Shown here: positions 1 to 64,000 of the stretch, piece by piece
Layout of the letters: each line of letters starts with the position of its first letter
Numbering within the stretch: the stretch's first letter is position 1
Assembly (NCBI GenBank): GCA_910574745.1
Contig: CAJTCE010000012.1
Span: 1-64,000 of the forward strand
Direction of reading: 5' to 3'
Length of the DNA stretch: 64,000 nt
Source of the DNA: Lachnospiraceae bacterium
Lineage (GTDB): Bacteria > Bacillota > Clostridia > Lachnospirales > Lachnospiraceae
Translations under genes and position numbers: made by a program
Notes under the pieces: generated by a model
Databases searched by the model: none
The model's input: the letters and a program-made list of their open reading frames with translations, nothing else
Told to the model about the DNA's origin: nothing

Positions 1-43
1 CGATTACTTTTTGTTTCTGGCGGTCTTCGTACTTTACTTTCAT
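1..43 (-). CDS. 5' end of an unidentified gene, cut by the window edge
   Basis: An ATG on the minus strand at 43-41 is preceded by an AGGAGA ribosome binding site about ten bases upstream. It opens a frame of 14 codons that runs off the left edge, beginning MKVKYEDRQKQK. Too little is visible to assign a family. The gene reads away from the chemotaxis receptor gene that ends at 155 on the same strand, so it could be the next gene downstream of it. Confidence 0.5.
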   Translation of the reverse strand, partial: MKVKYEDRQKQKVI

Positions 44-154
44 TGTTATAAAATCTCCTTTGTTTTCTGATGTATTAAGTCGCTAAACTCATATACATCA
101 TACGGGGAGATTTTATTTTGTCAAAGTTCAAATTTCATTCTCTATAGGAATGCT

Positions 155-2128
155 CTATACAGATTCTTTAATTTTAACCTGGGCAACATAGTCTCTGAGC
201 GTTTCGGACTGCGCCAGTGAGTCAGAGGCTATTTTATCAGTTTCTTCCGCTAAAGACTTATTGGCGTCCGCAATATTTTTCAGTGACAACAGCTGCTCGT
301 TGACATAAGCTACGGAATTAGTCTGTTCCGATACGGTGTCGGAAAGTCTGTCTGAAATCTTATGATACTGTTCCGTAACCTCTTGGATTTCCTGGAAAGC
401 TCTGGCCGTCTGGGAGGCGGTTTCCATACCCTTTTCAATAGTATCAGCGGAACGCTTTATAATTTCCGCCGTTTTCTGCAGCGCTTCACTGGTCTGCTGT
501 GATAAGTTTCCGATTTCCGCAGCCACTACCGCAAAACCTCTGCCGGATTCCCCTGCCCTTGCCGCTTCTATGGAAGCATTCAGGGAAAGCAGGTTTGTCT
601 GACCGGAGATGTCCTCGATCAACTGGCTGATTTGGAAGATTTCCTGAACGGCAGAATGAATCTGATCCATGGTATCCAACATGGTCTGCATATTGGCGTC
701 GCCTAAGGAAGTCTTTTTTGCAGCATTTTTGGAACAATGCTCTATCTGTAAAACATGATTCTTGTTTTTCTCAATAGAAGCGGTAATTGCCTGCATACTT
801 GTTTCTAACTGCGCTAAAAGAGCCGCCTGGCTCATGGAACCGTCATGGAGCAATCTGGCGTGATCAGAAACCTCGTTGGAGTTTCTGGTAACCTCTACGG
901 AGGAATAATTCATGCGCAGCATAGTGCGGTTCAGGGCGTCGGTAATGGTACTGAGGGATTCTCTGATAGAAGAGAAATCCCCGGAGAAATTATCGGGAAT
1001 ATCAACGGTATAATCCCCTTCTGAAAGGGAACCGAGACACTCTCTGATATTCTGGACATAGCTGTTTAAGCTGGTAATGGTTTTGGATAAAGCCTCTGTT
1101 AATATGGCGGTTTCGTCAATATAATCCGAAAGTATGACTTCTTCCGTAAGATTTCCTTCCGAAAGCGCCGTAAGCCGTTTGGTCACTAAAGAGAGGGAAT
1201 CGGAAATCTTTGCTGCGGCAGGAATGATAACGATAGCGGCAACGATCAACAGCGCAATGGATAGTAACGCCGTCAGAATAATGGAGAAAATCATGGAACT
1301 CATAAATTCTCTTTGGGGAGCATTGACAAATAATGCCCAATTCGTTCCGGGAATAGGCGCGTAGCCCACATAATTGTTTACATGTTTTAACCGCATGAGG
1401 GCCGAACCGGTCTGATAAGAAAGAATTTTATCATAAATTTTGCGGTTCCCGGAGGAAGGATATAAATCATAAATATTATGAGCTTCTTTTAATTGTTCCA
1501 AATCGCGGTCGCCGACAATCAAGCCTTCTTCATTTAAAATACGGGCGCTTCCCGTATCGCCCAAAATAAGCATGCTTAATACATCGTTTAAAAGATCATA
1601 TTTGTAGCTTCCCACCAGATACCCGGTAACCTCGCCGTCTTTCATAAGGGGCGCGCCTACGCAAAGCTGCATGATATCATGATCGTAATAAGGCTCTCCG
1701 ATGACAATATTGCCTGTCTGGGTCAGATGGGAAAAATATTTCATATCGGCAATAGAGGCAGGGGCAATGTCGTCCCCGTACATTTTTTGACCGGAGATAT
1801 CATAAGCAGACAGCCACACAAACTCTATCTGGAGCTTGATTTCATCCAGACGGGCCTGTTTTTCCTCGTCGCTTGAGGAAGAGACGAAGATGTCCTCGTG
1901 GGAAATATTGTACATTCTTTCCGTAAGCAGATGCAGATTGGAGCTTATGTTTTGGGAAGCAATGCGCGTGGTGGTCTGCATATTATCAAGCATAATGGAG
2001 TTTGTGGAGCGGATGCTGCCCACAGACATGATAAGGGTAATTAAAAATGCCAGTAAAATGGATACTGCCATGACGTAAAAGATGATTTTTTGCTTTATGT
2101 TATGGAATTTGTCCAGAAATTTCTGCAT
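155..2128 (-). CDS. Methyl-accepting chemotaxis protein with Cache-type sensor
   Basis: This is a 657-residue membrane chemoreceptor. A first transmembrane helix lies at about residues 14-36, followed by an extracytoplasmic region of about 240 residues that looks like a Cache-type ligand-binding domain. A second helix (about 280-305) leads into a HAMP linker and a long cytoplasmic coiled coil. The conserved receptor hairpin tip is clear ([18 protein letters not shown]), the site where CheW and CheA dock. By family knowledge it signals ligand binding to the flagellar motor through CheA. No chemotaxis or flagellar genes lie nearby, so it is an orphan receptor and its ligand cannot be read from context. 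The N-terminal Met is preceded on the minus strand by a GGAAGGAGC-like Shine-Dalgarno. Confidence 0.93.
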
Positions 2129-2360
2129 GTTAAGAATGCTCCTTCCGAAAATATAATCAGGTACTTATACAGATGTATTCCCGGGGGAAATATTTGCGAA
2201 AGTACCTTCGGATATTCTATCATATATAGGAAATCATGCCTAGTATATTAGCGTTTTTTGTAAAAAAGACATAAAATTTTTGCGCCTTTTTAGTGACGGA
2301 AGAGGGAGAAAGTGCTATTATTTTTGTGTGAGTCAAAGACCCCGCTGTAAGCGTTGTGGG

Positions 2361-2486
2361 AAAGAGCATAAATACTCTAAAGAGCATAAATACTCTAAAG
2401 AGCACAAGTACTCTAAAGAGCACAAGTACTCTAAAGAGCACAAGTACTCTAAAGAGCACAAGTACTCTAAAGAGCATAAATATTTT
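2361..2486. repeat. 18-bp tandem repeat, seven units, each a small imperfect hairpin
   Basis: Seven head-to-tail 18-base units occupy 2361-2486. Units 1-2 read AAAGAGCATAAATACTCT, units 3-6 read AAAGAGCACAAGTACTCT, and unit 7 (2469-2486) is decayed at its 3' end. Each unit has AGAG and CTCT arms around an AA loop. The two variants differ at exactly two positions that face each other in the stem (T-A becomes C-G), so pairing is kept. The array lies in the 442-base gap before rarA. An open frame through it (2280-2528, TTG start) would encode repeated KEHKYS, but it has no convincing ribosome binding site and I do not call it as a gene. The rest of the gap shows nothing recognisable. Confidence 0.9.
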
Positions 2487-2570
2487 CAAGCGTGCAGGCG
2501 GGATATAAGGAACTCCTGCGGGAATTAAGACTGCGGTACTGTATTTGTATTACGAGGGAAGCATATCATA

Positions 2571-3935
2571 ATGGACATGAATTTATTTGATTATATGAGA
2601 GAAAACAAAATGGAGAAGGAGTCTCCCTTAGCGGCGAGGCTGCGTCCCGCCACCCTGGATGAGGTGGTGGGGCAGCAGCATATTATCGGTAAGGACAAGC
2701 TGCTCTACCGTGCCATCAAGGCGGATAAGTTGGGCAGCGTGATTTTTTACGGACCGCCAGGGACGGGAAAGACGACCCTTGCCAGGGTTATCGCCAATAC
2801 CACCAGCGCGGAATTTACCCAGATTAATGCAACGGTGGCAGGAAAAAAAGATATGGAAGAGGTTGTAGCGAAGGCAAAGGACACCTACGGCATGTACGGG
2901 AAAAAGACCATTCTCTTTGTGGATGAGATTCACCGCTTTAACAAGGGACAGCAGGATTATCTTCTGCCTTTTGTGGAGGACGGGACCCTGGTATTAATCG
3001 GCGCTACCACGGAAAATCCCTATTTTGAGGTAAACAGCGCGTTGATTTCCCGCTCTATTGTATTTGAATTAAAGCCTTTGGATAAGGAAGACGTCTTAAC
3101 CTTGATTCACAGGGCTGTTTATGATGAGAAAAAAGGAATGGGAGCATATGAGGCGGTCATGGATGAGGATGCGGCGCAGTTTCTTGCAGAAATTGCGGGA
3201 GGGGACGCCAGACATGCCTTAAATGCCATAGAACTGGGCGTTTTGACTACACAGCGCAGTGAGGACGGAAAAATCCATATTACCCTGGAGGTGGCAAGTG
3301 AATGTATCCAGAAGAGGGTAGTACGTTATGACAAGACGGGGGATAACCATTATGATACGGTTTCCGCTTTTATTAAGAGTATGCGGGGGTCTGACCCGGA
3401 TGCAGCGGTTTATTATCTTGCGAGAATGCTCTATGCAGGAGAGAGTGTAACCTTTATTTCAAGGAGGATCATGATCTGCGCTGCCGAAGATGTGGGACTG
3501 GCAGACCCCAATGCCCTGACGGTGGCAGTCAGCGCCGCCCAGGCGGTGGAGCGCGTGGGAATGCCGGAGGCCAGGATTATTTTATCGGAGGCGGTTTCCT
3601 ATGTGGCAAGCGCACCCAAAAGCAATGCCGCCAATAATGCCATAGCCGAAGCTTATGGGGAGGTGGAGAAAAGCGGGAACCTTCCCATTCCCACCCATTT
3701 ACAGGATGCGCACTATAAAGGGGCGGCAAAGCTGGGACACGGCGTCGGCTATTTATATGCCCATGATTATGAGAAGCATTATGTGGAGCAGCAGTACTTG
3801 CCTTATGAACTAAACGGAAAAGAATTTTACCGTCCAACGGACAACGGCTATGAAAAGAAGATTAAAGAGCATATGAAATGGCTGAAGGATAAGCCGAAGA
3901 AAGTAGAAATGGATTCAGATATCAGCAAAGAATAA
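2571..3935 (+). CDS. rarA: Replication-associated recombination protein A (RarA/MgsA AAA+ ATPase)
   Basis: The 454-residue protein has the length and order of the RarA/MgsA/WRNIP1 family. It shows a Walker A motif GPPGTGKTT at residues 61-69, a Walker B DEIHRFNK beginning at 118, a sensor-1 GATTENP, and the C-terminal helical and tetramerisation region. By family knowledge it is a DNA-dependent ATPase that acts at stalled replication forks, on single-stranded DNA ends and SSB. Two ATGs (2571 and 2577) are possible; the first is taken. The gene stands alone, with a hairpin-forming tandem repeat upstream and a 13-bp tandem repeat that begins inside its last codons. Confidence 0.96.
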   Translation: MDMNLFDYMRENKMEKESPLAARLRPATLDEVVGQQHIIGKDKLLYRAIKADKLGSVIFYGPPGTGKTTLARVIANTTSAEFTQINATVAGKKDMEEVVAKAKDTYGMYGKKTILFVDEIHRFNKGQQDYLLPFVEDGTLVLIGATTENPYFEVNSALISRSIVFELKPLDKEDVLTLIHRAVYDEKKGMGAYEAVMDEDAAQFLAEIAGGDARHALNAIELGVLTTQRSEDGKIHITLEVASECIQKRVVRYDKTGDNHYDTVSAFIKSMRGSDPDAAVYYLARMLYAGESVTFISRRIMICAAEDVGLADPNALTVAVSAAQAVERVGMPEARIILSEAVSYVASAPKSNAANNAIAEAYGEVEKSGNLPIPTHLQDAHYKGAAKLGHGVGYLYAHDYEKHYVEQQYLPYELNGKEFYRPTDNGYEKKIKEHMKWLKDKPKKVEMDSDISKE

Positions 3936-4004
3936 CGGTAAAGAACAACGGTAATGAATAACGGCAAAGAATAACAGTAATGAATAGCAGCAAAGAACAA
4001 CGAA
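3927..4004. repeat. 13-bp tandem repeat overlapping the end of rarA
   Basis: Six imperfect 13-base units run from 3927 to 4004, of the form AAAGAATAACGGT / AAAGAACAACGGT / AATGAATAACGGC and so on. The first unit contains the last two codons and the stop of rarA (TAA at 3933-3935). The array fills most of the 94-base gap to the next gene. It is unrelated in sequence to the 18-bp array upstream of rarA. Confidence 0.8.
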
Positions 4005-4029
4005 AGATATGATTTGAGGTGGAACCGAA

Positions 4030-5349
4030 ATGAAAAAAAGCAGGCAGAATATAAAAAAGAGTACAAGCCAGCGCTTGATCATGATTTCTTTAGATGCGGT
4101 AGGACAGAGGGATCTTGCCTATTTATGTACCCTTCCCAATTTTAAAAGACTTTGGGAACGGGCGGCAAAATGCGCCCATGTGCAAAGCGTTTACCCTTCC
4201 ATTACTTATCCTGCCCATGTTTCCATAGTGACGGGCAAAAAACCGGTCCATCACAGAGTCATCAATAATACCAGGCTGCAGCCCAAACGCCCGACGCCGG
4301 ACTGGATCTGGCAGAGAAAATTTATAAAGGGAACGACCTTGTATGACGAAGCTCTCAAAAAGGGATGGAAGGTTGCCGCCCTGCTTTGGCCCGTGACGGC
4401 AAGAAGCAGCATTACCTACAATCTGCCCGAAATTTTTGCCAACAGATTCTGGCAGAACCAGGTAATGGTTTCCGCATACAACGGAAGCGCTTTCTATGAA
4501 ATGAATTTGTACCGCAAATTCGGACATATGATAGATGGTATCCGGCAACCGGCATTGGATAACTTTGTCCATGCCAGCGCGCTTTATACCATCAGACATT
4601 ATAATCCGGAAATGGTGCTCATTCATTTTACGGATGTGGATACCAACAGACATATTTACGGGGTGGACCATCAAAAGGTAACGGAAGCCTTAAACAGACA
4701 TGATAAGCGCTTAGGAGAACTGATGGATGCCATAGAGGACACCGGGGATATGAATAAAACAACGGTTGTTATACTTGGAGACCACTGCCAGTATCAGACA
4801 GAGAGGGTTGTATACTTTAATCATCTGTTGAAAAAGGCGGGATTTTTAAAAGCAAAAGGGGACGTTATTACAGATTATACCTATATTTCCAAAAACTGCG
4901 ACGGGTGTACCTATATTTATGAAAATCCGAAAAAGAAGGCAACAAAAAGGGATTTCAAAAGACTGACGGCATTATTAGAAAAGTGTAAAAAGAATCCTGT
5001 CTGCGGCGTAGACCGTATATTTACGGGAAAAGAAGCGGGAGAACTGGGGGCGGATCACAAATGTGTCTATTTAATAGAAGCAAAAGCACCTGTTTTTTAT
5101 TTGGATGCCTGCCACACCCTGACAGAGCCGGTAGAAGAAATGAAAAAGGGGAAAATGAGGGCTGTTCACGGTTATCTGCCGGATAAGCCTGACTATGAAA
5201 CCTTCTTTATGGCTTTTGGCTATGGCGTAAAGGAAGGCGTGGAGCTTCCTTCCATGCATCTTTATGATGAGGGGCCTACCTTAGCAAAAATAATAGGTGT
5301 TACTTTACCTCATGCCGACGGCAGATGCTTTGATGAGATATTGGAATGA
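4030..5349 (+). CDS. Alkaline-phosphatase-superfamily phosphodiesterase/pyrophosphatase-like protein
   Basis: This 439-residue protein has the nucleotide pyrophosphatase/phosphodiesterase layout of the alkaline phosphatase superfamily. The metal-binding Asp is at residue 22 (ISLDAVG) and the likely Thr nucleophile at 59 (SITYPAH). Further metal ligands appear in DVDTNRH and in GDHCQ. Members hydrolyse phosphodiester or pyrophosphate bonds in nucleotides, lipids or cell-wall phosphoesters; the substrate cannot be told here. No signal peptide is evident, so a cytoplasmic location is likely. A GAGGTGGAACCG Shine-Dalgarno precedes the ATG. Confidence 0.85.
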   Translation: MKKSRQNIKKSTSQRLIMISLDAVGQRDLAYLCTLPNFKRLWERAAKCAHVQSVYPSITYPAHVSIVTGKKPVHHRVINNTRLQPKRPTPDWIWQRKFIKGTTLYDEALKKGWKVAALLWPVTARSSITYNLPEIFANRFWQNQVMVSAYNGSAFYEMNLYRKFGHMIDGIRQPALDNFVHASALYTIRHYNPEMVLIHFTDVDTNRHIYGVDHQKVTEALNRHDKRLGELMDAIEDTGDMNKTTVVILGDHCQYQTERVVYFNHLLKKAGFLKAKGDVITDYTYISKNCDGCTYIYENPKKKATKRDFKRLTALLEKCKKNPVCGVDRIFTGKEAGELGADHKCVYLIEAKAPVFYLDACHTLTEPVEEMKKGKMRAVHGYLPDKPDYETFFMAFGYGVKEGVELPSMHLYDEGPTLAKIIGVTLPHADGRCFDEILE

Positions 5350-5385
5350 TTCTTGGTTGATTGATTGGATTTTTCCGTAAAGATA

Positions 5386-5943
5386 TTAAAAAAGTTCTTT
5401 CATAATGGCTGCATAGATTGCTTCATTTTTTTTCTGCCAGCGGTCACAGACAGCGGAAGCGGTTTTTTCATCGGGAACAGACAGCTTCAGCTCAATCAAC
5501 GTTTCTCCCCGCTCTGTAGCGGCAAGGAGGGTCTGATAGCTTCCGCCGGCGGTTTTGAAATATTGTCCGGTAACGGCAGTCTCATTGCGCAGTTCCATGG
5601 AATTTTCTTTCAGATAACTGTTGATTTCCTCTTTGATAGGTTCCGGTATGTTGCTGCCAAAAAAAGTCAGAGTAGAACGGCCTTCGTCAGTTAACATAAG
5701 CTGGGTGCGATTGTGGACGGTTTTGGTGGAGATCAGCTTGATTTCGCAAAGCTCCCCGATTGCCTGCTGCAGGGTCAGATAGTTGGTGTATTCCTTCTCC
5801 AGGATAAAGCCTTCAATCTGCGCCCTGGTTAAGGGGAAGGATACCCGGTCGAGCATATACAATACGATCAGTTTATATAAAGTCATAGGTTCTTGTGTCA
5901 TATCGAAACCTCTTTTCTGAATTTTTCTGAATTTTTTTCGCAT
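5386..5943 (-). CDS. DUF4364 family protein
   Basis: The 185-residue protein matches what I recall of DUF4364, a family found mainly in Clostridia. The N-terminal half looks like a winged-helix domain (helices around residues 15-95 including LTRAQIEGFILE and LTLQQAIGEL), and the C-terminal half is a mixed alpha/beta domain. The function is not established; a DNA-binding or regulatory role is inferred from the winged helix only. It is the last gene of a minus-strand unit, seven bases after the radical SAM gene. Confidence 0.75.
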   Translation of the reverse strand: MRKKFRKIQKRGFDMTQEPMTLYKLIVLYMLDRVSFPLTRAQIEGFILEKEYTNYLTLQQAIGELCEIKLISTKTVHNRTQLMLTDEGRSTLTFFGSNIPEPIKEEINSYLKENSMELRNETAVTGQYFKTAGGSYQTLLAATERGETLIELKLSVPDEKTASAVCDRWQKKNEAIYAAIMKELF

Positions 5944-5950
5944 AATTTTG

Positions 5951-6988
5951 TTATTTTTGGCTTTCGCAGTATTTTCCCTGGAAAGCTCCCGTTTCCCTGC
6001 AAAGCTTATGGAAACTGTTTAAGACGTCCCGCTTATTAAGGCTCCATTTGGGAGCAAGCAATAAATCTTTGGGGCCGTCGCCTGTAATGCGGTGTACCAC
6101 AATGTGGGGACTTAAACGGGTAATGCAGGCAAGAAGCGTGTGGAGATATTCTTCCTTTGAATAGACGGGAACCAATCCCTTCTCATAATCCACAGCCAAA
6201 TCCGTATCCTTTAAAATGTGTAACAACTGTAATTTTATTCCAAAAGGGTTTATTCGGTTGACATAATCTATCGTTTGCAGTATACGGCTGCGGTCTTCCC
6301 CGGGAAGTCCCAAAATGGTATGTACAATAAACGGAATTTCCGCTTCCTTTAAATTGGCGGCAGCTTTTTCAAATACCTGAAGTTTATAACCCCGCCGGAT
6401 ATAGGCGGCAGTATCCTCATGGATGGTCTGCAGTCCCAGCTCAAGCCAGAGAAATTTATGAGGAAATTCTTCCTTTAGTCTGGTAAGCGCCTCTAATATT
6501 TCACGTTCCAGACAGTCCGGTCTGGTAGCAATGGAAATGCCCGCTACTTTATCATGGCATAAGGCGGCATAATAGAGGGAGTAGAGGCGTTCTGGTTTGT
6601 CATAAGTTCCTGTATAGGCTTGAAAATAGGCGATATATTTATCGCCTGTTTTTTTCTTTTGAAAGAGAGAAACGCCTCTCTGGATTTCTTCGCCTATATC
6701 TATGGCATTTTTGCCGCCGGACGGCGCTTTATTGCCGCTTGTTTCCGCACTATCGGATTTCTTTCTGTTGCGGGATGCTTTTTCATCTAAAGAGACGGCC
6801 ACAGGAACCGCAAACTCGCCGCTTCCTCCGTGACTGCAGAAGATGCAGCCGCCGTATCCCACTGTGCCGTCCCTGTTGGGGCAGGTAAATCCGCCGTCTA
6901 ATGCAATTTTATATAGCTTTTCGCCGAAGGTCTCTTTACAATAACAATCCAGCGAATAATAGGGTTTGCCCTTCCAGTTTGTTGTCAT
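5951..6988 (-). CDS. TIGR01212-family radical SAM protein (YhcC-like)
   Basis: The 345-residue protein shows the family's N-terminal pattern: DGGFTCPNRDGTVGYGGCIFC, whose three cysteines (CPNRDG ... CIFC) would hold the 4Fe-4S cluster that cleaves S-adenosylmethionine. A TIM-barrel body follows (SIATRPDC, ELGLQTIHEDT, HTILGLPGE). The reaction is unknown for most members. About 30 polar residues (roughly 65-98) are inserted just after the cluster motif. The start codon lies one base from the malic enzyme stop, so the two genes are probably translated together. Confidence 0.9.
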   Translation of the reverse strand: MTTNWKGKPYYSLDCYCKETFGEKLYKIALDGGFTCPNRDGTVGYGGCIFCSHGGSGEFAVPVAVSLDEKASRNRKKSDSAETSGNKAPSGGKNAIDIGEEIQRGVSLFQKKKTGDKYIAYFQAYTGTYDKPERLYSLYYAALCHDKVAGISIATRPDCLEREILEALTRLKEEFPHKFLWLELGLQTIHEDTAAYIRRGYKLQVFEKAAANLKEAEIPFIVHTILGLPGEDRSRILQTIDYVNRINPFGIKLQLLHILKDTDLAVDYEKGLVPVYSKEEYLHTLLACITRLSPHIVVHRITGDGPKDLLLAPKWSLNKRDVLNSFHKLCRETGAFQGKYCESQK

Positions 6989-6989
6989 C

Positions 6990-8141
6990 TTACTTAATGT
7001 GGGATTTTACGGCATCCGCTACGACCTGGGCTACTTCGGGATTGAAAGCTTCCGGCATAATATTATCTTCGTTCAATTCTTCATCCGGTACCAGGCTTGC
7101 AATGGCAAAAGCGGCAGCCAGCTTCATCTCTTCCGTAATCTGGGAAGCCCGTCCTTCCAAAGCACCCTTAAAGATGCCGGGGAAGGCTACCACATTATTG
7201 ACCTGGTTGGGAAAATCGCTCCGTCCCGTGCCTACAACCTTAGCGCCGGCAGCCTTTGCCGCATCGGGCAGGATTTCGGGAACGGGATTTGCCATGGCAA
7301 ATAAGATGGAGTCCTTGTTCATGGAAGAAACCATTTCGGGAGTCACAATATTGGGAGCAGAAACGCCGATAAAGATATCGGCTCCTCTCAAAGCGTCGGC
7401 AAGAGAGCCGGTTTCATGGTTGGGATTGGTAATTTCCGTCATTTTTTGCTGCATCCAGTTCAGCCCTTCGGTGGTTTTATCTAAAATGCCCACTTTATCG
7501 CACATGATGACGTTCTGAAAGCCGTAGGTCAGTAAAAGCCTGGTAATGGCAACGCCGGCGCTGCCTGCACCGTTTACCACTACCTTGCAGTCCTCTTTCT
7601 GCTTGCCCACAACCTTTAATCCGTTGATAACGCCTGCCAGAACTACAATGGCCGTTCCGTGCTGGTCGTCATGAAAGACAGGAATATTCAGAGTTTCCTT
7701 TAACCTTTCTTCAATCTCAAAACAGCGGGGAGCGCTGATATCCTCTAAATTGATGCCGCCAAAGGCAGGAGCCAGGTAAGTAACAGTCTTGATGATTTCT
7801 TCTGTGTCCTGGGTATCAAGACAGATGGGAACGGCATTTACGCCGCCGAATTCCTTGAACAATACCGCTTTTCCTTCCATAACGGGCATGGCAGCTAAGG
7901 GACCGATATTGCCAAGTCCCAAAACTGCGCTTCCGTCGGAAACGACTGCAACGGTATTGGATTTGATCGTATATTTATAGGCGGCTTCCGGATCTGCGGC
8001 AATGACCTTGCAAGGCTCTGCAACGCCGGGAGTATAAGCCAAGGATAAATCTTCTCTGGATTTTACGGGGGTTTTGGAAACAGTCTCTAATTTGCCGTTC
8101 CATTCTTCGTGTAGCTTCAATGCTTTTTCATTTACAGTCAT
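6990..8141 (-). CDS. NAD(P)-dependent malic enzyme, short bacterial type
   Basis: At 383 residues this is the short bacterial malic enzyme, which converts malate to pyruvate and CO2 with reduction of NAD(P). Visible landmarks are the substrate-side AYTPGVAEPC, the metal-binding HDDQHGTA, and a Rossmann motif VVNGAGSAGVAI. The C-terminal FAMANPVPEI stretch is also typical. It is the first gene of a minus-strand unit with the radical SAM and DUF4364 genes. Cofactor preference is not called. Confidence 0.95.
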   Translation of the reverse strand: MTVNEKALKLHEEWNGKLETVSKTPVKSREDLSLAYTPGVAEPCKVIAADPEAAYKYTIKSNTVAVVSDGSAVLGLGNIGPLAAMPVMEGKAVLFKEFGGVNAVPICLDTQDTEEIIKTVTYLAPAFGGINLEDISAPRCFEIEERLKETLNIPVFHDDQHGTAIVVLAGVINGLKVVGKQKEDCKVVVNGAGSAGVAITRLLLTYGFQNVIMCDKVGILDKTTEGLNWMQQKMTEITNPNHETGSLADALRGADIFIGVSAPNIVTPEMVSSMNKDSILFAMANPVPEILPDAAKAAGAKVVGTGRSDFPNQVNNVVAFPGIFKGALEGRASQITEEMKLAAAFAIASLVPDEELNEDNIMPEAFNPEVAQVVADAVKSHIK

Positions 8142-8343
8142 AATATTTCCTCTTTTCTGCTATGTCTGTAGGTACTGTATTTTATGAACTAATTTGTCTC
8201 ATACCTAACTATGTTATCCTTCTTATCATATAGTACGTGTGATTTTTTTGCAAGCCTTGCAGGCCCTGTTATTACGAACTGCCGCTATCACATAAAAGAT
8301 GACTTTTCCGTTTGTAATAACGATAATAATTTTGAAAAAGAAC

Positions 8344-8372
8344 TTTACGAAAAAATAAACTTGGTGTATACT
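8344..8372 (+). promoter_or_regulatory. Probable sigma-A promoter for rho
   Basis: TTTACG (8344-8349) and TATACT (8367-8372) are spaced by 17 bases, about 130 bases before the rho start. The 362-base gap between the malic enzyme and rho holds no gene. The long leader would allow the autoregulation usual for rho, but I see no specific element. Confidence 0.6.
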
Positions 8373-8504
8373 TAATCTTACAAATCAAACAAATCGTGCA
8401 CTGGATTTTCTGAAAGTGAATTCCCAAAGGAAATTTATGATAAATAAAAACGGACTGAGATAAACGATGAATTATATTGATTGTTTTAATGAAGGAGAAT
8501 GATA

Positions 8505-9797
8505 ATGAGAGAAAAGTATGAATCACTGGCTTTGGCGGATCTAAAGGAAATTGCCAAAGCAAGAGGAATCAAGGGCGTTTCTACCATGAAAAAGGCGGAA
8601 GTGGTGGAGGCAATGTTAGAAGAGGACGAGAGAAGCAAGATCAGTCCCGAAAAGCTTAGCGACACCCTTGACAGCGGAGAAACGGCAAGCGGAATTCTGG
8701 AGGTTATGCCGGATGGTTTCGGATTTATCCGCTGTGCCAACTACCTTCCGGGAGAGAATGATGTTTATGTGGCGCCCAGCCAGATTCGCAAATTTAATTT
8801 AAAGACCGGAGATATTGTGGAAGGAAATACCAGGGTCAAGACCCAAAACGAAAAGTTTTCCGCATTGTTGTATGTTAAGAAGATTAACGGATATCATCCT
8901 TCGGAGGCGGCAAGAAGATACAGCTTTGAGGATATGACGCCTATTTTTCCTGATGAAAGGTTGAAACTGGAGACGCCGGGAGCCAGCGTTGCCATGAGGA
9001 TCATGGATTTGATGAGCCCTGTAGGAAAGGGACAGCGTGGTATGATCGTTTCTCCCCCCAAGGCAGGTAAAACAACTTTATTAAAGGAAGTGGCAAAATC
9101 AGTCAAAAGGAACAACCCGGGCATGCATCTGATCATTCTTCTGATTGATGAAAGACCGGAGGAGGTTACGGATATCAGGGAGGCCATTGAAGGTCCCAAT
9201 GTAGAAGTGATCTACTCCACCTTTGACGAACTGCCGGAGCATCACAAAAGAGTTTCGGAAATGGTAATCGAGCGTGCAAAGCGCCTGGTTGAGCACAAAA
9301 AAGATGTAACCATACTTTTAGACAGCATTACCCGTCTTACAAGGGCTTATAACTTAACGGTGCCCCCCAGCGGACGTACCTTATCAGGCGGTCTTGACCC
9401 GGCGGCGCTTCATATGCCTAAGAGATTTTTCGGAGCGGCCAGAAATATGAGAGAGGGCGGCAGTCTGACCATTCTTGCCACAGCCCTTGTGGAAACCGGA
9501 AGCAAAATGGACGACGTTATTTACGAGGAATTTAAGGGAACCGGTAATATGGAGATGGTTTTGGACAGAAAGCTCTCAGAAAAGCGCGTATTCCCGGCGG
9601 TGGATATTCCCAAGTCCAGCACCAGAAGAGAGGATCTGCTCTTAAACGAAGAGGAACTGCAGGCAATCAATATTATGAGAAAGGCTTTAAACGGTATGAA
9701 GCCGGAGGAAGCTGTAGAAAAGATTTTGGACATGTTTGCACGTACCCGGACCAACAGGGAATTTGTGGATATGGTTCAAAAAATCAAGTTTTTCTAA
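8505..9797 (+). CDS. rho: Transcription termination factor Rho
   Basis: Rho is a hexameric RNA helicase that ends transcription. The sequence shows an N-terminal SAP-like helical part ([15 protein letters not shown]), a cold-shock RNA-binding domain ([14 protein letters not shown]), the Walker A motif [10 protein letters not shown] and Walker B region [10 protein letters not shown]. The Q- and R-loop part ([10 protein letters not shown]) is also present. I place the start at 8505 (MREKYES) rather than 8499, because the AAGGAG at 8492-8497 is seven bases from the former and almost touches the latter. That gives 430 residues, close to the usual length, without the long N-terminal insertion seen in some Gram-positive Rho proteins. 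Confidence 0.97.
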
Positions 9798-9846
9798 AAA
9801 AGAATGATGAATAGGACAAAATTATGTTGTTTTTCTAAAAAATAAC

Positions 9847-9875
9847 TTGCATACTCACAAAAACTATGCTACACT
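9847..9875 (+). promoter_or_regulatory. Probable sigma-A promoter for rpmE
   Basis: TTGCAT (9847-9852) and TACACT (9870-9875) are separated by 17 bases and lie just upstream of the rpmE ribosome binding site (GAGAGGTGAA). The gene therefore probably has its own promoter although it follows rho. Confidence 0.65.
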
Positions 9876-9928
9876 TATAAAGCTGTTTGTGAAAAAATCA
9901 TTGATATTTTATATAGAGAGGTGAAATT

Positions 9929-10129
9929 ATGAAAGAAGGAATCCATCCTAACTATTATCAGGCGACTGTAACCTGTAACTGTGGTAACACATTCGTAACC
10001 GGTTCAACAAAAGAGGATATTCACGTTGAAATCTGTTCCAAATGCCACGCATTCTACACAGGTCAGCAGAAAGCAGCGCAGGCTCGTGGACGTATTGATA
10101 AATTCAATAAGAAATACGGCGTTCAATAA
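9929..10129 (+). CDS. rpmE: 50S ribosomal protein L31, zinc-binding type
   Basis: A 66-residue protein of exactly the usual length. The zinc ligands are in place: Cys16 and Cys18 (TCNCGN) and Cys36 and Cys39 (ICSKCH). This marks the C+ form, which by established knowledge can be exchanged for a zinc-free paralogue when zinc is scarce. It has its own promoter and is followed by a strong terminator. Confidence 0.98.
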
Positions 10130-10143
10130 TCATGTGATTAAAA

Positions 10144-10177
10144 GGGTTGAGATTTCACGTCTCAACCTTTTTCTTTT
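10144..10177 (+). terminator. Rho-independent terminator after rpmE
   Basis: GGTTGAGA (10145-10152) pairs perfectly with TCTCAACC (10160-10167) around a seven-base loop, followed by a T-rich run broken by one C. Confidence 0.9.
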
Positions 10178-10203
10178 TGATTACCACCTATCAGGAGGCA
10201 TTT

Positions 10204-11220
10204 ATGGCAGAAAAGACAAATAAACGCTATTGCGGAATCGGCGGTCAGGCGGTTTTAGAAGGCGTTATGATGAAAAATAAAGATAAATATGCGGTTGCGG
10301 TCAGAAAGCCGGATGGAAAGATAGAGGTTAAGGTTGATGAGTACAAGTCAAGTGCGGATAAAAACAAATTTTTTAAGCTGCCCTTTATCCGTGGCGTGTT
10401 TAATTTCTGGGATTCTCTTGTTTTAGGCACAAAATGTTTAAATTACTCCGCTTCCTTTTATGAAGATGAGGAAAAGGAGGAGACAAAAGCGGATAAGGCT
10501 GTCAACAAGATTTCAGACGGAAACAGCGAAGGGGTATTCAGCTTTTTAACAGTGGCGCTGTCTATGGTGGTTGCCATTGCCTTGTTTATGGTTCTTCCTT
10601 ATTTTCTGGCGAATTTGTTGAAGGTTTATGTCAGAAACGATTCTCTTTTGGCATTGTTAGAGGCGGTTATCCGTATTGTGATATTCTTGATTTATGTAAC
10701 TGCCATTTCTCTTATGAAGGACATCCGCAGAGTTTATATGTATCACGGTGCGGAGCATAAATGTATTAACTGTATTGAGCGGGGAAGAGAGTTGAATGTG
10801 GAAAATGTCCGTAAATCTTCCAGACAGCATAAGAGATGCGGAACCAGTTTTCTTCTTTTTGTGGTATTTATCAGCGCGGTACTGTTTTTCTTTATCCGTG
10901 TGGACAGTCCCTTTTTACGCGTGGCGATCAGGATTCTTCTGATTCCTGTCATTGCGGGCATTGCTTATGAGATTATCCGTCTTGCGGGTAAGAGCGATAA
11001 TATTCTGGTCAGTATACTATCGGCGCCGGGAATGCTTTTACAAAAGCTGACGACCAAAGAGCCGGATGACGATATGATTGAGGTTGCCATTGCGTCTGTA
11101 GAGGCGGTTTTTGACTGGAAACAGTATTTTAAGGAAACCTTTCATTATGATGTGGACGATGCGGCGCAGATTATGGAAGAATCGGAGAAGGTTTCCAGGG
11201 AACTGGAAGAGGAAGCATGA
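10204..11220 (+). CDS. DUF1385 membrane protein (YqhQ-like)
   Basis: The 338-residue protein carries the DUF1385 landmarks: an N-terminal GIGGQAVLEGVMM and the central YHGAEHKCINC motif. Several membrane helices lie between about residues 115 and 275. The function is not known; the conserved His, Glu and Cys cluster suggests a metal site. I choose the ATG at 10204, preceded by a clear AGGAGG, because the longer frame from 10147 would start inside the rpmE terminator. Its stop overlaps the prmC start by four bases (ATGA). The order yqhQ-prmC-prfA is common in Clostridia. Confidence 0.9.
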   Translation: MAEKTNKRYCGIGGQAVLEGVMMKNKDKYAVAVRKPDGKIEVKVDEYKSSADKNKFFKLPFIRGVFNFWDSLVLGTKCLNYSASFYEDEEKEETKADKAVNKISDGNSEGVFSFLTVALSMVVAIALFMVLPYFLANLLKVYVRNDSLLALLEAVIRIVIFLIYVTAISLMKDIRRVYMYHGAEHKCINCIERGRELNVENVRKSSRQHKRCGTSFLLFVVFISAVLFFFIRVDSPFLRVAIRILLIPVIAGIAYEIIRLAGKSDNILVSILSAPGMLLQKLTTKEPDDDMIEVAIASVEAVFDWKQYFKETFHYDVDDAAQIMEESEKVSRELEEEA

Positions 11221-12227
11221 GATACGATGAACTTTATTTATATGGAGTAAAGCAGTTGGAGGAAGCGGGAATTGCCGAAGCGAAGCTGGATGCAAGGCTG
11301 CTTTTGGAGCATGTGTGCGGGACGGACAGGAATACATTGTTAGTTCATCCGGAGTTCTCGGTAAAGGAGGAGCAGGAAAAAAGTTATGTAACCCACATAG
11401 AAAACCGTGCAAGACGCATTCCGTTACAGCATATTACCGGAGTTCAGGAATTTATGGGCCTTGAATTTTATGTAAACCAAGATGTACTGATTCCCAGACA
11501 GGATACGGAAATACTGGTGGAAGAGGTTATGCTTCATGTTCATGACGGCATGAGCATTTTGGATGTATGTACCGGTTCCGGCTGTATTTTAATCAGTCTT
11601 CTGCAATATTCCAATGACTGTGGAGGAGTAGGCATTGACCTTTCCTCAAAAGCGTTGGAAACTGCTAAACGAAATGCGGAGGAAATTCTGGGCAAGAGGG
11701 ATATGCGGGTCATGATGGAGAATGCATTTCCGGTTCAAAATGAAATCCATTTTTTGCAGGGGGATTTGTTACAGCCGCTGAATATGGCAACACTGACTGC
11801 ATATGAAGCCCAAAACGGTATGAACGGAAAGGGCGCAGGAAGAACGGACCCGGAGAGAAGCATGGCGGAAAAAGATGCCGTGGAGGTTAAAGACGTATGG
11901 GAAGCAGAAATTAAGTTTGACCTGATTGTAAGCAATCCGCCGTATATTCCTACGAAGGTTATTCCCACGTTAGAACCGGAGGTGGCAAAGCATGAGCCTT
12001 TGACGGCCCTTGACGGCGGGGAGGACGGTCTGTATTTTTACAGGGAGATCATAAGAGAGGCAGCAAAATACCTAATCCGGGGCGGTATGCTGTTTTTTGA
12101 AATCGGATATGACCAGGGAGAAGCGGTATCCCGGCTTTTAGAGGATGCGGGTTATGTTGATATAGAAATAAAAAAGGATTATGCAGGTCTGGATCGGGTA
12201 GTATTCGGAACCTTTTTGGAGGATTAA
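11217..12227 (+). CDS. prmC: Release factor glutamine methyltransferase PrmC, with an internal insertion
   Basis: PrmC methylates the Gln of the GGQ motif of release factors. The N-terminal helical domain is followed by a Rossmann methyltransferase with [10 protein letters not shown] (SAM binding) and the catalytic NPPY (in [10 protein letters not shown]). The substrate gene prfA follows one base later. At 336 residues it is about 50 longer than typical. The extra length is a polar stretch at about residues 165-225 between the SAM-binding core and NPPY (around [20 protein letters not shown]), which may be a surface loop. Confidence 0.93.
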
Positions 12228-12228
12228 G

Positions 12229-13302
12229 ATGTTTGATAAACTGGAAGACCTTATAGGACGATATGAAGAATTAATGGGGCTCTTAAATGAGCCGGGGGTT
12301 GCCAATGACCAGAAGAGATTCAGGGAGCTTATGAAGGAGCAAAGTGATCTGACTCCTATTATAGAGGCTTACCGGGAATACAAAAAGCGGAATCAGGATG
12401 TGGAGGATTCCCTTGCCATGCTGGAGGAGGAATCTGACGAGGATATGAGGGAGATGCTCAAGGAAGAGCTCAACGATGCGAAAAAGTCCATTGAGGAATT
12501 GGAGCAGAAGTTAAAAATTCTTTTACTGCCCAAAGACCCTAATGATGATAAGAATGTCATTGTAGAAATACGTGCAGGCGCCGGAGGGGATGAAGCGGCT
12601 CTCTTTGCGGCGGAGATTTACCGTATGTATGTCCATTATGCCGAAAGCAAACGCTGGAAGGTAGAGCTTGCGGAGTGCGAGGAAATCGGTATCGGCGGCA
12701 TGAAAAACGTGACCTTTATGGTAACGGGACAGGGAGCATATTCCGTGCTGAAGTATGAAAGCGGCGTTCACAGGGTACAGCGTGTGCCGGAAACCGAATC
12801 GGGAGGCCGTATCCATACCTCTACCATTACCGTTGCGGTCATGCCGGAAGCAAAAGAGGTGGATGTACAGATTGATGAAAAGGACATCCGTATTGATGTT
12901 ATGCGTGCTTCCGGAAACGGCGGACAGTGCGTTAATACAACGGATTCGGCCGTTCGTCTGACCCATTTCCCCACAGGAATCGTGGTTTATTCCCAGACGG
13001 AAAAATCCCAGCTTCAAAACAAAACAAAAGCGTTTGCACTGCTTAGGGCAAAGCTTTATGATATAGAATGCCAGAAGGCCCACGATGCAGAAGCAGAAGC
13101 GCGCCGGAGCCAGATCGGAACGGGAGACCGCTCCGAAAAAATCAGGACTTATAATTTCCCTCAGGGACGGGTAACGGACCACCGTATTAACTTGACCTTA
13201 TATAAACTGGACAAAATCATGAACGGGGATATTCAGGAAATCCTGGATGCGTTGATTGCTGCGGATCAGACGGCTAAGCTGGCGAAGATGAATGAAGGGT
13301 AA
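12229..13302 (+). CDS. prfA: Peptide chain release factor 1
   Basis: RF1 reads UAA and UAG stop codons and releases the peptide. The recognition tripeptide Pro-Glu-Thr is at 187-189 (RVPETES), which marks RF1 rather than RF2. The GGQ motif is at 231-233 in the form [13 protein letters not shown], a variant of the usual GAGGQHVNKT that I believe is common in Clostridia. The 357-residue length is normal. It is coupled to prmC, whose product would modify Gln233. Confidence 0.97.
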
Positions 13303-13337
13303 TATTCAGGATTTGGCCAAAATCGCTGAATCATTGG

Positions 13338-13374
13338 TATCTGACGAGTGGGAAGTTCCCCACCGACGGGGATA
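13338..13374 (+). other. Candidate structured RNA element, unidentified
   Basis: TATC (13338-13341) can pair with GATA (13371-13374). Inside, GTGGG (13348-13352) pairs with CCCAC (13359-13363). The two helices flank a purine-rich internal loop made of TGACGA and CGACGGG. A terminator follows 45 bases later. The arrangement resembles a leader element, but I could not match it to a known riboswitch family. It may equally be an ordinary 3' region of prfA. Confidence 0.3.
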
Positions 13375-13418
13375 AGATTGATATTAAAATGACAGAGTAT
13401 CCAGTATACGGAAATAGC

Positions 13419-13448
13419 AACCTCTCAATTTGGGAGGTTTTTATTTTA
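13419..13448 (+). terminator. Rho-independent terminator between prfA and the two-component system
   Basis: AACCTCTC (13419-13426) pairs with GGGAGGTT (13432-13439), with one G-T pair, around a five-base loop. A T-rich tail follows. Confidence 0.85.
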
Positions 13449-13595
13449 CATAAATTTTACAATACAACGATAATAGATTTGATATTTTCAAGGTATCCTG
13501 TAACCATAACCGAAAAGAACAAAATAGAATGTTGCGGGGTGCGTCGGTTACCGAATGATAAAGAATATGCTATAATTTTTTCTTGAAAGGGCAAA

Positions 13596-14285
13596 ATGGA
13601 GAATGAGGATATGATTTATTGTGTGGAGGATGACGGCAGTATCCGTGATTTAATAATATATACTTTAAATTCTGCAGGATTTGAGGCTAAAGGTTTTGAG
13701 TGCGGCAAGGATTTTTTTGACGCATTGGGCAAAGAGACGCCACGGCTTATCCTGTTAGACATTATGCTTCCGGGGCAAGACGGAATAGAAATTCTAAAAC
13801 GACTGCGGGGAAGCTCTGTAACGGCGGGGATTCCCGTTATCATGGCAACAGCCAGAGGAACGGAATATGATAAAGTAATCGGCTTGGATCTGGGGGCGGA
13901 TGATTACCTTACAAAGCCTTTCGGCATGATGGAAATGATATCTCGTGTGAGAGCCGTGCTGCGGCGTACAGAGTCAAAACAACTTTCTAAACTGCTGAGG
14001 ATAGGGGATATGGAAATAAATACCGGCGAGCATACGGTTTTCGCGGAGGGGGAGCGTATACAGCTGACCCTGAAGGAATATGAACTTTTGAAAAAGTTTA
14101 TGGAAAATCCGGGTATGGTATTTAGCCGCGAACAGCTTTTACAAGATATCTGGGGAGACATGTATATCGGCGAAACAAGGACTGTGGATGTTCATATTGC
14201 TACCCTGCGGACGAAACTGGGGAACTGCGGAAATTATATTGAAACGGTGCGGGGTGTAGGTTATCGGATGGAGGCCGTATTATGA
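13596..14285 (+). CDS. OmpR/PhoB-family response regulator
   Basis: A 229-residue response regulator. The receiver domain has the acidic pair (VEDD at 10-13), the phosphoacceptor Asp55 (LLDIMLPG) and the conserved Lys (LTKPFG). The C-terminal winged-helix DNA-binding domain (LTLKEYELLKKF ... TVDVHIATLRTKLG) is of OmpR/PhoB type. It overlaps the histidine kinase gene by four bases. A TATAAT at 13572-13577 lies close to the start, giving a very short leader. With the PhoR-like kinase and the Na/Pi transporter downstream, a phosphate-responsive role is likely but not proven. Confidence 0.9.
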   Translation: MENEDMIYCVEDDGSIRDLIIYTLNSAGFEAKGFECGKDFFDALGKETPRLILLDIMLPGQDGIEILKRLRGSSVTAGIPVIMATARGTEYDKVIGLDLGADDYLTKPFGMMEMISRVRAVLRRTESKQLSKLLRIGDMEINTGEHTVFAEGERIQLTLKEYELLKKFMENPGMVFSREQLLQDIWGDMYIGETRTVDVHIATLRTKLGNCGNYIETVRGVGYRMEAVL

Positions 14286-15952
14286 CAAAAAGGATTTTTC
14301 GTTCTATCTGCATGGTCGCCATGGGTGTTTTTGCGGCGTCTGTTGCGTTGTTTATGTGGGTACTTTACAACTACTTTTCAAATGTCCGTAAAAGCCAGCT
14401 TAAAGAGCAGACCTATTTTGTGGCACGGGCCGTGGCAAATGAAGGCATCCGTTATTTTGACGGGCTGGATACGGCAGAATACCGCATTACATGGGTTGAA
14501 GAGGATGGAGAGGTTCTTTATGACAATCGGTGGGATTCCGATGAAATGGAGAATCATTTGGAACGTGCGGAAATTAAGGAAGCTTTTGCAAACGGTTTCG
14601 GAGAGAGCTCACGATATTCCGTTACACTGATGGAGCGCACACTCTATTGCGCCATGCGCCTGCCCGACAAAACGGTAATCCGGCTCGGCGTTTTGCAAAA
14701 TACTTTGCTGATGTTGTTTTTGGGGATGGCGCAGCCGGTCTGTATGATTATCGCCATTGCCTTTGCCCTCTCCCTTTTATTTGCCGCCCGTTTATCCAAA
14801 CAGATCGTGAAGCCGCTCAATGAACTGAATCTGGACGCCCCCCTCAATAATGAAGGATATGATGAACTGTTTCCGCTTCTTTACCGTATCGACAGTCAGC
14901 AGAAACAGATTAAAAGCCAGAGCGATAAGCTTTTGCAAAAACAAAAGGAATTCGATACGGTAACGGAAAATATGACAGAAGGAATTATTCTTTTAAATGC
15001 CAGTGGAACAGTGCTAGGAATCAATCGTACCGCCACACAGTTACTTGGGGTTGGCCAAGCTTGTATCGGCCGGCACATTCTGTCGGTCAGCTGTAGCGCT
15101 GAGCTTTCTGAACTTTTGCGGAAAGCGGAAAAAGGACTGCATGCAGAAAAGAGGATAAATCTTGGCGATAACAGGTATCAGATGTTGTTAAGTCCTGTTA
15201 TTTCCGGCGGGGAATTATCAGGGTTCGTGCTGTTGGCAATTAATATTACCGAGAAAGAAAAGACAGAAAAGATGCGCAGGGAATTTACGGCCAATGTTTC
15301 CCATGAACTGAAAACGCCTCTGCATACCATAGCAGGCTCGGCGGAACTTTTGCTGAACGGAATCGTGCAGGAGAAAGACCGGCAGGACTTTTACCACCGT
15401 ATTTATAAAGAGGCACAACGCATGATCCGCCTGGTGGAGGATATTATCCGCCTCTCGCACCTTGACGAGGGCGCAGAAGCTATGAAAAGTGAAGAGATTG
15501 ATCTCTATGCTTTGGCAGGCGAGACAGTACAGGCATTATTGCCGGAGGCTAAAAATATGGGTATTGAAATTTCAATGGACGGGGAACCGGCTGTGATCAG
15601 CGGGATACCGCAGCTGATACAGAGTATTATCTACAATCTTTGTGATAACGCCGTTAAATATAACCGTAAAGGCGGACGTGTTTTTATAACGGTCACAAAT
15701 CGGGAGGATTGCGCTGTAATAGCCGTTACAGATACAGGAATCGGTATTCCGGCAGAGCATCAGGAGCGGATTTTCGAAAGATTTTATCGTGTGGATAAAA
15801 GCAGGTCAAAAGAAACGGGCAGTACCGGATTGGGACTTTCCATCGTCAAACATGCGGCAGGGCTTCATAATGCGAATATTGAACTTCAAAGTACGGCAGA
15901 TGAAGGCACTACTGTCACGGTCATTTTCCCAAAGCTGCAAAAAAGCAGTTGA
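14282..15952 (+). CDS. PhoR-like sensor histidine kinase
   Basis: A 556-residue membrane kinase. A transmembrane helix at about residues 8-30 and another at about 140-168 bracket an extracytoplasmic sensor. A HAMP-like linker, a PAS domain (about 225-315) and the HisKA/HATPase core follow. The phosphorylated His341 sits in NVSHELKTPL. ATP-binding boxes are visible (N box around LCDNAVKYN, then DTGIGIP and GLGLSIVKH). It phosphorylates the regulator encoded just upstream, whose gene it overlaps. The PAS-containing layout is that of PhoR-type kinases. Confidence 0.92.
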   Translation: MTKRIFRSICMVAMGVFAASVALFMWVLYNYFSNVRKSQLKEQTYFVARAVANEGIRYFDGLDTAEYRITWVEEDGEVLYDNRWDSDEMENHLERAEIKEAFANGFGESSRYSVTLMERTLYCAMRLPDKTVIRLGVLQNTLLMLFLGMAQPVCMIIAIAFALSLLFAARLSKQIVKPLNELNLDAPLNNEGYDELFPLLYRIDSQQKQIKSQSDKLLQKQKEFDTVTENMTEGIILLNASGTVLGINRTATQLLGVGQACIGRHILSVSCSAELSELLRKAEKGLHAEKRINLGDNRYQMLLSPVISGGELSGFVLLAINITEKEKTEKMRREFTANVSHELKTPLHTIAGSAELLLNGIVQEKDRQDFYHRIYKEAQRMIRLVEDIIRLSHLDEGAEAMKSEEIDLYALAGETVQALLPEAKNMGIEISMDGEPAVISGIPQLIQSIIYNLCDNAVKYNRKGGRVFITVTNREDCAVIAVTDTGIGIPAEHQERIFERFYRVDKSRSKETGSTGLGLSIVKHAAGLHNANIELQSTADEGTTVTVIFPKLQKSS

Positions 15953-16050
15953 TAAAGTCTGTTTAAAATCCCTGGCATTGCCTGTGGATTACAAGCGTGG
16001 TAATAGATTTGATAATGCATTTATATAGAAAATGAAAGGAAGCTCCTACT

Positions 16051-17832
16051 ATGGATATTTTTGATCTACTTACATTGACTGGAGGCCTGAGCCTGTTTTT
16101 GTTTGGTATGAACATTATGGGACAGGCGTTGGAACGGAGAGCGGGAGATAGTCTGCGGTCACTGCTTGGCAGACTTACCACAAACAGATGGGCAGGTCTT
16201 CTTACAGGATTGGGGATTACGGCTGTCATCCAGAGTTCTTCCGCTACAACGGTAATGGTGGTAGGGTTTGTCAATTCCGGCCTGATGACTCTCGGTCAGG
16301 CGGTCAATGTGATTATGGGGGCCAATATCGGTACGACGGTTACCGCATGGTTTTTAAGCCTTGCGGGAATTGACAGCGGAAATATGCTGGTGCAGTTATT
16401 GAAGCCTTCTTCCTTTACACCGGTTCTGGGGGTTATCGGAATTATTTTTTATATGTTTTGCAAAAAAGCAAAGAAGAAAGATACCGGTATGATTTTGCTG
16501 GGATTTGCCACGCTGATGTACGGAATGGAGACAATGTCGGGTGCGGTTTCGGGACTTAGGGATGTTCCGGCATTTCAAAGCCTTTTTATTGCATTTGAGA
16601 ATCCGGTTCTGGGAGTCCTTGCCGGGGCAATTCTTACGGCTATTATTCAGTCAAGCTCTGCGTCAGTGGGGATTTTACAGGCGCTGGCGGTCACGGGACA
16701 GGTTTCTTACGGTGCGGCAATTCCCATTATTATGGGACAGAATATCGGAACCTGCGTAACGGCAATGCTTTCTTCCGTGGGAGCAAATAAAAATGCGAAG
16801 CGCGCTGCAATGGTGCATTTATCCTTTAATATCATTGGCACAGCGGTCTGGTTGACGGTATTCGGCCTGATAAAGGCAATCTTCCATCCAATATTCCTGG
16901 AATATCCGGCTTCCCTGCTGGGGGTGGCCGTGGCGCATTCGGTTTTTAATGTGCTGTGTACCATATTGATGCTGCCTTTCTCCGGTTTCCTTGAAAAGCT
17001 TGTGACAGGGCTTGTTCCTGATTCCAGGCAGCCGGAGGTACACACAGAATTGGATGAGCGGCTGCTTGCGACACCGCCTATTGCATTGGAACGCTGTAGG
17101 AAGGTTGCGGCCGATATGGCGGAAACAGCGGTTTCTTCGTTGAAAGAAGGACTGGAATCCCTTCAAAGGTATTTGCCGGAAACGGCGTCCTCTGTGCGGG
17201 AAAAGGAAGAGAAAACGGATCATTATGAAGATATTTTAGGATCTTATCTTGTGAAATTAAGCATGAAACAGGTTAGTGAAGCGGACAGCAGGGAAGCGGC
17301 AAAGCTTCTGAAGATCATCGGGGACTTCGAACGCATTTCCGATCATGCGGTCAGCCTGCTTGCAACGGCGGAGGAAATGCAGGACAAAAAGCTGAAATTT
17401 ACCGATGCAGCAGCTTCGGAGCTTGCCGTAATTTTTTCAGCAGTGGAGGAAATCCTTGACTTGTCATTGAAAGCGTTTCTGGATGATGATATGGACGCTT
17501 CAGCTTCGGTAGAACCGCTGAAGCAGGTAATCAGCGAATTGAAAGAGGAGCTGCGGACCCGTCATATTCTCCGGATGCAGCAAGGAGAATGCTCTATCCG
17601 CGCGGGATTTATATGGTCGGACCTGCTTACTGATCTGGGGAGGACATCCGATCACTGTTCCAATATTGCGGGATGTGTGACGGATATTGCCCATCATAAT
17701 ATGAATCTGCATGAATCCCTGCGTGAATTCAGGGACAGCAGTGTGGAATTTGACCGGAAATTCAAGAACTATGTGCAAAAGTATTGCTTAAGGCCGAATG
17801 AAAAGCTGGTGTATGACCAAAGTCGTTTATAG
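16051..17832 (+). CDS. Na/Pi cotransporter family protein with C-terminal PhoU-like domain
   Basis: A 593-residue inner-membrane transporter. The duplicated NptA/Na-Pi signature is plain: GITAVIQSSSATTVMVVGF near residue 60 and AILTAIIQSSSASVGILQA near 195. Each repeat is followed by a GxNIGT motif (GANIGTTVTA, GQNIGTCVTA). About eight membrane helices end near residue 320, followed by a helical PhoU-like cytoplasmic domain (about 340-570). The family imports phosphate with sodium. Its place about 100 bases after the PhoB/PhoR-like pair suggests control by them. Confidence 0.93.
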   Translation: MDIFDLLTLTGGLSLFLFGMNIMGQALERRAGDSLRSLLGRLTTNRWAGLLTGLGITAVIQSSSATTVMVVGFVNSGLMTLGQAVNVIMGANIGTTVTAWFLSLAGIDSGNMLVQLLKPSSFTPVLGVIGIIFYMFCKKAKKKDTGMILLGFATLMYGMETMSGAVSGLRDVPAFQSLFIAFENPVLGVLAGAILTAIIQSSSASVGILQALAVTGQVSYGAAIPIIMGQNIGTCVTAMLSSVGANKNAKRAAMVHLSFNIIGTAVWLTVFGLIKAIFHPIFLEYPASLLGVAVAHSVFNVLCTILMLPFSGFLEKLVTGLVPDSRQPEVHTELDERLLATPPIALERCRKVAADMAETAVSSLKEGLESLQRYLPETASSVREKEEKTDHYEDILGSYLVKLSMKQVSEADSREAAKLLKIIGDFERISDHAVSLLATAEEMQDKKLKFTDAAASELAVIFSAVEEILDLSLKAFLDDDMDASASVEPLKQVISELKEELRTRHILRMQQGECSIRAGFIWSDLLTDLGRTSDHCSNIAGCVTDIAHHNMNLHESLREFRDSSVEFDRKFKNYVQKYCLRPNEKLVYDQSRL

Positions 17833-17978
17833 GGGGAATATTTAGCGGTAAAAAATGATTCAGGATAAATTTTATTTTAACTTGATAGAAAATCCATTAC
17901 CTGTTCGTAATAACAGATGTAGACATAAAGGAACCACCCATGGGAGCCATAAAGGTTTACAAAAAGGCAGGGTAACAC

Positions 17979-18530
17979 ATGAGAATCGGAGAACATAATT
18001 ATATTCAGCAATTACAATTGCAAAATGAAGACGCATTGATTTATGTCATAGAAACATACGGAAGCTTATTAAAGGCTATCATCAGGAAAACGCTCTATTT
18101 AATGCCGGAAGAGCTGGAAGAGTGTTTGAACGATGTGCTTTTAAGCATCTGGAATCATATAGATTCCTTTGATGAAAGCAGAAGTACCTTTAAAAATTGG
18201 GCTGCGGCCATTGCCAAGTATAAGTCTATTGATTATCTGAGAAAATACCGTCAGAAAATCCAGTATACGGAGCTTGAGGAAGTCGTGATTTCCAAAGAGG
18301 ATTTAGAGCTCAAGAGGCTGATTGACGGAACCTTATCAGAAGAATTAGAAAAATTGCTTTCCTGTTTGATTGAGGAGGACAGAAAGCTTTTTTTGAAACT
18401 ATATGTGGAAGAAAAATCAATGGATGAAATCAGCAGGGAAACGGGCATGGGTAAGGCGGTTATTTATAACAGACTTTCCCGCGGGAAGCAGCGTATGAGA
18501 AAGCAGCATTTGAAGGAAAGGGAGGCATGA
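17979..18530 (+). CDS. ECF-type RNA polymerase sigma factor
   Basis: A 183-residue sigma-70 family protein with region 2 at about residues 22-90 (including FDESRSTFKNWAAAIAKYK) and region 4 at about 120-175 (LIEEDRKLFLKLYVEEKS, then helix-turn-helix MDEISRETGMGKAVIYNRLSR). It directs RNA polymerase to a dedicated promoter set. The next gene, four bases later, encodes a DUF4179 membrane protein, the usual partner and likely anti-sigma factor. Confidence 0.9.
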   Translation: MRIGEHNYIQQLQLQNEDALIYVIETYGSLLKAIIRKTLYLMPEELEECLNDVLLSIWNHIDSFDESRSTFKNWAAAIAKYKSIDYLRKYRQKIQYTELEEVVISKEDLELKRLIDGTLSEELEKLLSCLIEEDRKLFLKLYVEEKSMDEISRETGMGKAVIYNRLSRGKQRMRKQHLKEREA

Positions 18531-18534
18531 AGAG

Positions 18535-19770
18535 ATGGACCATAAAATCTATGACTTGTTAAACGATGTGGAAATGGATTTGGATGAATATGAAGAAAAA
18601 GAGTTATCCTCCGAGGAAAAGCAGAAAATCGAAAACCGGTTATTGCAGGAGGTAAGGACCATGAATAAACAGGAAGAGAGAGACACGGAAAAACAAGGAA
18701 CCAAAAACAGAAAAGCACAGAATATGAAAGCAGGAAAGGAAAAGAAAGGGAACAGAAAGACAGGAAGGAAAATCGCAGGAATTGCGGCAGCGGCATGTGT
18801 GGCTGTATCCGCCATAGCCATAGGAAGCAATCCCGTAGCGGCAAAGGCGCTTCTGAATAATCTTTATGAGAAGATCATTGCGGGAAGCGAGGACGAGAAA
18901 AACGCAGACGAAATAAAGGAAATCTATACGAAAATCGGAGAAGAGAGCGTACCGGCAGAAAGTGTACGGGCAGAATCTGCAGGAGAAGAAGTAATATTAG
19001 AAGCGGAAGATGCAGGCGTGAAGCTGCGGGTGTGTGATATTTTCTGCGACGGTTATAAGCTGTATTATACTTTGGAATTAGAAACCGACAATGAAATTCT
19101 GACTGCAGAAGAAGTAGACGGGGTTTTCTCGGATGTTGTATCTACAAAGGAAGAACAGACTTGTGAAGTATGGGTTGGCGGGGAAAACGAATCCTCTCCC
19201 TTTTCCTTCCGGAAACAGGCGGACGGAACCTTTACTTCAGTACAGGATTATGACTTTTTTGCAACCCTTATGCCGAAAAACTATGAAAATGGAGATATCG
19301 TGCCGGTAGAGATTCGTTTAAAGCGTTTTGAGGGAGTCGACTATGATAACCACGATGAGACGGGAGAATATGTGTACACAGAGGTTGTGGAAGGCGAATG
19401 GAGGCTTTCTTTCCCTGTAACGGTGGATACGTCTGCCAATGTGGTAACGGAAATCAACAAGGAGGACAACGGAGTAAGGCTTGTAAATGCAGTAAGGACT
19501 AAGGCTACAGTGAATCTGACCATAGAAGCGCCTGATTTTTCAAAAGCGCCTTATAATGACCCTTATAACGATCCGGAAATCGGTATCAAGGATGCAGCCG
19601 GCAACTGGATGACGATGTTAGGATGCTATGACGGCATTAAGGACGACGGAACCCATGTGTATCAGATTACATTGTTAGACAACGGGGAGAAGGAGTTCTA
19701 TCTGGAGGTGACGGAAAAGAAAAATGAGGATGCAAAGCAGATTGCAGGAATTGCGTTTCAGGTGGAATAG
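18535..19770 (+). CDS. DUF4179 domain protein, probable anti-sigma factor
   Basis: A 411-residue protein with a charged cytoplasmic N-terminal part (about 1-78, including a Lys/Arg-rich stretch), one membrane helix at about 79-100 (IAGIAAAACVAVSAIAIG) and a large extracytoplasmic region. This matches DUF4179 proteins, which are regularly encoded beside ECF sigma factors in Firmicutes. An anti-sigma role is inferred from the gene pair and the topology. The outer domain is acidic with beta-rich character (repeated EVDG, TVDTS, KATVNLTIE). A strong terminator follows, so the pair forms a two-gene operon. Confidence 0.82.
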   Translation: MDHKIYDLLNDVEMDLDEYEEKELSSEEKQKIENRLLQEVRTMNKQEERDTEKQGTKNRKAQNMKAGKEKKGNRKTGRKIAGIAAAACVAVSAIAIGSNPVAAKALLNNLYEKIIAGSEDEKNADEIKEIYTKIGEESVPAESVRAESAGEEVILEAEDAGVKLRVCDIFCDGYKLYYTLELETDNEILTAEEVDGVFSDVVSTKEEQTCEVWVGGENESSPFSFRKQADGTFTSVQDYDFFATLMPKNYENGDIVPVEIRLKRFEGVDYDNHDETGEYVYTEVVEGEWRLSFPVTVDTSANVVTEINKEDNGVRLVNAVRTKATVNLTIEAPDFSKAPYNDPYNDPEIGIKDAAGNWMTMLGCYDGIKDDGTHVYQITLLDNGEKEFYLEVTEKKNEDAKQIAGIAFQVE

Positions 19771-19807
19771 ATTGGGATTTTTGTATTTCTTATAGCGGCA
19801 ATATTTT

Positions 19808-19860
19808 AAAAAAGAGCATGTGGAAACCGGAAATAAAAAGGGCTTTTATATGCTCTTTTT
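19808..19860 (+). terminator. Terminator after the ECF sigma/DUF4179 operon
   Basis: AAAAAAGAGCAT (19808-19819) pairs with ATGCTCTTTTT (19850-19860) around a long loop. The right arm ends in the T run. A- and T-runs on both sides could let it work in both directions. Confidence 0.8.
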
Positions 19861-19979
19861 GCATGACTCATGATCGGTAAAGAGTAACGGGAATCGGTTT
19901 TTGGAATAAAAGAGGGCAGAAACAGCGGTGGACGAAAAGGCAGAAGCCCGGAAAGAAAAAACAGGGACGGAGCCGGAAG

Positions 19980-20879
19980 ATGAATCATGGGAAGATTGTA
20001 TGGATTTCCGAGGGTGGTTCTCTAGGCAGTAACAGCAGGGTGTTTTTGAAAGGACAAAAAGACGGCAGTTTTGTCAAGACGGATGTATGGGAAAACATTA
20101 CCCAGGAACTTATTTTTATTGAATTTGAAGGGAAGAATTACCTTCTGGAAACAACCTATGATTATAATAAGAAATATACTAACGGTTTCCTGATTTCTGC
20201 TTTTGAGGACGGAATCTGCCGTGAAAGGGCTTCTATTCTCCTGACCAACGATGGGTATGAGACGGATATCGAACTGTCAGATCCCGGTTATGAGGAATTG
20301 GCTCATAAAATTGCAGGAATGGCAGATGACGGATTCGAAAAGGGTTACGTTTATGACTGGCTGCTTGATATAGGGAACGGCGAAGTAAAGGAGGATGCAC
20401 CGGAAGGTCTAAAGGATCCTCATAGGGGAACATATTATCGTTCGGACATCAATAATGACGGAGAAGAGGAATGGTATACAAAGTCTATTTTTTATCCGTC
20501 CAGTCTCTACGCGAATATGTATCTTGAGGACAGTCTGTATTTAAACGGGAATTCCAAGAGAGAGGAATTGCTGGCATATTATGGCTTGGAATATGAAGGA
20601 GTACCTTTGGCTTTCTGGGTGGAGCATGTGGAGGAGACGGATAAGCAGATTGTATGCCTGCTCTGTTACGAGGGCTTAAGCAGATATATCATATATGGCA
20701 TTCTCATAGAGGAAGAGGCGGCTTCGGAAGTGCTGGAGATTGATTTCCGGGGAAATGAAAAAGTGGAATATACCATAAAAATTCTTCAGGACATGAGGAA
20801 GATGTATACACGCAATTTATTGGAGGCTTGGAAAAAGGGATGGAGGAAAGCATCACAAAAGAAGGGTTCCAAGTTATAA
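19980..20879 (+). CDS. Unidentified 299-residue protein, possibly truncated at its start
   Basis: I do not recognise this protein. It is acidic, lacks a signal peptide or membrane helix, and contains SDINNDGEEEWYTK near residue 154, like the D-x-N-x-D-G loops of FG-GAP or calcium-binding repeats. The N-terminus starts inside what looks like a folded domain (GKIVWISEGG). The frame stays open upstream to about 19911 without an ATG, and the ribosome binding site is poor. A 5' truncation, or a lost signal peptide, is possible. Codon use resembles its neighbours. A terminator follows at 20901. Confidence 0.6.
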   Translation: MNHGKIVWISEGGSLGSNSRVFLKGQKDGSFVKTDVWENITQELIFIEFEGKNYLLETTYDYNKKYTNGFLISAFEDGICRERASILLTNDGYETDIELSDPGYEELAHKIAGMADDGFEKGYVYDWLLDIGNGEVKEDAPEGLKDPHRGTYYRSDINNDGEEEWYTKSIFYPSSLYANMYLEDSLYLNGNSKREELLAYYGLEYEGVPLAFWVEHVEETDKQIVCLLCYEGLSRYIIYGILIEEEAASEVLEIDFRGNEKVEYTIKILQDMRKMYTRNLLEAWKKGWRKASQKKGSKL

Positions 20880-20900
20880 GGAAGTAATTTCAGATTAGGC

Positions 20901-20936
20901 GGTATAGCCCCGATTACAAGGGCTGTACCGTTTTTT
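20901..20936 (+). terminator. Rho-independent terminator
   Basis: GGTATAGCCC (20901-20910) pairs with GGGCTGTACC (20920-20929), with one T-G pair, followed by six or more T bases. It ends the transcription unit of the 299-residue protein and marks the left edge of the degraded region. Confidence 0.9.
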
Positions 20937-20961
20937 CTTGCGCTCAACGAGCGTATTTTCC

Positions 20962-21120
20962 TTATGTGCCTTGCCGTTTCGGTTGCGTGGCAGAAAGGAA
21001 ATTGATTATGCCTGCAAGGTTGAAAACAATGTCTGCTTTCTGTACCCGCTTCTCGTCTATCTTTTCCGGTGCATGGACTATGATTTTCTTGATAAATTCA
21101 TTGACGATTGCGGGAGTTAG
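20962..21120 (-). pseudogene. C-terminal remnant of a large serine recombinase (DUF4368 type)
   Basis: Read on the minus strand, 21120-20962 translates in one frame as ELTPAIVNEFIKKIIVHAPE and onward through KRVQKADIVFN to a stop at 20964-20962. This resembles the extreme C-terminal domain (DUF4368) of TnpX-like serine site-specific recombinases of Clostridial conjugative and mobilisable elements. Only about 53 residues remain of a protein normally over 500. The upstream part is lost where the sequence changes into a TetR fragment near 21125. Confidence 0.65.
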
Positions 21121-21335
21121 TTCACAACATTGTTAAAACAGCGGGCGTGACGACGGGGGCGTTTTATGGCTACTATGACAGCAAAGAAGATTTATTTGAA
21201 GCACTGGTAGGCGAACACTACGATTTCCTATTAAAACTCTTTTGCAAGGCGCAGAAAGAATTTGCAGAAATACCGCCAGAGGAACAGCCCGCAGCATTTG
21301 GAAACGATGCTGCTGGCTGTTTTTTCGTTCTGTAG
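21108..21335 (+). pseudogene. TetR-family regulator fragment
   Basis: Residues from about 21126 read NIVKTAGVTTGAFYGYYDSK then EDLFEALVGEHYDFLL. This is the recognition helix and following helices of a TetR-family DNA-binding domain. The first helices are missing, replaced by the recombinase remnant. The ligand-binding part stops after about 50 residues (EIPPEEQPA, then unrelated sequence and a stop at 21335). With both ends lost it should not make a working repressor. Confidence 0.75.
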
Positions 21336-21337
21336 TT

Positions 21338-21640
21338 TCAATCCGTTTTCTTTTGCGTGCCGGTAAGATGCAGCGGCTTTGTCATCAACTCCACACAGTC
21401 TGAAAAGCCGAGCAGATAGGCAAGAGCGCCGCACCGTGCGCCAAGGGAGTTCTGTTCGCAGATGTACTCATCAATCAGTGAACGGATTTCTGCAGGCAGC
21501 TCCATGGCATCCAGCCGGGTGGAATAATCACTGGATTTCCGGATGATTTCCTGATAATCAGCATTCTTTTCAAGGATGCGGTCCAGTACGCCGTTCACCC
21601 GCATATCCATCAGCAGATACAATACGCAGTCCTTATCCAT
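21338..21640 (-). CDS. Small helical protein, possibly DUF6809 family
   Basis: A complete-looking 100-residue minus-strand gene with an excellent ribosome binding site (GGAGG eight bases before the ATG). The product is predicted to be helical and acidic (RILEKNADYQEIIRKSS, LPAEIRSLIDEYIC). It resembles small DUF6809-type proteins found with mobile elements in Firmicutes, but I hold that name loosely. It is the only apparently intact non-toxin-antitoxin gene in the left half of the degraded region. Confidence 0.6.
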   Translation of the reverse strand: MDKDCVLYLLMDMRVNGVLDRILEKNADYQEIIRKSSDYSTRLDAMELPAEIRSLIDEYICEQNSLGARCGALAYLLGFSDCVELMTKPLHLTGTQKKTD

Positions 21641-21753
21641 AACGGAATCCTCCTTTCCTCAGTGGTGCATATTACCTCTGAATCCGTGGATTATCAACTC
21701 AATTTTCATGTTCTGGGGCAGTTTTTCAGTATACAAGCGACTGTAAATTCCGG

Positions 21754-23019
21754 TGGATTGAAGGTATCCTTAAGGGAGCGGTTTCCAGGAAAAAAGAACC
21801 GTCAAAACTTCTTGGAAGGTTTGACCGTGCGGCAATCAGCACGAGATGGGGGAAACCCATGGCCGTTGGGATTATGCTGCTGTCGCTGATCGGCTCCATG
21901 GTAGTGGCAATGCCCATCATGGTGCTTGGAGGCACGCTCCCGGGAATCCTGAACGGCGCTCTGACAGCCGGATTGTCTGCGGCCGGTGTGTCTGCGGGAA
22001 TCGTTCATTTTATCGAGTCTACCTTTGTGACCGCCATTGGCTGGGTAATTTCCATGCTTGGTTTTGTATTCGGGATCAATCTGGTCTTTGGGCTGGTGGA
22101 GGAAGTCGGGTATATGGCCCGTGTGTCCTATGCTTTTGACGGTACCATGGGCAGGCTCGGCCTGCAGGGAAAGGCGATCATGCCGATCCTGACAGGCTTT
22201 GGCTGTACCATCGGCGGGGCGGCAGGAACAAGGGTTATGGACACATGGGGGCAGCGGCTTTTGACCATGGCTGTGGTGTGGGCGGTGCCCTGCGGGGCAA
22301 CCTTTGCCGTAATCCCTACCCTGGCAACCGCATTCTTTGGCTGGGGCGGTATGCTGGTCATGGTACTGATTTTTGCAATTATGTTTGTACATATCCTGAT
22401 CACGGCAAAAATTTTCGGGAAAAAACTGAATCCGAAAGAAGACCGGGCAGGGCTTATCATGGAGTTGCCGCCGTATCATAAACCACGCTGGGGATTTTTG
22501 TTCCGGCAGGCGGCAAACAGGGTATGGGGTATTTTTAAGAAAGCGTTTTCGGTTGAAATTATTGTCTGCGTTCTGTTCTATTTCCTCTCTTATTCCAGTA
22601 CCGGAATTGAGGGAAGCCTTTTGTATAAGCTGGGCGTATGGATTGAGCCGGTAACAAAATTTTTTGGAATGGGGTGGCAGACTTTCGTATCATTTATTGC
22701 ATCCATGGTATCGAAAGAGGCGGTTTTGGGCGTGCTTTCCGCTATTTTTGCAAATTCAGGAAGCATTTTTGACTCCACGTCAGGAACTGCGGCGGCAGTA
22801 GGAAATGTAGGGGAACTGGCGAGTACGGCAATCTCCCAGGCAGAAGCGCTGGCATTCATGATTGCGGTTACCTTTAATGTGCCGTGCCTGCAGGCAGTCG
22901 TCTCCACTTACCAGGAGAGCCATTCCCTGAAATGGACGCTTAGGATTGCGGTATATTATATCGGAACGGCGCTGGTTTTATCATGTGCAGTCTACCATGT
23001 GGCAGCATTGATTTTCTAA
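21754..23019 (+). pseudogene. feoB: FeoB ferrous iron transporter lacking its GTPase domain
   Basis: From 21754 the frame reads WIEGILKGAVSRKKEPSK then LLGRFDRAAIS, joining an open frame with ATG at 21859 that ends at 23019. This is the C-terminal membrane part of FeoB: the two GATE/nucleoside-recognition helices bundles are present (MPILTGFGCTIGG, FIASMVSKEAVLGVL). The whole N-terminal G domain (GxxGxGKS, NxxD) and the first membrane segments, over 300 residues, are absent. Without GTPase the protein is unlikely to carry iron actively. The FeoC-like and HMA genes that follow are intact, so an feo operon was cut from its 5' side. Confidence 0.85.
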
Positions 23020-23034
23020 GCAGAGGAGCAGGAA

Positions 23035-23283
23035 GTGGAAAATTTATTGGAAATCCTCCGGCAGGGACAGACAGCCTCCCTGCCGGAGCTTGCAGGAAGG
23101 CTTCAGATATCAGAAGAACTGCTGTCTGCCAAGCTGGAGAGATATGAACAGTTAGGATATGTCAGACGGGTGCGCATGGATGCATCGGGGTGCAATGGAA
23201 ACTGTAAAAGGTGCCGGGGCTGCAGCGGCATGAAAACAGGAGAACCCCTGGTATGTTGGGAGAAGGGAGAAAAACTTGGATGA
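23035..23283 (+). CDS. FeoC-like winged-helix protein with cysteine cluster
   Basis: An 82-residue protein with a GTG start preceded by GGAGCAGG. The N-terminal half is a small winged helix (SLPELAGRLQISEELLSAKL, EQLGYVRRV). The tail has a tight cysteine cluster, CNGNCKRCRGC, which could hold an iron-sulfur centre. This is the FeoC pattern, a small regulator or stabiliser of FeoB. It follows feoB directly and overlaps the next gene by four bases. Confidence 0.8.
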   Translation: MENLLEILRQGQTASLPELAGRLQISEELLSAKLERYEQLGYVRRVRMDASGCNGNCKRCRGCSGMKTGEPLVCWEKGEKLG

Positions 23284-23639
23284 TGCTGCCTGACCTGCTT
23301 TTGGTGGTTCTGCTCGCTGCTATAGTTGCAGGGATGCTGTTTTCTTTTGTTAAGAAGTTAAAACAGGGAGAGAACTGCTGTGGAACCGCAAACGTAAAAG
23401 TGAAAAAGAAAAAATTGAACAAACCTGCCGGGAGCTTTACGCTTACTGTGGAGGGAATACATTGTGAGAACTGCCGCAGGACCGTAACAGAAGCGGTAAA
23501 CAGAATGGAGGGCTATGCTGCAAAAGTTGATATCCTTACAAAAGAATGCAAAGTCAGTTATGAAAACGGGCCGGATATAGAAGAGGTCATAAGGAGCATC
23601 CGGCAGGCAGGATTCGATGCTTCTGTTATGGATAAATAG
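23280..23639 (+). CDS. Membrane-anchored heavy-metal-associated (HMA) domain protein
   Basis: I take the ATG at 23280, overlapping the previous stop (ATGA), giving 119 residues. An N-terminal membrane helix (LLLVVLLAAIVAGMLFSF) is followed by a basic linker and an HMA fold with the metal-binding pair in GIHCENCRRTV. HMA domains bind soft or transition metals and usually serve as chaperones. Small HMA proteins often end feo operons in Clostridia. The longer frame from 23211 lies inside the FeoC-like gene and is not favoured. Confidence 0.8.
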   Translation: MMLPDLLLVVLLAAIVAGMLFSFVKKLKQGENCCGTANVKVKKKKLNKPAGSFTLTVEGIHCENCRRTVTEAVNRMEGYAAKVDILTKECKVSYENGPDIEEVIRSIRQAGFDASVMDK

Positions 23640-23863
23640 GTTTTGTTCTCTGCGGCGGATTATATGGCATTGCTCTCAATGCTGCCGGAGCAGAAAGTGG
23701 CAGGCGGTGAACACTTACGTCCCCGGAAAGGAAACACCATGAGACATATGCCGTATAAAGGGACAGGCTTATGCCGCCCGGCACAGGGGAGCATTCCCAA
23801 AGATGAAAAGGCAGCAGCCGGCCTTTTACGGCTGAAAAAAATAATATCGGTTGTCTGAGTGCG

Positions 23864-24307
23864 CAATTAGGCAAGATACTCGTCTCACAGAAGCGGATCA
23901 TCTACACGCCTACCAATTCCTTCTACCAGGTGCCTTCGGCGGAGGCGTATTCCAAGCATGGCTTCAACATCCACGGCGTGGTGTTTGACGAGCTGCACAC
24001 GCAGCCGAACCGGAAGCTGTTTGATGTCATGACCAAGGGATCCGGGGACGCCAGGATGCAGCCGCTGTATTTCCTCATTACCACGGCGGGGACGGACACC
24101 CATTCCATCTGTTACGAGACGCACCAGAAGGCGAAGGACATTTTAGAGGGCAGGAAGATTGACCCGACATTTTACCCAGTGATCTACGGTGCGGATGAAG
24201 CGGATGACCGGACGATACCTGCGATCATGGGGCTTGACCGTGCGGTGCGCTGTGGGAACCAGATATCCGAAAGCGTGTACGATTCCCGCGGACTTTTGGT
24301 GTTCTGA
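23864..24307 (+). pseudogene. Phage terminase large-subunit fragment
   Basis: About 125 codons match the middle of a phage terminase large subunit: TPTNSFYQVPSAEAYSKHG, the Walker B region GVVFDELHTQPN, then GSGDARMQPLYFLITTAGTD and YETHQKAKDIL. The N-terminal Walker A part and the whole nuclease domain are missing. After ADEADD the protein continues into unrelated residues and stops at 24307. Upstream (23640-23863) I see no recognisable gene. It is a remnant of a prophage or phage-like element. Confidence 0.8.
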
Positions 24308-24338
24308 TTTGTGCATCCATACAAAAATCAAGCAGAAC

Positions 24339-24369
24339 GCTTGCATACCGCAAGCAAAAGCGGTATACT
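24339..24369 (+). promoter_or_regulatory. Promoter with nested inverted repeats for the toxin-antitoxin pair
   Basis: TTGCAT (24341-24346) and TATACT (24364-24369) are 17 bases apart. Two inverted repeats overlap this promoter: GCTTGC/GCAAGC (24339-24344 and 24350-24355) and ATACCGC/GCGGTAT (24345-24351 and 24360-24366). Such nested palindromes across the -35 to -10 region are what a self-repressing RelB-type antitoxin would bind. Confidence 0.7.
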
Positions 24370-24393
24370 ATATAGTGAAAGGATGTGGTTTAA

Positions 24394-24699
24394 ATGGCAA
24401 GGACATCAAATGTATTCGCGCGTGTGGAGCCTGAGATCAAAGAGCAGGCGGAACGGGTGCTTGACCAGCTTGGGATACCGATGTCAAATGCAGTCGGTAT
24501 GTTTTTAAGGCAGGTCGTGCTTCAGCAGGGCATCCCGTTCGAGATGAAGCTGCCGAAGAGGGTGCCGCTTGCATACGGCTCCCTTACAAAAGAGCAGTTT
24601 GATGCGGAGATAGGAAAGGGCATGGAGGATATACGGGAAGGCAGGGTATATTCAGCAGATGCAGTGGAAGAAGAAATGCGGCGGGATTATGGGATATGA
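24394..24699 (+). CDS. RelB/DinJ-family antitoxin
   Basis: A 101-residue protein with the ribbon-helix-helix start of RelB/DinJ antitoxins (TSNVFARVEPEIKEQAERVL, DQLGIPMSNAVGMFLRQV) and the following conserved GIPFEMKLP. The C-terminal half is acidic and probably wraps the toxin. Antitoxins of this family neutralise their toxin and repress their own promoter. The stop overlaps the toxin start by four bases. Confidence 0.92.
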   Translation: MARTSNVFARVEPEIKEQAERVLDQLGIPMSNAVGMFLRQVVLQQGIPFEMKLPKRVPLAYGSLTKEQFDAEIGKGMEDIREGRVYSADAVEEEMRRDYGI

Positions 24700-25028
24700 G
24701 TTGGGATATCGTATACACGGCCGGGGCGAGGCGTGATCTGAGGGATATATACGAGTATATTGCATATGAACTGCTTGAGCCGGAAACGGCAGCAGGACAG
24801 GCGCAGCGGATCATGAAGGAAATCCGCGCTCTTGATGAAATGCCGATGCGGTTCCGGCTGTACGAAGAAGAACCGTGGCACAGCGAAGGGCTCCGTTTTT
24901 TCCCTATTGATAATTACCTTGTGTTTTATCTGCCGGATGAAACCAAAAACACAGTGAGCATTGTCCGCATCATGTACGGCGGCAGGGATATCCGCAGACA
25001 GCTAAGTGAGACAGAAATGGAATACTGA
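24696..25028 (+). CDS. RelE/ParE-superfamily toxin
   Basis: A 110-residue protein typical of RelE/ParE toxins: DIVYTAGARRDLRDIYEYIA at the start, MRFRLYEEEPWHSEGLRFFP in the middle, then DNYLVFYLPDE and the ending IVRIMYGGRDIRRQL. RelE members cut mRNA on the ribosome and ParE members poison gyrase; which applies here cannot be told by eye. The frame is complete and coupled to the antitoxin, so the pair looks functional in otherwise degraded DNA. Confidence 0.9.
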   Translation: MSWDIVYTAGARRDLRDIYEYIAYELLEPETAAGQAQRIMKEIRALDEMPMRFRLYEEEPWHSEGLRFFPIDNYLVFYLPDETKNTVSIVRIMYGGRDIRRQLSETEMEY

Positions 25029-25056
25029 ACAGGAGGGCATCTGTCAGAAATGGCGG

Positions 25057-25209
25057 GTGCTTTTCTTATACCTCTATTACCAGGACGTGGATTCCCTCGT
25101 TTATTGGGCGAACCAGGCGGCGTACCGCTGGAAGCTGCGGGGGATGTGTATGTGGTCGCTTGGGCAGGAGGACATGAGGCTCTGGGAATGGCTGCCGAAG
25201 CAGATATAA
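25057..25209 (+). pseudogene. C-terminal tail resembling a GH18-type glycoside hydrolase
   Basis: One frame reads DVDSLVYWANQAAYRWKLRG, MCMWSLGQEDMRLWEWL and then stops. This pattern (a helix, then RG-x-x-x-WSLG-x-ED-x-R-x-W) resembles the last beta strand and helix of GH18 chitinase-like barrels. Only about 50 residues are left and no start is present. The assignment is tentative. Confidence 0.4.
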
Positions 25210-25334
25210 AATACACAATTCCCGCCCCGGATGTTTGTGCAGCTTATGCTCTGAAACTGCTTGATAATATGTGCGTTCAGAGCGAATATGTTTACTGTCG
25301 AAAGGGAAAAAACACGAAAATGGAGGAAAACACA

Positions 25335-25637
25335 ATGACAAGATTTGAAAGGGAGATAAACGGCAGCCTTGGGATATTCTGGAAGAAGAACGCAGAGGAG
25401 GAGGTAAGGAAAGCGGTGGCGCAGGCAGACACGCAGGCGACAGTCGATACGGACGGCGCAATCCGGTGGAACAGCAACGGGCGGTACCTGATGGACGATT
25501 TCTGCGAAAAGCTGGAATAAGCAGGCTACGCTTTTGACAGGGAGGCAACGGCAAGGAAACGGGAGGCACAGAATGAGGAGAGCCTTGCGGAATACCGAAG
25601 GAATGCCAGGGGGCTTTCCGGGGAGGCGCTTGCGTGA
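25335..25637 (+). pseudogene. Small element-borne gene interrupted by a nonsense codon
   Basis: An ATG at 25335 with a GGAGG ribosome binding site opens a frame beginning MTRFEREINGSLGIFWKK. It is stopped by TAA at 25518-25520 and continues in the same frame (AGYAFDREATARKREAQNEE) to TGA at 25635-25637. A single base change (TAA for a sense codon such as TAT or TAC) would explain it. The 100-residue product resembles small conserved proteins of Firmicute mobile elements with no known function. Confidence 0.6.
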
Positions 25638-26190
25638 CAAATAAAGGCTATGATATTGTGTTCGACCATGTAGGATTTTCTTATATTCTATCGTATTTCA
25701 AGACGTAACGCTGTTTAACAACACAATCATGGAGAATATCAGAATAGGCAGAAAGGACGCGACCGACGAAGAAGTGATCGCGGCGGCAAGACTGGCAAAT
25801 TGTGAAGAATTTGCGGCAAAGCTTTCGGACGGGTATCACAGTATGATTGGTGAAAACGGCTGCGAGCTGTCCGGCGGGGAAAGGCAGAGAATTTCAATCG
25901 CCCGCGCTTTCCTCAAAAATTCCCCTATCATTTTGCTTGATGAAGCAACGGCAAGCCTTGATGTGGAAAACGAAACACTGATACAGGCTGCTTTGTCAAG
26001 GCTGATAAAGGATAAGACGGTACTTGTTATCGTCCACCGTATGCGTACCGTAAGTGGCGCGGATAAAGTGGTTGTGCTTTCAGACGGTTCTGTTGCGGAA
26101 TGGGGAACACCGGAAGAACTGATGGACACAGGCAGGATTTACCCGCATATGGTAAAGCTGCAAATGATTAGCAGGGATTGGGGTATTTAA
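25634..26190 (+). pseudogene. ABC exporter ATPase with internal deletion removing Walker A
   Basis: The left part reads NKGYDIVFDHVGFSY, the start of an ABC exporter nucleotide-binding domain. It then jumps out of frame, at about 25685, straight to YSIVFQDVTLFNNTI, which is Q-loop sequence. The Walker A region between them is gone. The right part (ATG at 25729) keeps ELSGGERQRISIARA, the Walker B IILLDEATASLD and the H-loop, to a stop at 26190. The membrane domain is also missing. It looks like the end of a multidrug or siderophore ABC exporter. Confidence 0.85.
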
Positions 26191-26302
26191 CATGAATACT
26201 GAATGGATAATATGCCCCATATGCCAAAGCAAAGCAAGGTTAAAAATACGGTTATCGCTTCTTTCTTTTTGGTAACACTCATAAGCCGCCGTTTCTTCAA
26301 AA

Positions 26303-26568
26303 CCGACAGAGGAGGCCCTGATTCCAAAGGGATATGTAAAATTGCAGACAGCCAAACAGTGGTCATCCATATATGAAGAAAAGAAACGTTTCAAGATAAA
26401 GAACCTGACCAGGGCAAATCTCATTCAGGAATTCCCGGGGCTTTTTGAGTCCTGTGACGAAAGAAGCTTTAATAAGGAAATGTGCGCCTGATTACGGGAC
26501 GGTATATCGTAAAGAACGGCAGGCCGGATCAAAATGCTGCTGTCAGAGTATATGAGATAGAATGGTAA
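26303..26568 (+). pseudogene. Two unidentified coding remnants
   Basis: From 26303 a frame reads IPKGYVKLQTAKQWSSIYEE and on to a stop at 26490-26492. A second frame just after reads ITGRYIVKNGRPDQNAAVRV to a stop at 26566-26568. Both look like protein-coding tails without starts, in different frames. I cannot name the families. They close the degraded stretch before the hemerythrin gene. Confidence 0.4.
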
Positions 26569-26677
26569 TAGACAAGAGAGGATTTTTCCTTTATGATAAT
26601 AGTACTATCAGATCTTTCCGAAATTCCCGGGCAGACGGTCTGAATAGTACGATTATCAAATTGGGGGAAGCAGAAGA

Positions 26678-27553
26678 ATGACTGAAATCAAATGGAATGA
26701 CAGGTTTAATATAGGGGTAAGCTCTATTGACAAGGCCCACCAGCGTTTGTTTTCCATTGTGCGCAAAATGGTGGATCTCAACGACGATGAGAAGGACAGA
26801 CAGTGGATTTGCACGGAAGGGATTAAGTATTTTAAAAGCTATGCATTAAAGCATTTTGCGGATGAAGAGGCTTATATGAAATCCATCCATTATGAAGGCT
26901 ATGAAGCCCATAAGCATATTCATGATGACTTGAGGGATAAGACGCTGCCCGCCCTTGAACAGGACATGGTGGAGTCCGGTTATTCTCCGGAGTCTGTTAA
27001 GCACTTTTTGGGAATCTGCATCGGCTGGCTCACGGGACACATTATGCTGGAGGACCATGCTATTACGGGAAGAGTGGCAAATAAGTGGATTCATGAGCCG
27101 ACGGAAGAAACCTCTGTTTTAGAGGAAATGATTGTAAAAGTCATGAATGAGGTATTCGGTTTGAAGCTGCAGGTGGTCAGCGAGCATTATGCGGGAGAGG
27201 ATTTCGGCAAAAAGATTTGTTACCGCATGACTTACCGTGACAAAGAAAATAAACGTATTCAGGTATTCTTTGTTTTGGAAGAGAGGTTGGTTCTACATAC
27301 AGTGGGACAGCTTTTGAACGTCCAGTTTAAGAAAATGGACAAAGTCGTGGCAGACGCCGCCAAGCTGATTGCGGAACAGTATATGAAACGGATTGCCATG
27401 TATTATAAATCCACAGGTATGTATACCCTTGAGAAAACCAATATGCTGACGGAAGAGCAGATGGTTCAGGATTTCAGGATAGAATATCCGAAGTATGGTT
27501 TGTTGTTTAATACGGGAAAAGGGTATATGGCGGTTTGTATTAAAAATAGTTAG
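26678..27553 (+). CDS. Bacteriohemerythrin with an additional C-terminal domain
   Basis: A 291-residue protein. Residues 1-140 form a hemerythrin with the full set of di-iron ligands visible: His21, His59-Glu63 (HFADEE), His78-His82 (HKHIH) and the late His plus Asp in GHIMLED. Such domains bind O2 or NO. The remaining 140 residues (about 150-291) are an alpha/beta domain starting EEMIVKVMNEVFGLKLQVV that I cannot place firmly; it recalls CheC/CheX-like folds, but no diagnostic motif is seen. A GGGGGAAG precedes the ATG. It may link oxygen sensing to signalling. Confidence 0.88.
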   Translation: MTEIKWNDRFNIGVSSIDKAHQRLFSIVRKMVDLNDDEKDRQWICTEGIKYFKSYALKHFADEEAYMKSIHYEGYEAHKHIHDDLRDKTLPALEQDMVESGYSPESVKHFLGICIGWLTGHIMLEDHAITGRVANKWIHEPTEETSVLEEMIVKVMNEVFGLKLQVVSEHYAGEDFGKKICYRMTYRDKENKRIQVFFVLEERLVLHTVGQLLNVQFKKMDKVVADAAKLIAEQYMKRIAMYYKSTGMYTLEKTNMLTEEQMVQDFRIEYPKYGLLFNTGKGYMAVCIKNS

Positions 27554-27579
27554 AGATTTGTTTTAGATAAATAGTATAA

Positions 27580-28245
27580 TCATATACTGATATATAAATT
27601 CTTTTTCTTATACGCTGCATATGCAACTGGTGCAAATGCCAATATACGAAATACATTATTAAAAGGAAGCCAAAAGTGATATAATGAAAATAAAATAGCT
27701 ATCATTATTGGAGTAGAAGGCTTTTGCTTTTCATAATGCGATGTTAAGTATCCTCTAAAAAACAATTCCTCCGTTATAGGTGCAATTAACACATTGAAAA
27801 TACCATAATAGGCACAAGTTATAATCAATATGGGGTTTGAAAAAGTTTTCAGGTAGTCATAATCTGTCCAATCAAAGCCTCTTGGCAAACTATTAAGTAC
27901 CGCACTTCTTATCTCTGCAAAAACTTGATTTTCAATAGGTGCAATAATAGCAGACAGCAGACCTGCAATTTTGAAAAACACAAACGCAATTATCAATACT
28001 TTCCAAATTGAACATTTTTCTTGTCCTGCAAATGCATTTTGAAGAGAATACTTCCCATATTCACTTTTTCCTGCTTTCAAAATAATTCCTAACTCTATTG
28101 GCACTAAAACCAATGTTCCTAAAATGCAAAATAGTAAAATATGCGGTATACTGCAAAAATGTCCCAATATCAAATAGCTTAGGCTCAAAACTATTGTAGG
28201 GATAAATATTCTCAATACAAGTCCTTTTGTATCTATTTTATTCAT
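27580..28245 (-). CDS. CPBP-family intramembrane metalloprotease
   Basis: A 221-residue hydrophobic protein with about six membrane helices. The CPBP (CAAX protease and bacteriocin-processing) motifs are present: EELFFRGYL (the EExxxR motif) and the later His in LYHFWLPFNN. Members are membrane proteases tied to prenyl-protein processing or to bacteriocin self-immunity in Gram-positives. The sequence is more AT-rich than neighbouring genes, which may mean recent arrival. It stands alone. Confidence 0.88.
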   Translation of the reverse strand: MNKIDTKGLVLRIFIPTIVLSLSYLILGHFCSIPHILLFCILGTLVLVPIELGIILKAGKSEYGKYSLQNAFAGQEKCSIWKVLIIAFVFFKIAGLLSAIIAPIENQVFAEIRSAVLNSLPRGFDWTDYDYLKTFSNPILIITCAYYGIFNVLIAPITEELFFRGYLTSHYEKQKPSTPIMIAILFSLYHFWLPFNNVFRILAFAPVAYAAYKKKNLYISI

Positions 28246-28402
28246 CTTAATCTCCAGCTTACACCACTTTATAACTTTTTAAAAGAAATGCCGTATAAGA
28301 CACTTTAAGTGTATGATAAGTTTGCATTTTGCGTGTTATGCCACTACATTGTGAAAAAGACAAAAAAGTCAATACAGTGTATTAACAATGAACACAACAA
28401 TT

Positions 28403-29266
28403 TTATTCGTTGGGGCGTTGGTAAAATCTTCCTGCTACTTGTTCGGTTTTCATGACGTTTATGAAGGCATGGGGGTCTATTTCCTTGATGGCGCGGATGA
28501 TGATTTTGCTTTCTTCGCTGGAGACTACGGAATAGACTACTTTTCGCTCATGGTGTTCGTAGGAGCCTTCACCTTCCATGATGGTAGCGCCGTGGTTGCT
28601 GATCTTGGAGATGGCTTTATATACTTCCTTGGCGTGGTTGGTTACGATAAACAGGGTCTGCTGCTGGTATCTTTTGTATAAAACGTGAAGGATCTGGGTA
28701 GAAGCAAACTGGAAGATTATGGAGTAAAGGGCTTTGTCCCAGCCGAATAAGATGCCTGCTATGGTAAGGATGATGACGTTAAAGCCAAGTACTACGTTCC
28801 AGGAATCTACGCCTTTCTTTTCCGATAAAAAGATGGCGATAAAATCGGTTCCGCCTGTGGTGGCGCTCATCATCAGGCACAGGCTCATGACACAGCCGTT
28901 GATCAGGCCGCCGAATACGCTGATCAACAGGGTGTCATAGGTTATGGCGTATTCCGGGATGATATCCGTGAGTACGCTGGTTAAGATAATCATCAGGCAG
29001 GAATAAAGGGTAAACTTTTTGCCGATATATTTAAATCCTATGTAAACGGGGATCGCGTTGAGAATCAGATTGACTACCGTATAGGGCAGGGTAATCTGGA
29101 AAAACAGTTTTGCGCCCCGCTGTATGAGAAGCGCCAGTCCCGTTGCGCCGCCGGGATAAAGACCGCCGGTGCGGACGAAGGATTTGATATTTAATGCCAT
29201 CATAAAGGCGGCAAGACAGATGATAACAATTCTTTTTCCATCTTCTTTGATATTGAACTTCATCAT
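28403..29266 (-). CDS. YitT family membrane protein (DUF161-DUF2179)
   Basis: I take the start at 29266 (MMKFNIKEDGKR), preceded on the minus strand by a strong GGGGGA, not the 23-residue longer frame. The 287-residue product has five or six membrane helices (about residues 15-195, with GGLYPGGATGLALL and SATTGGTDFIAIFLS) and a soluble C-terminal DUF2179 domain (about 205-285). The role of the family is unsettled. It is not linked to an operon here. Confidence 0.92.
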   Translation of the reverse strand: MMKFNIKEDGKRIVIICLAAFMMALNIKSFVRTGGLYPGGATGLALLIQRGAKLFFQITLPYTVVNLILNAIPVYIGFKYIGKKFTLYSCLMIILTSVLTDIIPEYAITYDTLLISVFGGLINGCVMSLCLMMSATTGGTDFIAIFLSEKKGVDSWNVVLGFNVIILTIAGILFGWDKALYSIIFQFASTQILHVLYKRYQQQTLFIVTNHAKEVYKAISKISNHGATIMEGEGSYEHHERKVVYSVVSSEESKIIIRAIKEIDPHAFINVMKTEQVAGRFYQRPNE

Positions 29267-29540
29267 AAATTCCCCCTGAATTTTATAGCTTATCCAAATG
29301 TAAATTCTTAATTTGAGCTGCTTATGTTGGTGCATTTGAAACTCTATGTAAGATATTATAATACATTTATGAGAAAAAGGAACAGAAATTATGATAAATA
29401 AGCAGAAGGAAAAGACCCTACGATTTTTCCTCTGTCACTGACTTTTTGGCCTATAAGGCTGTTATACTTAGTAGAAAGCTTTCAAAAGCGCAGATGACTG
29501 TAAAGGATTTGCGCATGGATAAAAAATCGGAGGTAACAGA

Positions 29541-30086
29541 GTGGATGAGGATTTCCTTCTGGTTCTGGGCATCAGGAATGGAAGAGAGGATGCCGCAGAG
29601 CGGTTCGTCAGGAAATATTATAGTGAGATTTTAAACTACTGTTTTGCAAAAACCGGGGACTTTATGCAGGCGGAGGATATTACACAGCAGACCTTCTTAA
29701 ATTTTTTTAAGAATATCGGACGGTATGAACACCGGGGTAAGGCGAAGAATTATCTCTATGTGGCAGCAGGCAACCTTTGTAAAAATTTTTATGAGCAAAA
29801 GGGAAGGTCTAAGGAAGTGTCTTTAAGCGAGGAAGAAAGAAATGCGCTGGCAGATGAGGGAAATAGGGATTTTGCAGGGAAAACGGCAGAGGAAATCAGC
29901 ATTCGGGAGGCGCTTTCACAGCTGCCAAATGAACAGAGGGAAGCGGTGCTTCTGTATTATTTCCAGGAATTAAAGATCAAAGAGGTTGCCGCGATTTTGG
30001 GACAGACCCAGTCCAATATCAAATACCGGTTAAAGGCGGCAAAGAACAGGTTAAAAGAAATATTGAGAAAGGAGGATTTTACATGA
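29541..30086 (+). CDS. ECF-type sigma factor of an ABC-transporter operon
   Basis: A 181-residue sigma-70 family protein with a GTG start after a clear GGAGG. Region 2 shows MQAEDITQQTFLNFFKNI and region 4 shows LPNEQREAVLLYYFQELKIK, then a helix-turn-helix (EVAAILGQTQSNIKYRLKAA). It overlaps the next gene by four bases and heads a four-gene operon with a membrane protein and an ABC-2 transporter. This layout suggests a sigma factor that controls its own export system. Confidence 0.9.
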   Translation: MDEDFLLVLGIRNGREDAAERFVRKYYSEILNYCFAKTGDFMQAEDITQQTFLNFFKNIGRYEHRGKAKNYLYVAAGNLCKNFYEQKGRSKEVSLSEEERNALADEGNRDFAGKTAEEISIREALSQLPNEQREAVLLYYFQELKIKEVAAILGQTQSNIKYRLKAAKNRLKEILRKEDFT

Positions 30087-30865
30087 AAAGGCGTAAAGGA
30101 GCAGATTGGGCGAAAAAGAGCAAAACAGGTTATATTGTGATGGATGAAAGCGTTTTAAAGCCGGAGAGGCTGGAAGAGACCGTTGCTTTATCAAAAAGAA
30201 TCCTTATGGAGCGTGAGAAGGAAAAAGAAGCGGGAATGCTTGAATTCATTTTTGGACAGATGCGTTTTATATCAAAAGGGACGTGGGCGGTAAAGGCAGT
30301 TGTTTTTCTGGGGATGTTCCTTGCTTTGTACGGAATCCGTTTGGAAGAAGGAAAGGGGGCTGATCAGGTAATAGCGGTAGCGGCTTCCCTTCTTGTGCTG
30401 ACGGCTATGCCGGAAATTTGGAAAAATATCAGATATCAGGCTATGGATGTGGAAAGCTGTACCCGTTTCGGACTAAAAAAAGCGTACCTTGCCAGATTTT
30501 TACTGCTGGGTATGGCGGACTTGTGTATGGCGACGGTTTTTGTATTGTGCACAAGCAGATGGCTCTCCTCTCCTTTTTATCAGATAGCGGTATGGCTTTT
30601 AGTGCCTTATAATTCCATGCTGATAGTCTGTCTGTCAATTATGGTCCTTAGAAAAAGAACGTCCGAATCCATGGCGGAGGCGGGCGGCGCCTTATGGATG
30701 GCGGCCGTTTTCTGGTTGACAGGGTATTTGCACATTTATGAAAAGGTACAGCTGTTTATGTGGGGAATCCTTCTTGCATTTTCCTATGTGTATCTTGGAT
30801 TTGTCATAGGGAAGATCGTAAAAAATGCCAATGGGCTTTCGGAGGTGGAATATGTTAGAAATTGA
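30083..30865 (+). CDS. Unknown membrane protein, possible anti-sigma factor
   Basis: A 260-residue protein with a basic and acidic cytoplasmic start of about 75 residues, followed by six likely membrane helices (about 72-95, 98-115, 145-165, 170-190, 205-225, 230-250). It overlaps the sigma factor gene by four bases and the ABC ATPase gene by 14. The position right after an ECF sigma factor suggests an anti-sigma role, but no known anti-sigma motif is visible. It may instead be part of the transporter. Confidence 0.7.
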   Translation: MKRRKGADWAKKSKTGYIVMDESVLKPERLEETVALSKRILMEREKEKEAGMLEFIFGQMRFISKGTWAVKAVVFLGMFLALYGIRLEEGKGADQVIAVAASLLVLTAMPEIWKNIRYQAMDVESCTRFGLKKAYLARFLLLGMADLCMATVFVLCTSRWLSSPFYQIAVWLLVPYNSMLIVCLSIMVLRKRTSESMAEAGGALWMAAVFWLTGYLHIYEKVQLFMWGILLAFSYVYLGFVIGKIVKNANGLSEVEYVRN

Positions 30866-31724
30866 TGGCGTAAGCAAAAAATTCGGAGATTTTTATGCGG
30901 TAGAACATGTTCATTTACAGTTGGAAAAGGGCGTTTACGGATTGCTGGGAGCAAACGGGGCGGGAAAGACCACCCTTATGAGAATGATATGTACTTTGTT
31001 GAATCCTACGGAAGGGGAAATCCGTTATGAGGGAGCGCCGGTTTTAAAGGCGGGAGAGGGCTATCGGAAGGTTTTGGGCTACCTTCCCCAGGATTTTGGA
31101 TATTATCCACAGTTTAGCGCGGAGGAATATCTTCTTTATATAGCGGCGTTAAAAGGGATGAAAGGAAATTATGCCAAGGCAAGGACGAGGGAGCTGCTGC
31201 AGCTGGTTTCCCTGGAAAAAGCGGGCAAGAAGAAAGTAAAGAATTTTTCGGGAGGAATGAAAAGGCGGCTGGGAATTGCCCAGGCGGTATTAAACGATCC
31301 TGAAATATTGGTGTTGGACGAGCCTACGGCGGGACTGGATCCTAAGGAAAGAATCCGTTTCCGCAACTTAATCAGCGAGATGGCGGAGGAGCGGATTGTG
31401 CTGTTATCCACCCATATTGTGTCTGATGTGGAAAATATTGCCAATAAGATTTTAATTATGAAGAACGGAAAAATCCAGACGGCGGGAGGGGTGGAGCGTT
31501 TAACAGGAGAGCTTGAAGGCATGGTATGGAAATGTCTCATGACCCATGAGGAGGCCGCGTATGCGGAAGAACACTATACGGTCTGCAACCGGAAAAAGGA
31601 GGAGGGCGGTATTATGCTTACTTTAATTTCAAAAGAAAAACCGGCTGTCAATGCCAAAGTCGTTATGCCCTCCCTGGAGGATGTCTATATGTATTATTTC
31701 GGAGAGGAGGCAGAGGAAGAATGA
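30852..31724 (+). CDS. ABC transporter ATP-binding protein (ABC-2 type)
   Basis: A 290-residue ATPase. Walker A is GANGAGKTT, the signature FSGGMKRRLGIAQA, and Walker B ILVLDEPTAGLD; the H-loop is LLSTHIVSD. I start at 30852, six bases after a strong GGAGG, since the longer frame begins inside the previous gene with no site. Its C-terminal 70 residues form the accessory domain typical of this group. It partners the permease encoded next (four-base overlap). Confidence 0.94.
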   Translation: MLEIDGVSKKFGDFYAVEHVHLQLEKGVYGLLGANGAGKTTLMRMICTLLNPTEGEIRYEGAPVLKAGEGYRKVLGYLPQDFGYYPQFSAEEYLLYIAALKGMKGNYAKARTRELLQLVSLEKAGKKKVKNFSGGMKRRLGIAQAVLNDPEILVLDEPTAGLDPKERIRFRNLISEMAEERIVLLSTHIVSDVENIANKILIMKNGKIQTAGGVERLTGELEGMVWKCLMTHEEAAYAEEHYTVCNRKKEEGGIMLTLISKEKPAVNAKVVMPSLEDVYMYYFGEEAEEE

Positions 31725-32953
31725 CGATTCTAAAATTTGAAATAAAGAAAATGCTGTGTGCCAAAACATCCATTGCCGCCATTGGATTTTTAATCCTTTT
31801 AGCGGTGGGATTGTGCATCGGTTATATATATGGCGGATACTATGTACAGGAGGACGGCAGTAAAATCCGTGGAATCAAAGCGGCAGTTAAAATGCAGGAG
31901 GCAAAAGAGCCGTGGGAGGGAATGGTAACGGAGGAGGTTGTTGCAAGGGTTATAGAAGAAAATAATAAACTGCATGCCAATCCGTCTTATATAGGTACGG
32001 ATGGATGGCTTTCTGACGAGGGATATTCCAGGCAGCAGGGATTTGAGGATTTAAGGAATCTGATCAACGTTACTTACAGAAAGAGCTTTTCCGATTATGA
32101 TTATTATACCTGCGATCGTTTAAGTCCTGATGACGCCACGGGGTTTTATGACAAAAAGGAGGCTGTATTTGACGAATGGCTGGAAAGAGAGGAGGTAATC
32201 CAGACTTTTTCCGATGAAAAGAGAGCTTATATCAGGGAGCATGCCCTGAATGTGGAAACGCCCTATTATTACGAATATTATGACGGCTGGAAAAAGGTAA
32301 AGGAAATGAACCTGACGCTGGTATTTGGAACGGTTATTGTAATTTGTATCGTATTGGCGGGAAATTTTTCCGCAGAATGCCAGACAAAAGCTGACGCCAT
32401 TTATTTTTCTACCTGTTTGGGAAAGAAAACGGGAAATAAAATGAAAATTGCAGCCGGTTTTATTCTTGCAACGGTCATTTACTGGGGGACAATGCTTTTG
32501 GGAAGCGGCATCTTGCTGCTTGCGTATTCTACATCGGGAGGAACGGTTCCCGTTCAGCTGGAATTTTACAAGGGATTGTATTCACTGACGCAGGCCCAGG
32601 CATGGATTCTGATTCTTCTGTTGGGATATATAGGCTGTATGTCCATGAGCGGACTTACCATGCTGATGTCTTCTAAGTTTAAATCCTCCTTTGTAGCGAT
32701 TATTCTGGCATTCCTGATCATTATGGTTCCTGCCATAGCGACCCAGTCCGTCTATAATAGCTTCTGGAAGGATGTGTTGTCCCTCTTTCCGCATGGAACC
32801 ATTATGGGATATGATTATCTGACCACCTATGTGCTGTATCAGTTTGGGGGCAGGGTATATTCGCCCTTTGAAATATTAATGCCCCTGCATGTGCTATTCA
32901 CAATCGTAACAATTCCCATTACTTATTACTCTTTTCAGAAGTATAAGGCATAA
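31721..32953 (+). CDS. ABC-2 type transporter permease
   Basis: A 410-residue membrane protein with one N-terminal helix (about 14-35), a large extracytoplasmic region (about 36-200), and then five helices between about 205 and 405. This is the ABC2 permease form found with DrrA-like ATPases. It is the last gene of the sigma-factor operon. The substrate is unknown; neither lantibiotic genes nor drug targets are nearby. Confidence 0.87.
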   Translation: MTILKFEIKKMLCAKTSIAAIGFLILLAVGLCIGYIYGGYYVQEDGSKIRGIKAAVKMQEAKEPWEGMVTEEVVARVIEENNKLHANPSYIGTDGWLSDEGYSRQQGFEDLRNLINVTYRKSFSDYDYYTCDRLSPDDATGFYDKKEAVFDEWLEREEVIQTFSDEKRAYIREHALNVETPYYYEYYDGWKKVKEMNLTLVFGTVIVICIVLAGNFSAECQTKADAIYFSTCLGKKTGNKMKIAAGFILATVIYWGTMLLGSGILLLAYSTSGGTVPVQLEFYKGLYSLTQAQAWILILLLGYIGCMSMSGLTMLMSSKFKSSFVAIILAFLIIMVPAIATQSVYNSFWKDVLSLFPHGTIMGYDYLTTYVLYQFGGRVYSPFEILMPLHVLFTIVTIPITYYSFQKYKA

Positions 32954-33116
32954 AGAAAAGCGGATGTGCTCCTGTTTTGTCCTGAGCGGAGGAAACAGGG
33001 GCTTTTCTGATAAATATTTTGGCTTCGGACAAAATTTTGAGAATTGCATATGTACAGTATGTATGTTACCCTTGTGCAGAAGAGAACTCATGTTGCGATT
33101 CGAAAGGAAAATACCT

Positions 33117-34019
33117 ATGATACAAGACATCAATCCCAAACATTTTTATAATCAATTTCACAAAGAAGCCATAAAACCCCTCGATTACATAATCAGTTTT
33201 CACAGCAATCTGATTTTTGCCAGGGAAGCGGGACGGGATTTGGATTTCATCCGTTATGAGGATTTTTTTAAATGGCGTGAAAACATACATGGAAACATAG
33301 AGGCGGAAAAGAAAGCGGAACAAGAGAGGGAAAAAGAATTTCATTTTACATATCTTTTTGCCATCGACAGGCAGAAATATTTCCTGCTGAAAGAAGATGT
33401 GGAATTGGAAATTCCGGGCTTTGTTTATTGCAAAATGTTCGATATCAGAAGGCGCGCCCCTAAATATCAGGTAATGGCGGCTTCTACCGCATGGCATCTG
33501 CATGTGTGGTACAGGGACAACCGGTTCTGCGGACGGTGCGGGGAGAAAACGGAAGAGGATGAAAAAGAGAGGATGCTAAGGTGCCCTGCCTGCGGTAATA
33601 GGGTGTTCCCTAAGGTAGCGCCTGCGGTTATTGTGGCAGTAACTGACGGAAACAGGATTCTTATGACAAAATACGCCAACCGGGAATATAAGCGCTATGC
33701 CCTGATTGCAGGCTTTACGGAAATCGGGGAGACCGTGGAGGAAACAGTCAGACGGGAGGTTATGGAGGAAGTAGGGCTTCATGTAAAAAATATCCGTTAT
33801 TATAAATCCCAGCCCTGGGGCTTTGATCTGAATCTGCTGTTGGGATTTTTTTGTGAACTGGATGATACGGCGTCCATTCATATGGATGAAGGGGAACTGG
33901 CTTTAGCGGAGTGGATGAAGAGAGAGGATGTTCCGGATTACGGAGAAGATTTAAGCCTGACCCACGAGATGATGCGGGTATTTAAAGAAGGGGGTACTGA
34001 TAAAAGGCGCATATATTAA
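33117..34019 (+). CDS. nudC: NAD+ diphosphatase NudC-like Nudix hydrolase
   Basis: A 300-residue protein with the NudC layout: an N-terminal domain, a four-cysteine zinc ribbon (CGRCGEK ... CPACGN), and a Nudix box GFTEIGETVEETVRREVMEE near residue 200. After the box comes SQPWGFDLN, a variant of the SQPWPFPxS motif that marks NAD(H) pyrophosphatases. NudC splits NAD(H) and can remove NAD caps from RNA. I start at 33117 (MIQDINPKHF), because the longer frame from 32964 adds 51 residues of non-family sequence. Confidence 0.88.
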   Translation: MIQDINPKHFYNQFHKEAIKPLDYIISFHSNLIFAREAGRDLDFIRYEDFFKWRENIHGNIEAEKKAEQEREKEFHFTYLFAIDRQKYFLLKEDVELEIPGFVYCKMFDIRRRAPKYQVMAASTAWHLHVWYRDNRFCGRCGEKTEEDEKERMLRCPACGNRVFPKVAPAVIVAVTDGNRILMTKYANREYKRYALIAGFTEIGETVEETVRREVMEEVGLHVKNIRYYKSQPWGFDLNLLLGFFCELDDTASIHMDEGELALAEWMKREDVPDYGEDLSLTHEMMRVFKEGGTDKRRIY

Positions 34020-34065
34020 ATGAGCGTAATTTTATGTATAAGATTTTACTATTAAGAGAAATATG

Positions 34066-34112
34066 AAAAAGCTGCTGACAGAAGATGCTTTCATCCCTAT
34101 CAGCAGCTTTTT
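34066..34112. terminator. Terminator after nudC, possibly bidirectional
   Basis: AAAAAGCTGCTGA (34066-34078) pairs perfectly with TCAGCAGCTTTTT (34100-34112). A- and T-runs lie at both ends, so it could serve both strands. Confidence 0.85.
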
Positions 34113-34157
34113 AGTAACGAATGCTTTTAAATAAAGATTTTATAACGTTTGTTTATA

Positions 34158-34183
34158 AAAGGCTGGTTTCTTGAATCAGCCTT
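34158..34183 (-). terminator. Terminator of the minus-strand GntR-ABC operon
   Basis: AAAGGCTG (34158-34165) pairs with CAGCCTTT (34176-34183). Read on the minus strand the hairpin ends in a short T tract just past the permease stop. Confidence 0.65.
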
Positions 34184-34191
34184 TCTGCTTT

Positions 34192-34860
34192 CTACAATGT
34201 CCTGCGTTCCATAATCCGTAATGAAATCCCGTAGGAAATTCCCAATGTTGCCAGTACTAGGATAATAAAGGCGGGAATGATCAACGCTGTATTGGCTGTA
34301 AACAGAGACTGGACAAATTTTATAATGTCGGCTTTATAAATATGGAAGTGTTCCAGTACTTTATTGCCGATATAGACGGCGGCAACAATGATACCGAAGA
34401 CCAAAAAGATGGCAATTCTTCCGTTATCCCCTCCGAATTTCAGCTGTATGGGAAGCATAAACGCCACTATGAACAGGAGCATGAGATAAATCGAAAGGGC
34501 AACAGGGATAAAATCCGGTCCGATGAAGTTGATATTTTTAATCATGCCGATGACTGTACAGATGACGGTGGAAAAAATCAGGCCGACCATGCCACATATC
34601 AGACTGAAAACATATTTTTCCAGTACATAGGTTTTCCGGCTGACAGGAAGGGTAAATAGAAAACTGATACTGTGGTCCAGCTCGTCATAGCTGATGGTAG
34701 TCAACACAAACATGAAAAAGACGATGGTTATATAGCTGATGACAAAAGCGGCGGAGCTGGTAGAGGAGCTTGTAAGAAAGATAGAAACAATGCATAAAGC
34801 TACAAGCATTCTGATATTCAAAAAAATCAGTTGGAAGTCTTTGATCAATAAACCTTTCAT
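34192..34860 (-). CDS. ABC-2 type permease of the GntR-ABC operon
   Basis: A 222-residue protein with six likely membrane helices (for example LFLNIRMLVALCIVSIFLTS near the start and ALIIPAFIILVLATLGISYG near the end). It overlaps the ATPase gene by four bases. It completes a YtrA-type regulator/ATPase/permease unit. The substrate is unknown; related systems answer cell-wall antibiotics. Confidence 0.85.
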   Translation of the reverse strand: MKGLLIKDFQLIFLNIRMLVALCIVSIFLTSSSTSSAAFVISYITIVFFMFVLTTISYDELDHSISFLFTLPVSRKTYVLEKYVFSLICGMVGLIFSTVICTVIGMIKNINFIGPDFIPVALSIYLMLLFIVAFMLPIQLKFGGDNGRIAIFLVFGIIVAAVYIGNKVLEHFHIYKADIIKFVQSLFTANTALIIPAFIILVLATLGISYGISLRIMERRTL

Positions 34861-35708
34861 AATGTTTCTCCTTTCACTTTTAACATGATAATGTCGTCAA
34901 TGCTGCCTTTTTCCACGATGATACCCGGATAATTTTCCAGATAAAACCGCTTTTGGGCGGTCAGGCAGCGGTAGCCGTAGCTTTCCTTTAAAACGCTTAT
35001 AATATACTTTTTGTCCAGTTTATCATATTGCTTTTCGTCCACCTTTAAGGAGGCGTAATCCGATAAAAGCACGTCCGTATCCTCGTGGAGGATGATCTTT
35101 CCGTCGCAGATAAAGTAAATATCATCGCAAAGCCCTTCCAGATCCGTGGAAATGTGGGAACTGATCAGAATCCCATGGCTCTCGTCTTCCATATAATCAC
35201 GGAGCATATTCAAAACCTCGTCCCTTGCCACAACATCCAGGCCAGCAGTAGGCTCATCCAGGATCAGAAGCTTTGCGTCATGGCTTAATGCCACCAGTAC
35301 TTTAAGCTTTGCACACATTCCTGTGGAAAATTCCTTGATCTGTTTATCTAAAGGGAGACCGAAACGTTTACAGCGTTCTGCAAAGTCATTTTTGTCAAAT
35401 TTGTCATACATGGCGCTCATAACGGGAATGATCTTGCTTATCGTAAGATAGCCGGAAAAACCGCTGTCAGAAAGGACGATGGAAAGATCCTGCTTATCCT
35501 TGTTTGTTAAAGCGGTATGGGGCTTGCCGAATACGTTTATCTCCCCGCTGTCAATGTGGACAAGGTCCAGAATGGACTTAAAGGTGGTGCTTTTGCCTGC
35601 TCCGTTTTGCCCGATCAGGCCGGTCACGCATCCCGGTTCTAAGGACAGGGAGCAGTCCAGCTTGAAGTTATCATATTGTTTTAAAACATTTTTCATTTCT
35701 AAAATCAT
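34857..35708 (-). CDS. ABC transporter ATP-binding protein of the GntR-ABC operon
   Basis: A 283-residue ATPase with Walker A GQNGAGKSTT, signature EFSTGMCAKLKVLVALS and Walker B LLILDEPTAGLD. The signature is FSTGM rather than the canonical LSGGQ, as in other YtrB-like ATPases. A C-terminal accessory domain of about 80 residues follows. It overlaps both neighbours by four bases. Confidence 0.93.
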   Translation of the reverse strand: MILEMKNVLKQYDNFKLDCSLSLEPGCVTGLIGQNGAGKSTTFKSILDLVHIDSGEINVFGKPHTALTNKDKQDLSIVLSDSGFSGYLTISKIIPVMSAMYDKFDKNDFAERCKRFGLPLDKQIKEFSTGMCAKLKVLVALSHDAKLLILDEPTAGLDVVARDEVLNMLRDYMEDESHGILISSHISTDLEGLCDDIYFICDGKIILHEDTDVLLSDYASLKVDEKQYDKLDKKYIISVLKESYGYRCLTAQKRFYLENYPGIIVEKGSIDDIIMLKVKGETL

Positions 35709-36082
35709 AATGTGTCCTCCAGAATCATATCAAAGGTCTCTTTTATTTCCTGATTTGTCATACCGCAGCTTCTGCCCTTCTGAACGGCCATTTCCAGATC
35801 GGCTTCTACCTGCTTACGCATCTCTTCAAGGATCAGATCGCGGTTTGCCGGAGCTACAAAGCTTCCTTTACCGTGCACAGTAATGATAAAGCCCTCTTCC
35901 TCCAGACAGTCATAGGCTTTTTTAGCCGTCAATGCGCTGATCTTTAAATCCTTGGAAAGTGTTCGGACAGAAGGAAGTATTTCCTCTTCTTTTAGTTCGC
36001 CCGTCATAACAGCTCTTTTGATCTGCTCTACGATCTGTTCATATATGGGCTGCATGGACGAGTTGTTGATCATTAATTTCAT
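35705..36082 (-). CDS. GntR-family (YtrA type) transcriptional regulator
   Basis: I start at 36082 (MKLMINNSSMQPIYEQIV), six bases after GGAGGG, giving 125 residues. The GntR winged helix covers about residues 10-75 (LPSVRTLSKDLKISALTAKK, AYDCLEEEGFIITVHGKGSF). Only a short helical tail follows, which is the YtrA subgroup. Such regulators repress the ABC operon they head until a signal arrives. A perfect palindrome lies just upstream of the gene. Confidence 0.92.
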   Translation of the reverse strand: MKLMINNSSMQPIYEQIVEQIKRAVMTGELKEEEILPSVRTLSKDLKISALTAKKAYDCLEEEGFIITVHGKGSFVAPANRDLILEEMRKQVEADLEMAVQKGRSCGMTNQEIKETFDMILEDTL

Positions 36083-36123
36083 TTGTGTTCCCTCCATCTG
36101 ATAAACAGTATATAACAGTGTTT

Positions 36124-36140
36124 AACAGTTGTCAACTGTT
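36124..36140. promoter_or_regulatory. Palindromic operator candidate for the GntR regulator
   Basis: AACAGTTG (36124-36131) and CAACTGTT (36133-36140) form a perfect 8-1-8 inverted repeat about 40 bases upstream of the GntR start. Two further AACAGT half sites (around 36104-36118) lie between it and the gene. Position and symmetry fit self-repression. Confidence 0.65.
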
Positions 36141-36298
36141 TCATCATAAAAATATTTTTTGTACAAAAGTAATAAGAAACGGGGCGTATAGGAAAGTATT
36201 TCTTTCCCCTTACCTATTGTCAAAAACAAAAAAAGAAAATAAAATAAAAGCAGGAAACAAAAAAGCAGGAAGAACAGTAGATCTGGGAAGAATCATTT

Positions 36299-36757
36299 AT
36301 GTTTCAATATTACAGATATAAATATTATTTTAATGCGGGACACAGCTTTTACAATGAAAGGGAAAATGCCCATACCCATACTTTTACTGTGGGCCTGTAT
36401 ATCGGTGGCGTTGAAAAGGGAAAGGACATTCCTTTTTTTGAAATAGACGCCATAGCAAAGGCGTACTTTACAAACTTTAAAGGGGTATACTTAAACGATA
36501 TGCCGGAATTTGCCGGGAAGGAGCCCAATATAGAAAATATGGGAGATGTATTTTATGAGGCTTTGCGAAAGCGGCTTGAGGAAGCGGGGCTTTCCCTGTA
36601 CCAGCTGGATATTTCTGAGAATCCCCTGTGCGTCTATCAGATTTCTGACAGGATCCTTTTACCCACATCCAGCATGGAGGAGAGCGGGAGGAACTTCAAA
36701 CAGATATTGGGAAGAAAGAAGCAGTTGACCACTTTGAAGCGAGGAGATGAAATATGA
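36299..36757 (+). CDS. 6-pyruvoyl-tetrahydropterin-synthase-like protein of the XrtG cluster (copy 1)
   Basis: A 152-residue T-fold protein. The zinc ligands of the PTPS/QueD family are recognisable: FNAGHSF at residues 11-17 and the HTH of AHTHTF. The Cys that precedes the second site in true synthases (CxxxHGH) is absent; the place reads RENAHTH. It is therefore unlikely to be a standard QueD. No other queuosine or folate genes are near. It heads the exosortase operon and overlaps the next gene by four bases, so its role probably lies with surface-protein processing or glycan assembly. Confidence 0.82.
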   Translation: MFQYYRYKYYFNAGHSFYNERENAHTHTFTVGLYIGGVEKGKDIPFFEIDAIAKAYFTNFKGVYLNDMPEFAGKEPNIENMGDVFYEALRKRLEEAGLSLYQLDISENPLCVYQISDRILLPTSSMEESGRNFKQILGRKKQLTTLKRGDEI

Positions 36758-37992
36758 AAGGAACTTTTACCATAAAGAGAAAACTGGCTATACTGACAGC
36801 TTTTATCGTGATCCTTACAAGCCATACCGTGAACGTTCTTGCAGATACGATGCGGACTGCGGATGGGGAAACGTTGGAGATTACCACAGACGGCACTTTT
36901 ATCTATATGGATTACGAAGGCCCCTGGTCTAATTATCTGGGAACGCAGATTGGCGTGGGAGTGAATGGAGCCCCGGCAAACGGAGCCATGTCGGGTATTG
37001 TATTGAATACAGGAAACGGCGGCGAGGGCGGAAGCTTTCAGGTCTATAATGCCTGGGGGCAGCCTATCGGCGGTGCGGAAGGCCGGATACAGAATTTAAA
37101 CCCAGGGCCGGAATACGGATATGAGACGATGAAATGGTCGGTAATGATCCCGGTAAGCGTTTATGGCGGAAAAGGGATTTCTGAAATATCCTTTGACTGG
37201 AAAGGGCAAAGGACAGAAGTTTTGCTGGACCATGGGAATATTCCAAATAAAGGCACGGATTCCAAAATAGGAAATGCGGACGGACAAGACGGAACACAAG
37301 GGAACAATCAGGACGGATCAGAGGGAGAGAGCGGTCAGGGCGAGGTAATCCAGGGTATGCCTGCGAATCCGCCGGTTATTACTTCCGGGCTGGCCGTAGA
37401 CGGATATTATGCCGACTGGTCGGGGTATCCTCAAACGCAGATCACTTATCTTGGCAATAATGCAAATGCGGTCCATATCGGACAGATGGCCGTTGAGGGG
37501 GACAGATTGTATGCCCATTTTTCCATGAGCGATCTATATACGTCCCAGATGCGGATCCAGATCTGGAATCTCCAGATCAACGGAAATACCTATCCTCTGC
37601 AGATACTTCCGGTAACGGGCAGCGGGGATATTGACTGGCAGAATTCCGAGGCAAAATGGGGAGAGGGCACTCATAGCAATTTTGATGTGTTTGTAGGGTA
37701 TTACCCTTCCTGTGAAGGAAAGGTGGCCTTTACCGTTTATGATGAAGCCCATACGATGGAAGGAAAGGGCGATGAGATTGAATTTTCCATCAGTCTGGAT
37801 AGACTGGCAGAGATTACGGGGGTACCGGTAGACCAGATGTCTACTATCAGGCTGAGCAATCCCAATATCGGTGCGGAAGGCGTTGAAATTTCCGGAACGC
37901 CTACGGGTCCCTGGCTTGGAGCCCTGGCTGCTTTGCTGATCGCATCGGGGTATCTGGCAAAAAGGAGAAAGGAAGAAAAAGGCTTATCATGA
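36754..37992 (+). CDS. Secreted Firmicu-CTERM sorting-domain protein (XrtG substrate)
   Basis: A 412-residue exported protein. A signal peptide covers about residues 1-32 (KRKLAILTAFIVILTSHTVN). The middle holds a VDGYYADWSGYPQT segment like that of known Firmicu-CTERM proteins, after a low-complexity linker rich in Gly, Asn, Gln and Asp (about 165-205). The last 32 residues are a sorting tail: GTPTGPWLG, a hydrophobic helix, then KRRK at about 403-406. By family knowledge such tails are cut by exosortases. The cognate enzyme XrtG is encoded by the next gene, overlapping by four bases, which strongly supports the pairing. Confidence 0.87.
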   Translation: MKGTFTIKRKLAILTAFIVILTSHTVNVLADTMRTADGETLEITTDGTFIYMDYEGPWSNYLGTQIGVGVNGAPANGAMSGIVLNTGNGGEGGSFQVYNAWGQPIGGAEGRIQNLNPGPEYGYETMKWSVMIPVSVYGGKGISEISFDWKGQRTEVLLDHGNIPNKGTDSKIGNADGQDGTQGNNQDGSEGESGQGEVIQGMPANPPVITSGLAVDGYYADWSGYPQTQITYLGNNANAVHIGQMAVEGDRLYAHFSMSDLYTSQMRIQIWNLQINGNTYPLQILPVTGSGDIDWQNSEAKWGEGTHSNFDVFVGYYPSCEGKVAFTVYDEAHTMEGKGDEIEFSISLDRLAEITGVPVDQMSTIRLSNPNIGAEGVEISGTPTGPWLGALAALLIASGYLAKRRKEEKGLS

Positions 37993-38582
37993 ACTGGTTT
38001 AGTATAGTTGTTTTTATCCTTTGGGTATACTTGCTGACAGTGTTAAAAAGGGGTAAGCTTGATTTCTGGTATTTTATAGCCGGCAGTGTGGGGCTGTTTA
38101 TCTTTTCCGTTATCTTTATAGAGCCCGTGGCTGTGGAGCCCCTCCAGAAGGCTGTTGCAGCCGCCGCCGGTATTCCGGGGCGGCTGACCGGGATATATGA
38201 ATCATATTTTCAAAAGGGTATTATTTTCATTTCTACGGGGGGCACAAGCCTGTCGCTTTATATCGACTTTGAATGCTCGGGAATCATCGAAACCCTGGCA
38301 TTCTTTGCATTGCTATGGTTTTTTCCTGTGTATCGGTTGTATGAGAAGGTTGTTGTCAGCATTGCAGGGGGGTTACTGATTTTTGCCTCCAACGTTCTGC
38401 GCATTTTTGTGATCTGTCTTGTGGTCTATTTCTTCGGAGGAGATATGTATTTTCTTGCCCATACGATCATTGGCAGGCTGGTATTTTATGCATGTACCAT
38501 AGCCCTGTATTTTTACGTATTTACCAAGTCGCAGATTATCAGACAGAAAGTAGGAGGGCTGCGGTATGAAATTCATAAGTGA
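37989..38582 (+). CDS. xrtG: Exosortase family protein XrtG
   Basis: A 197-residue membrane protein with about six helices. The exosortase triad can be placed: Cys96 in DFECSGIIE, Arg138 in SNVLRIF and His158 in LAHTIIGRL. The length and the neighbours match the Gram-positive XrtG group. It would cut C-terminal Firmicu-CTERM tails on the outer face of the membrane and perhaps transfer the protein to another molecule, as sortases do; the acceptor is unknown. It overlaps the glycosyltransferase gene by 17 bases. Confidence 0.92.
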   Translation: MNWFSIVVFILWVYLLTVLKRGKLDFWYFIAGSVGLFIFSVIFIEPVAVEPLQKAVAAAAGIPGRLTGIYESYFQKGIIFISTGGTSLSLYIDFECSGIIETLAFFALLWFFPVYRLYEKVVVSIAGGLLIFASNVLRIFVICLVVYFFGGDMYFLAHTIIGRLVFYACTIALYFYVFTKSQIIRQKVGGLRYEIHK

Positions 38583-39978
38583 TTTTTTCAGAAGCTCTAT
38601 CTTTTTCTGGGCGGCGTGGGTCATTATCCCCATTTTGATGGAAGTGCTCCCCACCGTTGCTGATTTTTTTATCCTTCTAAAGAAAAGGATTTTTCATAAA
38701 AAGGAAGAGCAACAGGATTTCTTCCCGGAAATCACTTTGATCGTTCCGGTATATAATTCAGCGGACAGCTTATACCGCTGCATAGAATCGATCCACAATT
38801 CGGATTATGACAATGAATTGATCTATATTCTCTTAGTGAATAATATGAGTACGGATAACAGTTTTGAAGTATTCTGCCAGTGCCAGAAGGATTTTCCGGG
38901 GCTGACCATCAACTGGGTAAATTCCAGGCAGGGCAAATCGAAAGCGCTGAATCTGGGTCTGTTTAACAGCTACGGTAAATATATCATCCACATCGACAGC
39001 GACGGTGTGCTGCATAAGGATGCCCTGCGCAATATGGTCCTTAAATTTGAGCAGGACCCGGGGATCCAGTGCATGACGGGAACCATCATGACCAATCCGG
39101 AGATGATAGACGGCACAAAGGGATTTTTTAAACGGCAGTTCAGGAAACTGGAATTTTTTGAATACTGTCAGGCCTTCCTGGCAGGAAGGAATTTTCAGTC
39201 GGAATTTAATAATATTTTCACACTGTCGGGGGCGTTTTCTGCCTTCCGGAAATCCTCTATTTTAAAGACCCAGCTTTATAATACCGAAACAGTGTGCGAG
39301 GATACCCACGTTACCTTTCAGATCCGTGATATGAGAAAGGAAAGAGTGGCGCTTTGTGTCGACGCCATTTTCTTTGTGGACCCTATTGAGGATATGAACC
39401 GGCTTTATATCCAGAGACAGAGGTGGCAGCGCGGGGAGCTGGAAGTCATGCACATGTTTAAGAAGGAGAGGATGGGTGCGGTAAAAGGGTTCTTATCCAG
39501 CTTTATCATCCGCCTTGTCATGTTTGACCACACCTTTGCCTTCCCCAGGATGATATGGTATTTTGCCCTGATCTGTCTTGGGTTTATCAATTACCCTTTC
39601 AGCCTTATCATACAGTCGGTTTTTGTGATGTATCTTCTGTATGTATTTTCTTCGGTCCTTTTGTATTTTTGCATCGTCATGTTTTTGTGGAAATTTGAGG
39701 ACTTGCGGAAATATTATGCCAGGAAATGGTATCTGGTGTTTTTCCTGCCCCTGTACAATTTCCTTATTTTCTGGTTCCGGTTTGCAGGGATCATCAACTC
39801 CATAAAAGGAGCGTCCACTTGGAAAATGAGGAATTTTACGGAAGAAAAAGAAGTGGTAAAAAAGATCGTAAAAAAAGATTTCCTCTGGTTTACCACCTTG
39901 TTAGAGGCCTTGAGAAGGGAAGTCAATGTACAGGATGGGGAGCAGGCGGAAACGCCAAAGGAGCAGGCGGCCGGATAA
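38566..39978 (+). CDS. XrtG-associated family 2 glycosyltransferase
   Basis: A 470-residue membrane GT2. An N-terminal helix (about 8-30) precedes the catalytic domain, with ITLIVPVYNSADSLY, the metal-binding HIDSDGV and the processive-type QRQRWQRGE motif at about residue 285. Several helices follow (about 305-420). The layout is that of membrane synthases such as NodC or hyaluronan synthase. It corresponds to the glycosyltransferase group that regularly accompanies XrtG. It may polymerise a glycan used as, or attached to, the sorted protein's anchor. Confidence 0.9.
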   Translation: MKFISDFFRSSIFFWAAWVIIPILMEVLPTVADFFILLKKRIFHKKEEQQDFFPEITLIVPVYNSADSLYRCIESIHNSDYDNELIYILLVNNMSTDNSFEVFCQCQKDFPGLTINWVNSRQGKSKALNLGLFNSYGKYIIHIDSDGVLHKDALRNMVLKFEQDPGIQCMTGTIMTNPEMIDGTKGFFKRQFRKLEFFEYCQAFLAGRNFQSEFNNIFTLSGAFSAFRKSSILKTQLYNTETVCEDTHVTFQIRDMRKERVALCVDAIFFVDPIEDMNRLYIQRQRWQRGELEVMHMFKKERMGAVKGFLSSFIIRLVMFDHTFAFPRMIWYFALICLGFINYPFSLIIQSVFVMYLLYVFSSVLLYFCIVMFLWKFEDLRKYYARKWYLVFFLPLYNFLIFWFRFAGIINSIKGASTWKMRNFTEEKEVVKKIVKKDFLWFTTLLEALRREVNVQDGEQAETPKEQAAG

Positions 39979-40036
39979 ATCGGCGGGAACAGTCGGAGTT
40001 TAAGATAAGGATCAAGAGAAGGAAAAGGAGAGAAAA

Positions 40037-40873
40037 ATGGATAAACGGACAGTTAAAAATATAGATAGAAATGCAGATAATAATGCAGATAGTATTATGG
40101 ATACGAATGCAGGTAAAAAGCTGTATGTTGTACTTCCCGCCTATAATGAGGAAGAAAATGTGGAGATCATGGTAAAGGGATGGCTTCATTACAAAGAGCG
40201 GATCTTTGATAAATTCCGTCTGGGAATGGAAATCGTTATCGTCAATGACGGAAGCAGCGATAGAACAAAGGAAATCGGGGAGAAAATGGAAAAAGATTTT
40301 CCGGAGTGCCGTCTCATAAACCATTCCGTCAATAAGGGACTTGGGGAAGCGTTGAAAACAGGGCTTTTCTATGCCAAAGAAAAGGCAGACTGCGCCTGCG
40401 TCTGCGTTATGGACTGCGACAATACCCAAAAGCCTAAGTATATCGGCAGGATGCTTTACGGCATGTACAAAAGCGGAAAAGCTCCCGACGTGGTCATTGC
40501 CTCCAGATACTGCAGGGGTTCGGAGGTTTTTGGAGTGGCAGGACACAGGCTTTTGACCAGCCAGGGAGCGCGTTTTGTATACCAGCTGATCTTAGGGGTT
40601 CCCGGCGTCAGGGACTATACATGCGGCTACCGGCTTTATAAAAGGGAAGCCCTTTTAGCGGCGGGAGAATTGTATGGGGAAGGGCTGATAGAGGAAAGCG
40701 GGTTTACCTGTATGGCGGAGCTGCTTTATAAGCTTTACCGCTCAGGAGCTTCCTTTATGGAGGTCCCCTTTTCGCTGCATTATGAGGATAAGAAGGGAAG
40801 TAGTAAAATGAAAGTGATAAAAACCGCGCTAAACAGTATAATATTAGCTTTTAACCTGCGGCTTTCCCTGTAA
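40037..40873 (+). CDS. Family 2 glycosyltransferase, dolichyl-phosphate-mannose-synthase-like
   Basis: A 278-residue GT2 with LPAYNEEENVEI, VNDGSSDRT and the metal-binding VMDCDNTQ. The order and spacing resemble polyprenyl-phosphate hexose synthases (DPM1, ArnC). The last helices (LNSIILAFNLRLSL) may touch the membrane. Such enzymes charge undecaprenyl phosphate with a sugar for GT-C transferases on the outer face; an 833-residue GT-C-like membrane protein is encoded in the same operon. The first 30 residues are an Asn/Asp-rich repeat (ADNNADSIMDTNAG). Confidence 0.87.
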   Translation: MDKRTVKNIDRNADNNADSIMDTNAGKKLYVVLPAYNEEENVEIMVKGWLHYKERIFDKFRLGMEIVIVNDGSSDRTKEIGEKMEKDFPECRLINHSVNKGLGEALKTGLFYAKEKADCACVCVMDCDNTQKPKYIGRMLYGMYKSGKAPDVVIASRYCRGSEVFGVAGHRLLTSQGARFVYQLILGVPGVRDYTCGYRLYKREALLAAGELYGEGLIEESGFTCMAELLYKLYRSGASFMEVPFSLHYEDKKGSSKMKVIKTALNSIILAFNLRLSL

Positions 40874-40924
40874 GAGGACGGGGATTCGTTCCCTAAACGG
40901 GAAAAAAGTTATGGAGAGAATATA

Positions 40925-42022
40925 ATGGGAAAATTAGCTTCTTTGTTTACAAACAGGGAAAAGAGAATGCCGGCGATCTTATATATGTGCCTTATTTTAA
41001 CGATCATAGGCGCTGTGTTTACAGGCAGGGAATTGATACAAAACCGCAGGGCTTATATCGGGGAATTTGAGAGAAGCCAGAGGGAGGAGACAACGATTTT
41101 AAAAGCGGCCCTGGAAGGGCAGACGGAAGGGGAAATGACCGACTTTATCAGGAGGGCTTTTCCGGCATCGGGAGCGCAGTGGGCCTTTCTTTATCATGAT
41201 AAGGAGGTAGTCTTTGCAAAAAACGATACAACGACCCAAAATCTGGGGGCTTTAAAGGAAACGGGAGCCTTTCTCGCTTATCTGGAGGGACAGGAAGGAA
41301 TTTTGACCGTCAGCGACGCCTTTTTATCTGATGAGGGAAAAAACTATTATATCGGCATCATATCGGATAGGGACCATGCTCTATCGCTGGCGGGGGTAAC
41401 CAGCCATGAGATTTATATCATATTGTGTCTGTCCGCCGTGACGCTGATCTTTGCCGGCGGCCTGATCTTTGTCACAGGACTTTTGAATGCAAGGGACGAG
41501 AGCCTTTTTAAGGTCCGGGGGGAGCTTGTAGAGAGAAACGAGAAGTTTGCCGAATACGAAGAGGAGCTTTTGCAGGACGAAGAAGATGCAAAGGAGCGGC
41601 TTTTGCGGGATGAAGGCGGGCAGGGGAGAAAGGAATATTATGATAAGGACGTATTTAGGATGCTTCTTAATAAATCCTCGGATCCGGCCCTTTTTCCCAT
41701 TACCTTCATGCTTGCAAGAGTGGTAATGGAAGACCGCTATTACGGGCGCGACGAGATTTTCGGCGCTATGGATTTCATTAAGGAACGCCTTAAGAATACC
41801 CAGATACTGGCTGAGCTGGGAAAGGGAAGATTTGCTGCCATCCTTTACAAGACAGAACTTTCGGAAGCCAAAGAGCAGAAAGAGGAAATAATATCCGCAT
41901 GGAATGAGTCGGATAAGAGCAGGGAATTAAAACTGGAATTAAAGCTGTATCCGGTCATGGAGGGAGAAGAGCCGTCAGAGGCTTTTAAAAAGAGCGGTTT
42001 TTTAAAAAACCAGGAGGAATAG
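40925..42022 (+). CDS. Membrane sensor-like protein with degenerate GGDEF-like domain
   Basis: A 365-residue protein. Membrane helices at about 17-36 and 162-188 enclose an extracytoplasmic domain of about 125 residues. A charged coiled coil follows (about 195-235). The last 130 residues (KDVFRMLLNKSSDPALFP, MLARVVMEDRYYGRDEIFG, LGKGRFAAILY) keep the rhythm of GGDEF domains, but the GGDEF signature itself is replaced by GKGRF and cannot act as a cyclase. The assignment is tentative. It lies inside the XrtG operon and may be a regulator. Confidence 0.6.
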   Translation: MGKLASLFTNREKRMPAILYMCLILTIIGAVFTGRELIQNRRAYIGEFERSQREETTILKAALEGQTEGEMTDFIRRAFPASGAQWAFLYHDKEVVFAKNDTTTQNLGALKETGAFLAYLEGQEGILTVSDAFLSDEGKNYYIGIISDRDHALSLAGVTSHEIYIILCLSAVTLIFAGGLIFVTGLLNARDESLFKVRGELVERNEKFAEYEEELLQDEEDAKERLLRDEGGQGRKEYYDKDVFRMLLNKSSDPALFPITFMLARVVMEDRYYGRDEIFGAMDFIKERLKNTQILAELGKGRFAAILYKTELSEAKEQKEEIISAWNESDKSRELKLELKLYPVMEGEEPSEAFKKSGFLKNQEE

Positions 42023-42027
42023 ATTTT

Positions 42028-42474
42028 ATGCGGTATAAACAATATAAATTTAAATTTTATCTCAATGCCAGACACGCCATATACCGGGACGGCGTTATGG
42101 GACAGGTACATCCCCATACGTGGGAGATTACCTTAAACGTGATAAAGGGCAGGGATGAATTTGTGGAGTTTTATGTGCTGGAACGAAAGGTGGAGGAATT
42201 TATGGAAACATTCCAGGACCGGCTTTTAAATGAGATAAAACCCTTCGACGTACGAAATCCCACGCTGGAAAACTGCTGTGAATATTTTAAGGACCGGCTT
42301 GTAGAAATCCTCAATAAAGAAGGGTGGATTTTTTTGATGATGGAAATGAGCGAGACTCCTGCGCGTTCCTATGTGATCAGTCTGATCGACGAGGGAGAAA
42401 ACGCGGATACCCAGTCCCTCAATACATTGACTGATATGCTGTTAAAGGAGATCAAGAGTGCAAAAAAACAATAA
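42028..42474 (+). CDS. 6-pyruvoyl-tetrahydropterin-synthase-like protein of the XrtG cluster (copy 2)
   Basis: A 148-residue T-fold protein related to the protein encoded at 36299. It keeps NARHAIY and the VHPHTWEI zinc-site residues and the late Glu region (MEMSETPARSY). As in copy 1 the catalytic Cys is missing; the place reads MGQVHPH. It overlaps the large membrane protein gene by 17 bases. Two such proteins in one operon suggest a hetero-oligomer or two separate steps. Confidence 0.8.
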   Translation: MRYKQYKFKFYLNARHAIYRDGVMGQVHPHTWEITLNVIKGRDEFVEFYVLERKVEEFMETFQDRLLNEIKPFDVRNPTLENCCEYFKDRLVEILNKEGWIFLMMEMSETPARSYVISLIDEGENADTQSLNTLTDMLLKEIKSAKKQ

Positions 42475-44959
42475 AAAGCGGGAAAGCGGCCTTATCTTTT
42501 CGTGGAAAAATTTCATATTTTTCGCCGGCCTTCTGCTTCTGGCAGTCCTTAGCATCTGCTATGTGATCTTTTTAAAAAACAAAGGGATCGATCCTTCGGG
42601 AAACGATATCTGGGGGCATTTATTCAAATCGGAGATCATGTATGAAAACATAAAAAAGGGAAATTTCTATCCCCTTTATGAAAGCAGCTGGTATAACGGC
42701 ATTCAGCTGTATCGTTACTGGGCGCCCCTTCCTTATTATCTGATGGCGCTTTTGATCTTTATAGAAGACGGCAGCCTGATCGTAGCGTATTATCTCTTTG
42801 CGGGAGTATCCCTGTTTTTTGGAGGCGTCCCTTTTATTCTCATGGGAAGAAGGGGAGAAAAGCCCTATATGGGGATTTCCTTTGCCCTGCTCTGGTTTTT
42901 TATGCCGGAAAATTTCCGGGTATTTTTTTGTGAAGGAAATCTGCCGCGTATGCTGACGGGAATCATCATCCCCTATTTGATCTACTTTTTGTGGAGATAT
43001 TTGAGGGAAGGAAAAAAAGCGGCTTTACCGGGGATCGTACTCACAATGGCGATGATCACTCTTTCCCATGTGATGATAGCGGCAATGGCGGGAGTGGGGG
43101 CGTTTTTGTTCCTGCTGTTTGACTACTTTAAGAACAGAAGATTTGGCAGAAGCGTCCGGATTTTATGGAGTATGGTCTGCGGCATCATGATAACCGGGAT
43201 CTGGCTGCTTCCCGCTCTATCCGGCGGTATGGTATCCATGAACCCGGAAGCCGGTTCTAAGGTCATGGAATCTTTGATGTATCATTTGTCCGTGTCTTTA
43301 AATCCCATGAACCGGATAGGCGGCATAACCGATACATTTTATTACGGCATTGCGGTAACTTTTCTGTCTGTGGCAGGCATTTTACTGGCGCAGAATAAAA
43401 AGAAAGCGGGATTTATTTTAAGCCTTGTGATCCTTATTTTGACAACGCCGGCGCTGCTTCCTGTTTTAAGAAAGATGCCCTTAAACCAGCTTTTCTGGAT
43501 GATGCGTTTTGCAACGATCGTGTACGGTTTCTTCTTCCTCTCCATGCTGGAGTGGAAAAGCCTGAAGGTCCGGTACGGTGCGCTGGCGGTGCTTCTTCTC
43601 ATAGCGGATTGTGTTCCTTCGTTTATGTTTGACCGATACCTGACGGAAGCCTCAGAAAATGCGGTGGTCAATACAAAAGAGGTAAAAGAGCTGACGGTGC
43701 AGAGAGCCGCGCTTATGGATTTGAGCAGTCTGGGTTCTTACCCCTCCTATGAGCTTTGCAGGGGAGAGGGGGCAGTTGATTATACTTATGGATGGGCCTG
43801 GCAGGGAGCCGCAACGAGTGAAAATATCGTGATGCTGAATACGGCCCTGGAAAATGAAGCCTATGTATATTTGTTTGACCGCTGTCTGGAGTTAGGAAAT
43901 GATACGGTCCTTGTGTTTAAGCAGTATATCGGAAAAAAGGGAAAGACCTATGAAGATCTTTTGGCGGGGGCAGAAGCCAGCGGCTATTTTAAAACGGCGG
44001 AAACCGAAGTGGCGTATATATTCAAAAAAGATACTCCAAAATCCTTCGGGACTGTAACGGAATACCATGGGCTTGCAGTGGGCAGCTACGCAAATATCAT
44101 GACCTTATATTATCCGGGCTTTACAGAGGGAAATTCCGATTATTTGGATGATTATACGTTAGAAGAGCTTTGCGGATATAAGGCCGTATTCTTAAGCGGA
44201 TTTTCTTACCGGGACAGGGAAAAGGCGGAAAAGCTTTTACAGGATGCGTCCGATAAGGGCGTTAAGGTCGTTTTGGATATGACCCATGTGCCTGCCGACG
44301 AGAAAACGAAGCAGCAGACTTTTCTGGGGATCACGGCAATGCCTGTTACCTTTCACAAACGCTTTCCCATGCTGTATTATAACAACAGGGAAATCCTCCT
44401 AAGGGAGTTTTCGGAAGATAACACCCTGTGGAATACAGGGTATCTTACAGGCAATATGGACATTACCGGACGATTTTCCTTTGAAGGGGAGGAACTGGTC
44501 TTTGCAGGCGTGGATCCGAATCACGAAAATATCTGCTATCTGGGGCTGAATCTGATGTATCATGCTACAGAGACCGGAGATGAAGAGGCGCTTTCGGTCA
44601 TGACAGAGCTTCTTTGTATCCCTGTGGAGCAGCTTCCTTTCAGAAAGCTGGTTGTTCTTTCATATGAGGCGGATGCAGAAGGGCTTACCATCAGAGCGGA
44701 AGGCGGATATGAAAAGGCTGTGATCAATACCACGCTGGCCTATCAGGATATTTTTGATTCCGACAGGCCCATAGAGCGGCAGAATAATCTGCTTAAAACG
44801 GCTTCGGGAGAGACGAGGATCACGTTCCGTTATCCCCTGTTAAAGCCGGGAATCTTTGTAAGTCTCCTGGGCCTTTTGATGGCGGCGGTTCCGTGGATAT
44901 GGTCCGTGTTTTCCGGAAAAAAGAAAAAACGGCCCTGTGGGGAAGAAAATGCAGGTTAA
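42458..44959 (+). CDS. Large GT-C-like membrane protein, PTPS-related (PF10131 type)
   Basis: An 833-residue protein with a GTG start seven bases after GGAG. It has about ten to twelve membrane helices in the first 410 residues, a large extracytoplasmic domain (about 410-800) and one last helix (about 805-825). GNDIWGHLFKSEIMYENIKK in the first loop supplies the acidic residues expected in GT-C transferases. This matches the membrane family called PTPS-related because its genes sit beside PTPS-like ones, as here. It probably transfers a lipid-linked sugar on the outer face, using the product of the DPM-like enzyme. Confidence 0.82.
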   Translation: MQKNNKKRESGLIFSWKNFIFFAGLLLLAVLSICYVIFLKNKGIDPSGNDIWGHLFKSEIMYENIKKGNFYPLYESSWYNGIQLYRYWAPLPYYLMALLIFIEDGSLIVAYYLFAGVSLFFGGVPFILMGRRGEKPYMGISFALLWFFMPENFRVFFCEGNLPRMLTGIIIPYLIYFLWRYLREGKKAALPGIVLTMAMITLSHVMIAAMAGVGAFLFLLFDYFKNRRFGRSVRILWSMVCGIMITGIWLLPALSGGMVSMNPEAGSKVMESLMYHLSVSLNPMNRIGGITDTFYYGIAVTFLSVAGILLAQNKKKAGFILSLVILILTTPALLPVLRKMPLNQLFWMMRFATIVYGFFFLSMLEWKSLKVRYGALAVLLLIADCVPSFMFDRYLTEASENAVVNTKEVKELTVQRAALMDLSSLGSYPSYELCRGEGAVDYTYGWAWQGAATSENIVMLNTALENEAYVYLFDRCLELGNDTVLVFKQYIGKKGKTYEDLLAGAEASGYFKTAETEVAYIFKKDTPKSFGTVTEYHGLAVGSYANIMTLYYPGFTEGNSDYLDDYTLEELCGYKAVFLSGFSYRDREKAEKLLQDASDKGVKVVLDMTHVPADEKTKQQTFLGITAMPVTFHKRFPMLYYNNREILLREFSEDNTLWNTGYLTGNMDITGRFSFEGEELVFAGVDPNHENICYLGLNLMYHATETGDEEALSVMTELLCIPVEQLPFRKLVVLSYEADAEGLTIRAEGGYEKAVINTTLAYQDIFDSDRPIERQNNLLKTASGETRITFRYPLLKPGIFVSLLGLLMAAVPWIWSVFSGKKKKRPCGEENAG

Positions 44960-45022
44960 CGGAATATGATTTGAGGGTCAGATGAACATGCAGGAATGTT
45001 TGCCCGACCCATGGAGGTAAAA

Positions 45023-46135
45023 ATGAAAAAGAAATTGATTCTTGTTTTTGGGACCAGGCCGGAGGCCATAAAAATGTGCCCTCTCGTCAGGGAATTAAAA
45101 AAAAGGGACTCTTTTCAGGCGGTCGTATGCGTTACGGGACAGCATAAGGAAATGCTGAAACAGGTGCTTAAAAGTTTCGGGATCGTGCCGGATTACGATC
45201 TTAAGATCATGGAAAGAGGACAGACCCTGTTTGACATTACGGAAAAGGTCCTATCAGGTATGAAAAGAATCTATGAGGCGGAAAGGCCGGATATGGTGCT
45301 GGTACACGGGGATACGAGCACGGCTTTTGCCAGCGCCCTGGCGGCCTTTTATGAAAATATCCCCATAGGACATGTGGAGGCGGGGCTTAGGACCTATGAT
45401 ATACGGTCCCCTTATCCGGAGGAGTTTAACAGACAGGCCATCGGCAGTATGGCTCTTTTCCATTTTGCTCCTACAGAGGCGGCTGCCGGGCATCTTTTGA
45501 GGGAGGGAAAGAAAAGAGAACGGATTTTTGTTACGGGAAATACGGCAATTGATGCGCTTGCCACAACAGTCTCACGGGGCCATTTCAGCCCTGCTTTAAA
45601 GGAAATCGATGAATGGACGGATGGCGGAAGGCTTATCTTGCTGACGGCTCACCGCAGGGAAAATCTCGGAAAGCCCCTTTATGAAATTTTTGAAGGAATC
45701 AGGGAAGTGCTTTTGGAGCATAATGATTTAAAAATGGTCTACCCCGTTCATTATAACCCCATAGTGAGGGAAGCCGCAGATCAGGTATTTGCAGGCATGG
45801 ACAGGGTAAAGCTGATCGAACCCATGGAGGTAGTGGATTTCCATAATCTGATGGAACGTAGTTTCCTGATCCTGACCGACAGCGGCGGGATCCAGGAGGA
45901 AGCGCCGGCTTTAGGGAAGCCCGTTTTGGTGCTGAGGGATACCACGGAACGTCCGGAAGGAATGAAAGCGGGGACGCTGCGGCTTGCAGGGACAAAGAAA
46001 GAAAATATTTCCGGGGAATTTAAACTTTTGGTTGAAAATCACGAAATATATGATAAGATGAGTCAGGCGGTCAATCCTTATGGAGACGGGACGGCCAGCA
46101 GACAGATTGCGGATATTTTGGAGAGGTCGTGTTAA
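45023..46135 (+). CDS. wecB: UDP-N-acetylglucosamine 2-epimerase (non-hydrolysing)
   Basis: The enzyme interconverts UDP-GlcNAc and UDP-ManNAc. I start at 45023, after GGAGG, giving 370 residues, the family norm. Motifs in order: VFGTRPEAIKM, VHGDTSTAFA, GHVEAGLRT, EEFNRQAIG, TAHRRENLG and DSGGIQEEAP. Its place in the XrtG operon suggests the glycan made here contains ManNAc or a derivative. The symbol is by family; the cell may hold another copy for teichoic acid. Confidence 0.94.
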   Translation: MKKKLILVFGTRPEAIKMCPLVRELKKRDSFQAVVCVTGQHKEMLKQVLKSFGIVPDYDLKIMERGQTLFDITEKVLSGMKRIYEAERPDMVLVHGDTSTAFASALAAFYENIPIGHVEAGLRTYDIRSPYPEEFNRQAIGSMALFHFAPTEAAAGHLLREGKKRERIFVTGNTAIDALATTVSRGHFSPALKEIDEWTDGGRLILLTAHRRENLGKPLYEIFEGIREVLLEHNDLKMVYPVHYNPIVREAADQVFAGMDRVKLIEPMEVVDFHNLMERSFLILTDSGGIQEEAPALGKPVLVLRDTTERPEGMKAGTLRLAGTKKENISGEFKLLVENHEIYDKMSQAVNPYGDGTASRQIADILERSC

Positions 46136-46136
46136 G

Positions 46137-46436
46137 ATGGATAGAGAAGGAAACAATAGAGAACCGGTTTTTATTATGGATCTTCTGGCAGCAGAGGAAG
46201 AGGAAAAAAAGAAACAGGAGGAGGTCAGCGACGAGGATATTGAAAATATGCTGGCTATATTGGAAAAATTCGGAAATTCCGATATCAGCAGGCTGAATGT
46301 GGCGGTATCGGATGAAGTTAAGGCGGGAAAGAGTGCAAAGGCTTATCATCACGGCAGATGCGATGTGGGCAGCCCCTGGGCAAAGGGGGACGCCTTTGAT
46401 GTGTTAGAGGATGCAGGAAGCGCCGGCTGTAAATGA
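46137..46436 (+). CDS. Unknown 99-residue protein with a distinctive C-terminal motif
   Basis: The ATG at 46137 comes one base after the wecB stop and follows GGAGAGG. The N-terminal 55 residues are acidic and helical (AAEEEEKKKQEEVSDEDIEN, MLAILEKFGNSDISRLNV). The tail reads AYHHGRCDVGSPWAKGDAFD and then VLEDAGSAGCK. The Cys, His, Trp and Gly residues there look constrained, as in a binding motif or a precursor peptide core. I do not recognise the family. It is co-directional and close-packed with the XrtG operon. Confidence 0.65.
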   Translation: MDREGNNREPVFIMDLLAAEEEEKKKQEEVSDEDIENMLAILEKFGNSDISRLNVAVSDEVKAGKSAKAYHHGRCDVGSPWAKGDAFDVLEDAGSAGCK

Positions 46437-46532
46437 CGGAAACTCCATAAATGCAGAGCGTCCTTTAGGGATACCTGTGTCCTTTAGGGCATAGGGAAAT
46501 ACGGCAACTTACGAAAAGAAAGGATTACGAAT

Positions 46533-47426
46533 ATGTCGGACTTTGAATGGAAAGAGATCACAGAGGCAAAGCGGGAGCTGTTTCAGGGCTTTTATGAAAG
46601 AGAACAGTCCAGAAGCTGCGAGCATTCCTTTACCAATAACCTTTTGTGGTCGCCCTTTTATGGAACAAAGTATTGTGTGATAGAAGGAAATCTGGTGTTT
46701 AAATCGGGAGAGGACAGGCTTTCGGTCAGTTATCCCATAGGAAAGGATCAGGTTAAAAAAACGGTGGACAGGCTGATTCAATACTTTGAGGAGCAAAAGA
46801 AGCCTTTTTGTATGCATTCCGTAACGCCGGAGCAGTTTGAATCGCTGAACGGGATGTATCCCGGAAAATTTCAGATCGCTTATGACAGGGACTGGGCAGA
46901 TTATGTTTATGAATCCGAAAAGCTTATTTCCTTAAGCGGGAAGAAGCTTCATGGGAAGAGGAACCACATCAACAATTTCATCAAGACCTATCCCGATTAT
47001 CAATATGAAAGGATCAACGGGGAAAATAGAGAGGAATGTATAGAGCTGGCGCAAAACTGGCGGAAGGAGAACGGGTGCGACAGTGACCCTGAGAAAAATG
47101 AGGAGTTCTGCGTAACCTTAAGGGCTTTAAAGGAACTGGAAGATTTAAACCTAACGGGAGGGCTCATCCGGGCAGATGGCAGGGTGGTCGCCTTCAGCAT
47201 CGGGGAAAAGCTCTGCAACGATACCTTTGTGGTCCATATCGAAAAAGCATATGCCGATATTCAGGGAGCCTATCCCATTATCAACCAGCAGTTTGTGCTC
47301 CATGAAGCGGCGGATTACCGTTATATTAACAGGGAAGAGGACACGGGAGCGGAAGGTCTGAGGAAAGCCAAGCTGTCCTATTATCCCGTATTTTTGCAGG
47401 AAAAGGGTGTTGTTACCACAAAGTGA
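46533..47426 (+). CDS. DUF2156-family (GNAT-like) protein
   Basis: A 297-residue protein of the DUF2156 type, related to the C-terminal aminoacyl-transferring domain of MprF and to FemX-like acyltransferases. Visible parts are TNNLLWSPFYGTKYCV near the start, GKKLHGKRNHINNFIK in the middle, GGLIRADGRVVAFSIGEKL and HIEKAYADIQGAYPIINQQF. The protein is soluble here, with no MprF membrane part. It ends the XrtG region, 96 bases after the small gene. Possible roles are amino-acid or acyl transfer to the surface polymer. Confidence 0.83.
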   Translation: MSDFEWKEITEAKRELFQGFYEREQSRSCEHSFTNNLLWSPFYGTKYCVIEGNLVFKSGEDRLSVSYPIGKDQVKKTVDRLIQYFEEQKKPFCMHSVTPEQFESLNGMYPGKFQIAYDRDWADYVYESEKLISLSGKKLHGKRNHINNFIKTYPDYQYERINGENREECIELAQNWRKENGCDSDPEKNEEFCVTLRALKELEDLNLTGGLIRADGRVVAFSIGEKLCNDTFVVHIEKAYADIQGAYPIINQQFVLHEAADYRYINREEDTGAEGLRKAKLSYYPVFLQEKGVVTTK

Positions 47427-47480
47427 TTTAAGAGCCGAAGAAAGGAGCAGCGGCAAAAAATCAACATGACTGATAATATA

Positions 47481-47508
47481 ACGCAGCCGGATCAGGGCTG
47501 CGTTTTTT
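47481..47508 (+). terminator. Terminator at the end of the XrtG operon
   Basis: ACGCAGCC (47481-47488) pairs with GGCTGCGT (47496-47503), followed by a run of six T bases. It overlaps the end of the converging AraC gene. Confidence 0.92.
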
Positions 47509-48454
47509 CCGCTTTTGCAAGCTGTCTGGCTTTATACTGGGTAGGGGTGCAATTCATATATTTTTTAAATAATTTATTAAAATAGCTGCTGCTGTTAAAA
47601 CCGACCCTGGAAGCCAGGGTTGCCAAGGAATCATCAAAATCCCTGTCACAGAGCAGGCCTGCGGCAATAAAGATGCGGTATTTCATCAAATACTCGAAAG
47701 GAGTCATTTTCATACACCGCCTGATACAACGGCAGCATTCGCTTCTGCTCACGTGGATGGAGGCGGCGATATCATCCAGGGAAATGGGATCCGCATAGTG
47801 TTCTTCAATGAAACGGATGGCTTCCTTTGCCCGGGCTTCATCCATGCTGATGCGACTGTCTTTCGCCTCTGAAGAAATCCCGTTTTTGCTGATATAGCGT
47901 TCCAGTAAGATGATCCAGAGCCGCATCAGGCAGTCCTTGGTATACAGTTCATAGCAGTACTGCCGTTCCCTGTTGATCTGAATGATCTGCTGCAATAAGT
48001 TCAGAATATCTTTCTCATAGGGGACATCTTCCGATAAAGGAAGTGCTGCCAGGGAATGATTGCTGATGACCGGATGAAGATAAATGGAGCACAGCTTGGT
48101 CTGGCTGTAGGAAAACAGGAAAGAGGGGTGGAAAACCACAGAAGAATAAATACAGTTTTCGCTGCCCTCCGCAATGCTGAAGGAATGGAGCATTCCCTGG
48201 TTGACAAACAGTCCCTGGCCTTCTGATAAAATATAGGAATCATCCCTTACGTGGAATTTACCGCATCCTTCGTGAATGAGGATCATTTCCAGTTCATCAT
48301 GCCAGTGCCACCTGACCGTTTCCATATACATATTTTTCATATTGACTTCATATACTCCAACGGGATATTCGAAATCACCATGGTCTTTTATTTCTTTTAA
48401 ATTTTCCGAAACACGGATGGAGTCTGTGGATGGGCCGGATATCTTATCTGTCAT
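47492..48454 (-). CDS. AraC-family transcriptional regulator
   Basis: A 320-residue regulator. The N-terminal cupin-like sensing domain contains WHWHDELEMILIHEG, and the C-terminal 100 residues are the two helix-turn-helix AraC domain (ISLDDIAASIHVSRSECCRC and SLATLASRVGFNSSSYFNKL). Such proteins sense a sugar or other small molecule. It is divergent from the murL/murD2-like unit and shares a 222-base intergenic region, so control of those genes is possible. Confidence 0.92.
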   Translation of the reverse strand: MTDKISGPSTDSIRVSENLKEIKDHGDFEYPVGVYEVNMKNMYMETVRWHWHDELEMILIHEGCGKFHVRDDSYILSEGQGLFVNQGMLHSFSIAEGSENCIYSSVVFHPSFLFSYSQTKLCSIYLHPVISNHSLAALPLSEDVPYEKDILNLLQQIIQINRERQYCYELYTKDCLMRLWIILLERYISKNGISSEAKDSRISMDEARAKEAIRFIEEHYADPISLDDIAASIHVSRSECCRCIRRCMKMTPFEYLMKYRIFIAAGLLCDRDFDDSLATLASRVGFNSSSYFNKLFKKYMNCTPTQYKARQLAKAEKTQP

Positions 48455-48574
48455 GCTTTGTTCTCCTTCGTTATGTTTGACTTTTGTTAAAGCAATACGA
48501 TATTGATAATTATAACATTATATTAGCTTGAAGTAAATTTCATATTGTCATGAAAAATCGACAGATAGATTGCG

Positions 48575-48603
48575 TTGTCACAGCCGGAAAATTGATTTAT
48601 AAT
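48575..48603 (+). promoter_or_regulatory. Probable sigma-A promoter for the murL-murD2 unit
   Basis: TTGTCA (48575-48580) and TATAAT (48598-48603) are 17 bases apart and 73 bases before the murL-like start. Confidence 0.75.
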
Positions 48604-48676
48604 ATAGCAGGTAACAAAAAAGAGCGGCGTTCTGCATCCTTGCAGATAAGCCGGGGTTTTATGGGAAAGGAACAGC

Positions 48677-50113
48677 ATGAAAACATATCAGGGACTCAGG
48701 GAAACCTATAAACAGTTTATTTATCACGGATTTGAAATATCGGAAGAGCCGGGAAAGGTATGTCTTACCTATGATTTTGAAATCCCGGGGCTTTCCTCCT
48801 TTGCCCCTTGCTGGGAAATACCCTGTGAGAGGGAAAACCTCGGGGAGGACGAGACCTTTTTAAACATGGTCTTTTCCTTAGGAATGGTGGAGTTAGTCAG
48901 CTACTGGAAGACTGCCTGCCCCAAAGAAGTGATCGTGGAACCCTGGGGACTTTCAGAGGAGCAGGTAAAATGGTGGAAGCGCCTCTATTTTAACGGTCTG
49001 GGGGAGTTTTATTATACCAACGGCATTGAAGAAAACGAAGAGGATTTTATGGATATAAAGGCTTTGGGAGAGACCTGGCGTCCGGAGAAAGACGCGATGC
49101 GTGCCAAAGCAGAAAAAAATGTACGGTGTCAAGGCGTGGCAGAAGACAGCCTGCCCCATAAAGAATCAGGCGGCTGCCTGGTTCCTGTGGGAGGGGGGAA
49201 GGATTCCTCTGTTTCCCTGGAAATCTTAAGGGAACAGAAGGATAACAACTGCTGTTATATCATCAATCCCAGGGGAGCTACCATAGATTCGGCAAAAGCG
49301 GCAGGATACGAAGAGAAGCAGGTCATTGCGGTAAAAAGAACGCTGGATGCCAACATGCTGCAGTTGAATAAGGAAGGATATTTAAACGGGCATACGCCTT
49401 TTTCGGCGATCGTGGCATTTTCGGCTACGATTACGGCATACCTTCACGGCTTGACTTATATCGTATTGTCCAATGAATCCAGCGCCAATGAAAGTACCGT
49501 AAAGGATAGTTATGTAAACCACCAGTATTCTAAGAGCTTTCAGTTTGAAAAGGATTTTCATGAATACGAGAAGGAATATTTAGGAAGCGGCACTTATTAT
49601 TTCAGTCTGCTGCGCCCTTTAAGCGAATTTCAGATTGCGGCCTTTTTTGCAGGAATCCCTGCATACCATGATGTATTTAAAAGCTGTAATGCGGGCAGCA
49701 AGGAGAATATCTGGTGCGGCAGGTGCTCCAAATGTCTCTTTGTCTGGCTGATCCTATCGCCTTTTCTTACCCAGGAGAGGCTTGCGGAAATCTTTGGCGC
49801 CAATATGGCGGAGAATCCGGGGATGGAGGCGTATTTTAAGCAGTTGATCGGTCTGTCTAAGGAAAAGCCCTTTGAATGTGTGGGAAGCCGGGATGAGATC
49901 AATGCGGCCATAGCCCTTACAATCAGGGATTATCCAAAAGAAAAGGAGCTTCCTTATTTGTTCAGGCTTTATAAAGAGCTGGGATGTTATGAGGAAAACC
50001 TGCCGGCGTGCGAGGCCTATTTTAGTTATTATGACCATGAAAACCTGCTGCCGGAAGCATTTGAAGATAAATTTGTGGCGGAATTGAAAAAGAGGGGCGT
50101 ATATCGTGATTGA
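48677..50113 (+). CDS. murL: MurL-like UDP-MurNAc-L-Ala-L-Glu epimerase
   Basis: A 478-residue protein. A PP-loop-like motif VPVGGGKDSSVSLEIL (residues 169-184) points to ATP use through an adenylated intermediate. Other marks are SNESSANESTV with adjacent Tyr/His residues and a Cys cluster WCGRCSKCLF. This agrees with MurL, described in Xanthomonas, which inverts the L-Glu of UDP-MurNAc-L-Ala-L-Glu to D-Glu with ATP. The next gene, overlapping by eight bases, encodes a MurD-like ligase, the expected MurD2 partner. The assignment rests on the motif plus the pairing; a general ATP-dependent synthetase is the alternative. Confidence 0.8.
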   Translation: MKTYQGLRETYKQFIYHGFEISEEPGKVCLTYDFEIPGLSSFAPCWEIPCERENLGEDETFLNMVFSLGMVELVSYWKTACPKEVIVEPWGLSEEQVKWWKRLYFNGLGEFYYTNGIEENEEDFMDIKALGETWRPEKDAMRAKAEKNVRCQGVAEDSLPHKESGGCLVPVGGGKDSSVSLEILREQKDNNCCYIINPRGATIDSAKAAGYEEKQVIAVKRTLDANMLQLNKEGYLNGHTPFSAIVAFSATITAYLHGLTYIVLSNESSANESTVKDSYVNHQYSKSFQFEKDFHEYEKEYLGSGTYYFSLLRPLSEFQIAAFFAGIPAYHDVFKSCNAGSKENIWCGRCSKCLFVWLILSPFLTQERLAEIFGANMAENPGMEAYFKQLIGLSKEKPFECVGSRDEINAAIALTIRDYPKEKELPYLFRLYKELGCYEENLPACEAYFSYYDHENLLPEAFEDKFVAELKKRGVYRD

Positions 50114-51572
50114 CCATATCAGGAAAAGAATAGAAAATAAAAAGGTATTGATCTTAGGCTTCGGCAGGGAAGGCAGGTCCACCCTGAAGCTGTTTTTGGA
50201 AGCAGGGGGTGCAAAAGAGCTGGCCGTAGGGGATTTGAAGGAGTTTTCCCAAAAGGATCTTTCATATCTTAATGAGGAGACTGCAGAGGTGCAGGCGGCG
50301 GGCTTTGAGGAAATCAATTTTATCTGCGGGCCGGATTATCAGAAGGCAATGGATGACTATGACCTGGTTATGAAAAGCCCGGGAATTGTTTTAGAAAAGC
50401 CGGTGGGAGAATATAAGGCGGAGATTTTATCCCAGATGCAGCTGATATTTGAGGTCTACAGGGACCGAATCATAGGCATTACCGGAACAAAGGGAAAGAG
50501 CACTACCACCACTCTTTTATATCACATTCTGGAGGAAGCGCAGGTTCCTGCCGTGCTTGCGGGAAATATCGGGATTCCTGTATTTGACATTGTTCATAAG
50601 ATAGAAGTGGATTCTTTGCTTATATTGGAGCTTTCCTGCCATCAGCTGGAATATATGACGGTTTCCCCGAAACGGGGAGTTTTGCTCAATATTTATGAGG
50701 AACATCTCGATCATTACGGAACCATGGAAAAATATGTTGCTTCCAAGGAGAAGATTTATGCAAATCAATTACCCGGAGATTTGTTATATGTGCATCCTTC
50801 CGTTGCACCGAAAGAGGACAGCCATAGAGGAACATGTATTTTTGTAGAGACGGAGAGAGAAGCGAATAAAGGGAAAACAGAAGGGAAAGAGGGGGTGGCG
50901 GACAGAACGGATGCAGCTGACGGAGCGGTTGACATAACATCGGATGGGGGCGTCGTCTTAAGAGGAACGAAGATCATTTACGGAAAACGAAGCTTTGAGA
51001 TTCCTGTGGAAAAGATCAGCCTCTTAGGAGTACACAATTATCTGGATATTGCCTTCGTATACGGTATCTGTTGTGATTTGGGAATCGGTAACGAGCAGTT
51101 TGAAAAGGGGCTCATATCTTATGTCCCTCTTCCCCACAGGCTTCAGTATATCGGAACGGTAGACGGAGTGGCGTATTATGACGATTCCATATCCACTATA
51201 GATGAAACGACCATACAGGCGCTTAACACCATCGGAAATGCGGATACGGTTTTAATCGGCGGCATGGACAGGGATATAAGTTATGTAAACTTGGAAGAGT
51301 ATCTTGCTTCTTCTAAAGTGGCGCATATTATATTAATGGAGGCAACGGGAAAGCGGATTTACCGGGAGATCACGGAAAACATGCCGGATTTTGCAGGAAA
51401 AGAGCGACTATATGTGGTAGAGCATCTGGAGGAAGCGGTGGCTCTGGCAAAGGAGATTACCAAAAAGGGCGGAAGCTGTATTCTTTCCCCGGCGGCAGCC
51501 AGTTACGGGATTTTCAAGGATTTTGAAAAGCGCGGGGAATGTTTTAAGAGACTGGTGCTGGAAGAGGAGTGA
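50106..51572 (+). CDS. murD2: MurD2-like UDP-MurNAc-L-Ala:L-Glu ligase
   Basis: A 488-residue Mur ligase with a GTG start. The N-terminal Rossmann part (ILGFGREGRSTLKLF) and the ATP-binding GTKGKSTT at residues 127-134 are clear, followed by NIYEEHLDHYG and the carbamylated-Lys region YVASKEKIY. A polar insertion of about 40 residues lies at about 255-290 (NKGKTEGKEGVADRTDAADG). Standard MurD adds D-Glu; paired with MurL this one is expected to add L-Glu to UDP-MurNAc-L-Ala. The pairing, not a visible specificity residue, supports this. Confidence 0.82.
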   Translation: MIDHIRKRIENKKVLILGFGREGRSTLKLFLEAGGAKELAVGDLKEFSQKDLSYLNEETAEVQAAGFEEINFICGPDYQKAMDDYDLVMKSPGIVLEKPVGEYKAEILSQMQLIFEVYRDRIIGITGTKGKSTTTTLLYHILEEAQVPAVLAGNIGIPVFDIVHKIEVDSLLILELSCHQLEYMTVSPKRGVLLNIYEEHLDHYGTMEKYVASKEKIYANQLPGDLLYVHPSVAPKEDSHRGTCIFVETEREANKGKTEGKEGVADRTDAADGAVDITSDGGVVLRGTKIIYGKRSFEIPVEKISLLGVHNYLDIAFVYGICCDLGIGNEQFEKGLISYVPLPHRLQYIGTVDGVAYYDDSISTIDETTIQALNTIGNADTVLIGGMDRDISYVNLEEYLASSKVAHIILMEATGKRIYREITENMPDFAGKERLYVVEHLEEAVALAKEITKKGGSCILSPAAASYGIFKDFEKRGECFKRLVLEEE

Positions 51573-51574
51573 AA

Positions 51575-52945
51575 ATGGAAAATAAGAACAGCGATTTTAC
51601 CACGGGCAATATCCCGGCGAAGCTGGCAAAATTTATGATTCCCATACTGGGCGCTTTGATATTACAGGCAATGTATGGTGCGGTGGATTTGCTGATTGTA
51701 GGCTGGTTTGGGACCACGGCGGGGATTTCTGCCGTATCCACAGGCAGCAATATCGTCAATCTGGTAGTATTTTCTGTTGCGGGTCTGACGATGGGAGTTA
51801 CGGTGTTGATCAGCCGTTATCTGGGAGAGAAAAAGGAAGAGCGGATCGGAAAGGTTTTAGGAGGCGTGATCTGTTTCTTTTTGGCCTTGTCGGCGGTAAT
51901 GATGGTTTTACTGCTCATTTTTTCAAGACCCTTGGCAGTTTTGATGCAGGCGCCAAGGGAAGCGGTGGAGCTGACCTCCCTTTATGTAAAAATCTGTGGC
52001 GGAGGAATCGTCTTTGTCATCGGATATAATGTAATCAGCAGTATTTTCAGGGGACTTGGCAATTCCAGACTTCCCTTGATTTTTGTCGCCATAGCCTGTG
52101 TGACCAATATCATAGGGGATCTGGTGCTTGTGGCGGGCTTTAAAATGAATGTGGCGGGAGCGGCTCTTGCCACTATCTTCGCCCAGGCGGTCAGCGTGGT
52201 TTTGTCTTTATTGATCATCAGAAAACAGAAGCTGCCTTTTTCCATGAAAAAATCGGACATAGGTTTTAACGGAGAGGTTAAGAAATTTCTGCGACTGGGT
52301 GCTCCTATCGCTTTACAGGAAATTCTGACAAATCTGTCATTTCTGGCTCTTTGTGCTTTTATTAACCGATTGGGACTGGACGAGTCTTCGGGATACGGGG
52401 TGGCAAATAAAATCGTAAGCTTTGTGATGCTGGTGCCTTCCAGCCTGATGCAGTCCATGGCTTCTTTCGTAGGGCAGAATGTAGGAGCGGGTCAGGAGAA
52501 ACGGGCAAAGCAGGCAATGCTTTACGGTATGGCAATGGGTGCAGGCGTGGGGATTTTTATCGGAACTTTTGCATTCCTAAAAGGAGATTTGCTGGCGGCG
52601 CTGTTTACCAAGGATGAAGCGGTTATCATTCAGGCGGCGGCATATCTTAAAGGATTTGCCCCTGAGGCGGTGGTAACCAGTATCCTGTTCAGTTTTATGG
52701 GATATTTTAACGGACACGAAAAGACGGTTTTTGTCATGGTCCAGGGACTTGCCCAGACCTTTGTGGTAAGACTGCCCATGTCCTATATTATGAGCATACG
52801 GCCCGGTACAAGCCTGATGAGGATAGGCTGGGCGGCGCCCACGGCCACGGTGTTTGGAATTTTGCTGAATTTTATTTATTATCAATGGCTTAAGAAGAGG
52901 GATGCAGAAACAACAGACAGGCACTTATTGGGAAATTTCCAATAA
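51575..52945 (+). CDS. MATE-family efflux transporter
   Basis: A 456-residue protein with twelve membrane helices in two similar halves, as in the MATE family of Na+ or H+ driven exporters. Family marks include QAMYGAVDLLIVGWFG near residue 30 and GLGNSRLPLIF. I start at the ATG 51575, five bases after GGAG, rather than at the GTG that overlaps the murD2 stop. It may be co-transcribed with the mur genes; nothing shows the substrate. Confidence 0.93.
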   Translation: MENKNSDFTTGNIPAKLAKFMIPILGALILQAMYGAVDLLIVGWFGTTAGISAVSTGSNIVNLVVFSVAGLTMGVTVLISRYLGEKKEERIGKVLGGVICFFLALSAVMMVLLLIFSRPLAVLMQAPREAVELTSLYVKICGGGIVFVIGYNVISSIFRGLGNSRLPLIFVAIACVTNIIGDLVLVAGFKMNVAGAALATIFAQAVSVVLSLLIIRKQKLPFSMKKSDIGFNGEVKKFLRLGAPIALQEILTNLSFLALCAFINRLGLDESSGYGVANKIVSFVMLVPSSLMQSMASFVGQNVGAGQEKRAKQAMLYGMAMGAGVGIFIGTFAFLKGDLLAALFTKDEAVIIQAAAYLKGFAPEAVVTSILFSFMGYFNGHEKTVFVMVQGLAQTFVVRLPMSYIMSIRPGTSLMRIGWAAPTATVFGILLNFIYYQWLKKRDAETTDRHLLGNFQ

Positions 52946-52973
52946 AATGATAGAAAAGGCAGTGGGGTAAGTC

Positions 52974-54698
52974 ATGCCTGAAAATCAAAAAGCGGAAAAC
53001 CTGTTAAATCTGTCTCTGGACGCTACGGAGGCGGAAAGAATGGCGTCTCCCGTTCTTAGTGCGGGGACGGATGCGGATAATGAGCACTGGGAGGTTATTG
53101 TAAAATTTCATGGAGACATATCCCGGCTTGCGGGAGAAGACATTAAGGTGGAGATTTTGTCTGCGGGATATGGGATTATCACTCTGCCAAAGCGGTATAT
53201 AGAGGCGTTGGCGGCGTTAGAGGAAATAGAATTTGTGGAAAAGCCCAAACGGCTTTATGCAAATGACGGAGCCGGAAATTTTGCAAGCTGTCTTTACAGC
53301 AACAGTGTCCTTGGAAACCAATATAGAGGTGCGGGAATCTGCATTGCTGTCATAGACAGCGGTTTATCCTTTGAAATGCCTGCCTTCCGCAACCCGGATG
53401 GGACCAGCAGGGTGCTTTACTATCTGGATCAGACTCAGGACAGGGAATATACCAAAGAAGAGCTGGATGCTATTTTACTGAATGGTGTAAACGATCGGGA
53501 AAACCGCCCGACTCCGGATAATTCCGGACATGGAACTGCTGTGGCCGCCATAGCGGCGGGTAACGGAAGAAGGGCTGACGGAGGCGTGGATGTTAATTTA
53601 GTGGGTATGGCGCCCCAGGCGTCTTTGATGATCGTAAAGCTGGATACCGGAGCCAACAGCAGCTTTCCCCTTACCACATCCTTGATGCGCGCAGTAGACT
53701 ATGTGGTTAATAAAGGCGTTCAGATACAAATGCCTCTGGCGGTAAATTTAAGCTTTGGAAATACTTACGGAGCGCATGACGGGACGGCGCTGATTGAAAG
53801 ATACATCAATAATATGGCGGAGGTGGGAAGGACTGTTATCTGCGTGGGAAGCGGCAATGAAGGCGCGGCAGGCGGACATGCGGCAGGAGTGATAGAGGCG
53901 TATGAAAGGGAGCGGGTTGTGGAATTTACCATGGGCGCTTATGAAAGAGAATTCAATCTGCAGATGTGGCTGAATTTTGTGGACAGCTATGAAATTACTT
54001 TGCAATCTCCTTCGGGAGATTCTTTTATTTTCAGCACGGAGAGCGATATGGGACTTACTATCAGAAGAAGGCTTGCGGATACGTCCCTGCTGATTTTTGT
54101 GGGAGCGCCCCAGCCCTATAGCGTAAATCAGGAAGTATTTTTGGATTTTATTCCTGTCTCGACTTATGTAAATCAAGGCGTATGGAGGCTGATACTGCGT
54201 CCTACAAGGCTGGTATCGGGTAACTACAGCCTTTATATGCCTTCATCCCAGATTAAAGGCGGGGATACCAGATTCCTGCGCCCTGTTCCCGAGCAGACTC
54301 TTACCATACCTTCCACAGCGGAACGGGTTATTACAGTCGGGGCTTACAACAGCGTTTATGAAGCTTATGCCGACTTTTCGGGGAGAGGATATGTAACAAG
54401 ACTTTCGGAAGGATATATCAGTGTGGTAAAACCGGAAATTGCAGCTCCCGGTGTGGGGATTTTAGCGGAAAACGCTTATGGCTTGCAGCGTTTAGAAGGA
54501 ACCAGCTTTGCAACGCCCTTTGTGACGGGAGCGGCGGCGCTTTTGATGGAGAGGGCCATATTGGGAGGCGAAGACCCTTACCTGTATGGGGAGAAGATGA
54601 AGGCGTGGCTGTGCCGGCATGCGAAGAAGCTGGCGGGGGGAGGAGAAGTGCCGGATGATAAGACGGGCTGGGGAGGACTGTGTGTGGCAGATGTATAA
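52974..54698 (+). CDS. Subtilisin-like serine protease (S8 family)
   Basis: A 574-residue protease. The catalytic triad is placed at Asp128 (AVIDSGL), His186 (NSGHGTAVAAIAAG) and Ser511 (GTSFATPFVTGAAALL). Between His and Ser lies an inserted beta-rich domain of about 150 residues (about 300-445), as in the Csp/bacterial S8 group that processes spore-germination enzymes. There is no signal peptide; the first 100 residues look like a propeptide-type domain (EVIVKFHGDISRL). The place in the cell is uncertain. Confidence 0.93.
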   Translation: MPENQKAENLLNLSLDATEAERMASPVLSAGTDADNEHWEVIVKFHGDISRLAGEDIKVEILSAGYGIITLPKRYIEALAALEEIEFVEKPKRLYANDGAGNFASCLYSNSVLGNQYRGAGICIAVIDSGLSFEMPAFRNPDGTSRVLYYLDQTQDREYTKEELDAILLNGVNDRENRPTPDNSGHGTAVAAIAAGNGRRADGGVDVNLVGMAPQASLMIVKLDTGANSSFPLTTSLMRAVDYVVNKGVQIQMPLAVNLSFGNTYGAHDGTALIERYINNMAEVGRTVICVGSGNEGAAGGHAAGVIEAYERERVVEFTMGAYEREFNLQMWLNFVDSYEITLQSPSGDSFIFSTESDMGLTIRRRLADTSLLIFVGAPQPYSVNQEVFLDFIPVSTYVNQGVWRLILRPTRLVSGNYSLYMPSSQIKGGDTRFLRPVPEQTLTIPSTAERVITVGAYNSVYEAYADFSGRGYVTRLSEGYISVVKPEIAAPGVGILAENAYGLQRLEGTSFATPFVTGAAALLMERAILGGEDPYLYGEKMKAWLCRHAKKLAGGGEVPDDKTGWGGLCVADV

Positions 54699-54716
54699 AT
54701 CGGAGAAGAGAAGAGC

Positions 54717-55625
54717 TTGAAGGCTGCGCCACGTGTAATAACAGATTTTCCGGATGAGGGAAATGCCCGAATAGTTTTTATGGGATTCTTATATAAGAGT
54801 AGGTCAGAGAAAAGTGAAGATATACCAAATACTGTGATTGAAGAATTTGATGAGCAGGAAAAGACAATTTTCAATACAGCACAAGAGCAACAAGTGGAAA
54901 CTGAGCAACAGGAAGATAAGAATGTTTTAATTGTAAAAGATGAAAATGTTCTGGAAGATTATGCTTTTGTTGCTTTCATTAACAATGAAGTTTCTGCGTA
55001 TGACCCGCAAGAAAACAATGAAAAATATTTACTTGATTATTTAAAAGATTATCACATGATATATGGTATTCATTATATGGCAGAAGATTTAAATAACGAT
55101 AATGAAAATGAATTATTAGTATTAATCCAAACCGGGCATGATTTTGGGGATTTGTTAGTTTTTGAAGAAACAGAGAATGGAAAATTTATTTCATGGGATG
55201 TATGGAAAGATTTTTTAATTGATAGGCTATGTGAAGTATATTATTGCGGTAATGCAACATTTGAGCGGATTGGTGGGTTGGGAATATCTATCGGACATTA
55301 TACACAGGAAGGGAAACAGGAATGCCTGATGGACTATTATACAGAAACACGAGAATGTTATGATACTTACGATGTGGAAGGTGTTTGGCTGAGATTATAT
55401 GAGAGTGGAGAAGTGGTAAATGAAATTGATTATGAATACTACTACGATCGGGAATTGAACGAATACAGTACGCCTCCTGAAAGCAAAGCAAAAGAGACGA
55501 AGTGTAATGAATTGGTAGATGCAATGTTAGCTGCACTGGGAGAGGAAAAATCAATTAAGGTTCAAAGTGAAGAATATAGAGATAAAATTGAAACTGTCTC
55601 ATTGGAAGAATTATTAAATCCTTAG
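54717..55625 (+). CDS. Unknown AT-rich protein with unclear start
   Basis: A 302-codon frame opening at TTG 54717. I do not recognise the product. It is acidic and includes EDLNNDNENELLVLI near residue 125, a D-x-N-x-D-type loop like the 299-residue protein encoded at 19980. The sequence is visibly richer in A and T than the genes on both sides. No good ribosome binding site precedes the TTG, and the product lacks a signal peptide, so a true start could be further in (for example the ATG at 54780) or the 5' end may be lost. Confidence 0.6.
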   Translation: MKAAPRVITDFPDEGNARIVFMGFLYKSRSEKSEDIPNTVIEEFDEQEKTIFNTAQEQQVETEQQEDKNVLIVKDENVLEDYAFVAFINNEVSAYDPQENNEKYLLDYLKDYHMIYGIHYMAEDLNNDNENELLVLIQTGHDFGDLLVFEETENGKFISWDVWKDFLIDRLCEVYYCGNATFERIGGLGISIGHYTQEGKQECLMDYYTETRECYDTYDVEGVWLRLYESGEVVNEIDYEYYYDRELNEYSTPPESKAKETKCNELVDAMLAALGEEKSIKVQSEEYRDKIETVSLEELLNP

Positions 55626-55893
55626 TTTCAATGTAAAAGTGTAGGTTGTAAGTGTTGCAGTACGGTTTTGTAACATATCATAAACCTGAATGTGTGATAA
55701 AGGGTAGTGGGTTAGCGTTGTTGACCTGCTGCTTAACACTATTCGACTATAACCCCAACGAAATCATGCTGTTTTCCGGATTATTTACTAAAAAACTTCA
55801 AAAATCTCATGACTCTGTATTGACATGAAAGGGGTGGGGATGACTTTGTAGGGCCGATAGCCGGTAGGGGGAAATTAGGTAAATTTTTAGTTT
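55626..55893. other. Intergenic region with no recognised gene
   Basis: This gap holds no convincing reading frame, promoter or RNA in either direction. A GTGGGGATGAC stretch around 55835 recalls element-end sequence but nothing more can be said. Confidence 0.5.
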
Positions 55894-55939
55894 AATAAAC
55901 ACTTTATTTATCACTCACGTGCCAAACAAAGTGTTTATT
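55894..55939. terminator. Bidirectional terminator between the orphan and the LacI gene
   Basis: AATAAACACTTT (55894-55905) pairs perfectly with AAAGTGTTTATT (55928-55939) around a 22-base loop, with A- and T-rich flanks on both sides. Confidence 0.82.
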
Positions 55940-55986
55940 TTTATTGATTAAAATAAGAAAAATATATGTAAATTTTTCTATTGTAT

Positions 55987-57033
55987 TTAATTATTGGAAT
56001 AGAAAGATTTCAAAGGATTTATAGCCTTACTGGTATCCCCTGTTTTTAAAGTCGGTTCATATACAATCTCCCGGTTTCCTATATGAGTATTTTTGATTCG
56101 TGAAATAAGATTTTTTGCTGCCTCATTACCAATATAAGTAGAACTCAAGGTTACTATTGTGGGGGTAAGCCAAAATAATTCACTGTTGCTTATGTTGCCG
56201 TAGGAGACAACGGAAAGCTGTTCTGGAATCTGAATCTGTGCAGTTCTTAAGAATTTGAATGCGCCTATCGCCATGGCATTATTGGCTACAACGATTGCCG
56301 TTGGCCTGGGAGAAAGTCCAAGAAGATACCGACAGCCGTCCATTCCGTCTATTTCGTTAAATAAGTTGCCGTCATAGCGGTATATATAAGAATCATCCAC
56401 TATAATGTTAGCTTCCGACATAGCGCTTTTAAACCCTTCTAATCGTTCTTTACCGGTAGAAAATTTGAGATCAGAAGTAATGAGACCGATTTGCCTGTGT
56501 CCCAAATCAAGTAAATGCCGTGTTAATAATTTCATGCCCTCAAAATTATTACTTCCGACAAAATCGCCGCAGAACATATTGGAATTAATTCTTCTGCTTA
56601 CCAATACAACCGGAACTGTCTGGCTGATACTCTCTATATACTTATCATTCATGCATGTCGTATTAATAATCAGTCCTTCTACATGGTATTCCATGAGCCG
56701 CTGGATATGTCTTTTTTCCAATTCCGGATTATCATCCGTATTACATACGATTAAAGAATAATTTTCAGTATTTAGAACACTTTCAATAGATTTAGCCATG
56801 TATGTAAAATGGCTGTTACAAATATTTGAAACAATAAACCCTATCATTTTAGTCTTATTGAGCTTTAAACTTGTTGCCATGGAATTTTGGATATAATTCA
56901 TATCTTGAATTGCTTTTTTGACCTTGGCAGCTGTACCGGAACGAACAGTGCCGGTGCCGTTGATAACACGTGAAACAGTGGCTGTTGAAACGCCTGCTGC
57001 CCTTGCTACATCCTTAATTGTTGGTTCATTCAT
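55987..57033 (-). CDS. LacI-family transcriptional regulator
   Basis: A 348-residue repressor-type protein. The N-terminal helix-turn-helix and hinge helix are clear (TIKDVARAAGVSTATVSRVI). The periplasmic-binding-protein-like sensor domain covers about residues 60-335 (MIGFIVSNICNSHFTYMAK, VEGLIINTT, GLITSDLKF). It is divergent from the sugar ABC operon, whose promoter carries a LacI-type operator, so it is the likely local regulator. Confidence 0.95.
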   Translation of the reverse strand: MNEPTIKDVARAAGVSTATVSRVINGTGTVRSGTAAKVKKAIQDMNYIQNSMATSLKLNKTKMIGFIVSNICNSHFTYMAKSIESVLNTENYSLIVCNTDDNPELEKRHIQRLMEYHVEGLIINTTCMNDKYIESISQTVPVVLVSRRINSNMFCGDFVGSNNFEGMKLLTRHLLDLGHRQIGLITSDLKFSTGKERLEGFKSAMSEANIIVDDSYIYRYDGNLFNEIDGMDGCRYLLGLSPRPTAIVVANNAMAIGAFKFLRTAQIQIPEQLSVVSYGNISNSELFWLTPTIVTLSSTYIGNEAAKNLISRIKNTHIGNREIVYEPTLKTGDTSKAINPLKSFYSNN

Positions 57034-57218
57034 ATCCTTTTCCTCATGTCAGACTAATAGTAAGCTGAAAAACATAAATACGGCTTCCTAAATAATATAT
57101 CAGACATATCTAAAGAAATCAATTAAAAGTAACAAATGTAATAAAATGTAACGAAATGTAAAAATACACAAAACAAAATATGCAAAATTGTAGAAAACGA
57201 CGATTGTGAATCTGATTA

Positions 57219-57247
57219 TTGACAATAAATATAAATAAAAGTATAAT
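57219..57247 (+). promoter_or_regulatory. Sigma-A promoter of the sugar ABC operon
   Basis: A consensus TTGACA (57219-57224) and consensus TATAAT (57242-57247) are spaced by 17 bases. Such a strong promoter would need a repressor; an operator lies directly downstream. Confidence 0.9.
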
Positions 57248-57258
57248 TAAAACACGAA

Positions 57259-57272
57259 ATGAAAACGTTTAC
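57259..57272 (+). promoter_or_regulatory. LacI/CcpA-type operator (cre-like)
   Basis: TGAAAACGTTTACA fits the cre consensus TGNAANCGNTNNCA and the general central-CG LacI operator form. It begins about 11 bases after the -10 box, so at the transcription start, where binding by the divergent LacI protein or by CcpA would block transcription. Confidence 0.85.
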
Positions 57273-57306
57273 ATTTTGTAAAGAATATTATAGGAGACAC
57301 AGAAGA

Positions 57307-58812
57307 ATGAGTGAAAAAAGAGTTGTTTTAGAATGTCATGAAATAAGTAAAAATTTTGGTGCGACAAAAGCTCTAATAAATGTAGATTTGAAAATTCTCA
57401 GTGGAGAAGTGCACGGTCTTGTAGGAGAAAACGGCTCTGGAAAATCAACGTTATCTTCTATTCTTTCAGGAGTGTATAGGGCTGATTACGGCAAAATGGT
57501 TATGAAGGATAAACCGTATAAGCCAAGTAATATTGTGGAAGCAGAAAATAGTGGAGTTGCAATGATTACACAGGAACAGGGAACGGTAAACGGAATTTCT
57601 ATTGCCGAAAATCTTTTTCTGGGAAAAGAGAGACAATTTACAAAAGGCGGGCTGTTAAATACTAAAGTGATGTACAAGAAGGCAAGAGAACTTCTTGAAG
57701 GGGTAAATTTGATTCATGCGGAACCTGCATTACCCATTGAAACCCTTAATTTTGAAGAACGGAAATTAGTTGAGATAGCAAGGGCATTGGACAGTAATCC
57801 GGAAATATTAATTATAGATGAGACGACAACAGCGCTTTCAGCGGACGGGAGAATTATTGTAAAAAATATTATTAATCGTATGAGGAGCGAGGGGAAAGCA
57901 GTATTGTTCATATCACATGATATCGAAGAATTGCTGGAAAATTGTGATGTCATCACAGTATTGCGGGACGGCGAATTAATTAATACGGTTTCACGAAAAG
58001 ATCTGAATGAGCGCAAGCTACAGGTAATGATGGTAGGACGTGAATTAACACAGGATTATTTCCGGGGAGATTATGAAGAGCTTTCCTTTGGGGAGGTGGC
58101 GCTGGAGATAAAAAATTTGAGTTCGGATAAACAGCTGGAAAATGTAAATTTTGAACTTCATTATGGAGAGATTTTAGGGATAAGCGGTTTAAGCAATAGC
58201 GGTATTCATGAATTGGGTAAGACTATTTTTGGACTTATCAAACCTATTACCGGTGCCGTGACTGTTAAAAAGACCGGAAGTATAATCAAAAACAGCCGTG
58301 CAGCCCTAAAAAATAAGATTGCATATATACCTAAAAACAGAGATACGGAAGCCTTGTTTTTAAGGGTGTCCATTTCGGAAAATGTAGCGATTACGGCATA
58401 CGAAAAATTGAAAAAGATCTTTTATATCAGTAAGAAAAAGCAGATGTCATATGCCGGTAACATTATTGAGTCCATGCAGATAAAATGTAAAGACGCTAAA
58501 CAGAACGTTATGGAATTGAGCGGAGGTAACAAGCAGAAGGTAGTATTTGGAAAATGGCTGGGAAATGATTCTGAAATCTTTATTATGGATTGCCCTACAA
58601 GAGGGATTGATATCGGTGTGAAAAGTGCAATGTATAAATTGATTGACCAAATGAGAAAGGAAAAGAAAGCGATTCTTCTGATTTCGGAAGAACTTCCGGA
58701 ACTTATAGGAATGAGCGACCGTATTTTGGTAATGAAGGATGGAATCATACAAGCAGAGTTTAAAAGAAAACGTGAATTGGCTGAAACAGATATTATTAAA
58801 TATGTGATTTAG
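57307..58812 (+). CDS. Sugar-type ABC transporter ATP-binding protein (RbsA-like, two domains)
   Basis: A 501-residue double ATPase. The first domain has Walker A GENGSGKST but an altered signature, LNFEERKLVEIARAL, and Walker B ILIIDETTTALS. The second has a degenerate Walker A (GLSNSGIHELGK) as usual for RbsA, an intact signature MELSGGNKQKVVFGK and Walker B IFIMDCPTRGID, where Cys replaces Glu before Pro. I start at 57307 because the earlier ATG at 57259 is inside the operator. It powers the two permeases encoded after it. Confidence 0.93.
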   Translation: MSEKRVVLECHEISKNFGATKALINVDLKILSGEVHGLVGENGSGKSTLSSILSGVYRADYGKMVMKDKPYKPSNIVEAENSGVAMITQEQGTVNGISIAENLFLGKERQFTKGGLLNTKVMYKKARELLEGVNLIHAEPALPIETLNFEERKLVEIARALDSNPEILIIDETTTALSADGRIIVKNIINRMRSEGKAVLFISHDIEELLENCDVITVLRDGELINTVSRKDLNERKLQVMMVGRELTQDYFRGDYEELSFGEVALEIKNLSSDKQLENVNFELHYGEILGISGLSNSGIHELGKTIFGLIKPITGAVTVKKTGSIIKNSRAALKNKIAYIPKNRDTEALFLRVSISENVAITAYEKLKKIFYISKKKQMSYAGNIIESMQIKCKDAKQNVMELSGGNKQKVVFGKWLGNDSEIFIMDCPTRGIDIGVKSAMYKLIDQMRKEKKAILLISEELPELIGMSDRILVMKDGIIQAEFKRKRELAETDIIKYVI

Positions 58813-58820
58813 GAGGGATT

Positions 58821-59816
58821 ATGATGAAGGAACAATATAGGAAAAAGAGCTGTCTTCAGCTGAGTGTAATAACTCCATATCTGGGCGTTGTTTTGGTTTT
58901 TGTCCTTTTTGGTGTTTTGACAAAGGGAGTGCTTTTTGATATTTCGAGTTTGGGAAATCTGGTAAATAATGGTCTGCTAATTATGATTTGCAGCGTTGCT
59001 GCAGTTCCGGTTTTTGCAAGAGGCGAGATGGATTTTTCCCTGGGGAGTACAGAAGGCATATGCGTTATGCTGATAGGTTATGTTGTTATATCTAATATTA
59101 ATTTAGGCTGGCTTGGCCTTTTGATTTCAATTATTACAGGTGCAGTAATAGGACTTATAAACGGTCTTATTACAAATAATTTAAGAATACCATCGTTTGT
59201 TGCAACTATATCCGTGAATTATGTGCTTCGCGGCGTTATCTATACCATGATAGATTACAAAGAGGTAAGCTTTCCCACATCTTATGCCGTGAATTACAAT
59301 GTTGTGGTTTGCTTCGTTGTATTGGTGGCGGTATGCATTATCACTTATATTCTTATGGAAAATACGGTAATGGGAAAGGCTGAGAAATTAAATGGAGAAA
59401 ATAATCAGGCGTTAGATTTTTCGGGGGTCAATAATCGCCGGTATGGCGTGCTGGCATATGTTTACTTAGGCGTTATGGTTGGCGTAGCTTCTTATTTAAT
59501 AACCCCAAGATTTACCATGGTACAGGCAACTATTGGAAATACTCTGGCAATAGATGTATTAATCGCCCTGATGATCGGAGGCTTTAACATGTCGGGCGGA
59601 ATCGGGTCAAAGATTTCTCAGCCAATAATCGGCAGCGTTATCATAGCCGTTTTAAATCAGGGATATGCCTTGTTAAATGTAGAAAGCAGCATCGTGCAGT
59701 TTACGAAAGGTATTTTATTTGTTGTGATCCTGACAATAACGTCTCCCGGTCTATTAAAATCTTTTAAAAAGATATTTGGAAAGCAAAGAAATCAAGTTGA
59801 TAAAACGACTGCTTAA
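58821..59816 (+). CDS. Sugar-type ABC transporter permease (RbsC-like), first
   Basis: A 331-residue protein with eight to ten membrane helices. The RbsC/BPD-transp-2 family motif is seen in GEMDFSLGST, and again in LMIGGFNMSGGIGSKISQPI near residue 255. The ATG lies after AGGAGG, nine bases after the ATPase stop. It should form the membrane channel with the second permease at 61128. Confidence 0.92.
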   Translation: MMKEQYRKKSCLQLSVITPYLGVVLVFVLFGVLTKGVLFDISSLGNLVNNGLLIMICSVAAVPVFARGEMDFSLGSTEGICVMLIGYVVISNINLGWLGLLISIITGAVIGLINGLITNNLRIPSFVATISVNYVLRGVIYTMIDYKEVSFPTSYAVNYNVVVCFVVLVAVCIITYILMENTVMGKAEKLNGENNQALDFSGVNNRRYGVLAYVYLGVMVGVASYLITPRFTMVQATIGNTLAIDVLIALMIGGFNMSGGIGSKISQPIIGSVIIAVLNQGYALLNVESSIVQFTKGILFVVILTITSPGLLKSFKKIFGKQRNQVDKTTA

Positions 59817-59862
59817 AATAGCTGCCGTTTGTAATAAAAAATAATATTTTAAGGAGGAAAAA

Positions 59863-61089
59863 ATGAGGAAAAAATTATTAAAAACAATGGTTGCAGGAGC
59901 AACACTATTAACGATGCTTGCCGTAACGGCATGCGGCAACACGGAAACAGGGCAGTCTGTGGAAGAAACAACTGTAACGTCTACAGATACATCCGACGAA
60001 GAAACAGGAACATCGTCGCCCCTGGCAACGGGAAACGAAAGCCAATATGACATTATTGAAGAAGAGTACAAAATTGCATGGGTTGGCTGGGGAAATACAG
60101 ACTATATCGGTGCCGGAATCCAGTCATATTGTGAATATCTGGATGAACAGATGCCGGAGGTTACATTTGTATACTCTGATGCCGGTTTAAGAGGAAGCGA
60201 CGCAATGGTTTCTGAAGTGGAAGCTTTATGTCAGAGCGGAGTGGATGCGGTTATAGCTTATCTTCCTTCGGCGCCTATGGCGGATGTATGTAAAAAATAC
60301 GGTGTGTGGCTTGGTGCAGGGACAAATCTTGTAAGCGATCAGGAACTATTGGATTATCTGGAAGAATCAGGCATCTGGCTGGGATACTGCCCTCACGGCG
60401 ATGAAGAATTCGAAGGCAGATCTGCAGTAGAAACAATGTATGAGATGGGCGACAGAAACTTTGTTTTAATTGCTACGGACCCTGGTCATCCGGCAGGAGA
60501 TGCACGTTATAAAGGAATGAAAGAATTTCTGGAAAGCAAAGACGATGCAACCATTCTCGGAGAATATAGAGGAGCAGACGGAAATCAGGGCTTGGCGGAC
60601 CTTCTTGCATTACATGGAACAAATGTTGATGCTGTGGGAAAAACATCGGCATCTCAGTCTCATGGTCTGGAAGGAGCTGTAGGAGCTTTGGCTGCGGCAG
60701 GTGTGAACGATGCACATATCAGTGTTACTGATGTATCGGAATCAGCGGCGGAATTATTTGATTCCGGTGTGCTTGCATTCATGAATGGCGGAGATAGAAT
60801 TGATGCAGGAGTTATGGTTGTGCCGGCTATTAATGCATTGCAGGGAAATTATGAAGGACCTGTTTATCTGTATCCTAATTATGTTCAGATGCATAGTTCT
60901 GAGGATATGGACGACTTTTTCCAATATGTGGAGAACACAGAAATACCGCCTTTTACAGCTGACGAGTTACGTGCATGGATGAAGTGCTATAATCCGGATG
61001 CGACCAATGAAGGGTTTAAAGAATATTTGGAAACCGAGTTTACAATTGAGAACATTGCAGCAAGGCATGCAGACTTATTCGGCAAATAA
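59863..61089 (+). CDS. Substrate-binding lipoprotein of the sugar ABC transporter
   Basis: A 408-residue protein with a lipoprotein signal (LLTMLAVTACGN, lipid-linked Cys at about residue 26) and a Ser/Thr/Glu-rich linker to about residue 60. A periplasmic-binding-protein type I fold follows (KIAWVGWGNTDYIGAGIQSY, GVDAVIAYLPSAPMADVCKK, GAVGALAAAGVNDAHISVTD). It captures the solute outside the membrane. The ligand is unknown; family membership points to a sugar or sugar-like compound. It lies between the two permease genes. Confidence 0.92.
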   Translation: MRKKLLKTMVAGATLLTMLAVTACGNTETGQSVEETTVTSTDTSDEETGTSSPLATGNESQYDIIEEEYKIAWVGWGNTDYIGAGIQSYCEYLDEQMPEVTFVYSDAGLRGSDAMVSEVEALCQSGVDAVIAYLPSAPMADVCKKYGVWLGAGTNLVSDQELLDYLEESGIWLGYCPHGDEEFEGRSAVETMYEMGDRNFVLIATDPGHPAGDARYKGMKEFLESKDDATILGEYRGADGNQGLADLLALHGTNVDAVGKTSASQSHGLEGAVGALAAAGVNDAHISVTDVSESAAELFDSGVLAFMNGGDRIDAGVMVVPAINALQGNYEGPVYLYPNYVQMHSSEDMDDFFQYVENTEIPPFTADELRAWMKCYNPDATNEGFKEYLETEFTIENIAARHADLFGK

Positions 61090-61127
61090 ATTATAATCAA
61101 TAACACTATAGGTAAGTAGGTAAAATT

Positions 61128-62117
61128 ATGAAAAATAGTAGATTATCAATTATTACAAATCCATTAAAGGCATTTATTCTTCCGGTGGCCTGTTACCTGA
61201 TTTTTCTTATTTTATCAGGAGGTACATTTGGAACACCGGCAACGCTGATTAATAATGCTGTAAAATCCGTAAGTCCGATTTTGCTCGCCTATGGTGTTTT
61301 ACTGCTATTGGTTGAAGGAAATATGGATATGAGCATTGGTGCTTCCGTGTATCTGACGGCAATCATTGGAGGAAATCTGGGACAGAAATTGGGCTGGGGA
61401 ATTGGTGGAATCATCATTATATGCATTATTGTATCAATTATATGCTGTCTGATAAAGGCCGCGGTTAATTATCTTCTGAATATTTCATACAATCTTTTGT
61501 CCATAGGATTTTTGCTTGTTTTTGAATGCTGTACATATTTTCTCTTCGATTCAAAAGGAGCTATTGTCATGGGAGATATTACAATGATTGCGCGTGCACC
61601 GTGGTGCTTTATCTTTGTTGCGGCTGCCCTGGCGGGTATCTATGTAATATGGAAAAAATCTCTGGTGGCAAGCCATATTAGAACAATCGGCTCAAATAGG
61701 ATTCGAGCAGAGCTTTCGGGCATTGATATTAAAAAGGCTGAATTTAAGGCAATTATGATGGGCTCGATATTTATGGGATTTTCGGCTGTTTTTTTCCTGA
61801 CAAATTCGGGATTGGTGCAGCCGGTGTTGAACATGGCGTCAATGTCGCTCTGCTTTGATGCAATGATTGCTGTTTTTATCGGTATGTCGTTACAAAGATA
61901 TATTTCCATGCCAATAGCGATTATCATAGGCGTATTTACCATAAAGATGCTTGGAACAGGTATTCTCTCACTTGGTATTCCGTCCTATATGCAAAATGTA
62001 TTTACAGGCGTATTCCTGATAATATTTATGGGAATATCTATAAATCAAAATAAAATATTTGAAATTAGGGAAAATAAGAAACGGGCAAAACAAATTAAAG
62101 AAAAGTACGGTTTTTAA
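61128..62117 (+). CDS. Sugar-type ABC transporter permease, second
   Basis: A 329-residue RbsC-like permease with about nine helices. Family marks are EGNMDMSIGASVYLTAIIGG near residue 65 and MLGTGILSLGIPSYMQNVFT near the end. It diverges from the first permease, so the channel is probably a heterodimer. This differs from the classic ribose system, which has one permease. Confidence 0.9.
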   Translation: MKNSRLSIITNPLKAFILPVACYLIFLILSGGTFGTPATLINNAVKSVSPILLAYGVLLLLVEGNMDMSIGASVYLTAIIGGNLGQKLGWGIGGIIIICIIVSIICCLIKAAVNYLLNISYNLLSIGFLLVFECCTYFLFDSKGAIVMGDITMIARAPWCFIFVAAALAGIYVIWKKSLVASHIRTIGSNRIRAELSGIDIKKAEFKAIMMGSIFMGFSAVFFLTNSGLVQPVLNMASMSLCFDAMIAVFIGMSLQRYISMPIAIIIGVFTIKMLGTGILSLGIPSYMQNVFTGVFLIIFMGISINQNKIFEIRENKKRAKQIKEKYGF

Positions 62118-62132
62118 CCGATGGAGGAAGAT

Positions 62133-62561
62133 ATGAATTATTTTGAAGGAAAAATTGGAAAGCTTTATACAATAAGAATCAGTCCGGATGAAGACTTTTT
62201 AGGGGCTGTAGAGGAATTTGTAAAGGAAACGGGCATAAAGCACGGTGTAGTAGTGTCCGGTATCGCAACATTTAAGAACTGTGTAATGCATATGGTAACG
62301 ACGACTACATATCCGCCAATAGAATATTTTGATCGTAAAGATGATACGGCATTAGAGTTATCAGCGGTATCCGGTGTGATCGCAGGCGGAGACATTCATT
62401 TGCATATGGTTGTTTCCGATAAAGAAAATGCTTATTCAGGACATGTTGAGCATGGCTGTCAGGTGCTTTATCTATGTGAACTTGTTATTGCTGAAATTCC
62501 GGACGGCAATTTTAAACGTGAGAAAGATGAACATGGAATTAATCAGCTGGTAGCGCTGTGA
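62133..62561 (+). CDS. PPC/DUF296 domain protein
   Basis: A 142-residue protein of the PPC (DUF296) fold. The His-containing motif GGDIHLHMVVSDKEN and the preceding AVSGVIAGG are present, as is VEHGCQVLYLCELVI. In bacteria such proteins are trimers with no established reaction. I start at 62133, seven bases after GGAGGAAG; the ATG at 62121 overlaps that ribosome binding site. Its place in a carbohydrate operon suggests a catabolic or metal-binding role. Confidence 0.88.
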   Translation: MNYFEGKIGKLYTIRISPDEDFLGAVEEFVKETGIKHGVVVSGIATFKNCVMHMVTTTTYPPIEYFDRKDDTALELSAVSGVIAGGDIHLHMVVSDKENAYSGHVEHGCQVLYLCELVIAEIPDGNFKREKDEHGINQLVAL

Positions 62562-62643
62562 TGCAGCGGTCGTAACAGGAAATGAGCAATATGGATGATT
62601 AAATGTAAACGGCTGAGTTGATTTACAAGAAGGAGAGAATGAA

Positions 62644-63342
62644 ATGAACGAAACAAGTAAGGAAAACAAAAAAATTTTAGAGGCTTTTGAAGGACTGCGC
62701 GTTGCCGACATCAGGGATGGAATGGATTGGTGCGGATATATGCATTACGGCACGGTTTCCAAAGAAATTCAGCCCATATTCAGAACTTGCAAAATAGGTA
62801 TTGCACGGACATGGAAATATCTGCCGTATCAGGGACCAATGCCGTTTTTAACCGGAGAGGACTATACTAAATGGGCAGCGGATTACTATAAGAACATTAA
62901 CTTTTTGGGTTACTTTGACCGTATAGAAGAGGGAGACTTTATCTGTCTTGACCAATGTGGAATGGATGTGGGTTTAATCGGCAGCTTTAGCGGTTTGGAG
63001 GCCATTAAGGAAGGCGCTGTAGGCTGGGTATCAAACGGCGCTGTCAGAGATTCGGATGAAATGATTCTTGAAAAGGTGCCGTTTTGGGGGACGGGCTGTG
63101 CACAGCCTATGGTGCAGGGGCGTTTAATTTGGGAAGCGGAGCAGGTTCCTATTTCTATCGGTGGCGTTGTAATCTATCCGGGAGATGTAGTTGCAGCAGA
63201 TGGCGACGGCGTTGTCGTTGTTCCCAGAAAGGCTGCATTTGATGTTGCCAAATATGCAAGACAGGAACTTAACAATGATAAAGCCGGCAGGAAAAACTTA
63301 TACGAAAGTATGGGAAGAGAACTGGACGATTCTGTAAAATAG
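62644..63342 (+). CDS. RraA-family protein, probable aldolase-type enzyme
   Basis: A 232-residue RraA/HMG-aldolase family protein. The active-site signature is visible: GAVRDSDEM supplies the Arg and Asp pair, preceded by GLEAIKEGAVGWVSNG and followed by GVVIYPGDVVAADGDGVVVV. Family members cleave 4-hydroxy-2-oxo acids or decarboxylate oxaloacetate with a divalent metal. In a sugar-import operon an aldolase step is a reasonable inference. The N-terminal 60 residues are longer than in Proteobacterial RraA. Confidence 0.88.
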   Translation: MNETSKENKKILEAFEGLRVADIRDGMDWCGYMHYGTVSKEIQPIFRTCKIGIARTWKYLPYQGPMPFLTGEDYTKWAADYYKNINFLGYFDRIEEGDFICLDQCGMDVGLIGSFSGLEAIKEGAVGWVSNGAVRDSDEMILEKVPFWGTGCAQPMVQGRLIWEAEQVPISIGGVVIYPGDVVAADGDGVVVVPRKAAFDVAKYARQELNNDKAGRKNLYESMGRELDDSVK

Positions 63343-63360
63343 GAATTGAAACTTAAAGAT

Positions 63361-63403
63361 GCGGGGGCGATTGTAACATTTTATGAATGTTCGGCGCTCC
63401 TGC
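63361..63403 (+). other. Imperfect stem-loop between the RraA and SDR genes
   Basis: Bases 63361-63380 (GCGGGGGCGATTGTAACATT) pair imperfectly with 63386-63403 around a short loop; the AACATT/AATGTT inner part is perfect. There is no T run, so it may be a processing or stabilising hairpin rather than a terminator. Confidence 0.45.
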
Positions 63404-63434
63404 AAATACATGAAAGCATAAAATGAGGTTAAAA

Positions 63435-64000
63435 ATGAAAGAAAAGAGAGCTTATGTAACCGGAGCAGACAGAGGCCTTGGTCTGGAGCTTGTAAAAAAA
63501 TTGTTGAAAAAAGACTATATGGTTTTTGCAGGTGCGTTTATGCCGGATGAAAAAGGACTTAGTGAGCTTGAGAATCAATATTCCAAACAGTTGAAAACTG
63601 TTAAAGTGGACGTCAGCAGTGATGAATCTGTTTTGAGTGCAGCCAAAGAAATAAGCAGGGAAACGGATTATCTGAATTTGCTAATAAATAATGCCGGGAT
63701 AGCGAAAGACAGGTCTGAAACAATTTTGGACACAATGTATTACGATGACATGTTAAGGCTTTTTAATGTTAATTCCTTGGGAACGCTAAGGGTCACAAAA
63801 TCAGTTATAAATCTTTTGCTGAAAGGAGAGCCGAAACTGCTGGTAAACATATCCAGCGCTGCAGCAAGCGTTGGCACGGTAACAAGAAAAAATCAATATG
63901 GCTATACTATGAGTAAGGCGGCGGTAAATATGCAGTCTAAGCTGATTTATAATACATTTCACAATCAAGGGCTGGAGGTAAGGGCTGTTCATCCGGGATG
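63435..64000 (+). CDS. SDR-family oxidoreductase, 3' end beyond the window
   Basis: The first 188 codons of a short-chain dehydrogenase/reductase. The NAD(P)-binding motif TGADRGLGLELV, the NNAG motif (LLINNAGIA), the catalytic Ser (VNISSAAAS) and the YTMSK motif (Tyr and Lys) are all present. The ATG at 63435 follows GAGGTTAAAA. It is the last visible gene of the sugar operon and probably oxidises or reduces a hydroxyl or keto group of the imported compound. Confidence 0.93.
   Translation, partial: MKEKRAYVTGADRGLGLELVKKLLKKDYMVFAGAFMPDEKGLSELENQYSKQLKTVKVDVSSDESVLSAAKEISRETDYLNLLINNAGIAKDRSETILDTMYYDDMLRLFNVNSLGTLRVTKSVINLLLKGEPKLLVNISSAAASVGTVTRKNQYGYTMSKAAVNMQSKLIYNTFHNQGLEVRAVHPG

Follow-up and report, generated by a model that had tools for sequence, protein, structure and literature searches.

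PTPS-fold proteins without the pterin synthase catalytic residues in an exosortase G operon of a Lachnospiraceae bacterium

Results

The genes described here lie within the window, the whole 64,000-nucleotide stretch of DNA from a Lachnospiraceae gut bacterium that was analysed, and their profile matches identify the locus as an exosortase G (XrtG) operon. The open reading frames overlap or almost abut one another from the gene that we call PTPSa through the gene for the PF10131 GT-C protein (Table 1). An earlier note on this DNA had seen two PTPS-like proteins in one operon, which the profile matches bear out, but its account of the context was incomplete: the XrtG system, the identity of the proteins as TIGR03112 members and the dead-GGDEF partner of the second PTPS protein were overlooked. 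For comparison we used 81 loci, comprising the window and 80 named loci retrieved via PTPSb, 53 of which were long enough to judge and are referred to as full loci.

Table 1. Genes and features of the XrtG operon and its immediate surroundings (window coordinates)
Feature	Position	Strand	Details
Promoter-like match upstream of operon	36217..36245	+	10/12 positions, consensus match only
PTPSa (PTPS-fold, TIGR03112)	36299..36757	+	152 aa; PF01242 and TIGR03112 profile matches
Firmicu-CTERM sorting-domain protein (TIGR04145), presumed XrtG substrate	36754..37992	+	2.9e-41, 141.5 bits, above cut-off
XrtG exosortase (TIGR03110)	37989..38582	+	207.7 bits, above cut-off
XrtG-associated GT2 (TIGR03111; PgaC/IcaA-like)	38566..39978	+	1.2e-193, 643.8 bits, above cut-off
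Second GT2 glycosyltransferase	40037..40873	+	Found in 17/53 full related loci
Membrane protein (two TM) whose residues 235-362 form a degenerate, cytoplasmic GGDEF domain	40925..42022	+	AlphaFold model and alignment
PTPSb (PTPS-fold, TIGR03112)	42028..42474	+	148 aa; PF01242 and TIGR03112 profile matches
GT-C family membrane protein (PF10131 PTPS_related)	42458..44959	+	2.3e-183
UDP-GlcNAc 2-epimerase (WecB/MnaA)	44996..46135	+	36 nt downstream of GT-C gene

The wecB gene that follows the GT-C gene was found in only 4 of the 53 full loci and is therefore accessory to the XrtG locus; a poly-ManNAc product made via this neighbour was considered and discarded as not general. Divergent from the operon, on the far side of a 200-bp gap that contains promoter-like matches on each strand, are genes that we annotated by eye as a GntR-type regulator, an ABC ATPase and a permease (34192-36097, minus strand). 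After the operon comes a gene for an LPG_synthase_C protein (46533-47426, plus strand; PF09924, 6e-55), and further along a subtilase with a CspB prodomain (52974-54698, plus strand; PF18425) adjoins a MATE transporter and a Mur-ligase-like protein.

Both PTPS-fold proteins match PF01242 (1.7e-13 for PTPSa, 4e-14 for PTPSb) and, by their scores of 83 and 139.7 bits, are members of the catalogued family TIGR03112 ("6-pyruvoyl tetrahydropterin synthase-related domain", curated cut-off 69.35 bits). Their scores against the QueD profile TIGR03367 (25.6 and 31.2 bits) fall well below its cut-off of 89.25. An AF2 model of PTPSb (pLDDT 88.8) is closest to the structures of PH0634/QueD, with Z of 14-15 against PTPS/QueD structures (Z 15.2 and rmsd 2.4 over 113 aligned residues for 2dj6). 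The predicted fold is that of the COG0720/PTPS T-fold with its three zinc histidines.

A quick maximum-likelihood tree with 184 rows served to place the domains; its inner order is weak given the short alignment of 128 columns. In this tree 53 QueD references occupy one side of a branch with SH-aLRT 99, and the TIGR03112-type domains fall outside that QueD clade, which answers the comparison with QueD that the earlier note had proposed. Most XrtG-linked domains form a type-a group (support 91) and a type-b group (94), joined at 96, and single-copy PTPS-GT-C fusions branch outside both; the types were assigned by a Trp at position 32 together with fusion to GT-C. Both proteins are under purifying selection, with dN/dS against the close relative L097, as single-pair estimates, of 0.053 for type a and 0.040 for type b, lower than for XrtG (0.097) and the sensor (0.182) in the same pair. 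Type a evolves fast and is absent from some loci, as might be expected of decaying relics, but dN/dS values of 0.04-0.05 leave such a reading with very little probability, and for type b, with the invariant zinc site and Glu described below, it is already refuted.

The COG0720 subfamily motifs were taken as given in PMC5041015. The earlier note had read RENAHTH in PTPSa and MGQVHPH in PTPSb as keeping the zinc-site histidines while losing the catalytic Cys, and the alignment agrees: the zinc ligands are H15/H25/H27 in PTPSa and H16/H28/H30 in PTPSb, and the CxxxHGH motif of QueD/PTPS-I is found in neither protein, with R21 and M24 standing at the Cys position four residues before the second zinc His. 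Two features had escaped that reading, namely that the Asp-His dyad is also lost (K61-G62 in PTPSa, Q63-D64 in PTPSb) and that PTPSa, which reads ExxHTH, carries E22 at the place of the PTPS-III (ExxHGH) Glu. The loss is not due to chance: across 178 homologous domains, a set in which some genomes are counted twice so that the counts are not all independent, both the Cys and the Asp-His dyad of QueD/PTPS-I occur in none and the three zinc histidines in 173. By comparison, 55 QueD-type references, one or two of which are not QueD (L015, L048), have the Cys in 53, the dyad in 52, the zinc histidines in 53 and the Glu in all 55. The PTPS-II motif CxxxxxHGH can likewise be set aside, as the 7 residues preceding the second zinc His contain no Cys in any of the 178 homologs, and by alignment none of them has an alternative Cys in its catalytic loop. 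Of the two outcomes that the earlier note named as refuting its view, another catalytic Cys and a place within the QueD clade, neither arose. With the catalytic residues lost family-wide, both proteins are probably non-catalytic. Complementation in trans between active-site parts of PTPSa and PTPSb was rejected, the same residues being lost in both.

The remainder of the pocket differs between the two types. All 99 type-b domains lack the Cys and the dyad and keep the three zinc histidines and Glu109, with Glu81 kept in 98; E33 and Q63 (95 of 99 each) and R113 (93 of 99) are further near-invariant polar residues. PTPSb itself keeps T79, E81 and E109, which correspond to the ring-acceptor residues of PTPS, T105-T106-E107 and E133/E161 (PMC7546909). 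Among the 79 type-a domains, again without Cys or dyad, 74 have the three zinc histidines, and the Glu109 place holds Glu in 51 (E107 in PTPSa) and Asp in 25, a drift at the anchoring Glu which suggests that the type-a pocket may not work. Judging by the retained ligands, PTPSa and PTPSb probably bind zinc.

Could the two proteins nevertheless still make pterins, as enzymes of PTPS-III or hybrid type? In Plasmodium PTPS the motif Glu is needed for activity, the product of the nucleophile mutant E38L being undetectable (PMC2229834), and a Glu occupies this place in 19 of 46 separate type-a proteins. This Glu is not conserved, however, and type b has Gly there; the dyad is missing from 178 of 178 domains, and the domains placed in the tree fall outside the QueD clade. 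The window's own genome (99.6% complete) has no QueD and no credible QueC (two 21-bit partial matches only), and it encodes FolE and FolB on a different contig, in line with the earlier note's remark that no queuosine or folate genes lie nearby. With FolB present at 122.9 bits, there is no missing FolB for a PTPS-III enzyme to bypass. Of the two GTP cyclohydrolases I, FolE is missing from 5 of the 16 XrtG-bearing family genomes, four of these five being at least 96% complete, and FolE2 is absent from all 16, so that four near-complete carriers have neither. The type-b domains of the five FolE-less genomes retain the zinc histidines and Glu; to the extent that the assemblies are complete, the conserved pocket therefore has no de novo dihydroneopterin triphosphate to rely on there, salvaged folates being a possible source. 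Residues, clade and pathway together led us to reject pterin synthase activity of the QueD, PTPS-II or PTPS-III kind, and a working enzyme of PTPS-III or hybrid type strikes us as exceedingly improbable. Separately, the L240 locus (genome G513) encodes a Cys-bearing QueD-like protein (CKKCQEQLHGH), and FolE and FolE2 were not found in that genome.

The presence of TIGR03112 follows that of XrtG closely. Scores above cut-off for the two families were found in exactly the same 16 of 250 Lachnospiraceae genomes, and in a phylum sample of 348 genomes all 11 TIGR03112 genomes were among the 12 XrtG genomes. The probability of such overlap by chance is about 1e-25 (family) and 1e-19 (phylum) assuming independent genomes, which these are not fully, though the 16 carriers come from 16 genera. 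A genome of the same genus as the window genome (G433) is without TIGR03112 and XrtG, and the system is thus patchy within the genus. On the short contigs of L070 and L071 (genome G287), several PTPS-like domains are present in proteins of 159-492 aa with no XrtG on the contig.

XrtG, the TIGR03111-type GT2 and the Firmicu-CTERM protein are each present in 53 of the 53 full loci. The GT-C protein, whose family PF10131 belongs to the GT-C clan of Pfam (PMC7801869), is present in 51. Two PTPS domains were found in 43 full loci and one in 10; a sensor was detected in 34 and none in 19. In 15 full loci, as well as in deeper branches, the type-a domain is fused as the N-terminal domain of the GT-C protein, presumably on the cytoplasmic side, and a single PTPS-GT-C fusion also occurs in XrtG systems of distant families (L061-L069). 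In 7 full loci the type-b domain is instead the C-terminal domain of the two-TM sensor, whose GGDEF part is missing there. The fusions thus tie one PTPS domain to the GT-C protein, a tie that the earlier note had supposed, and the other to the sensor.

The partner proteins were examined by alignment and modelling. The XrtG catalytic residues are conserved (C96 in 90 of 93 aligned members, R138 and H158 in 93 of 93). A loop Asp of the GT-C protein (D50) is found in 60 of 79. In L084 (7435-10311), L154 and L164 the XrtG-linked GT2 has some 500 additional residues, for a length of 958-982 aa. The sensor has no Pfam match of its own, and PF00990 directly matched 5 of 33 aligned members; its AlphaFold model (pLDDT 90) has a C-terminal GGDEF fold, with Z 14.4 and rmsd 2.1 over 125 aligned residues against DosC (4zvf). 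The GGDEF active-site motif is degenerate in all 33 (GKGRF in the window copy), and the RxxD I-site is absent from the window copy, which has KNTQ at that place. By its motifs this GGDEF domain is dead, with no diguanylate cyclase motif.

Such a sensor raises the idea that PTPSb has succeeded the dead GGDEF domain and serves as receptor of a guanine-type signal such as c-di-GMP or GTP. The sensor-PTPS fusions, in which PTPS stands in the place of GGDEF, are consistent with it, as are the loss of both active-site motif and I-site, and T-fold proteins do bind guanine or pterin rings (PDB 3v9o, 1sql). GGDEF proteins (7-27 per genome) are present in 26 of 26 XrtG genomes, a figure for XrtG genomes only, which we did not count toward the best explanation given below. 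On the other hand, c-di-GMP exceeds the size of the usual PTPS-pocket ligand, and we regard this role for PTPSb as improbable. The same low estimate applies to the wider proposal that a dead PTPS-fold domain serves as cytoplasmic ligand-receptor of a membrane glycan and protein-sorting machine, reading a guanine-type signal in place of GGDEF.

Discussion

Our preferred explanation, which we hold to be likely though by no means certain, is that both proteins are T-fold subunits which have no catalytic activity, probably bind zinc, and serve to dock or regulate an XrtG-linked glycosyltransferase complex. Taking family, fold, the loss and retention of residues, the operon, XrtG co-occurrence and the fusions as established, we infer from them a docking or regulatory role, an oligomer bridging GT-C to sensor, and a class of ligand. 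PTPSa would act on the cytoplasmic face of the GT-C glycosyltransferase, and PTPSb on that of the two-TM sensor, beside the dead GGDEF domain or replacing it. Like other PTPS-fold proteins, the two may assemble as trimers or hexamers, possibly mixed, and the oligomer could hold sensor, GT-C and GT2 together as one complex. PTPS enzymes are hexamers whose pocket is formed between three subunits, which makes a bridging role plausible. The pocket, with its retained zinc ligands and Glu, might accept a small molecule, by default for this fold one with a guanine- or pterin-like ring, and its binding would act as a switch for glycan synthesis or loading. On the outside, XrtG would meanwhile process the Firmicu-CTERM protein. 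A strict bridge between a and b cannot be general, since 10 of the 53 full loci have a single PTPS domain and 19 are without a detected sensor.

The earlier note had viewed the proteins as repurposed, either as binding proteins or as enzymes of another reaction. The loss of catalysis stands and a binding role comes near our preferred explanation; the second option, in which the zinc site would serve some other chemistry (with, say, a nucleotide-sugar or sugar phosphate that supplies the glycosyltransferases as its substrate), we consider less likely, with a minor share of the probability. It would make use of the retained zinc histidines and Glu, and type b has near-invariant polar residues of its own in E33, Q63 and R113. 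However, no single conserved residue set replaces Cys/Glu and Asp-His in both types, the PTPS domains are fused to membrane proteins in the manner of regulatory modules, and some carriers lack the means to produce the usual pterin substrate.

Compared with QueD/PTPS-I, -II and -III of COG0720, the proteins described here have in common the fold, the zinc histidines and the pterin-anchoring Glu, but they differ in having no catalytic Cys and no Asp-His dyad, in forming a separate clade, in scoring below the QueD and PTPS family cut-offs, and in having no queuosine partners. Gram-negative exosortase/PEP-CTERM systems of the EpsH type (PMC1569441) likewise combine an exosortase, a protein with a C-terminal sorting signal and polysaccharide genes; the system studied here belongs to the XrtG branch, and its operon encodes a Firmicu-CTERM protein, PTPS-fold domains and a GT-C protein. 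The Listeria Pss exopolysaccharide operon also pairs a PgaC-like GT2 with a membrane protein carrying a GGDEF domain that has no enzymatic activity (PMC4125290). That operon has a BcsB-like PssD, its paper names no exosortase or PTPS domain, and its PssE binds c-di-GMP via an I-site (PMC4125290). A Listeria-type Pss operon was rejected here, since none of the ten window proteins that were scanned matched BcsB and the I-site is absent.

The closest known setting is that of TIGR03112 in XrtG loci, from which our two proteins do not differ in family or in XrtG-operon context. This same neighbourhood is probably noted in the TIGR03112 family text, and both TIGR03112 and XrtG are already catalogued in NCBIfam. 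Our literature search for TIGR03112, TIGR03111 and Firmicu-CTERM retrieved nothing beyond a mention of the system by name in L. plantarum (PMC12854382), and a functional study of XrtG, a Gram-positive exosortase, was not found in the open literature. To this the present analysis adds the family-wide loss of catalytic residues, two types (a and b) that differ in fusion partner, the sensor with its dead GGDEF domain, and carriers without pterin synthesis. TIGR03112 is named as if it made pterins, an annotation that the family-wide loss corrects, and the PTPS-like domain emerges as the most constant companion of XrtG besides a glycosyltransferase and the presumed substrate. The conserved pocket and defined fusion partners make its function testable in terms of zinc, oligomer state, ligand and partner.
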